Origin: a virus
Strand: one strand, 5' to 3'
Virus record (IMG/VR): IMGVR_UViG_3300006919_000096
Coordinates: 1-47,353 of that record
DNA: 47,353 bases
The notes below the pieces were generated by a model. It saw only the letters and a list, made by a program, of their open reading frames with translations, did no database searches and had not been told where the DNA came from. Every line of letters starts with the position of its first letter. Positions within the stretch are counted from its first letter, which is position 1. This document shows positions 1 to 47,353 of the stretch, one piece after another. The translations under genes and the position numbers were made by a program.

Positions 1-802
1 TACGAACTACCAATACAGGTACCAAACACCTTTACGTACACCTATTAATGAGGCAGATGGTGTTTATCAAGTACCTGTAAGGGGTGGTACAGCCTATCAA
101 TACAGATACCAAACACCTTTACGTACACCTGTTAATATCGCTCCTGGTATCTATCAAAATCCTTTAAGGGGTAATACGAACTACCAATACAGGTACCAAA
201 CACCACAAAGAAATATCATCAGTGGTCCTGGTATCTATCAAAATCCTTTAAGGGGCAACACGAATTACCAATACAGGTACCAAACACCACAAAGAAATAT
301 CATCAGTGGTCCTGGTATCTATCAAAATCCTTTAAGGGGTGATACGAACTACCAATACAGGTACCAAACACCACAAAGAAATATCATCAGTGGTCCTGGT
401 ATCTATCAAAATCCTTTAAGGGGTGATACGAACTACCAATACAGGTATCAGGGTCCACTAAGAACACCTATTAATATCGCTATTGGTATCTATCAAAATC
501 CTCTGATAGGTAGAACTTCTATAAGATATGCATTTCAGACACCATACAGGTCTCCTATAACTTATCAGCATAGAAGTCCAAATCCAGCAAATGCGCAGAC
601 TCCATATACAGCGAATATACAAATTCCTGCTATTAGAGATGCACAGATACCATATCCATATCAAGCGTCTGGACAGTCTTCTGTTATTGGATATTACCAA
701 TCACCAGCCATATATATTGCACAAACTCAAGTACCTGTAATTAAATGGGATGGTGATTTGAATGAACCTGCCAGGTCAAGTTCACCTATAACACAACCAT
801 AA
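1..802 (+). CDS. 5'-truncated Tyr/Gln/Pro-rich tandem-repeat protein (probable fibre or virion protein)
   Basis: The reading frame is open from base 2 to the TAA at 800-802 and runs off the left edge, so the N-terminus is missing. The visible ~266 residues are built of 28-29-residue repeats containing the phrases YQYRYQTP and GIYQNPLRG. They decay after about position 515 into a non-repeated tail still rich in Tyr, Gln, Pro and Ser. I see no cysteine and no membrane helix. Repeats of this kind fit an extended virion appendage, but I do not recognise the family. It is followed by a late promoter and a cluster of glycosyltransferase and oxygenase genes that could modify it. Function is inference; the coding call is secure because the repeats preserve frame throughout. 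Confidence 0.75.
   Translation, partial: TNYQYRYQTPLRTPINEADGVYQVPVRGGTAYQYRYQTPLRTPVNIAPGIYQNPLRGNTNYQYRYQTPQRNIISGPGIYQNPLRGNTNYQYRYQTPQRNIISGPGIYQNPLRGDTNYQYRYQTPQRNIISGPGIYQNPLRGDTNYQYRYQGPLRTPINIAIGIYQNPLIGRTSIRYAFQTPYRSPITYQHRSPNPANAQTPYTANIQIPAIRDAQIPYPYQASGQSSVIGYYQSPAIYIAQTQVPVIKWDGDLNEPARSSSPITQP
2..514 (+). repeat. Tandem in-frame repeats of 84-87 bp
   Basis: Units begin at 2, 89, 176, 260, 344 and 428. The first two and the last are 87 bp (29 codons) and the three in the middle are 84 bp (28 codons). The middle units are almost identical at the DNA level, including synonymous positions, which points to recent duplication or recombination. The outer units are more diverged. All changes keep the reading frame. 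Confidence 0.9.
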
Positions 803-805
803 ATA
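798..805 (+). promoter_or_regulatory. Putative T4-type late promoter CATAAATA
   Basis: CATAAATA matches the T4 late consensus TATAAATA at seven of eight positions. It overlaps the stop codon of the repeat protein. The predicted start (about base 811) gives a 23-base AU-rich leader for the glycosyltransferase gene at 834, which has no clear Shine-Dalgarno sequence. Confidence 0.6.
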
Positions 806-833
806 CATCAAGAAATTATTATTTTTATATATT

Positions 834-2666
834 ATGGAAAATATCACAAAAGAACGCTCCGATGGTCAAATTTACTATAAAGCTGCTTCTAGTAAAGAAT
901 TACGAAAGTACCTAGATGAAAATCCAAATTTTCTTTCTGATAACAACATAAAGTTTCGAGAGAATACTCTTTGGGTTGGTTCAGTTGACTTAAATAGGTT
1001 TAATGAAGATGGTTCACCAATCCCTAAAGATGTTTTATTAGAAGAAGAAAAAAATCCACATTACACTGGTTTTAATTGTTTAAAAATTTTAGAAGAAAAA
1101 AAACTTATCCGTGTAAAAATTATAACCTATAAAGACTTTGTTGAAAAAGTAAAAACTATAGATGAGTATAAAGACAACTGGGGTCAAGCTTCCCACAATG
1201 TAATTAATTATCTCGGTTCTATCTATAGATGTCATGTTGGTCCAACACCAGGCAAATCTCATACTCAGGGTGGAAAACAATTTGAATTTTTGACAGGTGA
1301 AGATGACAATATGGAATTGTATGATTACGTAGGGTCACTAAACGAATACCAGAAATCAATTTATGATGAGATTATAGACCCAAACATTGTACCCGAGAGT
1401 CCAGAACACAGAAGAAGTTTATATCAAATAAATTTCACTGATGAAAGTCAATCGGGGAAGTTTTATCACGCAACTAAAGCTCATTGGTTACTCCATAGTA
1501 TATTGGAAGAGGGTGCTCATGGACCATTATCAGTAGAAGTTTCAATGAAAAAATATGACAGTTGGGCAATGTGCATTCACCCAGGGTCAGTTAGAGCTGC
1601 TATGGTCAGAGAGGCCAAACTTTATGACTTTCCGATTATCTTGTCAGACCCAGAAGACATTTTTTCTGAATTTCCATATGCAAATGTTCAAGATATCATT
1701 AAGTTATTAAAAGATATGGAAGAATATCGTACTGATAAAGTCGAAGGTAGACCTATAAATGCATCCTTTTTGATGGTCGGCGATAGATTAGAAACTAACA
1801 TTTCAGAACCAATTCCAGAAATGTATTTCAGAAGAAGGATTTATAAATGGGCTCAAGACATACATAAACTTTTTGCTGGTAAGAATTTGAAAATGTATAT
1901 TGGTTATGATGATAATCATTGCGACATGTTTGGTAACAATTTATCTGATGTGAGTGAGACCGCTTTAGAATTATTGTTCGGTAAAGAATCCGTATCATCA
2001 AACTTTAAACCAGAATCAGTTTACAAATGGCAGGGGAATCGTAAAAAATTAAAGAAAATTCATGATTTCCATGACCCCATAGAAATAAAAAAGTTGGATA
2101 TAAACAAAATTGATTGTTACACAAGACCTTATGCAAATCAAAGTACACAATTCACATACAGTAGGTTTTTGATACCTTACTTGGAAAATTTTGAAGGTTT
2201 TAGTATTTTTGTTGATGATGATTTTCTTTTTGTTAACAATCCATTAAAAATGTTTTATTGGGTCAACCCTAAAAACGCTGTCACTTGTGTTAAGTACCCA
2301 AACATAATGTTTGATGAAACAAAATTCGATGGTCAGAAAAATGTAAACTATCCGAAAAAACTCTGGTCCAGTCTAATGATTTTCAATAACTCACACCCAG
2401 ATTGCAAAAAACTAACACCAGAAATTGTTAATACGATGTCTGGTTCATGGTTGCATCAATTTGAATGGACGGATGCTATAGGTTCTTTACCTAGAAGATA
2501 TGTTTACACAGAAGGTTATGATGATGATAAAGACTTGACACTAGATACTTTAGCAATCCATTACACGAGAGGTGGACCTTGGATAAAGGGTATGGATACA
2601 TCTAACATAAAAAAATTAGAATGGTATGAAAAAGTCTGTTCCATTATTCGCGAAGATGATGTATAA
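834..2666 (+). CDS. Two-part protein with C-terminal GT8-like glycosyltransferase domain
   Basis: 610 residues. Residues ~352-600 look like a nucleotide-sugar glycosyltransferase of the GT8/GT-A type. The domain opens with MYIGYDDNHCDMF (354-366), has a metal-binding acidic triplet in FVDDDFLF (DDD 461-463), a WSSLMIFNN motif at 511-519, and a HYTRGGPW motif near the C-terminus that is typical of this group. Residues 1-340 form a separate domain I do not recognise. Likely role: adding sugar to a virion protein or cell-surface acceptor in the infected cytoplasm. It lies directly after the repeat protein and ahead of two oxygenase genes, suggesting a joint modification role. The acceptor is unknown. 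Start is the first ATG after the late promoter. Confidence 0.72.
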   Translation: MENITKERSDGQIYYKAASSKELRKYLDENPNFLSDNNIKFRENTLWVGSVDLNRFNEDGSPIPKDVLLEEEKNPHYTGFNCLKILEEKKLIRVKIITYKDFVEKVKTIDEYKDNWGQASHNVINYLGSIYRCHVGPTPGKSHTQGGKQFEFLTGEDDNMELYDYVGSLNEYQKSIYDEIIDPNIVPESPEHRRSLYQINFTDESQSGKFYHATKAHWLLHSILEEGAHGPLSVEVSMKKYDSWAMCIHPGSVRAAMVREAKLYDFPIILSDPEDIFSEFPYANVQDIIKLLKDMEEYRTDKVEGRPINASFLMVGDRLETNISEPIPEMYFRRRIYKWAQDIHKLFAGKNLKMYIGYDDNHCDMFGNNLSDVSETALELLFGKESVSSNFKPESVYKWQGNRKKLKKIHDFHDPIEIKKLDINKIDCYTRPYANQSTQFTYSRFLIPYLENFEGFSIFVDDDFLFVNNPLKMFYWVNPKNAVTCVKYPNIMFDETKFDGQKNVNYPKKLWSSLMIFNNSHPDCKKLTPEIVNTMSGSWLHQFEWTDAIGSLPRRYVYTEGYDDDKDLTLDTLAIHYTRGGPWIKGMDTSNIKKLEWYEKVCSIIREDDV

Positions 2667-2694
2667 TATTAAGTTTAATTGAAAAGGATTTGCA

Positions 2695-3243
2695 ATGAAT
2701 TGTTTTATATATGATTTTGAAGGTAATTTAAAAATTACCAAAAGCAACGGGTTACAATATGTCATAGAAAAATCAGATAAACCTGAATTGGGTTTTAACT
2801 ATGACATGATTGTTTACGAACAAGAAGAATTTAAAATCGTGAACTTTGACCCAGAGACCCCAATTGATGAACAAAAAGTTGAACTTAATGAAAGTGAAAA
2901 GGATGAAATTGAAACATTTATCCTAAACTCTGTTCCTCCTGTGGGTTATGACCTAAACACTCAGTATGTTGACAGACTATTTGAAGAATGTGAAAGAAAA
3001 CAAAATGAGTCCTTTCGCGGCCTAGGTTTTAACGAACCCTATCATGTTTTTATGGCAGGTCGAGATGGTTCCAATCACCCAAAACGTTTAGAAGCTAGAG
3101 AATGTTTAGAATTCTATGATGTCTTATGGAATCAATTTGAAATGACAAAAGAATTGATTTCACAAACAAGAGAAGACCACTTGCAGGATTATGGTTATTA
3201 TCAGCATTCATTGCCCACTAATGCAAGGGTGCAAGCACAGTAA
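2695..3243 (+). CDS. Hypothetical protein in modification cluster
   Basis: 182 residues, acidic, no membrane segment and no motif I recognise. The N-terminus is beta-like (MNCFIYDFEGNLKITKSNG). The C-terminal half is helical and ends in a Tyr/Gln-rich stretch (LQDYGYYQHSLPTNARVQAQ). A good ribosome site (AAAAGGA about 7 bases before the ATG) supports the start. Its stop codon overlaps the ATG of the following oxygenase by one base, so the two are translationally coupled. It may be a chaperone or accessory of the virion protein being modified, but no function can be assigned. Confidence 0.7.
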   Translation: MNCFIYDFEGNLKITKSNGLQYVIEKSDKPELGFNYDMIVYEQEEFKIVNFDPETPIDEQKVELNESEKDEIETFILNSVPPVGYDLNTQYVDRLFEECERKQNESFRGLGFNEPYHVFMAGRDGSNHPKRLEARECLEFYDVLWNQFEMTKELISQTREDHLQDYGYYQHSLPTNARVQAQ

Positions 3244-4028
3244 TGAATTACGATTCTTTGATGGGTAAACTATCATCTGATGGTGTGGAGATAATACACA
3301 TAGATGAACCTTTTAGTTTTAATGATTGTTTTCCTCTAGGAAATAGAGTTTTTGTTTTAGATAATTATCTCTCAACTAATATCCATTTATGGTTAGATGA
3401 AACTTGGATGATGCAAACTTGGTGGGCGAAATCAAATCAAGTTAGAAGGAATGGGAGAGTTAGTGAAGGGAGAAACACCCAACCTTATCATCAGTTTTGG
3501 GGTGCTTCCATACTAAGACATCGACCAGGGGATGACCCAACAAAAGCTTCTCATGATAAAGAAACTGGTAGGTCGGATGAACTTGCCTCTTTTGGAACTC
3601 TTTGGCTGGAAAGAAAGTTAAGAACTGATTTTTCTTTTGAATGGATTAGATTTCAGTATGCTGGTTTAAATTCACAATCTACAGGATTGGACGGAACTTG
3701 TCACACTGATTGTGATGATATGGATGATTGGAATTGTTCCTTTCTATGGTATTCCAACCCGTATTGGTTTGATTTTTGGGGAGGTGACCTAAATCTTTAT
3801 TCTGAAATTATTTTGGGTGGAACGCAATTTGACGAAAAACTTAAGAAACACTTGGTCGGTTCGATAAAATTTAAACCAAATAGATTAGTTATTTTTGACG
3901 GGAGAATACCTCATCAAGCATGTTCACCAAATAGAAATTCTGGTTGGACCGATAGAAGGTCAATTGTAATTCGAGGCGACGAAATAAGAACTTTAGATAA
4001 ACAGGAAAGGTACTATGCCCACAATTGA
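3243..4028 (+). CDS. Fe(II)/2-oxoglutarate-dependent oxygenase
   Basis: 261 residues. The C-terminal half carries the double-stranded beta-helix metal site: His154-x-Asp156 in GTCHTDCDD, distal His224 in FDGRIPHQAC, and Arg239 in DRRSIVIR as the expected 2-oxoglutarate anchor. The family hydroxylates protein side chains or small molecules using O2, Fe(II) and 2-oxoglutarate. The N-terminal 130 residues are Trp-rich (LWLDETWMMQTWW) and probably bind substrate. It overlaps the previous gene by one base and the next by 14 bases, so it belongs to one translation unit with a glycosyltransferase and a second oxygenase. Substrate unknown; hydroxylation of an adjacent repeat or fibre protein is plausible. 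Confidence 0.8.
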   Translation: MNYDSLMGKLSSDGVEIIHIDEPFSFNDCFPLGNRVFVLDNYLSTNIHLWLDETWMMQTWWAKSNQVRRNGRVSEGRNTQPYHQFWGASILRHRPGDDPTKASHDKETGRSDELASFGTLWLERKLRTDFSFEWIRFQYAGLNSQSTGLDGTCHTDCDDMDDWNCSFLWYSNPYWFDFWGGDLNLYSEIILGGTQFDEKLKKHLVGSIKFKPNRLVIFDGRIPHQACSPNRNSGWTDRRSIVIRGDEIRTLDKQERYYAHN

Positions 4029-4908
4029 GTTTCAATCAAACAGTAATTATGACCTGTTTAGACCAGTTCTAGCAAAAGGATATTTACCAGAGTGGTGGAA
4101 GTATGGTAAAGCTATCAGTGCCGTGTCTGGTCAATATGTTGGAACTATAAGGCAGTGTCCTGGTATGGATGATATGTTAAAGTATGGGTGGTACTTTCTA
4201 TCAGATTTTGACATTAGAGTTTACCCAACAAAAAATTCTGATTGCGAAGATATTGACATGGATTTACACGATGGTACTGATGATCTTGATAATATGCATT
4301 GGATGGTTGAAATTTTAGATGATAGATTTCCTTATCAGGATACTACGGGTCATAGTCACCAACAGGTGTGGAGTCAATGGAAAACTGCTGTAAAATTCAT
4401 AACAAATTGGACTATAAAAACACCACCAGGATATTCTGTCATATATTTGAATCCATTTTTATTCAACAACCCAAACTTTGAAGTATGGCCAGGAATGATT
4501 GATACTGATGCATTTAATCAATGTGGTGACACAAAACCTCTTATTTTAAATATAAAAACAAATAAAGAATTCATCATCAAGAAGGGTGAACCTATTTTAC
4601 ACGTATTCCCATTTAAAAGAGAGAAATGGGTTGCATCCTATCCAAACCATACACTTAAATCCTATTGGAACAATATGTCTTTAGATTTTAATGAATCTGA
4701 AATGTCCTCATTAACTGATGAGGAAAAATCAGTAATCGGTAAACCAAATACAGGTAAATTTTGCCCATACTCTTACTACAGACCAGCAAATCAAACTACC
4801 GGATATTCGAGTTACAAACAAACTGGTGCATGGTATAATAAGAAAGATTTTTTTACGGATTTACCAGATGGTGGTGAATCACCTTATCAACTTGAATTTG
4901 AGTTTTAA
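4015..4908 (+). CDS. Conserved phage protein of unknown function (DUF6065-like pattern)
   Basis: 297 residues. Two conserved-looking blocks stand out: KTPPGYSVIYLNPF in the middle and KKGEPILHVFPFKREKW further on, separated by a WPGMIDTDAF segment. I associate this arrangement with a family of phage and bacterial proteins of unknown function (DUF6065), but I could not verify it. The fold is probably beta-rich and cupin-like. The C-terminus is rich in Tyr and Asn. The start at 4015 overlaps the preceding oxygenase gene by 14 bases. A second oxygenase follows after 2 bases, so it is probably part of the same modification module. Confidence 0.65.
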   Translation: MPTIEFQSNSNYDLFRPVLAKGYLPEWWKYGKAISAVSGQYVGTIRQCPGMDDMLKYGWYFLSDFDIRVYPTKNSDCEDIDMDLHDGTDDLDNMHWMVEILDDRFPYQDTTGHSHQQVWSQWKTAVKFITNWTIKTPPGYSVIYLNPFLFNNPNFEVWPGMIDTDAFNQCGDTKPLILNIKTNKEFIIKKGEPILHVFPFKREKWVASYPNHTLKSYWNNMSLDFNESEMSSLTDEEKSVIGKPNTGKFCPYSYYRPANQTTGYSSYKQTGAWYNKKDFFTDLPDGGESPYQLEFEF

Positions 4909-4910
4909 AA

Positions 4911-5660
4911 ATGCATACTATTGATAATGATGAATATGCGGTAACTGCATTATTCCCAACATACCTTTTTAGTTTTGATTTAATTAAGCTTGGGTATGTT
5001 AACGAAGAATATTTGGGTCAATTGAAAGATGCAATTCTTGAAATGAGAACAAAAGACCCAATTGGTCGTAGAGTTTCTAATGCATATACGGGATGGCAAT
5101 CAGACGATGGTTGTGAAAGTCATTCTAGATTTATTCGATTATATAGAGCATTCAATCGAATAACACAATCACAACTGACACCTTTCTTTGGGTTTTCGCC
5201 TTCTCAAGTTCAAGTAACAGTTTCGAACGTTTGGGCTAATGTAAACGACAAAGGGGCATGGAACTACCCACATTTACATAATGGTTGTTGGTATTCGGGT
5301 GTATTTTACATAGATGCAGATGAAGATACTGGTGATTTGCATGTAATTGATACACATGCTAAAGTGGTATCAGATTTTCCATATGGAAGAAGACAAAATG
5401 CCAGTGTTAATATAAGACCAAAATCTGGTAGACTTTTGTTGTTTCCGAGTGGTTTGATGCATATGGTTGAGGCAAACCAAACAGATAAAGATAGAATCAG
5501 TATAGCATTCAATTTAAATCATACGTATCTCCAGCCACCTGTTATAGGTCAGCCAATTAATATGGGTGATGTGTATGACCCAAGAGGTGATGATATTAAA
5601 TTTAATATTGATGAAAGAGGAAATCCTGTCTATCCACCAAACTTAGAGTATCCTGGGTAA
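4911..5660 (+). CDS. Fe(II)/2-oxoglutarate oxygenase (TIGR02466-like)
   Basis: 249 residues. The pattern NYPHLHNGCWYSGVFYI, followed by SGRLLLFPSGLMHMVEAN and DRISIAFN, is that of the putative 2OG-Fe(II) oxygenase family TIGR02466/PF13759. It supplies candidate ligands His121/His123, distal His184 and 2-oxoglutarate-binding Arg195. It differs in family and ligand spacing from the oxygenase at 3243, so the two are unlikely to be a simple duplication. The C-terminal ~45 residues are Pro- and Asp-rich. It is the last + strand gene of the cluster and its final 18 bases overlap the minus-strand gene that converges on it. Confidence 0.8.
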   Translation: MHTIDNDEYAVTALFPTYLFSFDLIKLGYVNEEYLGQLKDAILEMRTKDPIGRRVSNAYTGWQSDDGCESHSRFIRLYRAFNRITQSQLTPFFGFSPSQVQVTVSNVWANVNDKGAWNYPHLHNGCWYSGVFYIDADEDTGDLHVIDTHAKVVSDFPYGRRQNASVNIRPKSGRLLLFPSGLMHMVEANQTDKDRISIAFNLNHTYLQPPVIGQPINMGDVYDPRGDDIKFNIDERGNPVYPPNLEYPG

Positions 5661-5924
5661 TATCTCAGATATCAATGCAACTACAACAGTTGCGGAAAGA
5701 CCCCATATAATCTTATTAGACAATTCCACTTTAGCACTCATTTGAGTGCATTTCGTTTCAATTCTATCTATAGAACTAGATAATCTGTTCACACGTTCGT
5801 GTGATTCTGCTCTGCGGATTTCCAAATCTGAAATTTTTTCTTCTACTCTGGCTAGAGCAATCAAAGTATCACTTAGTTTATCAATCTTTTCTTCAATTTT
5901 TGATAGTCTTTCTTCGGTGGACAC
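5643..5924 (-). CDS. Small coiled-coil protein with C-terminal membrane helix (possible XhlA/holin-like)
   Basis: The only convincing minus-strand gene in the window. From the GTG at 5924 it encodes 93 residues. An AGGGGA ribosome site lies about 10 bases upstream; a TTG at 5954 would add ten residues. Residues 1-65 show heptad-like Leu/Ile/Val spacing (ERLSKIEEKIDKLSDTL). They are followed by one hydrophobic helix (IIWGLSATVVVALISEIL) and a short basic tail. This coil-plus-single-helix layout resembles XhlA-type holin accessory proteins, but the sequence is too short for certainty. The + strand readings of this 326-base gap are Ser/Leu-rich shadows. A TATAAATT box on the minus strand (5986-5979) could be its late promoter. 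Confidence 0.6.
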   Translation of the reverse strand: MSTEERLSKIEEKIDKLSDTLIALARVEEKISDLEIRRAESHERVNRLSSSIDRIETKCTQMSAKVELSNKIIWGLSATVVVALISEILPRIL

Positions 5925-5943
5925 TTTTCTGGATTCCCCTAAG

Positions 5944-5951
5944 TATAAATA
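5944..5951 (+). promoter_or_regulatory. T4-type late promoter TATAAATA
   Basis: Exact match to the T4 late promoter consensus. It lies 36 bases before the gp13 start and would drive the neck-terminase unit. It sits inside the 5' leader region of the opposing minus-strand gene. Confidence 0.8.
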
Positions 5952-5986
5952 CAATAAACCTATTTAGTTTTTGGGAAAATTTATAA

Positions 5987-6778
5987 ATGGCCAGTCCTTC
6001 ATCCAAATCAGAATTAATCTCATACGCAAAACGTAGACTTGGTGCACCAGTTATTGAAATTAATGTTGATGATGACCAAGTAGATGATAGAATAGATGAA
6101 GCAGTTCAATACTTTAATGAATATCACTACGATGGTTCAATAAGAACCTACCTGAAGGTTCAATTATCTCAGGTACAACAAGACACAATGGTTACCGACA
6201 CAGACGAAGTTGTTGGTGCCAACACAATCAAAGAACAGAATAACTATATCGAAATGCCTGAGTATGTTCTATCTGTACTTAGAATTCTTCCCTTCAACGA
6301 TAAGAATACTACTAATATGTTTGATTTGAGATATCAAATCAGATTAAACGATATACCAAGTTTAACAAGCACAGGTATTATGTATTATACTCAAGTAAAT
6401 CAATACATTAGTATGCTTGACGAAATGCTTCAGGGTCGAACACCAATTAGATATAATATGCATCAGAATAGATTGTATCTGGATATGGATTTTGACCAAG
6501 TTGGTGCAGATGAGTACATTGTAATTGAATGCTATAGAAAATTAGACCCAACAACATATACTGATATCTATAATGACATGTGGTTGAAGAAGTATGCAAC
6601 CGCATTAATCAAACATCAATGGGGAGAAAACCTGTCAAAATTCCAAGGTATGCAATTGCCTGGAGGAGTAACACTTGATGCTTCTACAATAAAACAAGAA
6701 GCACTCGATGAAATTCGAAGACTAGAAGAAGAATCTAGATTGAATTTTGAAATGCCAGTCGCTGATATGATAGGTTAA
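5987..6778 (+). CDS. 13: Neck protein gp13
   Basis: 263 residues (T4 gp13 is about 309). The N-terminal block, with RRLGAPVIEINVDDDQ followed by DDRIDEAVQYFNEYH, is the hallmark of gp13 in marine T4-like phages. gp13 forms part of the head-tail connector beneath the portal and closes the filled head. It starts the order 13-14-15-16, with gp14 two bases after its stop codon. Transcription is expected from the late promoter at 5944. Confidence 0.9.
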   Translation: MASPSSKSELISYAKRRLGAPVIEINVDDDQVDDRIDEAVQYFNEYHYDGSIRTYLKVQLSQVQQDTMVTDTDEVVGANTIKEQNNYIEMPEYVLSVLRILPFNDKNTTNMFDLRYQIRLNDIPSLTSTGIMYYTQVNQYISMLDEMLQGRTPIRYNMHQNRLYLDMDFDQVGADEYIVIECYRKLDPTTYTDIYNDMWLKKYATALIKHQWGENLSKFQGMQLPGGVTLDASTIKQEALDEIRRLEEESRLNFEMPVADMIG

Positions 6779-6780
6779 TC

Positions 6781-7641
6781 ATGGCCACCAACGTATTTTT
6801 TAATCACGCTGTACCACAAGAACAGAATCTTTATGAAGACCTTGTTGTTGAAAGTCTGCGTATGTATGGACATGATGTTTTATATCTACCTAGAACCATT
6901 GTAGAAGAAGACACTATTCTAAATGAAGATATATCATCTAGATTTGCTCAATCGTATACTATAGAAATGTATCTAGAGAATGTAGAAGGTACAGCTGACG
7001 CTGGTGACTTGATGTCTAAATTTGGTGTGTATGTACAAGAAGAAGCTACATTTATTGCATCTGCTAGGTCTTGGGACAGGTTCGTATCTTCAGATAGTAA
7101 TTTGGTAACCTCTCTAAGACCAAATGAAGGAGACTTAATTTATTTTCCTATGTCTGGTGCACTTTTTGAAATAAACTATGTTCAAGATGATAATCCATTC
7201 TATCAGTTGGGAAAACTTTTTGTATTCAAGATGAGATGCACTCTCTTCGAATATTCTGGTGAAGATATGGACACCGGAACTGATGCTGATTTGGTTGAAC
7301 TACAACAAGGTTACACAGAAATTTATCAATTATCTGGTACTAATGGTTCGTTCAAATACGGGGAAAATATTCTTTTGAATACTAATGTTGTAGCTGAGTG
7401 TGTGGGATATGTTTATAACAGTGTCACATTTTTATATGATATAGTGTTGCGTGCTGTCACTTCTACAATGAGTGTAGGGGACGTTTTGACTGGAGAAACT
7501 AGTGGTGCAACGGGTACAATATCAGTAGTATCTGATAAATTAGATATAGATGACGGCGTATCTCAAAATAAAGATTTTGAAACTAATGGTTCAAACTATC
7601 TAGATTTCAGTGAAACGAATCCATTTGGTGAGGTGTCATAA
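6781..7641 (+). CDS. 14: Neck protein gp14
   Basis: 286 residues (T4 gp14 is about 256). The opening with FFNHAVPQEQNLYEDLV, then VLYLPRTIVEEDTILNED, is diagnostic of gp14 in this phage group. It works with gp13 in the neck to join the tail to the packaged head. The C-terminal third includes a Gly/Thr/Ser-rich beta segment around GDVLTGETSGATGTISV. Its stop codon shares a base with the gp15 ATG (TAATG), so the two are translationally coupled. Confidence 0.9.
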   Translation: MATNVFFNHAVPQEQNLYEDLVVESLRMYGHDVLYLPRTIVEEDTILNEDISSRFAQSYTIEMYLENVEGTADAGDLMSKFGVYVQEEATFIASARSWDRFVSSDSNLVTSLRPNEGDLIYFPMSGALFEINYVQDDNPFYQLGKLFVFKMRCTLFEYSGEDMDTGTDADLVELQQGYTEIYQLSGTNGSFKYGENILLNTNVVAECVGYVYNSVTFLYDIVLRAVTSTMSVGDVLTGETSGATGTISVVSDKLDIDDGVSQNKDFETNGSNYLDFSETNPFGEVS

Positions 7642-8723
7642 TGTTTGGTAGTTATTTTTACAATGAAACCACAAAAAGAGCCGTATCAATTTTTGGTACT
7701 ATGTTTAACAACATCACCATTAAAGAAGTTAAGACTAATGGTACAGTTACCAATGTGCAAAAAGTGCCCATCTCATATGGACCGAAAAAAAGATGGTTAG
7801 CGAGATTGCAACAAGACCCCAAAGCAAGAGATGTAAATGTTTCTGCAATTTCTTTACCGAGGATGTCATTTGAGATATCAGGTATAGAATATGATAACAC
7901 AAGACAACAAAATAAGTTAATTAGAAATAACAAATCACTTACTGGTAGTACTACACAGAGAAACTATCAGTACATGCCTGCACCATACAATCTATCGTTC
8001 GACTTAAGTATTGTGTCGAACAATGTAACAGAATCATTACAAATAGTAGAACAAATATTACCATACTTTCAACCAGAATACACTGTTGCTATGAAAATGA
8101 TTGATAGTATGGAAGATACCAGAGATGTTCCTATTGTACTGAATAATGTGAGATATGAAGATAACTATGAAGAATCATTCGATGCTAGGAGAATAGTACA
8201 ATATACATTGAATTTCACTATGAAATTATACTTCTTTGGACCTGTTACTAGTGGTAAAGTCATAACAAAAGTTATCGAGAGGGATTATATCAATACAGAT
8301 GTTTCTGGTGCGTTTACAACAACACAAATAGATGGTTCTGGATTAGTAAAAGAAGTCAAATCTTATGAACCTGTATTTACAGAATCTTTTGATGCTGCCA
8401 ATAACACCAATCAAATCAGAACTGTTTCTACACCCTCGATTAACTTAGGACCGCAAGTTGGAGATAGAGTATTCAATACAAATTTAGAAACACCACCGAC
8501 TATTAGCAGTATCATTATTGAAAATAATGCACAAACAAATTTTGTTGATGCCCGAGTTGGTTATATTCTGAGTGAAAATGTAACTATAGAACAAGGCACA
8601 GTCTTAGAGTTTGCTGGTTCTGTTTCAACAGAAGACACCTATATAATTAGTGAAAATGTTACATTTTACGATGATGGTACAGATAGTACGTATTCCGAAG
8701 ATATAGTTAGTGACAACTCTTAA
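7641..8723 (+). CDS. 15: Tail completion / sheath stabiliser gp15
   Basis: 360 residues, longer than T4 gp15 (272). The N-terminal half matches gp15: MFGSYFYNETTKRAVSIFG, YGPKKRWLARLQQDP, LPRMSFEISGIEYD and MPAPYNLSFDLSIVSNN. gp15 caps the tail tube and sheath and forms the surface that meets the neck. The extra ~90 residues at the C-terminus are beta-like and end in an acidic Ser/Asp tail, an accessory extension not needed for the T4 protein. It is coupled to gp14 by a one-base overlap. Confidence 0.9.
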   Translation: MFGSYFYNETTKRAVSIFGTMFNNITIKEVKTNGTVTNVQKVPISYGPKKRWLARLQQDPKARDVNVSAISLPRMSFEISGIEYDNTRQQNKLIRNNKSLTGSTTQRNYQYMPAPYNLSFDLSIVSNNVTESLQIVEQILPYFQPEYTVAMKMIDSMEDTRDVPIVLNNVRYEDNYEESFDARRIVQYTLNFTMKLYFFGPVTSGKVITKVIERDYINTDVSGAFTTTQIDGSGLVKEVKSYEPVFTESFDAANNTNQIRTVSTPSINLGPQVGDRVFNTNLETPPTISSIIIENNAQTNFVDARVGYILSENVTIEQGTVLEFAGSVSTEDTYIISENVTFYDDGTDSTYSEDIVSDNS

Positions 8724-8724
8724 T

Positions 8725-9144
8725 ATGAATGACAATGTTGATGATAAATTAAATCAGATACTAGAAATTGGAACAGATATATCAACACGAACCAAAGAAG
8801 TTTCTAGGGTAGTATCAAATAAAAATAGAACAGAAAATATTGATACTGATTATCGATACGCAAGAGAAAATTTGTATAACTTGGTAGAACGCGGGCAAGA
8901 TGCTATCGATGGCATTCTACAATTATCCAAAGACACTGAACACCCTAGAGCCTATGAAGTTGCAGGCCAACTTATAAAAACTGTAGCAGATACGGCAGAG
9001 AAGTTAATAGACCTACAACAAAAATTACAAAATTTAGAAGGTGAAACATCTTCAGTAACAACACAACACAACCACCTTTATGTTGGGTCAACTTCTGAAT
9101 TACAGAAGTTTCTGAAGAAAAGTAAAAAATTAGATGATGAATGA
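8725..9144 (+). CDS. 16: Small terminase subunit gp16
   Basis: 139 residues from ATG 8725, one base after the gp15 stop; a GTG at 8710 would add five residues inside gp15. It is all-helical, with DYRYARENLYNLVERGQDAIDGILQLSKD, then HPRAYEVAGQLIKTVADTAEKLIDLQ forming the oligomerising coiled-coil hairpin typical of T4-like small terminases. It binds concatemeric DNA and stimulates gp17. The gene is followed not by gp17 but by a radical SAM gene that overlaps its last 11 bases. Confidence 0.9.
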   Translation: MNDNVDDKLNQILEIGTDISTRTKEVSRVVSNKNRTENIDTDYRYARENLYNLVERGQDAIDGILQLSKDTEHPRAYEVAGQLIKTVADTAEKLIDLQQKLQNLEGETSSVTTQHNHLYVGSTSELQKFLKKSKKLDDE

Positions 9145-10069
9145 AATCCCACTAAAAGAAGTTGACCAATACCAATTCTTAGAACATCGAAAAGAACAAG
9201 AACAGAAACACTGGAACAACAGAAACTCCAAGTCTGTTTTAGATAGTATCCTAACTATTGAAGTCAATACAACAGAACTATGCAATAGAACATGTGTCTT
9301 TTGTCCAAGACACAATCCAGAAGTTTTCCCTAATAGACACCTTCACATGACCCCAAGAGGGGCTAGAATTATTTGTGAAAACTTATCAGGACATGAATAC
9401 ACCTTCACTGGTAAAATTTCATTTTCCGGTTTCGGTGAAAACACTATGAATAAACAATTCCCTGAAATTGTTCATACATTCAAAAAGTGGTTACCGAATG
9501 CCACACTTGAGTGTAACACTAATGGGGATAGATTAAACCTAGATTATGCAAATCTTTTATTTAACTCTGGATTAGATTTACTTTATATCAACTTATACGA
9601 TGGTCCAGAACAAATGGACCACTTTAATGAAATGTTAAATACTATACCAAACGAAAAGTATAAGTTTCGTATGCATTGGTCTCAGGCTAACCATGGGTTG
9701 ATATTAAATAACAGAAGTGGTGTTATAGATTGGGTTGGTATCGAAGATACTGATGTTAAGTCTCTTCAGGGTAAATCATGCCACTATCCATTTTATAAAA
9801 TGTTTGTTGATTGGAATGGTGACGTACTATTTTGTTCGAACGATTGGGGCAGAGAACATGTTGTTGGTAACCTAATGCAGGATTCCCTATTCGATGTTTG
9901 GATGTCTAAGCCCATGAAAGATATCAGAAAAAAATTAATAAAGGGTGATAGGTCCAGCTCACCATGTAATAAATGTAGTGTTAATGGAACTTTGTTTGGT
10001 AAACCTTCCTTTGATATAATTAAGGAGTACTACGATGGTACAACCGAAGAACGAAGGTTATCTCGGTAA
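9134..10069 (+). CDS. Radical SAM protein with SPASM/twitch-like C-terminus, inserted between terminase genes
   Basis: 311 residues. The radical SAM signature Cx3Cx2C is clear: Cys50, Cys54, Cys57 in ELCNRTCVFC. It should bind the 4Fe-4S cluster that cleaves S-adenosylmethionine. ISFSGFGENTMN (95-106) matches the position of the glycine-rich SAM-binding strand. The C-terminal region holds Cys216, Cys234, Cys278 and Cys281 in the context VDWNGDVLFCSNDW...GNLMQDSLFDVW...CNKC, the layout of a SPASM/twitch domain that binds an auxiliary cluster. Such enzymes often modify peptides or proteins. It overlaps gp16 by 11 bases and gp17 by 35 bases, and the gp17 ribosome site lies inside it, so it is built into the terminase operon. 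Substrate unknown. ATG 9137 is an equally possible start. Confidence 0.87.
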   Translation: MMNEIPLKEVDQYQFLEHRKEQEQKHWNNRNSKSVLDSILTIEVNTTELCNRTCVFCPRHNPEVFPNRHLHMTPRGARIICENLSGHEYTFTGKISFSGFGENTMNKQFPEIVHTFKKWLPNATLECNTNGDRLNLDYANLLFNSGLDLLYINLYDGPEQMDHFNEMLNTIPNEKYKFRMHWSQANHGLILNNRSGVIDWVGIEDTDVKSLQGKSCHYPFYKMFVDWNGDVLFCSNDWGREHVVGNLMQDSLFDVWMSKPMKDIRKKLIKGDRSSSPCNKCSVNGTLFGKPSFDIIKEYYDGTTEERRLSR

Positions 10070-11627
10070 TAATCTAGTCAAACGTTCTGGTATTGAACAC
10101 CAATACACCGAAGAAGAACTCACAGAATATGTGAAATGCTCAGAAGATCCTGTATATTTTATTGAAACATATTGTCAAGTCATTTCTCTGGATGAGGGTC
10201 TGGTACCATTTAAACTTCGTGGATATCAGGGAAAACTTATTGAACATTACAATAATAATCGTTTCAATGTAGTCTTAGCATCAAGACAATCGGGAAAATC
10301 AATCACTTCTTGTGGTTATCTCCTTTGGTTCTTACTTTTTCATCCAGAAGTCACTGTTGCGGTGCTTGCAAACAAAGGTGCAATTGCCCGTGAAATGGTT
10401 GCACGTATTGTTACCATGTTGGAATCTGTGCCATTCTTCTTACAGCCAGGTGTTAAGATTCTCAACAAAGGTAATATTGAATTTGCAAATGATTCTAAAT
10501 TAGTTGCAGCCGCAACATCTTCATCATCAATTCGTGGTCTTTCTATCAACCTTCTATATCTAGATGAGTTTGCGTTCGTAGAAAATGCAGAAGAATTCTA
10601 TACTTCAACATATCCCGTTGTTACTTCTGGTGCAAACTCAAAAGTTATCATCACATCAACTGCTAACGGTGTGGGTAACATGTTCCATAAGATTTATGAA
10701 AGTGCGGTTCATGGTAATTCCGAATATAAACACTTTCTTATTAATTGGTTTGATGTTCCCGGCCGTGATGATGAATGGAAAAAACAAACGATTGCAAATA
10801 CCTCAGAAGCACAATTTGAACAAGAATACGGAAACTCATTTCTTGGTACGGGTAATACACTCATCAACTCAGACACTCTTTTGGGTCTCAGGGCCATCGA
10901 ACCATCATGGCAAAGAGAAGGGTTCCAACTTTATGAAAAACCCTTAGAGGGACACACATACATTGCCACGGTGGATGTATCTAGAGGTCGAGGGATGGAT
11001 TACTCAACCTTTACAATTTTTGATGTTTCATCCAATCCGTTCAAACAAGTTGCAACTTATAGAAATTCTCAGATATCACCTTTGCTATTTCCTGATGTTA
11101 TAAATAAATACTGCAAGCAATATAACGATTCTCTTGTAATCATTGAAAATAATAACGAAGGGTCATTAGTAGCTGCACAATTACATTATGATATAGAATA
11201 CCCAAATGTTTTTACACAGGGTCAATTGAAAGCCGAAGACATTGGTGTAACAATGTCGAAAAAAATTAAAAGAATTGGGTGTTCGACACTCAAAGAAATG
11301 ATGGAGGAAAATAGATTAACAGTTGTTGATAGATATACCATCACAGAAATGATGACTTTTATCAGTAAAGGGACTTCATACGAAGCAGACAGAGGTTATC
11401 ATGATGACTTAGTAATGAATTGTGTCTTATTCGGATGGTTCATAACCACAGAATATTTTAATCATCTGAGTGATACACAAGTAAAAGACCTTTTATATGC
11501 AGACCAACAAAGGATGATAGAAAATGATATGCTACCTGCTGGTGTTTTTGGTTCAATTAGTGAACCAGAAACTTTTGTAGATAGCACTGGTGATAGATGG
11601 TTTGCACAGGAAGGTAAAACTTGGTGA
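10035..11627 (+). CDS. 17: Large terminase subunit gp17 (ATPase-nuclease)
   Basis: 530 residues (T4 gp17 is 610). Walker A is SRQSGKS at 83-89. Walker B is LLYLDEF at 173-179 with catalytic Glu178. The C-terminal RNase H-fold nuclease has acidic residues Asp314 (TVDVSRGRGMDYSTF), Glu371 (VIIENNNEG) and Asp457/Asp458 (GYHDDLVMN). It forms the packaging motor at the portal and cuts concatemers. The start has a good AGGAG site located within the radical SAM gene. Compared with T4 it lacks about 80 residues, mostly at the termini. Confidence 0.95.
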   Translation: MVQPKNEGYLGNNLVKRSGIEHQYTEEELTEYVKCSEDPVYFIETYCQVISLDEGLVPFKLRGYQGKLIEHYNNNRFNVVLASRQSGKSITSCGYLLWFLLFHPEVTVAVLANKGAIAREMVARIVTMLESVPFFLQPGVKILNKGNIEFANDSKLVAAATSSSSIRGLSINLLYLDEFAFVENAEEFYTSTYPVVTSGANSKVIITSTANGVGNMFHKIYESAVHGNSEYKHFLINWFDVPGRDDEWKKQTIANTSEAQFEQEYGNSFLGTGNTLINSDTLLGLRAIEPSWQREGFQLYEKPLEGHTYIATVDVSRGRGMDYSTFTIFDVSSNPFKQVATYRNSQISPLLFPDVINKYCKQYNDSLVIIENNNEGSLVAAQLHYDIEYPNVFTQGQLKAEDIGVTMSKKIKRIGCSTLKEMMEENRLTVVDRYTITEMMTFISKGTSYEADRGYHDDLVMNCVLFGWFITTEYFNHLSDTQVKDLLYADQQRMIENDMLPAGVFGSISEPETFVDSTGDRWFAQEGKTW

Positions 11628-11644
11628 CTTGAGAAACATTAATT

Positions 11645-11652
11645 TATAAATA
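11645..11652 (+). promoter_or_regulatory. T4-type late promoter TATAAATA
   Basis: Exact consensus match 41 bases before the sheath ATG. It is followed by an AGGAGA ribosome site at the expected distance from 11693. Confidence 0.82.
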
Positions 11653-11692
11653 AAAATATCAACTTCGACTATACTATTAACAGGAGAAAAGT

Positions 11693-13927
11693 ATGGCATT
11701 TCAAGTATCACCAGGCGTTCAAGTCAGAGAAGTTGACTTAACGGCAGTAGTTCCAGCGGTTGCATCCACATCTGGGGGGTTTGCTGGGTATTTCGAGTGG
11801 GGCCCTGTTGAAGAGGTTTTCACGGTATCAGACCTTCAGGAATTAGTTGAGTATTTCGGTGAACCAGGAAACACTCAAGCAACAGGAGAAGATTTTTATG
11901 TTGCAGAATCGTTTCTGAAGTACGGTTCCTCTCTTAGGACTGTCAGAATTAAAACAACAGGTCTTTTGACAGCCAATGCGTCGGGGGATACAGCAACTTT
12001 AATCAAAAATGCAGACGACTGGGAACAAAACTTCAAAGATGGTAGTGCAGCTGCAACGCTTGGTGAATGGTCTGCAAAATACGGGGGCGCAAATGGAAAC
12101 TCTATAGGTGTTCAAGTTTGTGGTTCTACAACTGCTTTTTTTCAACTAGATAAAACCCAAGCAAATGCAACTCTGGGTGATGTTGAAGTCGAGACAATAG
12201 CAGGTGTTGGAGGTACAGCAACAGTAACAACCGAAACTCCTCATTTGTTGGAAACTGGTGACACTGTAGACATCACAAATGCAACAAATACAGATTTTAA
12301 CGATACAAGTGTATCCGTAACCGTTACCGGGCCGTCAGAATTCACTTATACATATACAGGCGCAGACAATACTGAAAATAACTCTGTTGCACAGGTTGTT
12401 AATATTGTTGACCAAACAGGGTTCGCCAGAAGTGCTAATGATATCAGATTGGCTTCTGGTGCTGATTTTACGCAAAACGCTATTATTCAGTTTAGTAATC
12501 ATTCATCTAAGTACAGAATCACATCTATAGCTGGTGATTCCCTAGTAATTGAACTAATAGGAGCCCCTTCGGGAACAGGACTCTCACAATCAGTTCCATC
12601 AGGAACAGGAGTATCTCTCTATTGGCAGTTCTACGACCAGTTTAATAAAGCACCAGGAACATCTGCATCAGCAACACTAAATGGTGGTAGTGCAGATGAA
12701 ATCCATGTTATTGTTTATGACAGAGATGGTTCATTAACTGGTACGAAAAACACAATTCTAGAAAAGTTTGAGGCAGTTTCATTAGCATCAGATGCTAAAG
12801 ATTCTTCTGGTCAAACCAATTTCTACAAATCTGTTCTAGAAAGAGATTCAGAATGGGTTTGGTGGACTGGACATTCTACTCTATTGCAGGACAGTGCATC
12901 TATAGATAGAAGTCACACTTATTCTGCAACGATACCTTTCTTACGACCTGTATCAATTATAACATACAATTTTTCTGGTGGTTCTAACGGCCGATTGCCG
13001 ACAGCTGGTGAAATATATGGTACATGGGATGATTATTTTAACAACGATTCTGTTGATATCTCATTTTTGATTGCAGGTTCAACCAGAACAGATGATGGTT
13101 CTGGAACAAACGAAGACACAACATCATCATGGACGGCCATCGTCAATGAAGGGATTCGTATTTGCGAAAACAGAAGGGATTGTTTACTAGTAGCAACACC
13201 AAGATACTCTGATGTGGTAGATGTGAATTCAGAATCTTCACAAACATTAAACGTTGTTGGTACGGTTAATGCTGCAACATCTTCATCTTATGCAGTATTT
13301 GACAGTACTTGGGTTTATCAATATGACCGTTACAATGACCGTTATATTTGGGTACCTGCTTGTGGTCATACTGCTGGGATTATGGCTCGCACAGACTTAC
13401 AGAGAGACCCATGGTATTCACCCGCTGGATTGAGCAGAGGTCAATATCTTGGTACGGTTAAGATTGCATACAATCCAAAACAAGCATCACGTGATGATTT
13501 GTATCGTGCAAGAATCAACCCGGTTGTAACTTTCCCTGGTCAAGGAACTATTCTTTACGGGGATAAGACAGGATTGACTACACCTTCTGCATTTGACCGA
13601 ATTAATGTACGTAGGTTGTTTATCGTTCTTGAGAAAGCAATTGCAACTGCTGCAAAAGCACAGTTGTTTGAATTCAACGATGCGTTCACACGTGCACAGT
13701 TTAGAGCTGCGGTCGAACCATTCTTACGAGACGTGAAGAATCGTCGCGGTTTAATTGACTTTGCAGTTCTTTGTGATGAAACTAACAATACAGATTCAGT
13801 AATAGATAGAAATGAATTTGTATGTTCTATCTTTGTCAAACCTGCACGTTCAATTAACTTCATCACACTTAACTTTGTTGCTGCAAGGACAGGTGTAGAG
13901 TTCGAAGAAATTTACAGTGCAGTATAA
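11693..13927 (+). CDS. 18: Tail sheath protein gp18
   Basis: 744 residues (T4 gp18 is 659). The N-terminus (VSPGVQVREVDLT, SGGFAGYFEWGPVEE) and the C-terminal block (RRLFIVLEKAIATAAK, FEFNDAFTRAQFRAAVEPFL, FVCSIFVKPARSINFITL) are classic contractile-sheath features. The central part carries an inserted Thr/Gly/Ser-rich beta region (about residues 160-280) that probably makes a surface-exposed domain. The sheath surrounds the gp19 tube and contracts during infection. Expression is expected to be late and high. Confidence 0.95.
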   Translation: MAFQVSPGVQVREVDLTAVVPAVASTSGGFAGYFEWGPVEEVFTVSDLQELVEYFGEPGNTQATGEDFYVAESFLKYGSSLRTVRIKTTGLLTANASGDTATLIKNADDWEQNFKDGSAAATLGEWSAKYGGANGNSIGVQVCGSTTAFFQLDKTQANATLGDVEVETIAGVGGTATVTTETPHLLETGDTVDITNATNTDFNDTSVSVTVTGPSEFTYTYTGADNTENNSVAQVVNIVDQTGFARSANDIRLASGADFTQNAIIQFSNHSSKYRITSIAGDSLVIELIGAPSGTGLSQSVPSGTGVSLYWQFYDQFNKAPGTSASATLNGGSADEIHVIVYDRDGSLTGTKNTILEKFEAVSLASDAKDSSGQTNFYKSVLERDSEWVWWTGHSTLLQDSASIDRSHTYSATIPFLRPVSIITYNFSGGSNGRLPTAGEIYGTWDDYFNNDSVDISFLIAGSTRTDDGSGTNEDTTSSWTAIVNEGIRICENRRDCLLVATPRYSDVVDVNSESSQTLNVVGTVNAATSSSYAVFDSTWVYQYDRYNDRYIWVPACGHTAGIMARTDLQRDPWYSPAGLSRGQYLGTVKIAYNPKQASRDDLYRARINPVVTFPGQGTILYGDKTGLTTPSAFDRINVRRLFIVLEKAIATAAKAQLFEFNDAFTRAQFRAAVEPFLRDVKNRRGLIDFAVLCDETNNTDSVIDRNEFVCSIFVKPARSINFITLNFVAARTGVEFEEIYSAV

Positions 13928-13946
13928 AGAAGGAGAGTAAAATCAA

Positions 13947-14444
13947 ATGGCGACAATAGATGAATTTAAGGCACAATTAATTGGGGGTGGACCGAGAAGC
14001 AACAGGTTCAAGGTTTACCTCCCAAGAGCGGGTGCAAACATTGAATTCCTTTGTAAAGGTGCTCAGATTCCTGCAGCTACGATTCCTTCCTTTGATGTGA
14101 AATTCAGAGGATCGACATTAAAGCTTGCAGGTGATAGAACATATGAAGATTGGACAGTAACAGTAATTAATGATTTGGGTTTCACAACTCGAACTGCAAT
14201 GGAAAACTGGCAAGAAGAAATTCAAGTCTATGATGGTGGTGATGCTTCATTGACCAACGACTATCTGTTATCACGTGCGTTCGTAGAACAGTTAGGTAAA
14301 GATGATGGTGTCTTGGCTCGATACGAATTCTTCAATATGTTCCCAACGACCATTGGTGCAATTGAATTGGATTTTGATACATCGGATCAGCTCGAAACAT
14401 TCCAAATCACGTTTGCTTTCTCTCATTGGGAGCGAACCATCTAA
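13947..14444 (+). CDS. 19: Tail tube protein gp19
   Basis: 165 residues (T4 gp19 is 163). It shows the tube fold pattern: SNRFKVYLPRAGANIEFLCKG, then GSTLKLAGDRTYEDWTVTVIND, and a C-terminal AIELDF...LETFQITFAFSHWE. It polymerises into the inner tail tube through which DNA passes. A strong AAGGAGAG site precedes the ATG. It follows gp18 by 19 bases as in T4. Confidence 0.95.
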   Translation: MATIDEFKAQLIGGGPRSNRFKVYLPRAGANIEFLCKGAQIPAATIPSFDVKFRGSTLKLAGDRTYEDWTVTVINDLGFTTRTAMENWQEEIQVYDGGDASLTNDYLLSRAFVEQLGKDDGVLARYEFFNMFPTTIGAIELDFDTSDQLETFQITFAFSHWERTI

Positions 14445-14470
14445 TATTTAAAAACCCAACTTAAAAGAGG

Positions 14471-14478
14471 TATAAATA
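14471..14478 (+). promoter_or_regulatory. T4-type late promoter TATAAATA immediately before gp20
   Basis: Exact consensus, but only seven bases separate it from the gp20 ATG at 14486. Using T4 spacing, transcription would start near 14484, leaving a leader of about two bases. The AAGAGG purine stretch (14465-14470) lies upstream of the predicted start and would be absent from that transcript. Confidence 0.75.
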
Positions 14479-14485
14479 TTAGACT

Positions 14486-16162
14486 ATGGACATACTTGGA
14501 TTCGAAATAACTCGCAAGAAAAATGAATTGCGACAGGGAGAGGACTTGCAGGGCAAGTCCTTTGTTCCGCCTTCTTCAGAAGATGGTGTTGCAGTTCTAG
14601 AACAACAATCCGGATATGTCGCTGGAGGTGCCGTTGGTGCCTACATCGACATGGAAGGTGTCATCAAGTCTGAAGTAGACTTAATCCGCAAATATCGTGA
14701 AATTGCATTGATACCTGAATGTGATTCTGCAATCGAAGATATTGTAAACGAATGTATCACATCTGATATTGATGATACTATTGTTGATATCGACCTTTCC
14801 AAAACCAAACTTAGTGAAAGTATCAAAAATAAAGTTCATGAGGAATTTCAAACTATCCTCACTACTATGAAGTTTAATCAAAACTCACACGAACTTTTTA
14901 GAAAATGGTATATCGATGGTCGTATCTATTTCCATAAAGTCGTTGACCCACAACGACCAAAGAGGGGTATCATTGATATTCGTTTCATTGACCCGACGAA
15001 AATTAAAAAGATTCGTAACATAGAAAAAGAAAAGGACAAGAGAACTGGTTTGGATGTTATCAAATCAGTAGAAGAGTTCTACGCATTCAATGAAAAAGGT
15101 ATCGAAAGTAACAGTAATACAGGTCAAGCAGTTAGGATTGCACCTGAAGCAATCTCTTATACGACTTCTGGATTGTTAGACCAATCACGCAATATCATTT
15201 TAGGTTACTTACACAAAGCAATTAAAACTGCAAACCAACTTTCTATGATGGAAGATGCACTTGTTATCTATAGAATTTCACGTGCACCTGAACGTCGAAT
15301 CTTTTATATTGATGTTGGCAACCTACCTAAAGTTAAAGCAGAACAATACCTCAACGAGGTAATGACTCGTTATAAGAATAAGTTAGTCTACAATGCACAG
15401 ACTGGTGAACTGAAAGATGACCGAAAGCATATGTCTATGCTCGAAGACTTTTGGTTACCACGTAGAGAAGGTGGTAGAGGAACTCAGATTGAGACTTTAC
15501 CTGGTGGTCAAAACCTATCTGAGATTGAAGACATCGAATACTTTAAGAAAAAACTCTATCGTGCTTTGAATGTACCCATTAGTCGAATGGAATCAGAAAA
15601 TGGTTTTAATATGGGTAAAGCTTCAGAAATCACACGTGATGAGTTAAAGTTTAATAAGTTTTCTAATAGGTTACAATCAAAGTTCGCAAGGTGTTTCACT
15701 GATATACTCAAAACACAATTAGTTTTGAAAGAGATTATGTCAGGTGATGAGTTTGATAAAATCAAAGATATTTTGGCATACAACTTCTCTACCGATAACC
15801 ATTTCACTGAACTTAAAAATACAGAAGTCTTAAGAGAACGTATTGATACATTGAATTCAATGTCCGAATATGTTGGTCAATATTATTCTCATGAGTATGT
15901 CAGAAAATATATCTTAATGCAAACTGAAGAAGATATTAAGATGATTGACAAACAAATTAAAGATGAAAAAAGTGAAGACCCTGAAACATATAATGATATG
16001 CCAGATAATCAACCTCCAACTCCAGAGCCGGAACCCACTCCTGCACCTGAACCACCAAAAGATGATTCTGGTGATGAGACTTCAGAAGAACTTGCTCGGT
16101 CTATGTCAAAATATTTTGAGTCTTTGACAGAAGAAATGGAGTATAAGCGTGAAGACTACTAA
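14486..16162 (+). CDS. 20: Portal protein gp20
   Basis: 558 residues (T4 gp20 is 524). Typical T4-like portal blocks are present: [26 protein letters not shown], the [17 protein letters not shown] segment, [19 protein letters not shown], and [18 protein letters not shown] with [13 protein letters not shown]. It forms the dodecameric ring at the head vertex and nucleates prohead assembly. The C-terminus has a Pro/Glu-rich linker ([18 protein letters not shown]) absent from T4, then a short helix. Its last 14 bases overlap the collagen-like gene. Confidence 0.95.
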
Positions 16163-17309
16163 TATCATTTCAGAAGCAAAACTTTTAGCTTCAACGGTTG
16201 CAATCTCTAAACACGAAGTACAGAAACTCGAAGAAAAAGTTTTTGAACTTCTTGGTGAGTTTAAAACTATCGAAGGACCCCAGGGAGAACAAGGGGTTCA
16301 AGGTATACCAGGAGCACAAGGTGAGAAAGGAGAAAAAGGTGATACAGGACCCCAAGGACCCAAAGGAGACACTGGAGAAACTGGCATCCAAGGTGAAAAA
16401 GGTGTTCCAGGCTCTGATGGAGCCAAAGGAGACATGGGCCCACAAGGCGAACAGGGGGTTAGAGGCTATCAAGGAGAACGCGGAGAAACAGGTCCCATTG
16501 GTCACACTGGACCACAAGGCGTTGCCGGGGAACGAGGACCTCAAGGTATACAGGGCCCTGTTGGAGAGACTGGTTCACAAGGTGAAGTTGGTCCTCAAGG
16601 TGAGAAAGGAGAACGAGGCCAACGTGGACAACGTGGTCTTAAGGGAGAACGTGGCGAACGCGGTGAACAAGGTGAACAGGGATTACAGGGGCCTATTGGT
16701 CCAACTGGTGAAAAGGGAGAGAAAGGAGACCCAGGAGAAGACGCAGACATCACTCCGGTCAAAGAAGAAATAGAAAATTTTATTGAAACCGCGAGAAAAT
16801 CCTTAGATGATTTACGAGTTAATCTCAACGAGGCCGCAGAAGAAAAAGAAACAAATTTCGAAAAATTTAAAAAACAATTTCAAAAAAATCTTGAAACTGA
16901 CTTAAATAAATTTAAGCAGAATGTTTTATCTCAAATGAGTAATATGGCTGGAGGTGGTTCTGTAAACATTCTTCAGATGGATGATGTGACGTTTCAGAAG
17001 AGACACGAGGTAGAAGGTGATGCGATTCTCATCTTCGATGCAACAACACAAAAATTTCAGTCAGAGTCGTTTAACGATATTATAGAGAGGTTACAAGTAG
17101 GAATGGAAGTTCAATACGACAGATTAGTTGATACCGATGGAGATTATGTCTACGTTGGGGAAGCACTGCCGGGGACTGCCAGAGATGCTTCAACGTGGAG
17201 AATTAAAAGGGTATACGAAGTAGGGGATGATATAGAAATCATCTGGGCAGACAACACAGCTGATTTCGTGAAGGTTTGGGACGATAGAGCAACCTACGAG
17301 TACGTCTAA
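16149..17309 (+). CDS. Collagen-like virion fibre protein
   Basis: 386 residues from GTG 16149, supported by a GGAG site seven bases upstream. Order: a helical N-terminus (1-42); 52 consecutive Gly-X-Y triplets at 43-198 with no interruption; an acidic/basic coiled coil (about 200-275); and a C-terminal beta domain that starts around [12 protein letters not shown] and ends in [20 protein letters not shown], a module I associate with structural proteins of marine T4-like phages. The triplets should form a trimeric collagen helix rod. Lys in the Y position is common (many GEK) and three triplets have Pro in Y (GIP, GVP, GDP), the positions hydroxylated in animal collagens. It overlaps the portal gene by 14 bases. 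Confidence 0.88.
16275..16742 (+). repeat. Collagen-type Gly-X-Y coding repeat, 52 triplets
   Basis: A 9-base coding periodicity with glycine at every third codon. Counting by eye, the glycine codons are GGA 22, GGT 17, GGC 9 and GGG 4. Neighbouring tail genes mostly use GGT. This may indicate separate origin of the segment or selection against perfect DNA repeats. Confidence 0.9.
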
Positions 17310-17311
17310 AG

Positions 17312-17319
17312 TATAAATA
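17312..17319 (+). promoter_or_regulatory. T4-type late promoter TATAAATA
   Basis: Exact consensus just after the collagen-like gene stop. It gives an approximately 62-base leader containing an AGGAAA ribosome site before the fibre gene at 17387. Confidence 0.8.
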
Positions 17320-17386
17320 GATTTATAAAAATTATATGATGTGTTCGTGATATCTGCAACTTTTTAAGCTATAGGAAATAAAACAA

Positions 17387-19438
17387 ATGGCAACAATTAC
17401 TTCAGGTGGTAGTTTATCACGTACAGAGGTACAGATTGATGCTGATATTAGGGAAGTAACCCTTACTGTTGCCGGTGGTCTCAGTAATGATGGTGTAACC
17501 CTACAGGCACTCTACTCATACCTCAAAAAAGTTTGGCGAGTCCAAAACTTCACTATCGGTGCAACTTCAGGAACGACTGGTTCACCAACGCAACTGGTTC
17601 TAGATTCTGCAGCTGGTAGTGGTTCAGAAGAAATTTTACAAGGTATGGCAGTCACCACATCTGGTGGTACAGGTACTCTTGCAGCTGATGCGGAAGTTGT
17701 TTCAGTTTCAGGTACGACTGTAACACTAACTGCTAATGCTATTACTAACAACTTTGATGGTACGGAAACAATCACTTTCCAGAACCATCTCATCGAATAT
17801 CCTTTCCCACTGGTTGCTATTACACCAGAACAGTTCGAATGGTCTTTTGACTGGACACCCGATAATACTTTAAGTACAACTCGTAACCTGATTCGTACTG
17901 CTGGATGGAGAGAGATTACAACGGCTGGTGTAGTACAGAAAGAATATGTAGGTGTTATCTCTCTGGGTAATATTGATGGTACACAAACAGGTGGTGGTGA
18001 CACGGTTTACTATGCATTCCGTACATCGGGAAATACAGCATACGATACGAAGGCAGACTTTGACTTTGCTGGACCAGTTAACCAGGCAATTCAAACGTTT
18101 GAGAATGGTGGTGCTGATAACAGAAGCAAGGAACTCGCTTTATTTATTCGTGAAGAAGGTAAGACGTTCGATAAATCAGATACACCCGCGATTGGTATTG
18201 CGTCCGGTAATACGATTAATTATCAGGTATATCGTTTCCCACTTTCAGAAAGTACCGACTTGAACTATACAGTTACCGATGCAGTAATTGAAGCGGCAGA
18301 TGGTGCTGACCAAAAGTATGGTGCTGGTACTGGTGGTAATGCTGGTCTTGGTCCTAAGATTAATTATCTGGCAACTGATGTTAGTTCAGCCACAATCTTC
18401 TCTGGTGCCACTGACCTTGTAACATCACGTAACTTTGGTGTAAGAATTGATGCGAGTGCAGGTTCAGGTGGTTCATTATCACTAGTAGAATTATATTCTT
18501 GGTCTAAGTATAAATTACGTCAAAATGTCAATATTGACGATGATACTGATGCTGTAGAAGACCAAATTGGTTCAACTTCAGATGAACTATTGCAGTTCGT
18601 TGGACCTCAGTTACAATCTAGACTTGTAACAAATGGTGATGGTGCAACAACTCCATCTGGTGTCTCTATCGAAAACTTCGCATCTGGTGATATTGGTAAC
18701 ATCGCATTAGCATATACTGGTGGTGGTGGTTCACTTGAAGAATTTCCAAAAGTTGCATCTGGAACAATTTCATTCAACGCAAACTTAGTTGGTGATGCTT
18801 CTCCATCATTTACTATGTACTATGAATACACACGTCAATATGATGTTGATGATATGCAACTTCAAAACGTTTCCCAATCAGCGGGTAATCCTGGCACTGC
18901 TGATTTGACATCAGCCACCAACGATCTACCAACGGTCACGGTTGGTGACTATATTGATATAAGTGGATTTTCTACAACTCCGGGCAACAATGGTATCTGG
19001 GAAGTAACGGGTGTTACTACTCAGACATCTAACATTCAGGTAACTCGATTGGATGACGTTGCCGTTGCCAATGAAGGCCCACAAAGTGGTGGAACCGAAA
19101 ACTTCCGTTTCAATCCAGTAGACTCACCCGATGCATTGATTGTTGTTGACACAAGTAACAGCCCAATTCGTGGTCAAGGTACTGACATTACTGGTACAAC
19201 TGGTAATGGCCGTGGTGCAACAGGTGAATACGATTTTGACTATGCATTCACGAATGATACATCTCCCGATTCAGCCAACACTGGAGAAAACAGGGCATCA
19301 TTGAGTAATGTAAATATTGTAATTCGTGCAGTAGGTACAGATAAAGCACAGTGGGTATCAACGCCCGGAACGATTATTGATAGTAATGCAAACAACATCT
19401 CTGTTGTTGCTCCTCTGGAAAGAAACTACTCAGCATAA
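17387..19438 (+). CDS. Large virion structural / fibre protein
   Basis: 683 residues, beta-rich, with high Gly, Thr, Ser, Asn and Asp and almost no cysteine. The N-terminus (SRTEVQIDADIREVTLTVAGGLSNDG) and phrases such as FEWSFDWTPDN suggest a phage structural protein. The C-terminus ends VVAPLERNYSA, echoed by TQALDRNYDGSFEV at the end of the fibre at 20245, so the two may share a C-terminal domain. It has its own late promoter and a strong terminator directly after it, making it a single-gene late unit. The exact appendage is unknown. Confidence 0.75.
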   Translation: MATITSGGSLSRTEVQIDADIREVTLTVAGGLSNDGVTLQALYSYLKKVWRVQNFTIGATSGTTGSPTQLVLDSAAGSGSEEILQGMAVTTSGGTGTLAADAEVVSVSGTTVTLTANAITNNFDGTETITFQNHLIEYPFPLVAITPEQFEWSFDWTPDNTLSTTRNLIRTAGWREITTAGVVQKEYVGVISLGNIDGTQTGGGDTVYYAFRTSGNTAYDTKADFDFAGPVNQAIQTFENGGADNRSKELALFIREEGKTFDKSDTPAIGIASGNTINYQVYRFPLSESTDLNYTVTDAVIEAADGADQKYGAGTGGNAGLGPKINYLATDVSSATIFSGATDLVTSRNFGVRIDASAGSGGSLSLVELYSWSKYKLRQNVNIDDDTDAVEDQIGSTSDELLQFVGPQLQSRLVTNGDGATTPSGVSIENFASGDIGNIALAYTGGGGSLEEFPKVASGTISFNANLVGDASPSFTMYYEYTRQYDVDDMQLQNVSQSAGNPGTADLTSATNDLPTVTVGDYIDISGFSTTPGNNGIWEVTGVTTQTSNIQVTRLDDVAVANEGPQSGGTENFRFNPVDSPDALIVVDTSNSPIRGQGTDITGTTGNGRGATGEYDFDYAFTNDTSPDSANTGENRASLSNVNIVIRAVGTDKAQWVSTPGTIIDSNANNISVVAPLERNYSA

Positions 19439-19439
19439 T

Positions 19440-19457
19440 GCATAAATAGTTTTATGC
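19440..19457 (+). other. Small hairpin containing a CATAAATA late-promoter-like box
   Basis: GCATAAA and TTTATGC form a perfect 7-bp stem with loop TAGT, one base after the preceding stop codon. The CATAAATA box sits inside the stem. A transcript started from it would run straight into the terminator at 19462, so its use as a promoter for 19510 is doubtful. Confidence 0.5.
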
Positions 19458-19461
19458 TTTC

Positions 19462-19487
19462 AAAAAGGGGGCTCTGCCCCCTTTTTT
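19462..19487 (+). terminator. Rho-independent terminator
   Basis: GGGGGC and GCCCCC form a perfect GC stem with loop TCT, extended by AAAAA pairing with the TTTTTT tract. It is a textbook strong terminator after the fibre gene ending at 19438. Confidence 0.95.
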
Positions 19488-19509
19488 ATATCGATACAGG
19501 AATTTTATT

Positions 19510-19809
19510 ATGAGAATCAATATATCAAATGCGGCATCAATACTTACCATGTCAGAAGATGAACTTCTCATGGAGTCACAAAAACTCGATGAATTGAATG
19601 CAATTTATGTACCTCCGACCGATATGGTTTACAACGAAGATGGTACAGTTCGATTTATTGACGAAGGTGATTCAGAGTCATCTTGGGAATTTGAAATGGA
19701 TGAAGTTCTAGCATATAAGAAAGTCTTAGACGAAAAAAGACTAATCGAACGAAATCGTAAAATCAAAGAGGCCGTACAACAAGCTAATCAAGAAATTATC
19801 GGAGAATAG
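19510..19809 (+). CDS. Small hypothetical protein
   Basis: 99 residues, acidic and mostly helical. The N-terminus (ISNAASILTMSEDELL) faintly resembles a helix-turn-helix, but the rest gives no support. The C-terminal half is a charged amphipathic helix (AYKKVLDEKRLIERNRKIKEAVQQ) likely to form a coiled coil. It is the first gene after the strong terminator and is followed after two bases by the next ORF. It lies among fibre genes and could be an assembly factor or tail chaperone; no function is assigned. Confidence 0.65.
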   Translation: MRINISNAASILTMSEDELLMESQKLDELNAIYVPPTDMVYNEDGTVRFIDEGDSESSWEFEMDEVLAYKKVLDEKRLIERNRKIKEAVQQANQEIIGE

Positions 19810-19811
19810 AA

Positions 19812-20243
19812 ATGAAAGTCATGTTTCATTTTGACAACTACCACAAAGATGTTTGGTCTGGTAGAGAAATTGATTATGATATATGGTTTGTTTTTAAATC
19901 GATATGGAACTTATCTGAACTTGCAGTCGTAAACGTATCTGATACGACTCTCTCTACTGCGGGTAGAGAAAACATCACTATCTACAACACACTGACAGAT
20001 TTTGTGACTGCAACATCTGGCCCATACATCACTTTAGAACACCCCAAACATAACCCATCTCAGATGTTGAATGAGCATACGTTTGATGATACTGCATGGT
20101 ATTGTATCGGGCCAACTGAGGGGTGGTTGGGTAATTACATCTCTGGAACAACCACTCTAGGAATAGAACAATTAGGGAATGCAGAAATGCACGCACCATT
20201 TGTAAGTGCAGTGTTGTCATACAAGAGATATATGGCAGGGTAA
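19812..20243 (+). CDS. Hypothetical protein with SPOUT-like GPTEGW motif
   Basis: 143 residues. The C-terminal part, WYCIGPTEGWLGN followed by TTLGIEQLGNAEMHAP and FVSAVLSYKRY, resembles the knotted SAM-binding end of SPOUT RNA methyltransferases (pattern GPEGG...LG..IL..ETA). The protein is shorter than most of that family and the rest is not recognisable, so this is only a suggestion. It could instead be a small structural or assembly protein, given its place in the fibre island. The start two bases after the preceding stop suggests coupling. Confidence 0.6.
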   Translation: MKVMFHFDNYHKDVWSGREIDYDIWFVFKSIWNLSELAVVNVSDTTLSTAGRENITIYNTLTDFVTATSGPYITLEHPKHNPSQMLNEHTFDDTAWYCIGPTEGWLGNYISGTTTLGIEQLGNAEMHAPFVSAVLSYKRYMAG

Positions 20244-20244
20244 T

Positions 20245-22137
20245 ATGGCAGTATTGATTTACAACGAAGTCACTCTCGACGCAAACTCTGATGCCGATGC
20301 AACGGGTGGTTGGAATGCTGGTAACCAAGATACAGACTCACAGATTGAAGGGACTGCATGTGTTGGTGCTAAGACGGGTAGTGGTATCACACGATACTTT
20401 TTTACCAATGGCACAACACTAAACTTTGGTACTGGAGGTGGTGCAGAAGGTCGAGCATGTTACGTTTGGTATAACTTTTTGACTGCTGGTTTCTTGGACG
20501 GAACGAGTGGTGTCCGTGGATTTGTATCAAGCAATGGTACAGTAGATTTCGAAGAATTTACTGCACGACAGATTACCAATTCTACCTATAACGGAGGATG
20601 GTCAAATGTTGCAATCTATCCCGGCTCAGCAACTGCATCGGGTGACTTTAGTGGTGGTACATATGCCAACACATCTGTAGAGAATTTTGGTATTACCTAT
20701 AACTCCACATCAAACATCATGGGTAACTTCAACAATGGTCTGGTAGACCATATTACGATTGCAGAAGGATTACAAACAACAGGTACAGGACAGACCTTTG
20801 CTGATTTTGAGACCGCAGAAACGACTAACGTATACGGAATCTTTCTGACCCAGAACGGTATTTTTTTCCCACAAGGTAAACTTGTATTTGGTGACGGGAC
20901 AACTACAACTACCTTCACCTCATCTGGTGAAACCTTGGTATTCACAGACCAACCTGCTGGTGATGTTACAGGATTCTATGAGGTAGCATTCGAGTCTGCA
21001 TCAACCTCAACATTTGGGAACCTGTCTTCTGGTGTTACATCTGGTGGAACATCTTTCGGTTGTGCAAGTACTGCACAGACTTTTGTTTGGAATGTGAACG
21101 GCACAGCAACCCTAAACTTCTATGCGTCTACTTTGGATTGTGCGAATGCAATCAGTCTAAATTCAACTAGTACATTTCAAGGTTCTACTATTTCTCGTTC
21201 AGGTCAGATAGACTTAAATGGTGCAACACTAACAGATTGTATTATCACATCATCCACTACCGGAGCAACTAGTGGTGCACTGAAGATTGATAATACCACA
21301 GAGATTGCAAATGTAACTAATTGCACATTTACAAACAACACAAATGCAATAGAAATTACAACAGCAGGAACCTACGATTTAGATGCACTGACCTTCAGTG
21401 GTAATACTGCTGACATTTATTTCTCACCGACTTCAGGTAATCTAACACTCAATATCCTCAATGGTACAACTACACTTAGTGATGTTATCGGTACGGATGT
21501 CATTTTCAATGCTGCAAACACTGGTGGAACATTGACAGTAAACAACAACGTTAGTGTCACTATTTCAGGTATTTTAGGAAACTCAGAAGTTTCCGTATTA
21601 GAAAACCCATCACCCTATACACAAAATGGTGCAACACCAGTTAGTCTGTTCAATGAAGATGTTGTTGCTGCTGTAACAGGAACAGATATTGAATTGGATA
21701 CAGGGGGTGGTGCAAACATAACACAAATTCTAAGTACCACTACAGACTTTACAGATATTACTGGACTGGCTGTAACAACTCCACGTCAAGTTATTCGAGT
21801 CACACAAAGGAGTGATATAAGTAGATTCGATGAGTTTGAAGTCACATCAATATCAGCAAATGCTCTAGGTGTTACTGCTGTTGGTGGTGGTAACTTTGTT
21901 GCGTCCACTGCACAATTACAAGATTTGGTTGACTCGCCGGGAGAAACGACAACAGTTGAAAAAACTAAGTCATCATATTCGTTTAGTATTCCATTGAACG
22001 ATACGATTGATATATTGGTATACAGGGTTGGTAGTCTACCGTTCTATATTTTAGGTCAGACAATAACCAACGATAATGCATCGTTTCCGATCACACAGGC
22101 ACTCGATAGAAACTATGACGGTTCTTTCGAAGTATAA
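20245..22137 (+). CDS. Beta-helix tail fibre / virion protein
   Basis: 630 residues from ATG 20245, one base after the previous stop, with AGGG just upstream; an in-frame start at 20206 would lie inside the previous gene. From about residue 260 to 480 the sequence has short Thr/Ser/Asn/Gly-rich strands (such as GQIDLNGATLTDCIITSST and TNCTFTNNTNAIEITTAGTYDLDALTFSGN). This is the pattern of a right-handed parallel beta-helix as in phage fibres and tailspikes. No catalytic motif is evident. The C-terminal TQALDRNYDGSFEV resembles the end of the fibre at 17387. A late promoter for the next gene overlaps its stop region. Confidence 0.75.
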   Translation: MAVLIYNEVTLDANSDADATGGWNAGNQDTDSQIEGTACVGAKTGSGITRYFFTNGTTLNFGTGGGAEGRACYVWYNFLTAGFLDGTSGVRGFVSSNGTVDFEEFTARQITNSTYNGGWSNVAIYPGSATASGDFSGGTYANTSVENFGITYNSTSNIMGNFNNGLVDHITIAEGLQTTGTGQTFADFETAETTNVYGIFLTQNGIFFPQGKLVFGDGTTTTTFTSSGETLVFTDQPAGDVTGFYEVAFESASTSTFGNLSSGVTSGGTSFGCASTAQTFVWNVNGTATLNFYASTLDCANAISLNSTSTFQGSTISRSGQIDLNGATLTDCIITSSTTGATSGALKIDNTTEIANVTNCTFTNNTNAIEITTAGTYDLDALTFSGNTADIYFSPTSGNLTLNILNGTTTLSDVIGTDVIFNAANTGGTLTVNNNVSVTISGILGNSEVSVLENPSPYTQNGATPVSLFNEDVVAAVTGTDIELDTGGGANITQILSTTTDFTDITGLAVTTPRQVIRVTQRSDISRFDEFEVTSISANALGVTAVGGGNFVASTAQLQDLVDSPGETTTVEKTKSSYSFSIPLNDTIDILVYRVGSLPFYILGQTITNDNASFPITQALDRNYDGSFEV

Positions 22138-22140
22138 ATA
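22133..22140 (+). promoter_or_regulatory. T4-type late promoter TATAAATA
   Basis: Exact consensus overlapping the stop codon region of the beta-helix gene, 33 bases before the ATG at 22174. There is no terminator between them, so read-through is also expected. Confidence 0.8.
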
Positions 22141-22173
22141 GAGATATTAACTAAAAGATTTCAGGATACTTAA

Positions 22174-24834
22174 ATGGCAGGCGAAAAACGATATACGAGA
22201 ATACCACCGGAGAGTACGGGAGACCGTGTGTATATGATACATTCTGCGGAAATATCATTTACCGCAGGTGGTACTTTCACTGGTCATACTTGGAAGATTG
22301 GATCAATGTATACCGTTGCCGATTTCGGTATGATTCACATTCACGGTGTATATGACAAAGGCGATGGAACTGGTATTTTAGCAGTACACTACAACAAAAC
22401 AGCAAAGTTTGAAAATACAGTTCCTGCTGTCGGTAAAATAATAACAGCACCGGACGGTGTAACCAACGTAGGTACAGTCGTTGAAGCATACGATGTTTAT
22501 ATTCCAGCACAAAACATTATGGGTTATGACAATCCAGATTATGGTCTCGATGTCGATGCATACGGCTCCGCACAAATTACCTTTGATGAAGGGGCACCTC
22601 AGTTAGATGCGTTTGGTAAACTTAGAACGTCAGGAGCAACCCACTTAGGCGAATATGTTTATTCATCACCCGACGAACTATACGAAAACTATTCTCTCAC
22701 TTATCTAAACAGAGGAGCAAGATCCATTCGGACGGCTGCCATTGAACACGATAATGTAGGCAAATACATTGAAGTAAAAGTTAAAACCGAACAAGACTTT
22801 GCTGCGGCAACATCTAATACATATCATCACTATATTCCGGGCTCTTCGCATTTGTTTATGGGGACGATGTTAATTGATTCTCTGGCGGCAGGTCCTTTGA
22901 GCAACACAAATCACGGTAACAGTGGTTGCGAAAGATCATTTGGAATCTTTGATGCTCAAAACGGTTTCATGTTTACAGTTGGTCCTACGGGCGTATTGTA
23001 TCTTGTTCGTAGGTCTTCAATTTCTGGATCAAAGAAAGATTATATTCTTGCTTCATCAAATACTGCTGACGGATTTCCTAACTTCAATGGTGATTTAGTA
23101 AACGGTAGTCTTGGGTCGTCAAATAAAAGTCAGTTGGATTTAGATCTAACAAAAGACAATATTTACTGGATTGATGTGCAATGGCATGGTGCGGGTCGTA
23201 TTCGATTTGGCACCTTTTATCAGGGTCGAAGAGTAGTTATTCACGAATACTATCACGGTAACGCATATACAGAACCAATGAGTCAGACTGCATCACTTCC
23301 TGTGTGTCATTTTAATAACTATTTAAGTGATTCAGAAATGCAAAATCATGCTGTATACGGTGACGGAAGTGGTACTGGAGGTGATTATGGCAATTTACCT
23401 GCTGGGTTAGTTCGACTCGGACTTACAGAGACAAGACCTTCTGATTCTAATTTTGTTTATTTAAGATCTTATAGTGGATCGGTGTGGACTGAAGTCGATA
23501 TCAATTTGCAAAGTTTGGGTAGACCAAAGGTTTACACCACTGGTCACTTGCCCGTAGACGGAGTTGGATTTAGACCTTTGTTCACTTTATCACCATCAGA
23601 ATTATTAGGCGATGGCACATCTGTTGATCATAGTATTTTTATTCCTACTAAGATCACCGCATACGCTTATGATAACGATGCTTCAGTTGATACAGGAAGC
23701 GGAGCAAGTCGTAACGCAATTGTTCATTTTAGAGTAGGCGTTAACAGTGTTCACTCTGGGCACGAATTCACAAAAATCCCCGGCACAAACTTCGAAGTTT
23801 CTACTGCTGGCACTTGTTTTGAGGACACCAATAAACCCGGCAATACAAAAAAAATCGAATTCGAAGATATGTTTAATGGTCAATTCACAGATATTTTAAC
23901 TGATCGTTACATCAATTTGCAATATGGTTCATATAAAAATTCTCCAGATGATGGTGGTATTGCTGAACATGTTGTTACTGATATTCAAAACAATATTGCA
24001 ACAGCAGGAGTGGGTGCGGCAGTTGACGCAGTTGGTAACAGCACTACACTATTACTAGACGATCAAGATATTACTTTAACAACTGATGGTGAATTAGCGT
24101 CATATGGAACCGAACTTAATGTAACCAATGCTGCTGGTGTTGTTGTAGGCGGTGGCATCATTGCAGTTGATGGGGATGGCACTCCATACACTGCCGATGG
24201 CACTACCGTATTAGCAGTCGTTGGAAACGTAATTACACTGAGTAAAAACATTCAGAATACTGCACTACCGACTGCCACTAGTGTAACACACACTAAACTA
24301 ATTGAAGGTGCGGCAATCACAGGACCAAATATTGATGCTGACACTGTTATTAAAAAGGTAGTGAGTGGCACAGAAGTAACATTGTCTCAGGCAACCACAG
24401 GCACTTTTGCTGGAACAGAAACATTCACAATGACCAGACCAGCAGTTGTTACTATTGATCCTGCTGATGCTGGTAATAGACCTCAGATATCAGACCGATG
24501 GGTTTTACGTGAACCAGAAACTGCTACGTTCCCATTGAATATAAATGTAGCAGACGGTGCATTACATTTACATGGTGTATCTGGTACAGGGACTAATCCA
24601 TTCCCAAGAACGTGTTTTATCAAGATCGTTAGTTTGACTAAGGCATATCTCTATGCTGATAGAAATTTGACTCAACCAATAGACACTACTGCTTTCACAT
24701 ATGGTAGTGGCGGGGTTATTCATGGGTTCGTAGGATCACGTCTTACATTTACTTTCTTTGGACACGAGCAAATCAAGACCTTCTCAGATCCACGAGTGAT
24801 GTTTAGTATTGCTTGGAAAGAGATCGTTCAGTAA
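22174..24834 (+). CDS. Large virion structural protein
   Basis: 886 residues, the longest product here. The N-terminal half has phrases seen in phage structural proteins (FDEGAPQLDAFGKLRTS, LTYLNRGARSIRTAAIEHDN). A Gly/Thr-rich beta domain follows at about 600-770 (TTVLAVVGNVITLSKNI, IDADTVIKKVVSGTEVTLS). The C-terminal domain contains several aromatic strands and ends FSIAWKEIVQ. No enzymatic motif is visible. It is followed after one base by the next structural gene and is transcribed from the late promoter at 22133. Probably a distal fibre, baseplate-attached or head decoration protein; the exact role is unknown. Confidence 0.75.
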   Translation: MAGEKRYTRIPPESTGDRVYMIHSAEISFTAGGTFTGHTWKIGSMYTVADFGMIHIHGVYDKGDGTGILAVHYNKTAKFENTVPAVGKIITAPDGVTNVGTVVEAYDVYIPAQNIMGYDNPDYGLDVDAYGSAQITFDEGAPQLDAFGKLRTSGATHLGEYVYSSPDELYENYSLTYLNRGARSIRTAAIEHDNVGKYIEVKVKTEQDFAAATSNTYHHYIPGSSHLFMGTMLIDSLAAGPLSNTNHGNSGCERSFGIFDAQNGFMFTVGPTGVLYLVRRSSISGSKKDYILASSNTADGFPNFNGDLVNGSLGSSNKSQLDLDLTKDNIYWIDVQWHGAGRIRFGTFYQGRRVVIHEYYHGNAYTEPMSQTASLPVCHFNNYLSDSEMQNHAVYGDGSGTGGDYGNLPAGLVRLGLTETRPSDSNFVYLRSYSGSVWTEVDINLQSLGRPKVYTTGHLPVDGVGFRPLFTLSPSELLGDGTSVDHSIFIPTKITAYAYDNDASVDTGSGASRNAIVHFRVGVNSVHSGHEFTKIPGTNFEVSTAGTCFEDTNKPGNTKKIEFEDMFNGQFTDILTDRYINLQYGSYKNSPDDGGIAEHVVTDIQNNIATAGVGAAVDAVGNSTTLLLDDQDITLTTDGELASYGTELNVTNAAGVVVGGGIIAVDGDGTPYTADGTTVLAVVGNVITLSKNIQNTALPTATSVTHTKLIEGAAITGPNIDADTVIKKVVSGTEVTLSQATTGTFAGTETFTMTRPAVVTIDPADAGNRPQISDRWVLREPETATFPLNINVADGALHLHGVSGTGTNPFPRTCFIKIVSLTKAYLYADRNLTQPIDTTAFTYGSGGVIHGFVGSRLTFTFFGHEQIKTFSDPRVMFSIAWKEIVQ

Positions 24835-24835
24835 A

Positions 24836-25435
24836 ATGCCTTCTATCCATTTCAACTACGGTTCTTGGTGGAATTGGCTTCCTGCTGATGAGGGCGGATT
24901 TCCAAATCAAAAGGTTGCATTCGATGGACCAACAAGAACAATATTTGTTAATGAAGGAGTGACAACGTTAGACGTAAAGGTGGATTTGTATTCCGCTTGG
25001 AAAGAATGGAATGTTGCTGCACAAGAGACACCCGAACCTAGAGTTTGGGCTAAAGCATTTACTGCTGTGGGTGGTGACCCGATTACCGATACACAAGATT
25101 TGGGCACAACGTACTTCTTAGAAAATGGTTGGAGAATACAACCATTTGCATCTAAGTCTAGTTATACACTGACTATTGAAGGCAACCTATATACTAGAGA
25201 AGCTGGTGAAACCCCATTCTACTTTGCTGAGGGGGTTTCCGTTTCTCTTGTGCGTTCTAATATTGTAGACTTGATTACCATAGAGGCTGCTTCAGTTGCA
25301 ATCACTGAATCAGACATTGCAGCTATTGCAGATCAAGTCTGGGATGAACCCCTTTCTGCACATACTTCTTCTGGTTCAACTGGTAGGAAGCTTTCCGATA
25401 ATCTTAAGAAAACACAATATATAGCGAGGATATAA
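24836..25435 (+). CDS. Conserved phage structural protein with WKEW motif
   Basis: 199 residues from ATG 24836 (AAA ATG CCT), one base after the previous stop; an upstream in-frame start lies inside the preceding gene. The block VAFDGPTRTIFVNEGVTTLD, VDLYSAWKEW, then VGGDPITDTQ, YFLENGWRIQPF and IEGNLY is a conserved pattern I have seen in virion-associated proteins of diverse phages. The C-terminal ~50 residues are helical and charged (SDIAAIADQVWDEPL). Probably a tail or fibre adaptor. No cysteine or membrane helix. Confidence 0.72.
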   Translation: MPSIHFNYGSWWNWLPADEGGFPNQKVAFDGPTRTIFVNEGVTTLDVKVDLYSAWKEWNVAAQETPEPRVWAKAFTAVGGDPITDTQDLGTTYFLENGWRIQPFASKSSYTLTIEGNLYTREAGETPFYFAEGVSVSLVRSNIVDLITIEAASVAITESDIAAIADQVWDEPLSAHTSSGSTGRKLSDNLKKTQYIARI

Positions 25436-25441
25436 ACAAAA

Positions 25442-26515
25442 ATGAGTAGTGCGTATTACAATATGGGTGAAAACGTATCCTACAGAATTGCAGGCAATGA
25501 TGATGTGGATTTATTGTATGGTATGACTGGTCGGTTTACAAGAGACACTAATGATGATAGTGAGATTGAATCACAGTGTGCAAAAAGTCAGAGATTCATT
25601 GATAGATATATTGATGGTGATGGAACATGCCCACCTTCGGAATTTGAGGTTTATCCTGGATATAATTCATATGAACCTGTAATAATTTATAATATCAATG
25701 GTACCGATGCCCTATTTCAATCTTACGAACTAACATATGTTGACCAACATAGGGTTAATTTAGGAAACCAACTTGCAAATTATGATGTAGCTGTGAGGCC
25801 CCCTATTGCTTTTGCCGATTGGAGACTAAAGATTCACGAAGATTCATATGTTGACAGATGGGAGTGTAGGGGCCTTGCACGAGCCATACACCCAGATTGG
25901 AGAGGTGAGGCAATCGAAACTTTATTTGCTGGTTTATTGTTCCCATGGCGTAGAAGTTTTTGTGGAATAGATTTTAATATCGGTAGATTTTGGTACAGAT
26001 ATAATTTTGCATCTCTTCCTGGTTTTCCTCAGAGAAATATACGAGATGATGCATCAGCTGCCGATACGGTTTCATATATGCAGTCTCATAGAGATAGATT
26101 GGTATCCGCAGGATTTGTCACAATAAATCGTGAAAACTTGTATGGTGGGGAAGATACACTTTGCCCACCTGATGGAGTTGGAACAGCTCTTTCACGTAAA
26201 TGTTATGCCAACAATACCATGACATTTTGTTTTGATTTTATAACTTCACCCGAATCTTGGGCCCAAGATGTTAGAACTAATATTGATATGTTTACCGAAG
26301 ACAAATGGGGTGCGGCATCATTTGATTGCCAGATGTTCGAAACATATTTCAATACCCCAGACTTGAGTCTTCTTTCATATGATACCTCTGATAGTAAATT
26401 TTACATAAATCAACCTGGTTATGACTTGATTGATTATATGAATCGACTCTGGGCACCGTGGAAAGATTCGTCATCAAAAACGTCTATTATCAATGGTAGA
26501 TATAAAAATATATAA
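25442..26515 (+). CDS. Hypothetical protein, possibly GNAT-like
   Basis: 357 residues, rich in Cys, Trp and Tyr compared with its fibre neighbours, so more likely an enzyme than a fibre. The segment LARAIHPDWRGEAIETLF recalls the acetyl-CoA-binding 'hP..RG.G' loop of GNAT acyltransferases, but the glycines are poorly kept and the assignment is weak. It ends the fibre island; the next gene begins the prohead core. A weak TATAAACA box (25432-25439) and AGCGAGG lie before the ATG. It could modify a virion protein; substrate unknown. Confidence 0.62.
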   Translation: MSSAYYNMGENVSYRIAGNDDVDLLYGMTGRFTRDTNDDSEIESQCAKSQRFIDRYIDGDGTCPPSEFEVYPGYNSYEPVIIYNINGTDALFQSYELTYVDQHRVNLGNQLANYDVAVRPPIAFADWRLKIHEDSYVDRWECRGLARAIHPDWRGEAIETLFAGLLFPWRRSFCGIDFNIGRFWYRYNFASLPGFPQRNIRDDASAADTVSYMQSHRDRLVSAGFVTINRENLYGGEDTLCPPDGVGTALSRKCYANNTMTFCFDFITSPESWAQDVRTNIDMFTEDKWGAASFDCQMFETYFNTPDLSLLSYDTSDSKFYINQPGYDLIDYMNRLWAPWKDSSSKTSIINGRYKNI

Positions 26516-26518
26516 ATA
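26511..26518 (+). promoter_or_regulatory. T4-type late promoter TATAAATA
   Basis: Exact consensus 25 bases before the gp67-like ATG; an AGGAAA ribosome site follows. It marks the start of the prohead-core and capsid unit. Confidence 0.8.
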
Positions 26519-26543
26519 ATCTCTAAACCAAAGGAAAAATATT

Positions 26544-26702
26544 ATGAGTAGTGAAATCGCACAAGAAATCGTCAAAAGAATCACAGACGGTAAAATGGAC
26601 GCAGCACGAGAGTCCATCAATGCAGGTTTGACTAAATCAGCGGCTGATGCTGTTGACATGAAAAGAATTGAGATGTCTTTGGATTGGACTAATAAAAAAT
26701 AA
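26544..26702 (+). CDS. 67: Small prohead core protein, gp67-like
   Basis: 52 residues, a short ORF that is easy to miss. It starts MSSEIAQEIVKRITDGKMDAAR, is entirely helical, and has an AGGAAA site before the ATG and an exact late promoter upstream. T4 gp67 is likewise a short helical core protein with a 'N-D-L-x-A-A-R' type helix; here the equivalent is ITDGKMDAARESINAG. It lacks the acidic tail of T4 gp67. The place directly before a gp68-like ORF and the gp21 protease supports the call. The stop codon abuts the next ATG. Confidence 0.72.
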   Translation: MSSEIAQEIVKRITDGKMDAARESINAGLTKSAADAVDMKRIEMSLDWTNKK

Positions 26703-27005
26703 ATGAAAACTTTTTCACAAATTTCCAAGGAACTCATCGAATCCAAATTTAAATTACCTAAAGGTCACGAATTTGTAAAACGTGAGACATCAAAAATTGG
26801 TGGTGAGAAGGTCATCATTTCTTTTACCAGTTCTATGAATGGAAAGAAGTTTCATGTATATTTGAATGATTCTAAATTGGGTGACTTCAAGTCTCTAAAA
26901 CAAGCAGAGAAAGAAGTCAAGGATACAAAAGGTGTTCTTGGTCAAATGGAATCAGAAGGCATAAACATTAAGGAAGTTATCGATGAAATTAATATCAGAG
27001 TTTAA
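26703..27005 (+). CDS. 68: Prohead core protein, gp68-like
   Basis: 100 residues. The N-terminus MKTFSQISKELIESKF resembles the capsid-targeting start of T4-like internal and core proteins, which are cut by gp21 after (L/I)-x-E; LIE at 11-13 is a candidate site. The remainder is basic (KLPKGHEFVKRETSKIGGEK) then helical. It is immediately next to the gp67-like gene and overlaps gp21 by 23 bases, the position of gp68 in T4. Sequence similarity to T4 gp68 is not obvious by eye, so the assignment rests mainly on position. Confidence 0.65.
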   Translation: MKTFSQISKELIESKFKLPKGHEFVKRETSKIGGEKVIISFTSSMNGKKFHVYLNDSKLGDFKSLKQAEKEVKDTKGVLGQMESEGINIKEVIDEINIRV

Positions 27006-27636
27006 CGATAGTTCATTGACTAGCCTAGTTGAGGCGATTGATGAATCAGGCAAGAAAGACTACTTTATTGAAGGTGTCTTTATGCAGTCGAATATCAAAA
27101 ATCGTAACGGCCGCATTTATCCAAAAGAAGTCATGGCAGAAGAGGTTGCAAGGTATAACAAAGAGTTTGTTGCACCCGGCCGAGCTTTTGGAGAACTTGG
27201 TCACCCAGATGGACCAACAATTAACTTAGACCGTGTATCACATATCATCACATCTTTAGAAGAAGATGGTGATAATTTTGTTGGACGTGCTAAGATTTTA
27301 AGTACACCTAATGGTAATATTGTCAGAGCGTTAATTGATGATGGTGCCAAGTTAGGAGTTTCTTCAAGAGGACTCGGTTCAATTGAAGAGAAAGGTGGAG
27401 CACAGTACGTTAAGGATGATTTCAAACTTGCTACTGCTGCTGACATCGTTGCAGATCCCTCTGCCCCTGAAGCATTCGTTGAAGGGATTTATGAAGGGGT
27501 AGAATGGTTCTACGAAAATGGTGCACTCAAAGCTGTTGAACTTGAGCAGATGAGAGCACAACTTCGTGAATCAAAAAGGGTCGAATTGGAAGAGACTAAG
27601 TTAACTCTTTGGAAACAATTCGTTGAAAATCTTTAA
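26983..27636 (+). CDS. 21: Prohead core protease gp21
   Basis: 217 residues (T4 gp21 is 212). The herpes-like serine protease motifs of the T4 family are clear: the NIKNRNGRIYPKEVM block, catalytic His74 in FGELGHPDGP, and Ser127/Ser128 in KLGVSSRGLGS, followed by DIVADPSAPEAFVEGI. It matures the prohead by cleaving scaffold, capsid and internal proteins at (L/I)-x-E sites. The ATG at 26983 has AAGGAAG six bases upstream, inside the gp68-like gene. Confidence 0.94.
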   Translation: MKLISEFNDSSLTSLVEAIDESGKKDYFIEGVFMQSNIKNRNGRIYPKEVMAEEVARYNKEFVAPGRAFGELGHPDGPTINLDRVSHIITSLEEDGDNFVGRAKILSTPNGNIVRALIDDGAKLGVSSRGLGSIEEKGGAQYVKDDFKLATAADIVADPSAPEAFVEGIYEGVEWFYENGALKAVELEQMRAQLRESKRVELEETKLTLWKQFVENL

Positions 27637-27638
27637 GA

Positions 27639-27646
27639 TATAAATA
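27639..27646 (+). promoter_or_regulatory. T4-type late promoter TATAAATA
   Basis: Exact consensus immediately after the gp21 stop, 35 bases before the scaffold gene, which has its own AGGAGA site. Confidence 0.8.
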
Positions 27647-27681
27647 AAAGACAGACAAATACTCGTAGCAGGAGATTTAAA

Positions 27682-29040
27682 ATGGCAGAGTTAGATAACA
27701 AAGCTAATGAGCAAGAAGCTGTTTCTGAGAGCACTGAAATTTCTAAGTTGGAACTCATTAAACTTGTTGTAAGTGAAATGAAGTCTATGGATAAAGATGC
27801 ACTCCGTTCAGTTTTTTCTTCCATCAATGAAGAAGAAGTAGATACATCTTTAACAAAGGCTGAACTTGCTCGTTCAATCGTAGAGTCCATGAAAGACATG
27901 GACCGAGACCAAGTTTCAGAAATCCACGAAAAAGTCAAGCACTCAGACGAGGACGATGAAGAAGAAATGGAAGAGTCACAAGACATGGACCATGACAAAG
28001 ATGGTGATGGTGTTGATGACAAAGATTCCGGTAAGGGTCCTAAAGGTAAGGCAGCCGAACCTAAAGCAAAATCTGAATCCAAAGAAGAAGATGATGAGGA
28101 TGAAGATGAGATGGAAGAAGGTTACGGCAAGAAGAAAATGAAAGAAATGGACGATGAAGACGATTCCGAAGATGATGAGGAAGAAGTCGAAGAGTCTGTT
28201 GAAGACGATGCCGAAGATGCAATGAGTGCAAACGATTCTGAGAAGAAGAAGGCCGAACCCAAGAAAGCTGCTGAACCTAAGGCGATGCAGAAGATGGAAG
28301 AAGTTGATATCGATGAAGATATCCGAGCCATTGCAGAATCTCTTGAACTTTCAGAAGAAAACACAGAAAAAGCCCACACTATTTTCAAGGCTGCTGTAAC
28401 TTCTAAAGTTAATCACATTAAAGAAGAGTTGGAAACCCAATTCGAAGAAAAATTAGAAACCTCTGTTAAGGAAATTCACGAAGAGCTTGCAGAAGCAGTT
28501 GATAAGTACTTGACCTATTGTGCAGAAGAGTGGACGAAAGAAAACGAACTTGCAATTGAACGAGGTTTGCGTTCTGAGATGACAGAAAACTTCATCACTG
28601 GTTTGAAGACATTGTTCACTGAACATTATGTTGACATTCCAGATGAGAAGTATAATGTTATGGATGAACTCTCAAACCGTCTGGACGAGATGGAAGCTAA
28701 ACTTGACGTTGAAGTGTCTAAAAACATGGATTTGTCGGAAGAAGTGACCGACCTCAAAAGGGCAAATGTTGTGCGAGATGCATGTTCTGATCTCACTGAG
28801 TCACAACGAGAAAAGTTGGTTTCACTTGCTGAAGGTGTAGACTTCAAAAACGAAGAAGACTATGCTGAAAAAATTACTGAAATTAAGGAAGCTTATTTCA
28901 CAGTATCGAGTGAATCCATCGCAGAAGAAACAGTAGTTGAAGAAGGGACAGGGGAATTCGAAGAAGATAATTCTACGGTTGTCACTAACCCAGATATGCA
29001 ACGTTACCTCTCTGCACTTTCAAATCTAAAACCATTTTAA
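27682..29040 (+). CDS. 22: Prohead scaffold protein gp22
   Basis: 452 residues, much longer than T4 gp22 (269). The C-terminal block ending VVTNPDMQRYLSALSNLKPF and the central long helices (HIKEELETQFEEKLETSVKEI) are typical of gp22. An extra highly acidic, low-complexity region at about 85-210 accounts for the added length. It includes DHDKDGDGVDDKD (103-115), which has the spacing of a DxDxDG calcium-binding loop. The scaffold fills the prohead and is degraded by gp21; several (L/I)-x-E sites are present. Between gp21 and gp23 as in T4. Confidence 0.92.
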   Translation: MAELDNKANEQEAVSESTEISKLELIKLVVSEMKSMDKDALRSVFSSINEEEVDTSLTKAELARSIVESMKDMDRDQVSEIHEKVKHSDEDDEEEMEESQDMDHDKDGDGVDDKDSGKGPKGKAAEPKAKSESKEEDDEDEDEMEEGYGKKKMKEMDDEDDSEDDEEEVEESVEDDAEDAMSANDSEKKKAEPKKAAEPKAMQKMEEVDIDEDIRAIAESLELSEENTEKAHTIFKAAVTSKVNHIKEELETQFEEKLETSVKEIHEELAEAVDKYLTYCAEEWTKENELAIERGLRSEMTENFITGLKTLFTEHYVDIPDEKYNVMDELSNRLDEMEAKLDVEVSKNMDLSEEVTDLKRANVVRDACSDLTESQREKLVSLAEGVDFKNEEDYAEKITEIKEAYFTVSSESIAEETVVEEGTGEFEEDNSTVVTNPDMQRYLSALSNLKPF

Positions 29041-29068
29041 GATAGGTTAAATAAGGAGACAAACTTAA

Positions 29069-30373
29069 ATGTTTATGTCAGAAAACCTACAAGAAAAGTG
29101 GCAACCGATCCTTGAACACGCTGATCTTCCTGCGATCACCGATAATTACAAGCGTTCTGTTACTGCTGTAATTCTTGAGAACCAAGAAAATGCTCTTCGT
29201 GAAGAGCGTCAGATGTTGGCGGAAGCCCCTCTGAATGCGACTGGTGCACACATCAACAATTGGGACCCAATTCTGATTTCTTTGGTGCGTCGTGCTATGC
29301 CTAACCTTATTGCATATGATATGATTGGTGTACAACCAATGACTGGACCAACTGGTCTTATCTTTGCAATGAAAGCACGTTATAACGATTACCGAACAGC
29401 TGGTATTGCTAGCAAGACTGAAGCCCTGCATGATGAAGCAAATGTTGCTTATTCTACAGGTAGTGGTCCTATCTCTGGTCCTCTTGCTGCACAAGAAGAT
29501 GACCCATTTGCTTCACCTGGGTACGAGAATGACACACCGACTGGTATGGCTACTGCTACCGCAGAAGCTCTTGGAGATAATCCTGGAACTAACGATTTCC
29601 GTGAAATGGCGTTCAGTATTGAGCGTTCCACGGTAACTGCTAAGTCACGTGCGTTGAAAGCTGAGTACTCACTCGAACTTTCACAAGACCTTAAGGCTAT
29701 CCACGGTCTTGACGCAGAAGCTGAACTTGCTAACATTCTTTCTACGGAAATTCTTGCGGAAATTAACCGTGAAGTTATCCGTGAAATGAATATTCAAGCT
29801 AAGCAAGGTGCTCTTGGTACAGCTTCACCCGGTACTTTCAACCTAGACGTTGACGCTAACGGTCGATGGTCAGTTGAAAAATTCAAGGGTCTGTTATTCC
29901 AAATCGAACGTGAGTCAAACGCAATTGCTATTGACACTCGTCGCGGTAAGGGTAACTTTATCCTTTGTTCTTCTGATGTTGCTTCAGCATTATCAATGGC
30001 TGGTGTGTTGGATTACACTCCTGCTTTGAACACTGGTTTAAGTGTAGATGACACTGGTAACACCTTTGCTGGTGTTCTTAATGGTCGTCATCGTGTATAC
30101 ATCGACCCATATGCTGGTTCACAGTATTTGACGGTTGGTTATAAGGGTTCAAATCCTTATGATGCTGGTATGTTCTACTGCCCATATGTACCTCTCCAGA
30201 TGGTACGTGCGGTTGGTGAAAATACTTTCCAACCTAAGATTGGTTTCAAGACCCGTTATGGTATGGCAGTCAACCCATTCGTTGCTCTGCAATCTGCTGG
30301 TCAAACAGCTGGTGACATCACTGCTGGTCAAAACCAATACTATCGTAAGGCTGCTGTTACAAACATCATGTAA
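29069..30373 (+). CDS. 23: Major capsid protein gp23
   Basis: 434 residues (T4 gp23 is 521). It has typical MCP blocks: NNWDPILISLVRRAMPNLIAYD, GVQPMTGPTGLIFAMKARY, FREMAFSIERSTVTAKSRALKAEY, and PYVPLQMVRAVGENTFQPKIGFKTRYG. A gp21 maturation site is visible as LAE/A (residues 50-53), removing about 52 residues. AAGGAG lies ~10 bases before ATG 29069; ATG 29075 is less well spaced. GTTAAATA at 29046-29053 is a weak late-promoter match, so gp23 may depend partly on the gp22 promoter. A strong terminator follows. Confidence 0.96.
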   Translation: MFMSENLQEKWQPILEHADLPAITDNYKRSVTAVILENQENALREERQMLAEAPLNATGAHINNWDPILISLVRRAMPNLIAYDMIGVQPMTGPTGLIFAMKARYNDYRTAGIASKTEALHDEANVAYSTGSGPISGPLAAQEDDPFASPGYENDTPTGMATATAEALGDNPGTNDFREMAFSIERSTVTAKSRALKAEYSLELSQDLKAIHGLDAEAELANILSTEILAEINREVIREMNIQAKQGALGTASPGTFNLDVDANGRWSVEKFKGLLFQIERESNAIAIDTRRGKGNFILCSSDVASALSMAGVLDYTPALNTGLSVDDTGNTFAGVLNGRHRVYIDPYAGSQYLTVGYKGSNPYDAGMFYCPYVPLQMVRAVGENTFQPKIGFKTRYGMAVNPFVALQSAGQTAGDITAGQNQYYRKAAVTNIM

Positions 30374-30398
30374 CATCACTCTTATTAGAGAGTACGAG

Positions 30399-30423
30399 AA
30401 AGGGTCCTTCGGGACCCTTTTTT
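30399..30423 (+). terminator. Rho-independent terminator after gp23
   Basis: GGGTCC and GGACCC form a 6-bp stem, extended by AAA/TTT, around a UUCG tetraloop and followed by a T tract. It ends the capsid transcription unit. Confidence 0.95.
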
Positions 30424-30428
30424 GTTTG

Positions 30429-30436
30429 CATAAATA
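30429..30436 (+). promoter_or_regulatory. T4-type late promoter CATAAATA placed for a leaderless start
   Basis: Seven of eight consensus bases. With T4 spacing (last base at -6), +1 is 30442, the A of the ATG of the following gene. No Shine-Dalgarno sequence is present. Confidence 0.65.
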
Positions 30437-30441
30437 GATAT

Positions 30442-30927
30442 ATGGTAGACATAAACAAGTCCATTCTCAATCGAGGTAATTTTAGACTCTTAATTGATAA
30501 AATTCCTAATGTGGAATATTATGTAAAGTCTGTTAATTTACCTGGCATGACTTTCACAGAAGCTGTTCAACCGGCAGGAATTGGTGTTGATGTATATTTC
30601 CCAGGTGATAAAGTTGAATTTGAACAATTAGAAGTCACGTTCTTGGTTGATGAAGACCTAGAAAATTTTAAAGAAATATATGATTGGATGGATACAATCA
30701 TTCCTTTCAGAAATCCGGACAAATATACTGGATACACGGACCCTCTCGGTCAATTTACTGATATAACTTTGGTTATAACAACAAACAAAAATATCCCAGT
30801 TAAATACATAAAGTTTAGAGATTGTATACCAACAAGTTTACAAGGTGTTGGATTTGAATCTGGTGGTGAAACAGATACAATCACATGTAATGCTCGATTT
30901 AGGTTTGCATATTACGAATTCGAATAA
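30442..30927 (+). CDS. Tail-tube-like virion protein
   Basis: 161 residues. The layout parallels tail tube gp19: NRGNFRLLIDKIPNVEYYVKSVNLPGM, then FPGDKVEFEQLEVTFLVDEDLENFKEIYDWM, and a C-terminal DTITCNARFRFAYYEFE. Length and strand order fit a gp19-fold paralogue, such as a tail tube initiator, tail completion or baseplate hub tube protein. Marine T4-like phages have a similar gene here after gp23; I am not certain which T4 gene number it should take, so none is given. It lies between the capsid terminator and uvsY, with a late promoter whose start coincides with the ATG. Confidence 0.78.
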   Translation: MVDINKSILNRGNFRLLIDKIPNVEYYVKSVNLPGMTFTEAVQPAGIGVDVYFPGDKVEFEQLEVTFLVDEDLENFKEIYDWMDTIIPFRNPDKYTGYTDPLGQFTDITLVITTNKNIPVKYIKFRDCIPTSLQGVGFESGGETDTITCNARFRFAYYEFE

Positions 30928-30943
30928 TTGATTTTTTTATATT

Positions 30944-31387
30944 ATGACACTTGATGAAATTAAGAATGAATGGTCGAAAGACTGTGAGATAGATGATATT
31001 GAGCTCGACCGTTCATCATTAGAAGTACCAAAACTCCACGCAAAATATACCGACATGTTAACAGATAAATTGTTAACTCTTCAATCGCTCAATCTTAAAA
31101 TGTCAACTCTGCAAAAAAACAAGTGGCTTTGGTATACAGGAAAGATTGACCAGAATACACTTGAACATCTTGGGTGGGGTGATGACCCATTCGATGGATT
31201 GAAAATCCTGAAAGGTGATTACAAAACTTTTTTAGATGCAGATAACGATGTCCAACAAATGAAATCAAAAATCTTTTATATTGAAACGACCATAGATTAT
31301 CTCAAAGGTTGTATCGAGAATATCAAATGGAGACACCAAACAATTAAAAACACAATTGAGTGGCGTAAGTTTATGGCAGGACAATAA
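30944..31387 (+). CDS. uvsY: Recombination mediator UvsY
   Basis: 147 residues (T4 UvsY is 137). The helical plan matches: MTLDEIKNEWSKDCEIDDIELDRSS, a middle Lys/Leu-rich helix, LDADNDVQQMKSKIFYIETTIDYLKGCIENIKWRH, and IKNTIEWRKFMAGQ at the end (compare T4 IKHIQDMRAFEAGK). It loads UvsX recombinase on gp32-coated single-stranded DNA. The start lacks a Shine-Dalgarno site and is preceded by a U-rich run (GATTTTTTTATATTATG). Its neighbour downstream is an oxygenase and then uvsW. Confidence 0.88.
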   Translation: MTLDEIKNEWSKDCEIDDIELDRSSLEVPKLHAKYTDMLTDKLLTLQSLNLKMSTLQKNKWLWYTGKIDQNTLEHLGWGDDPFDGLKILKGDYKTFLDADNDVQQMKSKIFYIETTIDYLKGCIENIKWRHQTIKNTIEWRKFMAGQ

Positions 31388-31388
31388 T

Positions 31389-32102
31389 ATGAATGTTGTT
31401 ATGAATAAAGGTAATGTCTGTTGTATAAAGGATTTTTTGACTTCAGACGAGGCGGATTATATTAACCAATTTTGTAGAGTTATACCACCATCAACTGGTT
31501 CTACTGGTAAACAGGAACTTTATGTAGACCCAGACGCACCAAATCTAGAAGAACGGGGGATGGGGCAAACAGACCCAAATATAAGAAGTTCTGAAATAAG
31601 ATGGTTAGACTCAGGAACTTTACCTGAAGAAATGGTAACTAAAATTTATACACAAACTCAACAAGTTGTTTCTGAGGTTATGAAATCTACTTTAGAATTT
31701 TATATAACAGAACAATGGCAACATACAACTTACTATGGGTGTAAAGATTTTGGCGACCATTATACTTGGCATCAAGATGACCAGTTTATTTCACAATACC
31801 CATATGTTGATGGTAATGGTGCACCATTCATTCGAAAAATAAGTGCGTCTTTAATTTTGAATGACCCATCAGAATATGAAGGCGGTGATTTTCAATTTGT
31901 GGAATGGGAAAGGGTTTTTGATAAGATACCAGAAAACGGTAAGCTTGATGTAAACAACCAAATATGGACTATGCCGTATTCTTCCACAGCAAAAGGTTCA
32001 ATTGTAATCTTTCCATCACTCACACACCACAGAATCAAACCCGTTAAATGGGGTACTAGAAATTCTTTAGTTATGTGGTTTGGTGGGGCACCGTATGTCT
32101 AA
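31389..32102 (+). CDS. Fe(II)/2-oxoglutarate oxygenase, prolyl-hydroxylase-like
   Basis: 237 residues from ATG 31389, one base after the uvsY stop. Metal site: His128-x-Asp130 in HYTWHQDD, distal His214 in PSLTHHRIKPV, and Arg224 in WGTRNSLVMWF for 2-oxoglutarate. The pattern GGDFQF...GSIVIFPSLTHHR.KPV.WGTR is that of PKHD/P4H-type hydroxylases, which are widespread in marine T4-like phages. It sits inside the recombination operon between uvsY and uvsW and overlaps uvsW by 8 bases. Substrate unknown: candidates are phage structural proteins, host translation factors or nucleic acid. Confidence 0.87.
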   Translation: MNVVMNKGNVCCIKDFLTSDEADYINQFCRVIPPSTGSTGKQELYVDPDAPNLEERGMGQTDPNIRSSEIRWLDSGTLPEEMVTKIYTQTQQVVSEVMKSTLEFYITEQWQHTTYYGCKDFGDHYTWHQDDQFISQYPYVDGNGAPFIRKISASLILNDPSEYEGGDFQFVEWERVFDKIPENGKLDVNNQIWTMPYSSTAKGSIVIFPSLTHHRIKPVKWGTRNSLVMWFGGAPYV

Positions 32103-33507
32103 AGTTGTTGTTGGTAAATCCGACGATGTTTTTATGTTTGTTAGTGCGGATGATGGCATACGAAGAGATTTATTTGAATTCTTTTCGTTCACTGTACCTA
32201 ATGCTAAATTTATGCCATCCTATAAAAATAAATTTTGGGATGGTAAGATACGTTTATTCAATCTAAAAACAAACAAACTTTATATTGGTTTGATACCATA
32301 TCTAGAAAGATTTTGTGAGGAAAGAGAACTAATACTAAAAGGTGTACCACAAATTTTAGGTGACCCAATAGAATTATCAGATAAACAAGTAAAAGAATTT
32401 GTTTCTGAAGTTGGTTTACCTTTTGAACCAAGAGACTATCAGATAGATGCATTTACATCTGCATTACAATATGGTAGGAAACTTCTGTTGTCCCCAACTG
32501 CATCTGGTAAATCTCTTATTATTTACTTAATTACCCGATGGTATGGTGCTAAAACGGTTATTATTGTTCCAACTACTTCATTAGTCGAACAGATGACTAA
32601 AGATTTTGAAGACTACGGATATAAAGAACGTATATGTAAAATTTATAGTGGACAGGAAGTATTTGATGCACCTATTACAATTACTACATGGCAATCCTTT
32701 AGTAAAGCACCCAAAGATGTTTTACAAAGTTTTGATGTTGTGATTGGAGATGAAGCACATCTGTTTAAAGCAAATGTACTCAAAAGTATTATGGAAAAAA
32801 TGATTGAAACCCCATATCGAATTGGTACAACTGGAACACTTGATGGAACAGAGGTACACAGATTGCAACTAGAAGGTTTGTTTGGTCCTGTTAAAAAAGT
32901 AATTTCTACATCAGAACTTATGGAACAAGGAACTGTTGCAAATCTGAAAATTAAATGTATCATTCTCAAACATTCAAAACAACAAAAGATGACATATCAA
33001 GAAGAGATGGACTATTTGGTTTCACACGAAAAGAGAAATGATTTCATTTGTAATCTTGTATATAATTTAAAAGGTAACACACTTGTATTATTTCAATACG
33101 TAGAAAAACATGGTGCGGTTCTACATGAAAAAATGTCTACAAGACTGGGTGATAAATTACATTATGTTTTTGGTGGTACAGATACGAAAGACAGAGAACT
33201 GGTTCGAAGTATTGTGGAGGAAGAAGATGACAATGTTATTCTTGCGTCTTATGGTACATTCTCTACAGGGGTCAATATAAAGAAAATTGATAATATTGTT
33301 TTTGCCTCTCCATCTAAATCTAAGATACGAAACTTGCAGTCGATTGGTAGAGGGTTGAGAAAGTCTGAGAATAAAATTAGTGTAAGGTTGTTTGATATAT
33401 CAGATGATTTGGGTACCAACAACTATACATTAAACCATCTGAGAGAACGAATAAATATCTATAACGAAGAGGACTTCGAATACGAGATAACACAAATTAA
33501 ATTATGA
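32095..33507 (+). CDS. uvsW: DNA/RNA helicase UvsW
   Basis: 470 residues from ATG 32095; an in-frame TTG at 32080 inside the previous gene is less likely. T4 UvsW is 587 or 503 depending on start. Motifs: an N-terminal DNA-binding domain ending in NKFWDGKIRLFN, Q-motif-like FEPRDYQIDAF, Walker A SPTASGKS (133-140), DEAH at 219-222, and motif VI QSIGRGLRKSE. UvsW unwinds branched intermediates and R-loops and shifts replication from origin to recombination-dependent mode. It overlaps the oxygenase upstream and the small gene downstream. Confidence 0.94.
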   Translation: MSKVVVGKSDDVFMFVSADDGIRRDLFEFFSFTVPNAKFMPSYKNKFWDGKIRLFNLKTNKLYIGLIPYLERFCEERELILKGVPQILGDPIELSDKQVKEFVSEVGLPFEPRDYQIDAFTSALQYGRKLLLSPTASGKSLIIYLITRWYGAKTVIIVPTTSLVEQMTKDFEDYGYKERICKIYSGQEVFDAPITITTWQSFSKAPKDVLQSFDVVIGDEAHLFKANVLKSIMEKMIETPYRIGTTGTLDGTEVHRLQLEGLFGPVKKVISTSELMEQGTVANLKIKCIILKHSKQQKMTYQEEMDYLVSHEKRNDFICNLVYNLKGNTLVLFQYVEKHGAVLHEKMSTRLGDKLHYVFGGTDTKDRELVRSIVEEEDDNVILASYGTFSTGVNIKKIDNIVFASPSKSKIRNLQSIGRGLRKSENKISVRLFDISDDLGTNNYTLNHLRERINIYNEEDFEYEITQIKL

Positions 33508-33857
33508 ACGATGTGAGCCCTAAAAAATACGAAATCATAAAATTAGTTTCTGGTAATGAAATCGTTGGCATGACTATTGAATCTACTGAAACTGTGAAGA
33601 TTATACTTCCAATGAGTTTCCAACTTGTACCAATCGACATAACCCAAACTAAATTGGGATTTTTCCCATACATTCCACTATCTTCTGATATTGCAATAGA
33701 TATCTATAAATCTGATATTCTACACAGGAGTACACTCAACTCAAGTTTCGTTTCAATTTATGACAAAGCTGCAACTAATTGGGAAGAGTTGCTCACTAAT
33801 GACTTAGTTCCTATTGTTGGTAAGGAATATGATTTACCTACGACTGAACTCCATTGA
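33504..33857 (+). CDS. Small conserved-type phage protein, possible Sm-like fold
   Basis: 117 residues. YEIIKLVSGNEIVGMTIESTETVKIILPMSF has the strand pattern of a small beta-barrel (Sm/Hfq-like 'KLxxGEEIxG' start). This kind of ORF is common next to uvsW/gp55 in marine T4-like phages, but no function is known to me. The start overlaps the uvsW stop by four bases (ATGA), indicating coupling. It is the last gene before a 118-base gap with a promoter. RNA binding is a guess. Confidence 0.68.
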   Translation: MNDVSPKKYEIIKLVSGNEIVGMTIESTETVKIILPMSFQLVPIDITQTKLGFFPYIPLSSDIAIDIYKSDILHRSTLNSSFVSIYDKAATNWEELLTNDLVPIVGKEYDLPTTELH

Positions 33858-33975
33858 TATAAGCTATTCCCTGTGGGACAAAATTAGTTTATATTCTAAT
33901 CTTAAATCTGTCAAGTAACTTTTAAAAAAAGTTTTTTTATCTTGCAATTTCCAATATTTTGGGTATAATAAATGT
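33858..33975 (+). promoter_or_regulatory. Intergenic region with weak AT-rich hairpin and sigma-70 promoter for gp55
   Basis: AACTTTT/AAAAGTT with loop AAA (33917-33933), followed by a T run, is a possible weak terminator. Downstream, TTGCAA (33942-33947) and TATAAT (33964-33969), with a 16-base spacer, form a good host-type promoter. Counting from the -10 box, +1 is 33976, the first base of gp55. No ribosome site is present. Confidence 0.72.
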
Positions 33976-34539
33976 ATGTCAAGCAAACCTAAACCAGAAC
34001 ATTACGTAAACAACAAAGAATTCACTGAGGCTGTATCTGAATATGCAGATGCATATAAAGAGGCCGCTGCCAAAGGTAGTAAAAAACCGATGATGTCTAA
34101 TTACATCGGTGAGTGTATTTACAAAATTGCAACAAGGTTATCAACGAGACCTAATTTTGTCAACTATACTTACAGAGATGAGATGATATCTGATGCAATC
34201 GAAAATTGTATCCAGTATATTGGTAACTTCGACAGTGAAAAATCTAAGAATGCATTTGCCTATATCACTCAGATTTGCTACTATGCATTTCTTCGACGTA
34301 TTCAACGTGAGAAAAAACAATCGTTCATTAAACAAAAAATGATTGAAGAGAGTAGTGGTCTCCTTAGTTCGTTTGACACAATCGATGGTGAGTATGACCC
34401 CAAGTATGTGAATACTAGTGTGGAGTGGATGCAAGAAAATATGAATCCAGTAAACTACGAACCGAAAAAACCGAAAAGAAAAAAGAAAGAAAGTTTATTG
34501 GACGATTACTTAGACAATTATGAAGATAGCGATACTTAA
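33976..34539 (+). CDS. 55: Late-transcription sigma factor gp55
   Basis: 187 residues (T4 gp55 is 185). Region-2-like sequence for core RNA polymerase and -10 recognition is clear: MSNYIGECIYKIATRLSTRPNFVNYTYRDEMISDAIENC and SKNAFAYITQICYYAFLRRIQREKK. It directs host RNA polymerase to TATAAATA late promoters, with the gp45 clamp as activator. The C-terminus is basic then acidic (KKPKRKKKESLLDDYLDNYED). It has its own sigma-70-like promoter, as expected for a gene needed before late transcription, and appears leaderless. It overlaps gp47 by 20 bases. Confidence 0.93.
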   Translation: MSSKPKPEHYVNNKEFTEAVSEYADAYKEAAAKGSKKPMMSNYIGECIYKIATRLSTRPNFVNYTYRDEMISDAIENCIQYIGNFDSEKSKNAFAYITQICYYAFLRRIQREKKQSFIKQKMIEESSGLLSSFDTIDGEYDPKYVNTSVEWMQENMNPVNYEPKKPKRKKKESLLDDYLDNYEDSDT

Positions 34540-35587
34540 CGACACGCACTGTGGTGTTCGAAATGACATGATAGAAATGGCCAATTATCAGGCACGTTTC
34601 TACAATGATATTTTCTTCCCGTACTTAGATGAACATGATATCAAACACATCATTCATCTAGGTGATTACTTTGATAGACGTAAGTACATCAATTTCAATT
34701 CCCTGTTTGCCAACAAAAATCACTTTATTAAACCTATGTTGGAACTTGGTATCAGTATGGACTTGGTGATTGGTAACCATGACACGTATTACAAGTCTAC
34801 AAATGAGGTGAATTCACCGGAACTTTTATTGTTCGAACATAATACTATTAATATAATATCTGAAGCAGTTGTTAAAGAATATGATGGATTTCCCATAGCT
34901 TTGGTTCCCTGGATAAATAACGAAAATTATGCAGATACTATAGATTTCTTATCGTCAGCTGCATCATCTATCTGTATGGGACACTTCGAAATTGAAGGTG
35001 CATTGATGATGCCTGGGTTTAACTGTCCTTCAGGTCTCTCTAGAGAGTTTCTGAGACGTTTTGAGACAGTTTTGAGTGGACACTTTCATACCAAGTCACA
35101 AATAGGAAACGTCCGTTACCTTGGTTCTCAGATGCAATTTACGTGGTCTGACTATGGAGACGAGAAGTATTTTCACATTTTCGATACAGAAACCCTAGAA
35201 ATTCTACCAGTTCACAATCCGTTGACCATGTTTGAGAAAGTATTCTATGATGATACAGATAAAACTTTCGAAGAAATTCAACAGATGGATGTCAGTTCAT
35301 GTGATAATAAATTTGTTAAATTGATTGTTGTGAACAAAGAGAATCCATATCTTTTTGATATGATGTTAGATAAACTATCTAAGGTCAACCCACTACACTT
35401 ACAAGTTGTAGATGACCATAAACACATGGACACAATGGATGATAGTGAGTTTGAAAATGTAGAAGATACATTGACAATTCTTACCAAGTACATCGAGGGA
35501 CTTGATATACAAGGTGAAAAAAAACCACTTGAAGATTTGATGCGTTCGTTATATACTGAAGCATTGGATGAACACAGCTACGTATGA
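34520..35587 (+). CDS. 47: Recombination endonuclease subunit gp47 (Mre11-like)
   Basis: 355 residues (T4 gp47 is 339). Metallophosphoesterase motifs in order: NDTHCG with Asp8 and His10, HLGDYFDRR, VIGNHDTYY, MGHFEIEGA, and SGHFHTKS. Together with gp46 it forms the Mre11-Rad50-type complex that degrades host DNA and resects ends for recombination-dependent replication. The ATG overlaps gp55 by 20 bases and the stop overlaps the gp46 start by four, so all three are coupled. Confidence 0.95.
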   Translation: MKIAILNDTHCGVRNDMIEMANYQARFYNDIFFPYLDEHDIKHIIHLGDYFDRRKYINFNSLFANKNHFIKPMLELGISMDLVIGNHDTYYKSTNEVNSPELLLFEHNTINIISEAVVKEYDGFPIALVPWINNENYADTIDFLSSAASSICMGHFEIEGALMMPGFNCPSGLSREFLRRFETVLSGHFHTKSQIGNVRYLGSQMQFTWSDYGDEKYFHIFDTETLEILPVHNPLTMFEKVFYDDTDKTFEEIQQMDVSSCDNKFVKLIVVNKENPYLFDMMLDKLSKVNPLHLQVVDDHKHMDTMDDSEFENVEDTLTILTKYIEGLDIQGEKKPLEDLMRSLYTEALDEHSYV

Positions 35588-37299
35588 TTAAATTTCACAC
35601 TATTCGGTACAAAAACCTTTTATCGACTGGTGACAAGTTTACAGAGATTTATCTAGATAGACACCAGAACACTCTCATTTTGGGTGAGAATGGTGCAGGT
35701 AAATCTACGATACTTGACGCCTTATGTTTTTCACTTTATGGTAAAGGGTTTCGTAATCTCAAAAAAGAACTACTAATTAACTCAATCAACGGCAAAGGAA
35801 TGGTCGTAGAGATTGAGTTTTCCATCGGACTAAAATCATACAAAGTTATTCGGGGCATGAAACCCAATAAGTTTGAGATATACGTTGATGGAGAATTAGT
35901 TGCACAAGACGCATCAGTGCGCGATTATCAAGAATATCTTGAAAAAAATATTCTAAAAACTAGCTATAGGTCGTTCACTCAAGTTGCCATTCTAGGTTCT
36001 GCAAACTTTGTTCCCTTCATGCAATTGAAAGCCAAAGACCGACGAGAGTTAGTAGAAGACTTACTAGACATTTCTATCTTTAGTACCATGCAAAACATTT
36101 TGAGACATCGTGTAACTAATCATATTAATGATGTTAATGAGAATCGTCATGGTATAGAGCTTCTTGAGGAACGAATACATGGTCTACACAATCAACTTAA
36201 AGCACTACAGCAGAATCGAGATGAGAAAGTAAAACGTTATAAAAAGACTGTAGATGATACCGACAAATACATCAACGACTTAGAAGAAAAAATGTTGTTC
36301 CAGGCTGGTGAACTCACCAAAACTGAAGAGTCGCTTAGTGGCAGGGGTAAGATACTAGAGACATTTGATAAAGCTAAACATTCAATGTCAAATCTTGAGT
36401 CTGAACGCGCACGTTCAAAGAGAGATAAACAATTTTTTGTGGATAATGATCATTGTTCTGTATGCAGTCAAGAAATATCAGATGATGTGAAGACAAAACA
36501 GATAGATTTATGTGAACATAAGGTTGAGTCTGTATCGAAAAAAATTCATGTGTTGAACACTGAACTCAGTAAACTGGAACAGACTCTGCGAGAAATGTCT
36601 AATCGTGAACAACTTCTATCGGAACAGAAGAGACGATTGGATGAATTGATGAATGAAGTTAAAACAAATAAAAAGTATAAAACTAAGATGCTGTCAGAAA
36701 TAACTGAATTAGAAAAAGACCTAAGACAGAATGACGATGTTCAAGGAAGAATTGATGACGCTGAAGATATTTTAGACCGATTACACAAAAAGAAAGAGTC
36801 ATTATCCACACACGGACACTATCTCGACATTGCAAAACTCTTATTGAAAGACCAAGGTGTTAAAGAGAAGATAGTTAAGCAGTATGTGCCTGTTATGAAT
36901 AAACTGATTAACAAGTATCTTGCACAACTAGAATTCTACGTTGGTTTCGAACTCAATGAATTGTTTGAGGAGACAATTAAATCTCGTTTCAGAGACGTGT
37001 TTAAGTATGACAATTTCTCACAAGGTGAGAAGATGAGAATTGATTTGTCTTTGTTGTTCACTTGGAGAAGTATTGCTAGAATGAAGAATAGTATGAGTAC
37101 CAATCTTCTTATCCTCGATGAGGTGTTCGATTCGTCTCTTGATGTATCTGGTACTGAAGACTTCTTGAAACTATTGGGTTCGATTGAAACAGAGACTAAC
37201 GCATTCATCATCTCCCACAAAGGTGATATGCTATATGACAGATTTGAGAATGTGTTAAAGTTTGAAAAGCACAAGAATTTTTCACGAATTGCAGACTGA
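35584..37299 (+). CDS. 46: Recombination endonuclease subunit gp46 (Rad50-like)
   Basis: 571 residues (T4 gp46 is 560). Walker A GENGAGKST (34-42); long coiled coil at about 180-430 broken by a zinc-hook pair Cys291/Cys294 (DHCSVCSQE); ABC signature NFSQGEKMRI (478-486); Walker B LLILDEVFD (508-516); and FIISHKGD as the switch His. It is the ATPase partner of gp47. The gene ends just before a late promoter and a new unit begins there. Confidence 0.95.
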   Translation: MIKFHTIRYKNLLSTGDKFTEIYLDRHQNTLILGENGAGKSTILDALCFSLYGKGFRNLKKELLINSINGKGMVVEIEFSIGLKSYKVIRGMKPNKFEIYVDGELVAQDASVRDYQEYLEKNILKTSYRSFTQVAILGSANFVPFMQLKAKDRRELVEDLLDISIFSTMQNILRHRVTNHINDVNENRHGIELLEERIHGLHNQLKALQQNRDEKVKRYKKTVDDTDKYINDLEEKMLFQAGELTKTEESLSGRGKILETFDKAKHSMSNLESERARSKRDKQFFVDNDHCSVCSQEISDDVKTKQIDLCEHKVESVSKKIHVLNTELSKLEQTLREMSNREQLLSEQKRRLDELMNEVKTNKKYKTKMLSEITELEKDLRQNDDVQGRIDDAEDILDRLHKKKESLSTHGHYLDIAKLLLKDQGVKEKIVKQYVPVMNKLINKYLAQLEFYVGFELNELFEETIKSRFRDVFKYDNFSQGEKMRIDLSLLFTWRSIARMKNSMSTNLLILDEVFDSSLDVSGTEDFLKLLGSIETETNAFIISHKGDMLYDRFENVLKFEKHKNFSRIAD

Positions 37300-37307
37300 C
37301 ATAAATA
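37300..37307 (+). promoter_or_regulatory. T4-type late promoter CATAAATA placed for a leaderless start
   Basis: Seven of eight consensus bases, starting one base after the gp46 stop codon. With T4 spacing, +1 is 37313, exactly the A of the following ATG. No Shine-Dalgarno sequence is visible between them. Confidence 0.65.
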
Positions 37308-37312
37308 GTGAT

Positions 37313-38812
37313 ATGAAATCTTTCACACAATTAAACAAAGACCTCACTGAATCTTTTTTGATTGAAGGTAACATTGACGTTACTGATATCTATAAAAGAA
37401 ACAATGTTGATACTATAATCAAAAGGTCTGTGGAAGGTGAACTGATTTATTCATCAAAAGATACAGCTTCTTATAAATTACCTCCGGTAAAAGATAGTAG
37501 TGAATGGATTCAGACTATCAAGAAGTACGAAGATACAGGAGTTGCAAAAGGTTCAGCCGAAGGGAAAGAGATTCAAGTTGCATTCAAAAATACCTATGGT
37601 AAATCATTTTCCGTAGGTAATGTTGATAAAATCATGAATGGGTTGAGTACTTTATCTGGTAAAAACCCGTCTGGAGAAGACTGGGAATCACTGATTGCAG
37701 TTGGTGTTAAAGTACATAATAAGTTACCCATAGATGGTCCTGAGTGGGATAGAGCACAAAAGTATTGGGAAGGTCATGAGAAACAGGCAGTTCGACTCGG
37801 TAAAGACTTTGTGGAAAAACTTGGGGTTAATGATTTAAAACAACTGGGTGCATCTGTCCTGCCTATAACGGGGGATTGGTCAAAATGGGGTGCCACTAAT
37901 AGGACCCCTAAGACTGATTTGATTGACGGCAACAAACACATTTCACTTAAAAAATCAGGTGGTTCTCAGTTGATGTCTGCTGGTAAAGAGGAGGCAATTG
38001 CAACGGTTAATGCTGCAATGTCTACCTATAGTGCTTCTACTACTGGTTCTAAAAAAATTAAAGAGATTACTTCTTTATTAGAAGAAAAAATGGTTAAGTT
38101 GAGTACCAAACAAACGGTTGATGCTGTTCAGAGTCTTCAAAAGAAAGGTAAGTTGAGTGATTCTGAAGCTGCTTTAATTAAAGAACTGGACGATGCAAAC
38201 CTCGGTGCAAATGAAATTAATTCACAATTAAATAAGTTGTTTAGTGATGATGTTTTCAAGTCACACTTTTGTTTTGAAGCTGCGACAGGACGTGTGAAAT
38301 TTGGTACGTCATCACAAGGTGTTGCAAATTCTATCGTAACGTTTCGTGATACAGGTGCCATTACAGATATTCTTCAATTAGATTCTGCTGAGGGTGCAGG
38401 TAAAGTACTTGCAAGAGGTAATAGTTTTTATGTGTCTTTCAAATCCTCTAGTGGTAGTGCACCTTATCTTGCTCTGAGGAGTAAAAAGTTGAGTAAGAAA
38501 GCTCTTGCAGAAGAAACGTTTCATGATATAATTCAAGAAGAAATGTTACAAGATAATCTCTTGATGGAAGAAATGCAACAACTAGACGAGTTTGCAATGT
38601 TTTCTAAGCTATCAAAGATGGCAAGAAATATTGGGAGTGAACTTGCCAACACTGCTAAAAAGGTTTTAGATAAAATTATGTCTCGTGTTCGTAGTGCGTT
38701 CAGTTATATCGTTTCATTAGGTAAACGTGCTGCATCTGCTTTATTGAGATTTTTTGGCGTTAGAATAGACAATGTACGAGTGAAAGGTGGGGGTAAGTAC
38801 CCTCTAAGATAA
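37313..38812 (+). CDS. Probable internal head protein with PD-(D/E)xK-like nuclease motif
   Basis: 499 residues from ATG 37313, chosen over an in-frame TTG (37262) inside gp46. The first residues, MKSFTQLNKDLTESFLIEG, resemble the capsid-targeting peptide of T4 internal proteins, with a candidate gp21 cleavage site LIE/G at 16-19. Residues ~120-225 hold a nuclease-like order: Glu125 in EDWESLIAVG, Asp202 in TPKTDLIDG, and Lys213 in HISLKKSGGSQLMS. This suggests a restriction-endonuclease-like fold, with Ser in place of the usual D/E in the third motif. The C-terminus is basic and amphipathic (IMSRVRSAFSYIVSLGKRAASALLRFF). Predicted late expression fits a protein packaged in the head and injected with DNA. 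Function is inferred. Confidence 0.7.
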   Translation: MKSFTQLNKDLTESFLIEGNIDVTDIYKRNNVDTIIKRSVEGELIYSSKDTASYKLPPVKDSSEWIQTIKKYEDTGVAKGSAEGKEIQVAFKNTYGKSFSVGNVDKIMNGLSTLSGKNPSGEDWESLIAVGVKVHNKLPIDGPEWDRAQKYWEGHEKQAVRLGKDFVEKLGVNDLKQLGASVLPITGDWSKWGATNRTPKTDLIDGNKHISLKKSGGSQLMSAGKEEAIATVNAAMSTYSASTTGSKKIKEITSLLEEKMVKLSTKQTVDAVQSLQKKGKLSDSEAALIKELDDANLGANEINSQLNKLFSDDVFKSHFCFEAATGRVKFGTSSQGVANSIVTFRDTGAITDILQLDSAEGAGKVLARGNSFYVSFKSSSGSAPYLALRSKKLSKKALAEETFHDIIQEEMLQDNLLMEEMQQLDEFAMFSKLSKMARNIGSELANTAKKVLDKIMSRVRSAFSYIVSLGKRAASALLRFFGVRIDNVRVKGGGKYPLR

Positions 38813-38813
38813 T

Positions 38814-39305
38814 ATGACAGATAAGAATATGTTCAATGCTACCCCAGCATTGTTTTTTGATTTTGAAAACCCACAGATGGACCCCAGTCTTCTAGAAAAA
38901 GAACTCACCGAAACTATAGAAAAGATTAATGTCATTGGTTTATCTGCTAATCAGATTGGGCATGATGTTAGGTGTTTGGCTTTAAACTCACAAGACAGAG
39001 GTGTTGTTGTGATGTTCAATCCTCAACTCAAAGCTGTATCGAAAGAGATGGTTGTAATGAAAGAAGGTGATGCCATGGTACCAGACTTTTTCGTTTCTTT
39101 AAAACGTCCGAAACACATTGTTGTTGAATATCAAGATACTCAGGGTGGAACTCATGAACTCGATTTAACAGGTGTTGCTGCTCGTTGTGTTCTACATGAA
39201 ATGGATAATCTAAACGGGGTTTTGTTTCTTGCACGTGCTTCTAGACTTAAACTACAGAGAGCTGTTAAAAGTAAATTGAAGAAAGAGAAAAGAAAATATG
39301 GATAG
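38814..39305 (+). CDS. Peptide-deformylase homologue with degenerate metal site
   Basis: 163 residues. The fold signature of phage deformylases is present: FFDFENPQMDPSLLEKELTET, motif 1 VIGLSANQIG (Gln47), FNPQL, and a C-terminal HEMDNLNGVLFLARAS. Two zinc ligands are changed. Motif 2 (normally EGCLS) reads EGDAM, so Cys becomes Asp86. Motif 3 (HExxH) reads HEMDN, so the second His becomes Asn132. Only His128 and the catalytic Glu129 remain. Active deformylase removes formyl groups from nascent proteins; this version is probably inactive or uses another metal arrangement. It starts one base after the previous stop and overlaps the next gene by eight bases. Confidence 0.82.
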   Translation: MTDKNMFNATPALFFDFENPQMDPSLLEKELTETIEKINVIGLSANQIGHDVRCLALNSQDRGVVVMFNPQLKAVSKEMVVMKEGDAMVPDFFVSLKRPKHIVVEYQDTQGGTHELDLTGVAARCVLHEMDNLNGVLFLARASRLKLQRAVKSKLKKEKRKYG

Positions 39306-40077
39306 GATGTATCCAAACCTAAATGATGATAGACCCATAGAACCCCTTTGGATAAGAAATACATTAACTAAAGATGAATGTGATGAGATTATTAGATTCC
39401 ATAAATCTCATCCTCACAAATTATCAGTTGGTGATATTGTTTCTTATCATGCTATGAGAATGACTCAAATCGCAAATTTGAGAATAAGAGATTTATTGTG
39501 GAAACCAATTTATGATGCAATAGGAACTATTCGCAAAGGAAGTGATGAATTGGTTTTCCCTGAAATGACTTCCATAAACGAATGGCATGTTGGTTCATAT
39601 CAGGAACCCCATACTGATGTTACTTCTACTCAAGAATTGAGACTAGAAGCTGAGGGATACTTACCTTGGGTTAGGTCTAGACAATGGACTTGTATATTTT
39701 ATTTGAATGATGACTTTAGAGGTGGTGAAAGTTTCATAGAGTATCCTGGTCCAGATGGTTCAGAAGAAACAGTATATCAGCCCGAAACTGGTTCTGGTGT
39801 GATATTCCAAGGTATGTATCATCAACATGGTGTTAAAAAAATTAGACGTAAAGCCAGATACACAATATCATACTGGTTCACAACTGAACTGAATAGAAGC
39901 TCCCCACAATTAATAGATTTGGACCCGAATGTTGATGAAGATATACTTAGATTGAAACTAGAGGGAAAACCTTATCCGACTTATGCTCCAATTTCACCGG
40001 ATGCTATGGCAAAGGATGAGGACAAACAAGTGTTCAACAAACGACCAACTTATGAAAAAAAATTTATTTCTTCTTAA
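39298..40077 (+). CDS. Fe(II)/2-oxoglutarate oxygenase, P4H-like
   Basis: 259 residues. Metal site His105-x-Asp107 in QEPHTDVTS, distal His175 or His177 in GMYHQHGVKKI, and Arg187 in RKARYTISYWF. The strand RQWTCIFYLNDDFRGGESFIEYP is typical of prolyl 4-hydroxylase-type enzymes. The C-terminal ~60 residues are Pro/Asp/Lys-rich and outside the core fold. ATG 39298 overlaps the deformylase-like gene; ATG 39307 is an alternative start. Proximity to a deformylase homologue might hint at nascent-protein modification, but the substrate is unknown. Confidence 0.85.
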   Translation: MDRMYPNLNDDRPIEPLWIRNTLTKDECDEIIRFHKSHPHKLSVGDIVSYHAMRMTQIANLRIRDLLWKPIYDAIGTIRKGSDELVFPEMTSINEWHVGSYQEPHTDVTSTQELRLEAEGYLPWVRSRQWTCIFYLNDDFRGGESFIEYPGPDGSEETVYQPETGSGVIFQGMYHQHGVKKIRRKARYTISYWFTTELNRSSPQLIDLDPNVDEDILRLKLEGKPYPTYAPISPDAMAKDEDKQVFNKRPTYEKKFISS

Positions 40078-40096
40078 AAATCAATAACTTAAAAAC

Positions 40097-40125
40097 TTGA
40101 CAAAATGGGTCATCTGCGGTAAAGT
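40097..40125 (+). promoter_or_regulatory. Sigma-70-like promoter
   Basis: Perfect TTGACA (40097-40102), 17-base spacer and TAAAGT (40120-40125; four of six). A GAGAGGAAA ribosome site follows before the ATG at 40152. The gap holds no T4 late box. Confidence 0.6.
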
Positions 40126-40151
40126 ATATACATACTTGAGAGGAAATAAAG

Positions 40152-42380
40152 ATGACCCAAACAACAATTAGAGATTCTAAAGACACTCTTGCCAAACTGA
40201 TGGCATCTGAAAATATCACAGTTGTGCATAGAAAAGTACCAACTGCATATTTTGATTTAGAAAATCGTGTTTTATGCTGTCCTATCCTAAAAGATGATAT
40301 ATCTCCAGAGTTGTATGACTTGTTTATGGGTCATGAAGTTGGCCATGCACTCAACACTCCATACGAAGGTTTACATTCCACCGTTACAGAAAATGCTTCT
40401 CTTAAAGGTTATCTAAACGTTATTGAAGATGTACGTATCGAACGTGATATTAAGAATCGATATCAGGGTTTGAAGCGTTCGTTTCATACTGCTTACAATG
40501 AACTCATGGAAATAAATTTCTTTGGTGTTGATGGTAAAAACCTTGATAAAATTTCACTTATTGATAAAATCAATTTGATTACCAAGTGCGGTTCACGTGT
40601 TCTTATTTCAATGTCTAATGAAGAACAAAAGTTCTTGGACATGGCTGAAAGCTGTGAGACATGGGAAGATGTTGTTGAGTGTGCAACTGCAATCTTTGAA
40701 TACTCAAAGGAAAAGGAAACACGTACTGATGAAGATGAGATTGTGTCTTATGAAAAGACACTAGAACAAATTGATGATTCTGGTGATGAAATTGAAACAG
40801 ATGAATTCAATGAAGAGTATGGTGATACCTCAGAAGACGGTGATGAAACTGAGGAAGAAATGGAGACTCAGGAAATTGGTGACGAGACTGATGACGATGA
40901 AGAAGAAGTTGCTTCTGAAGAAGGTGCCCGAGAATCTGTAACTGACCACTTCTCTCACAAAAACGAAACTTCCTTTATCGATGAAGAAGCGAATATGCGT
41001 ACTGAAATCGATTTGCTACCAATCTTCGAGAAGAATGGCCACTACAAAAATAAAATTATCACTTTCAAAAAAGTTCTTGAGGATTGGAGAAATGATAGAA
41101 ATGTAGAGTATGAAAAACATGACGATTTAATCAAAAAGTCTATCAAGATTCTTTCTAATAAGAACAAGAAGATTGTTAATCATATGGTTCGTGAGTTTGA
41201 GATGCAACAGACTGCACATCGATTCAGTAAAGCGATTACTTCGAAGACTGGTAAACTGGATACGAATCGATTAGCAAAATATAAAATTGTCGATGATATC
41301 TTTAAAAGAACAACCATACTACCTGATGGTAAAAATCATGGGGTTGTAGTTTTGTTAGACTGGTCATCTTCGATTGTGTCCTCTGTACCTGATATGATTG
41401 AACAGGCTTTGATTCTGGTTGACTTCTGTAGAAAAACAAACATTCCATATCGTATCTTTTTATTCTCAGACTATATGGATGAATGGTGTGTTGGTAGAGG
41501 TTCTCTTCTGGAAATTTTCAGTAATGAAATGTCTAACAGAGACCACAACGAAATGATGTACAATGTTGCCTGTTTGTGGTATTCTTACTTTACACGTAAC
41601 TTAACTGCTGGACGTTTTACTAAAGGTTTAGAAGAGTATAACAAGACATTTGAAACTGACCATTCGCTTACGGATGGGTATATTTACTTCAATTTCCATC
41701 TTTTCCCAAAGCAATATAATTTAGGTGGTACTCCTTTAGATGACAACTTGATTGTTTTAAGAACGTACCTACCAAACTTCCGAAAGATGTATGCACTTGA
41801 AAAGTGCGTGTTAACTATACTGACCGATGGATACTCTCATAGTTGTGATGATTTGGATATCAGTAATGAAGAGAGGGCCGAAGTAGAAAATCAAATGGCC
41901 GAGACTGATGCCCCATCCAATCGATGGAATAGATACCGCGGGGTTGAACGTTATATGAGAGACCCATACTCACGTAAAGTATACCGACTTGGTGATATGT
42001 CATATCGGTATGCTGGAAGTTTCCAGGTGACTCAAAATCTTCTGCATTGGATTTCTGCTGAGACTGGGTTTACCGTAACTGGTTACTTTTGTGTTAAAAA
42101 TAGAAGAGAATTTCAAACACTTATATTTCATGCTAATCTTGAAATTGGGGAGAATGATTGGAAAGAGGTTTCTAAAACTGGTAAAGTTTATGACACTCGT
42201 GGGTATAACAAATTGTTTGTCTGTAAGACTTCATCATTGGGAACTCAAGGTGATGACTACCTTGATGAAGAATTAAAAGAGGCGACAGTGCGTAAAATTG
42301 GTAGTGCGTTTTTGAAGAACCAAAAGAGTAAGATTTCTTCTAGGTTTCTCGCGAACGAATTTATCAAAGAAATTGCTTGA
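40152..42380 (+). CDS. CobT-like VWA protein with HExGH metal site
   Basis: 742 residues. N-terminal domain: a zinc-peptidase-like HEVGH (61-65) in DLFMGHEVGHALNTPYEG, with NVIEDVRIERDI (Glu92) about 28 residues later as a possible third ligand. Next is an acidic linker (about 190-260). The C-terminal von Willebrand A domain has MIDAS residues Asp403-x-Ser405-x-Ser407 in VVLLDWSSSI and a later TILTDGYSH. The VWA part matches CobT/CoxE-type partners of MoxR-family AAA+ proteins. A CobS-like AAA+ gene lies at 43355. Together they could form a metal chelatase-like or protein-remodelling complex. Similar marine phage genes are often labelled 'hydrolase or metal-binding protein'. Confidence 0.78.
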   Translation: MTQTTIRDSKDTLAKLMASENITVVHRKVPTAYFDLENRVLCCPILKDDISPELYDLFMGHEVGHALNTPYEGLHSTVTENASLKGYLNVIEDVRIERDIKNRYQGLKRSFHTAYNELMEINFFGVDGKNLDKISLIDKINLITKCGSRVLISMSNEEQKFLDMAESCETWEDVVECATAIFEYSKEKETRTDEDEIVSYEKTLEQIDDSGDEIETDEFNEEYGDTSEDGDETEEEMETQEIGDETDDDEEEVASEEGARESVTDHFSHKNETSFIDEEANMRTEIDLLPIFEKNGHYKNKIITFKKVLEDWRNDRNVEYEKHDDLIKKSIKILSNKNKKIVNHMVREFEMQQTAHRFSKAITSKTGKLDTNRLAKYKIVDDIFKRTTILPDGKNHGVVVLLDWSSSIVSSVPDMIEQALILVDFCRKTNIPYRIFLFSDYMDEWCVGRGSLLEIFSNEMSNRDHNEMMYNVACLWYSYFTRNLTAGRFTKGLEEYNKTFETDHSLTDGYIYFNFHLFPKQYNLGGTPLDDNLIVLRTYLPNFRKMYALEKCVLTILTDGYSHSCDDLDISNEERAEVENQMAETDAPSNRWNRYRGVERYMRDPYSRKVYRLGDMSYRYAGSFQVTQNLLHWISAETGFTVTGYFCVKNRREFQTLIFHANLEIGENDWKEVSKTGKVYDTRGYNKLFVCKTSSLGTQGDDYLDEELKEATVRKIGSAFLKNQKSKISSRFLANEFIKEIA

Positions 42381-42403
42381 CATAAATTTAAAAGGAAATT
42401 AAA

Positions 42404-42673
42404 ATGAACGATAAATTTGCTGATGCTTTGATTGCTGTTGGACCGACTCCATGTGAGAAGTATAATTGTAGTAATATTTCCATGTGTGCGAATGATGTTA
42501 CTGATTGTAAATCTTTCCGATACTGGGTCAACAATGGGTCATTCACTAAAGTCAAAAAGACAATTGGTGAAATGGTTTATGATGGCATTGAATACACGTT
42601 TGAATGTTTCACAACGAAAACAATTGAGAGTGATGTGAAACGATTGATTAGGGAAATTAAAGATGAAAGTTGA
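42404..42673 (+). CDS. Small four-cysteine protein
   Basis: 89 residues. Cys17, Cys22, Cys28 and Cys35 in the span PCEKYNCSNISMCAN...DCKSFRYWVNNG suggest a zinc or iron-sulfur site. The 'C.SFRYWV..G' phrase occurs in many small phage proteins of unknown role. A good AAAGGAAA site precedes the ATG. It overlaps the next gene by 11 bases and lies between the CobT-like and CobS-like genes, so it may be a cofactor-related accessory. Confidence 0.7.
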   Translation: MNDKFADALIAVGPTPCEKYNCSNISMCANDVTDCKSFRYWVNNGSFTKVKKTIGEMVYDGIEYTFECFTTKTIESDVKRLIREIKDES

Positions 42674-43295
42674 ACTCTTTTCACAAAAAGAACAACCAAA
42701 TAGTGTTGTGTCTTTATCTTTTGAATCGAATTGTTTTCTTTTTGAAAACTTCTTAAACGATGGTGAATTGAATGAGGTGGTAAAAACATTTAACGATTAC
42801 CACAAATATATAATCAATGTTTCTCGGATGACTACTAGAAATGACCAAAGGGAAGAGGAGATTATGTTTTTATCTGAAGTACAAGATAGATACAATATTT
42901 TTGATTGGGACCAGTTCTCTTTTGTGCCAAAGATTAGGAATTTGATATTAGACCAGTTCAAAGACTTTTGTTTGAATGGAGACTTGTATTGTAAATCATA
43001 TTTTGAAGGTGACAATGCTCTAACATTTAAGGAAGAGTATGAACCATTAACACCTGAAACATTCTTTGATGGATATTTACAATTTGACGGTGGGCCTGTT
43101 GATTTGTATTTATCTAATCCATTCACACCAAAAGACAATAGAATAATTAGAATGAATCCTGGCACAATTGTTTTTTGGCCGTCTTATGTCTATTCCAAAA
43201 TTACTATTCCAAAGAATAGTAAACGATTTGGTATTGTCATTGATTCTAAAGTTTCAACAGAAAATATTGAAAATTATTTTCAGTTGGGGGCTTGA
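42663..43295 (+). CDS. Degenerate oxygenase-like protein
   Basis: 210 residues. The C-terminal stretch RMNPGTIVFWPSYVYSKITIPKNSKRFGIVID matches the final strands of TIGR02466-type oxygenases (GRLLLFPSGLMHMVEAN...RISIAFN in the gene at 4911). The distal His is replaced (WPSYVYSKI) and no His-x-Asp or His-x-His appears before it. The fold is probably kept but iron binding lost. The N-terminal third is an unrecognised helical region. It lies inside the CobT/CobS-like module. A sigma-like promoter for the next gene begins at its stop codon. Confidence 0.65.
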   Translation: MKVELFSQKEQPNSVVSLSFESNCFLFENFLNDGELNEVVKTFNDYHKYIINVSRMTTRNDQREEEIMFLSEVQDRYNIFDWDQFSFVPKIRNLILDQFKDFCLNGDLYCKSYFEGDNALTFKEEYEPLTPETFFDGYLQFDGGPVDLYLSNPFTPKDNRIIRMNPGTIVFWPSYVYSKITIPKNSKRFGIVIDSKVSTENIENYFQLGA

Positions 43296-43320
43296 CAAAT
43301 TAGATATTTTCTGAGATCAT
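43292..43320 (+). promoter_or_regulatory. Possible sigma-70-like promoter
   Basis: Perfect TTGACA (43292-43297) overlapping the preceding stop codon, with a weak GATCAT at 17-base spacing (43315-43320). TATATA (43321-43326) is stronger as a -10 but too far at 23 bases. AAAGGA precedes the ATG at 43355. Confidence 0.35.
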
Positions 43321-43354
43321 TATATAAGTTGAGTGAGAAAAAAAGGACTTTAAT

Positions 43355-44497
43355 ATGAGTGATGTACAAGTATTCCGTATGACTAAAGGACGTATGGGAG
43401 TTATTGAAACACTGACCCGAGACTTTCCTGGTCAAACACGATTTACCCGCAAAGAACTCAAACAATCTTTGGGCTCTGTCCCATATTGGATGAGTAATAC
43501 TAAAAGGTATTCTTTCAAAGAAAAAGAAAAGGGCAAGGTTATTTTCAACTTGTCTACCATTCTACCAGAACCAACAACTAATGTTGCAACTAATGTTGTT
43601 CCATTCAAACCCGTTGAGGAGACAATGCAATCTGTACCTGAAGTAATGCCAAACTATGTTCCTTTCGGACATTACAATGATTTAAAAATGATTGTCCAGT
43701 CTGATATGTTCTTCCCCGTTTTCATTACTGGTCTTTCGGGTAATGGTAAAACGTTGATGGTCGAACAGATTTGTGCAAAACTCAAGCGTGAGATGATACG
43801 TGTAAATATCACAATTGAGACTGATGAAGATGACCTGATTGGTGGTCATACTTTAATTGATGGTAATATGTCGTTCCGTGAAGGTCCGGTATTACGTGCA
43901 ATGCGTACTGGTTCTGTTTTGCTTCTTGATGAGGTGGATTTGGGTTCAAACAAACTCATGTGTTTACAGTCTATCCTTGAAGGTAAAGGTTATTTTATTA
44001 AAAAGACTGGTGAGTTTGTTGAACCCAAGGATGGATTCACAATCATTGCGACTGCTAACACTAAGGGTCAAGGTTCTGATGATGGTAGGTTCATTGGTAC
44101 TCAAATCATGAACGAAGCAATGTTAGAACGTTTTGCAATTTCACTTGAACAGATGTATCCCAATGTCACCGCCGAGAAAAAAATTCTCACCAAAGAAATG
44201 CAGTTAACTGGTGATGCTGATGTTGAGTTTATTGAAAAACTTGTACAATGGGCGGATGTTATTCGAAAGACATACAATGATGGTGGTATTGATGATGTTA
44301 TCACCACTCGACGATTGGTTCATATTGTGAAAGCCTTTCGAATGTTTGGTGACCGCATGAAATCGATTACAATGTGTGTGACACGTTTTGATGAAGAAAC
44401 AAAAAATTCTATCTTGGATTTGTATTCTAAGATTGACAGTGATGTAAACTTCGGGTACAATAATGAGATTGAAACTGATAATGAGGTGAGTGCATGA
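43355..44497 (+). CDS. cobS: CobS-like MoxR-family AAA+ ATPase
   Basis: 380 residues. Walker A GLSGNGKT (126-133), Walker B VLLLDEVDL, and sensor 1 IIATANTKGQG are clear. The segment ETDEDDLIGGHTLIDGNMSFREGPVLRAM is the typical CobS/MoxR insert. The N-terminal ~80 residues form a small basic domain (RFTRKELKQSLGSVPYW), possibly winged-helix-like. In bacteria CobS with CobT forms the ATP-driven part of cobaltochelatase; cobS is a recurrent gene in marine T4-like phages. Here it follows a VWA partner by about 1 kb and overlaps the gp45 start by four bases, tying it to replication gene expression. Confidence 0.85.
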   Translation: MSDVQVFRMTKGRMGVIETLTRDFPGQTRFTRKELKQSLGSVPYWMSNTKRYSFKEKEKGKVIFNLSTILPEPTTNVATNVVPFKPVEETMQSVPEVMPNYVPFGHYNDLKMIVQSDMFFPVFITGLSGNGKTLMVEQICAKLKREMIRVNITIETDEDDLIGGHTLIDGNMSFREGPVLRAMRTGSVLLLDEVDLGSNKLMCLQSILEGKGYFIKKTGEFVEPKDGFTIIATANTKGQGSDDGRFIGTQIMNEAMLERFAISLEQMYPNVTAEKKILTKEMQLTGDADVEFIEKLVQWADVIRKTYNDGGIDDVITTRRLVHIVKAFRMFGDRMKSITMCVTRFDEETKNSILDLYSKIDSDVNFGYNNEIETDNEVSA

Positions 44498-45165
44498 AAA
44501 TAAGCAATTCAACAAAATCAATCCTTAAAAACTTTTCTACCATCAACTCTGGTATTAAAGTTGAAGAAGGTAATCGTTTGAAAACTATTTCAAACATGAA
44601 AAACATTCTTGCGGTGGCTGATGTCTCTGAGGATTTTCCAGTGACTTTCAGTATCTATAATCTGTCTGAGTTTCTAGGTGCAACATCCTTAATGGAAACA
44701 CCAGATTTTAACTTTGGTGATAGTTCTGTAGTTATCTCCGATACGAGTGCTTCGATGAAGTATCACTATGCAAGTGAAGGTATGGTAGTAACACCAGAAA
44801 AGATGATTACAATGCCTGATTGTGAGGTCACGTTTACACTTGAAGAAGACACGTTAGTAGAGATGCAGAAAGCTTCCAGTGTTTTGGGTGTAACTGATTT
44901 GGTATTAGAGAAGTCTAGTGATGATGTTTACTTAGTTGTACGAGATAAGAAGAACCCAACATCTAATTCTTTCAGTAGAAAAGTTATCACAGAAAATTTG
45001 AAAGATTCATCGGATTTCTCTTTCAATTTCAAAATTGAGAATTTGAAGATTCTACCTGCCACGTACACAGTGAGTGTTGCTTCTGTTGGTATCTCTCACT
45101 TTGAATCGTCTGAACATAGTGTACAGTATTTTATTGCACTTGAACCGGACTCCAAGTTTGGTTGA
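44494..45165 (+). CDS. 45: Sliding clamp gp45
   Basis: 223 residues (T4 gp45 is 228). Strong match at both ends: MKISNSTKSILKNFSTINSGI (compare T4 MKLSKDTTALLKNFATINSGI) and the C-terminal SVQYFIALEPDSKFG. It forms a trimeric ring that tethers the polymerase and activates gp55-dependent late transcription. The start overlaps the CobS-like gene (ATGA) with a GAGGTGAG site. A structured RNA region and terminator follow its stop. Confidence 0.95.
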   Translation: MKISNSTKSILKNFSTINSGIKVEEGNRLKTISNMKNILAVADVSEDFPVTFSIYNLSEFLGATSLMETPDFNFGDSSVVISDTSASMKYHYASEGMVVTPEKMITMPDCEVTFTLEEDTLVEMQKASSVLGVTDLVLEKSSDDVYLVVRDKKNPTSNSFSRKVITENLKDSSDFSFNFKIENLKILPATYTVSVASVGISHFESSEHSVQYFIALEPDSKFG

Positions 45166-45234
45166 TATTGCCCTAGTCCGTCAATATCAGGGAATGGACC
45201 GTTTCTCACTCTCTCTAAAATTAGGTTGGTCCAT
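45163..45234 (+). other. Two consecutive stem-loops after gp45
   Basis: Stem 1: TGATATTG/CAATATCA (45163-45170 with 45182-45189), 8 bp, 11-base loop; it includes the gp45 stop codon. Stem 2: ATGGACC/GGTCCAT (45194-45200 with 45228-45234), 7 bp, 27-base pyrimidine-rich loop. Both precede the terminator at 45239. The series may protect the gp45 mRNA 3' end or be a small RNA; no known family is recognised. Confidence 0.6.
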
Positions 45235-45238
45235 GTAC

Positions 45239-45265
45239 GCAAAGATGGTGGGGTCTTTGCTTTTT
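45239..45265 (+). terminator. Terminator between gp45 and tRNA-Gly
   Basis: GCAAAGA/TCTTTGC forms a perfect 7-bp stem around an 8-base loop and is followed by TTTTT. The T tract ends at the base before the tRNA. Confidence 0.75.
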
Positions 45266-45339
45266 GCGGGTATAGTTTAGTGGTAAAATAAAACCTTGCC
45301 AAGGTTTAGTCCTGAGTTCGACTCTCGGTACCCGCTCCA
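45266..45339 (+). tRNA. tRNA-Gly, anticodon GCC
   Basis: All arms fold by hand. The acceptor GCGGGTA pairs with TACCCGC (7 bp), the discriminator is T and CCA is encoded. The D stem is GTTT/AAAT. The anticodon arm AAACC-TTGCCAA-GGTTT gives anticodon GCC. The T arm is CTGAG-TTCGACT-CTCGG. 74 bases. It would read GGC and GGT, and GGT is the main glycine codon of the late structural genes. It lies between gp45 and gp44. Confidence 0.95.
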
Positions 45340-45360
45340 TTTTCGGAGTTAGAATATATT

Positions 45361-46302
45361 ATGGAAGAGTTTTTACTTGTTGAAAAGTATCGTCCAAAGA
45401 CAATCGAAGACACAATTTTACCGGACGATATTAAAAATACATTTCACCAATTCGTAAAGAATGGTGAGATTCCAAATCTTATGCTCTGTGGTTCTGCTGG
45501 TATCGGTAAGACTACAGTTGCAAAAGCACTATGTCATGAACTTGATGCTGATTACATTGTGATTAACGGTTCCGATGAGGGTAGATTGATTGATACCCTA
45601 CGAACCAAAATTAAAAACTTCGCATCAACCATGTCTCTTACCGGAGACACTAAAGTCGTTATTTTAGATGAAGCTGATTACATATCAGCTGACTCTGTAC
45701 AACCTGCTCTTCGAAACTTTATTGAAGAGTTTAGTTCCAACTGTAGGTTTATTTTCACTTGTAACTATAAGAATCGAATCATACCGCCATTGCACTCTAG
45801 GTGCACTGTAATCGATTTTTCCATTCCCCCCAAGGATAAACCTAAGATTGCAGGAAAACTCCTTAAACGCATCACAGAGATTTGTGATAAGGAATCTATC
45901 TCATATGATGAGAGAGTTCTTGCTGAATTGGTAATGAAGTTCTTCCCCGATATGCGTCGTTGTCTTAATGAAGTACAACGGTACGGTGTATCTGGGAGTA
46001 TCGACTCTGGACTTTTATCCACCCTTTCTGAAGAAAAATTGACTCCACTTATTGATATGTTGGAATCTAGAAACTGGACTCAAATGAGGAAATGGGTTGG
46101 ACAAAACTCCGACAATGATTTCAATACACTTTTTCGCAAAGTGTTTGATTCTCTCGAAGAAAGACTCGAACCTTCTTCACTACCTGCTGCGGTGATTGTT
46201 ATTGCAGATTATCAATACAAATCTGCTTTTGCGATGGATGCCGAAGTAAACTTTGTTGCATGTTTGACCGAATTGATGAAAGAGTGCAAGTTTAAGAAAT
46301 GA
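45361..46302 (+). CDS. 44: Clamp loader large subunit gp44
   Basis: 313 residues (T4 gp44 is 319). VEKYRPKTIEDTILP opening, Walker A GSAGIGKT (44-51), Walker B VVILDEAD (99-106), sensor 1 FTCN (132-135), and the Ser-Arg-Cys motif (LHSRC, 144-148) that carries the arginine finger. With gp62 it loads the gp45 ring on primer-template DNA. The leader reads GAATATATTATG without a Shine-Dalgarno site; the AU-rich start resembles T4 RegA-repressed genes. The stop overlaps gp62 by four bases. Confidence 0.95.
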   Translation: MEEFLLVEKYRPKTIEDTILPDDIKNTFHQFVKNGEIPNLMLCGSAGIGKTTVAKALCHELDADYIVINGSDEGRLIDTLRTKIKNFASTMSLTGDTKVVILDEADYISADSVQPALRNFIEEFSSNCRFIFTCNYKNRIIPPLHSRCTVIDFSIPPKDKPKIAGKLLKRITEICDKESISYDERVLAELVMKFFPDMRRCLNEVQRYGVSGSIDSGLLSTLSEEKLTPLIDMLESRNWTQMRKWVGQNSDNDFNTLFRKVFDSLEERLEPSSLPAAVIVIADYQYKSAFAMDAEVNFVACLTELMKECKFKK

Positions 46303-46718
46303 AAAAGAATCCTTTTGATTACGTTAAGTCGGTATCTTATGATAAAGAAGACATCATGTTGGATGAACAGGATGAAAACTCCTATTCGCCATACTTGACC
46401 AATCGTGCTTTGTCATATCATGAGGATTCCATTTACTTCACAAACGAGATGAATACAAGGTTTGACACAGAAAATCGCCTTCAGTATCTATTTTTTCTAA
46501 ATATCCTTAGAAAACGAAAGAGGTTCTCAAATTGGGAGAAGCCTCAAGAGAATGAACAGGTGGATATAGTATCTAAATATTACAATGTCTCCACCAGTAA
46601 ATCTAAGGAGTACTTCAGTTTACTGACTGCTAATCAGATTGAGGTATTGAGAGAAAGAATGGAGATAGGTGGTAGTAATGTACGAAGACCAAACATCACT
46701 GGTGGAGAAACTAGTTGA
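46299..46718 (+). CDS. 62: Clamp loader small subunit gp62
   Basis: 139 residues, shorter than T4 gp62 (187). NPFDYVKSVSYDKEDIM, then YLTNRALSYHEDSIYFTNEMN, and QYLFFLNILRKRKRFSNWEKP are the conserved gp62 pattern. It completes the gp44/62 clamp loader. ATGA overlap with gp44 indicates translational coupling, as in T4. The 3' end overlaps regA by 41 bases. Confidence 0.92.
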   Translation: MKKNPFDYVKSVSYDKEDIMLDEQDENSYSPYLTNRALSYHEDSIYFTNEMNTRFDTENRLQYLFFLNILRKRKRFSNWEKPQENEQVDIVSKYYNVSTSKSKEYFSLLTANQIEVLRERMEIGGSNVRRPNITGGETS

Positions 46719-47085
46719 AGTTACTTTTGAAGAACAATCTGATTTTCTAAAGATTAGAGAGACACTAAGTAGAATTGGTGTTGCCTCAAGAAAAGATAAA
46801 GAGTTGTTTCAATCTTGTCATATTTTACATAAAAAAGGTAAGTATTACATAGTTCATTTTAAAGAACTGTTTCAACTGGATGGTAAACCAACTAATATTG
46901 ATGAAAACGATATCGGAAGGCGAAATAGTATTGTAGATTTACTCAGGCAGTGGAACTTGATTAATATAGTAGATGAATCTAAGATAGAGGAACTAAAGGT
47001 TCCGTTATCACAGATAAAAATCCTTTCTTTCAAAGAAAAGGATGAATGGAAACTAACTACAAAATATAATATAGGAAATAATTGA
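46678..47085 (+). CDS. regA: Translational repressor RegA
   Basis: 135 residues from ATG 46678, chosen because AGGTGG lies five bases upstream; a GTG at 46669 would add three residues. It is about 13 residues longer than T4 RegA (122) at the N-terminus. The match is strong: FLKIRETLSRIGVASRKDKELFQSCHILHKKG, YYIVHFKELF and KEKDEWKLTTKYNIGN. It binds AU-rich sequences at start codons of early mRNAs and blocks translation. It overlaps gp62 by 41 bases. Its position after 45-44-62 is the T4 order. Confidence 0.95.
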   Translation: MYEDQTSLVEKLVEVTFEEQSDFLKIRETLSRIGVASRKDKELFQSCHILHKKGKYYIVHFKELFQLDGKPTNIDENDIGRRNSIVDLLRQWNLINIVDESKIEELKVPLSQIKILSFKEKDEWKLTTKYNIGNN

Positions 47086-47086
47086 C

Positions 47087-47347
47087 ATGGAAAATTTGAT
47101 TGTACTTGTTGCACTTCTTCTTTTTGGTGGGTTGGTTGCGTATATTGTTTGGCCAAAAAAACCACCAGTTGTTGAAGAACCTTCACCGGCTGAGAAAAAA
47201 ACATTATCAAAGAAAACGAAAGCTAAACCAAAAGTTGATTTGACAACTTTGAAAAAAGCAGAACTCAAGGACCTTTGTGCAAAGCAGGGGATTGATGTAA
47301 AAGCTAATGACACTAAAGCTGTGTTAATCCAAAAACTGGAATCATAA
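47087..47347 (+). CDS. Membrane-anchored protein with SAP/HeH-like C-terminal domain
   Basis: 86 residues. A single N-terminal hydrophobic helix (LIVLVALLLFGGLVAYIVW) is followed by a Pro/Lys-rich linker. A C-terminal helix-extension-helix (TTLKKAELKDLCAKQGID, then DTKAVLIQKLES) fits a SAP or HeH/LEM nucleic-acid-binding motif. Inserted in the inner membrane with a basic cytoplasmic tail, it might tether DNA or the replication complex to the membrane. It starts one base after the regA stop. Complete within the window, six bases before its right end. The family is not recognised. Confidence 0.72.
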   Translation: MENLIVLVALLLFGGLVAYIVWPKKPPVVEEPSPAEKKTLSKKTKAKPKVDLTTLKKAELKDLCAKQGIDVKANDTKAVLIQKLES

Positions 47348-47353
47348 TAATAA

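Follow-up and report, generated by a model that had tools for sequence, protein, structure and literature searches.

A BtrN-like radical SAM gene between the terminase genes of a phage, probably a movable cargo for sugar alteration

Why should a radical SAM enzyme be encoded between the small and large terminase genes of a marine T4-like phage? The question is raised by the IMG/VR record IMGVR_UViG_3300006919_000096, whose 47,353 nucleotides were analysed as a whole and are called here the window. A preliminary description of this DNA proposed that the gene has a role linked to packaging, or is a long-maintained cargo, and that its product may modify terminase, portal or another virion protein, or act on a peptide. 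From the analysis reported here, which partly supports that interpretation, the gene is probably a movable cargo for sugar alteration and not a part of the packaging machine.

The gene and its setting in the terminase operon

The radical SAM open reading frame lies between TerS and TerL, and the overlaps of 11 and 35 bases given in the preliminary description were confirmed, together with the presence of the TerL ribosome site inside the gene, where the AAGGAG motif is separated from the TerL ATG by seven bases (Table 1). The assignment of TerS relies on its PHROG match, the PF11053 match being slightly below its cut-off in the Pfam scan.

Table 1. Features of the window, in window coordinates. 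BtrN residue equivalences were counted off a pairwise alignment.
Feature	Position	Strand	Basis or remark
2OG-Fe(II) oxygenase gene	3243-4028		
2OG-Fe(II) oxygenase gene	4911-5660		
TerS (gp16-like)	8710-9144 (alternative start ATG 8725)	+	phrog_445, E 7.5e-45
Radical SAM ORF, 311 aa, twitch domain (predicted), BtrN-like	9134-10069	+	Pfam, PDB profile search, Foldseek
CX3CX2C radical SAM cluster motif, Cys50/54/57	9281-9304	+	aligned to BtrN C16/C20/C23
NNRSG motif, Arg194	9707-9721	+	Arg194 on BtrN R152
Twitch auxiliary-cluster Cys216/234/278/281	9779-9976	+	aligned to BtrN C169/C187/C232/C235
Embedded ribosome site AAGGAG and TerL ATG	10022-10027 and 10035-10037	+	inside radical SAM ORF
TerL (gp17-like)	10035-11627	+	PF03237, PF17289, phrog_5989
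Collagen triple-helix repeat protein	16149-17309		PF01391
2OG-Fe(II) oxygenase gene	31356-32102		
Peptide deformylase	38814-39305		PF01327
2OG-Fe(II) oxygenase gene	39298-40077		

The same layout was found in the IMG/VR contig 3300007236_000025, a twin of the window (99.96% identical over 16.9 kb). In a diverged strain, 3300018421_004361 (87.7% identical in DNA), the junction between TerS and the radical SAM gene is present and the contig end falls within the gene. An assembly chimera is ruled out by the occurrence of the junction in these two further contigs. In the comparison of the window with the diverged strain, the radical SAM gene has a dN/dS of about 0.095 at a dS of 0.51 (142 codons) and, since the layout is the same in both, the codon comparison indicates that the gene is maintained in the terminase slot by purifying selection. 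This ratio, the 66-73% protein identity of the IMG/VR relatives and the invariance of the seven cluster cysteines described below exclude a chance reading frame. The idea of a long-maintained cargo is thus borne out by purifying selection and by recurrence in a diverged strain.

Could the gene instead be a stranded relic, that is, a copy that has lost its usual partner, a short-chain dehydrogenase/reductase (SDR), and is no longer functional? The SDR gene was found neither in the window nor in the 31.9 kb twin contig, both of which are genome fragments, as such a relic would lead one to expect. However, all the catalytic residues are intact and the dN/dS of 0.095 against locus L164, at a dS of 0.5, is similar to that of TerS and gp15; moreover, the embedded TerL start constrains the 3' end only, which lies outside the 142 codons compared. 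A relic is therefore most improbable.

A twitch radical SAM enzyme related to BtrN

In the profile search, the protein matched both Radical_SAM (PF04055, E 7.8e-10) and SPASM (PF13186, E 5.8e-14) above their cut-offs. The PF04055 match and the invariant CX3CX2C motif formed by Cys50, 54 and 57 assign it, at the level of sequence, to the radical SAM superfamily, in agreement with the preliminary description. Its cysteines are found at positions 50, 54, 57, 81, 127, 216, 234, 278 and 281. A full SPASM domain is defined by two auxiliary clusters (PMC9012708) and is ruled out here, given that the C-terminal cysteines are only 216, 234, 278 and 281, i.e., enough for one auxiliary cluster. The C-terminal part is thus predicted to be a twitch domain with a single four-cysteine auxiliary cluster: of the SPASM/twitch layout first proposed, the four C-terminal cysteines and the twitch hold, but not the full SPASM.

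When a profile built from 18 phage sequences of the family, dereplicated beforehand, was run against the PDB, BtrN was the sole protein found (E 1e-24). It was also the best Foldseek match (TM 0.73 by target length) of an AlphaFold2 model of moderate confidence, with a mean pLDDT of 69 and low values near the cluster loops. From sequence and from this model, the nearest kinship of the enzyme appears to be with BtrN (PDB 4M7S/4M7T), the 2-deoxy-scyllo-inosamine dehydrogenase of butirosin biosynthesis, whose auxiliary cluster, bound by four cysteines, has been proposed to accept the electron (PMC9012708). The two proteins have in common the radical SAM core, a twitch with four aligned cysteines, an aligned arginine (Arg152 in BtrN) and the fold, and the seven cluster cysteines together with Arg194 are present in 30 of the 30 phage and cellular sequences compared. 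Unlike BtrN, the window enzyme is phage-borne, has relatives paired with an SDR and carries about 34 more N-terminal residues; the two are only about 25% identical, so that the BtrN substrate is not transferable to it.

SpeY (PDB 7WZV), also a twitch radical SAM dehydrogenase, is a structural match weaker than BtrN, and no sequence match to it was found at E 0.001 in the PDB profile search. Among phages, a precedent is the "BtrN protein" of a Campylobacter phage (OP654737, locus L261), about 29% identical, in which the seven cysteines and the arginine are conserved; it has no terminase link. The Campylobacter phage cluster spans positions 1237-8243 of L261 and includes, besides the BtrN homologue, several radical SAM genes, an amidinotransferase gene and an aminotransferase gene.

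Two other functional classes were considered. A peptide maturase (RiPP) was rejected on the cysteine count and the absence of an RRE (PqqD-like) domain from the protein in the Pfam scan. A viperin-like defence enzyme was likewise rejected, the matches to pVip being weak (E 6e-5) and confined to the common core.

A probably mobile pair with an SDR gene and an inherited start site

The search of IMG/VR was evaluated on the best 80 of 291 stretches, which correspond to the twin of the window and 79 other loci; it is in these 79 loci that the protein is 66-73% identical to that of the window. By neighbour clustering, they fall into several distinct genomic contexts, and within the stretches retrieved none of the 79 shows gp15, TerS or TerL adjoining the gene. 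An SDR-like gene follows the radical SAM gene in 77 of the 79 loci; of the other two, L060 stops at the SDR start and L076 stops after inserted genes. The SDR is preceded by an extra gene in ten of the 77, e.g., a methyltransferase, a 2OG-oxygenase-like or a kinase-like reading frame. The partner was assigned to the SDRs by its Rossmann fold, Ser and YxxxK motif, the N-terminal glycine motif being degenerate. A reverse search starting from the SDR found the radical SAM gene in 72 of 76 newly fetched loci (among the matches listed); the remaining four have only 19, 279, 399 and 881 bases 5' of the SDR and are not clear exceptions, since this upstream DNA is too short for a full radical SAM gene. 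In locus L017 the radical SAM gene is broken into two reading frames, probably by a frameshift.

In the phylogenetic tree, the window protein groups with that of the SDR-linked locus L002 (support 99/98) inside the phage clade (98/95), a placement from which the window copy is deduced to derive from an SDR-linked module. Furthermore, some records bearing the module encode a TerL 75-80% identical to that of the window, which indicates that the same phage group holds the module elsewhere in the genome. Marine T4-like phages have been described as carrying radical SAM genes as a variable cargo (PMC7029224; PMC5332604), and the pelagimyophage variable-island cassettes (PMC7029224) are comparable in this respect; one of the contexts found here (context B) has curli genes and a cyclase as in HTVC008M. 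The passages of PMC7029224 on these cassettes describe no SDR pairing, BtrN kinship or terminase location. Compared with the literature examined, the kinship with BtrN, the fixed SDR partner, the self-carried 3' start site and the terminase location appear to be new.

The embedded TerL start, from which the preliminary description suggested a link to packaging, finds its explanation in the same relatives. In most of them the radical SAM gene ends with AAGGA(G/A)TATT-ATG or a near variant, the ATG being the start of the SDR gene, usually 22 or 25 bases ahead of the end of the radical SAM gene. In the window, the 3' end reads AAGGAGTACTACG-ATG and the ATG is the TerL start. As the same 3' end starts the SDR in relatives, descent accounts for the nesting: it is an inherited trait of the 3' end of the gene, for which a packaging role is not needed.

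The terminase interval was surveyed in 135 distinct contigs in which TerS and TerL were both readable (among the matches listed; loci on the same contig were merged by hand). TerS and TerL are adjacent with no insert in 84 of them, and a methyltransferase-type gene occupies the interval in 49 (28 long forms, 18 short forms and three with an extra sulfotransferase-like reading frame). The radical SAM gene is in the interval in two, the window and its twin, which represent one population, and is missing from 133 (among the matches listed). A location between TerS and TerL is therefore not conserved among relatives. A profile of ten long methyltransferases matches PRMT1-type structures (E 1e-22), and the link between short and long forms comes from blastp clustering alone; PRMT-like genes of this kind occur, among others, in L085, L089 and L138. 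The sulfotransferase-like label in L219, L222 and L225 comes from reading the sequence, with no Pfam match. The preliminary description had named two findings that would speak against it, unrelated insertions in the intervals of relatives and cysteines that are not conserved: the first is borne out, the intervals holding either nothing or an unrelated gene, and the second is not, conservation of the cysteines being complete. The proposed packaging role is not sustained, the gene being absent from the interval in all the other contigs surveyed (among the matches listed) and the family sitting elsewhere with the SDR.

These data also bear on the proposal that the substrate of the enzyme is a peptide or else a protein of the virion, the terminase or the portal. 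The tight overlaps with TerS and TerL would suit it, as would the methyltransferase-type gene found in the same interval in 49 of the 135 contigs (among the matches listed), with its PRMT-like longer forms; since modifying enzymes repeatedly occupy the interval, modification of a virion protein keeps a low probability. Nevertheless, most members of the family lie away from the terminase operon and go with the SDR (among the matches listed), the gene is missing from 133 of the 135 intervals, the single auxiliary cluster without RRE is unlike typical peptide maturases and the nearest structure is BtrN. The protein itself gives the proposal no positive support, and it is quite unlikely. A related scenario, in which the interval is a dedicated slot for enzymes modifying a packaging or virion component and the radical SAM enzyme was recruited from a sugar-tailoring module to act instead on a phage protein or the glycan it bears, is very unlikely.

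Cellular relatives and the proposed reaction

A genome search yielded 11 loci, two of which (L250 and L251, on bacterial MAG contigs) have their genes ordered as in phages and probably represent phage contigs within MAG bins. The cellular evidence consists of the nine MAG/SAG loci left after setting these aside. A Gfo/Idh/MocA oxidoreductase gene lies directly 5' of the gene in six of the nine (L254-L258 and L260) and nearby in L259. Several of the cellular relatives are located in CMP-sugar clusters; the neighbours include NeuB (L258, L259), UDP-GlcNAc 2-epimerase (L257, L258), a cytidylyltransferase (L257, L259) and, immediately 3' of the gene in L258, a DegT-type sugar aminotransferase. Among 385 genomes of the class of genome G044 surveyed for the cellular family, nothing was found beyond the four known. 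On the phage side, the radical SAM-SDR pair of L016 and L018 has a GT29 gene 3' of it and, 5' of it, a gene called GT8-like for its resemblance to a cellular gene of L253, which is itself a weak GT8 match.

The pairing with an NAD(P) oxidoreductase in phages and cells, the kinship with BtrN and the neighbours in sugar clusters favour a radical dehydrogenase acting on a sugar or cyclitol. The explanation preferred here, with a probability of about 55%, is that the gene product is a twitch radical SAM dehydrogenase of the BtrN type, that its substrate is a small polyol, with a sugar or cyclitol as the most likely choice, and that the pair is cargo among marine T4-like phages, plausibly for remodelling of the host surface glycan. 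The CX3CX2C cluster would cleave SAM, and the 5'-deoxyadenosyl radical would abstract hydrogen at a hydroxyl-bearing carbon; the second electron would pass to the four-cysteine auxiliary cluster and the product would be a ketone. The SDR encoded by the next gene in most phages may reduce this ketone, the net result being an epimerisation, or convert it in another way. The two genes would move together between marine T4-like phages; in the lineage of the window, the radical SAM gene would have come to stand alone between TerS and TerL, its 3' end, normally the SDR start, starting TerL, and the partner reductase would presumably be supplied from elsewhere. Some observations count against this explanation: the SDR pairing is seen in the loci of relatives and not in the fragments of the window phage, and in most phage contexts no sugar genes lie past the SDR. 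The Pfam searches of window proteins brought up no glycosyltransferase either.

Two further readings concern the product. The pair might supply the phage with an altered nucleotide or DNA base for its genome. DNA modification is common among T4-like phages, a habit with which this idea agrees, and in L016 and L018 the module is preceded by ribonucleotide reductase genes; in the other contexts, however, no nucleotide genes adjoin the pair, and the cellular relatives are in sugar clusters, which makes this product hardly probable. The same enzyme class could also contribute to a glycan of the phage itself, or to a small molecule used as a signal or cofactor, instead of altering the host surface. 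In its favour, Campylobacter phages carry a BtrN-like gene in a cluster that also has an amidinotransferase and an aminotransferase gene, but the sugar-cluster neighbours in cells and the glycosyltransferases flanking the pair in L016 and L018 make such an alternative unlikely.

From the point of view of the operon, the 3' end of the gene shows a cargo gene bringing its own start site for any next gene, with which it can enter an essential operon and leave it running. If the sugar or cyclitol dehydrogenase reading is true, marine T4-like phages would carry a mobile two-enzyme radical/reductase module that rewrites a sugar, a chemistry otherwise familiar from aminoglycoside pathways, and the conserved radical SAM-SDR pairing makes this enzyme pair open to direct test.
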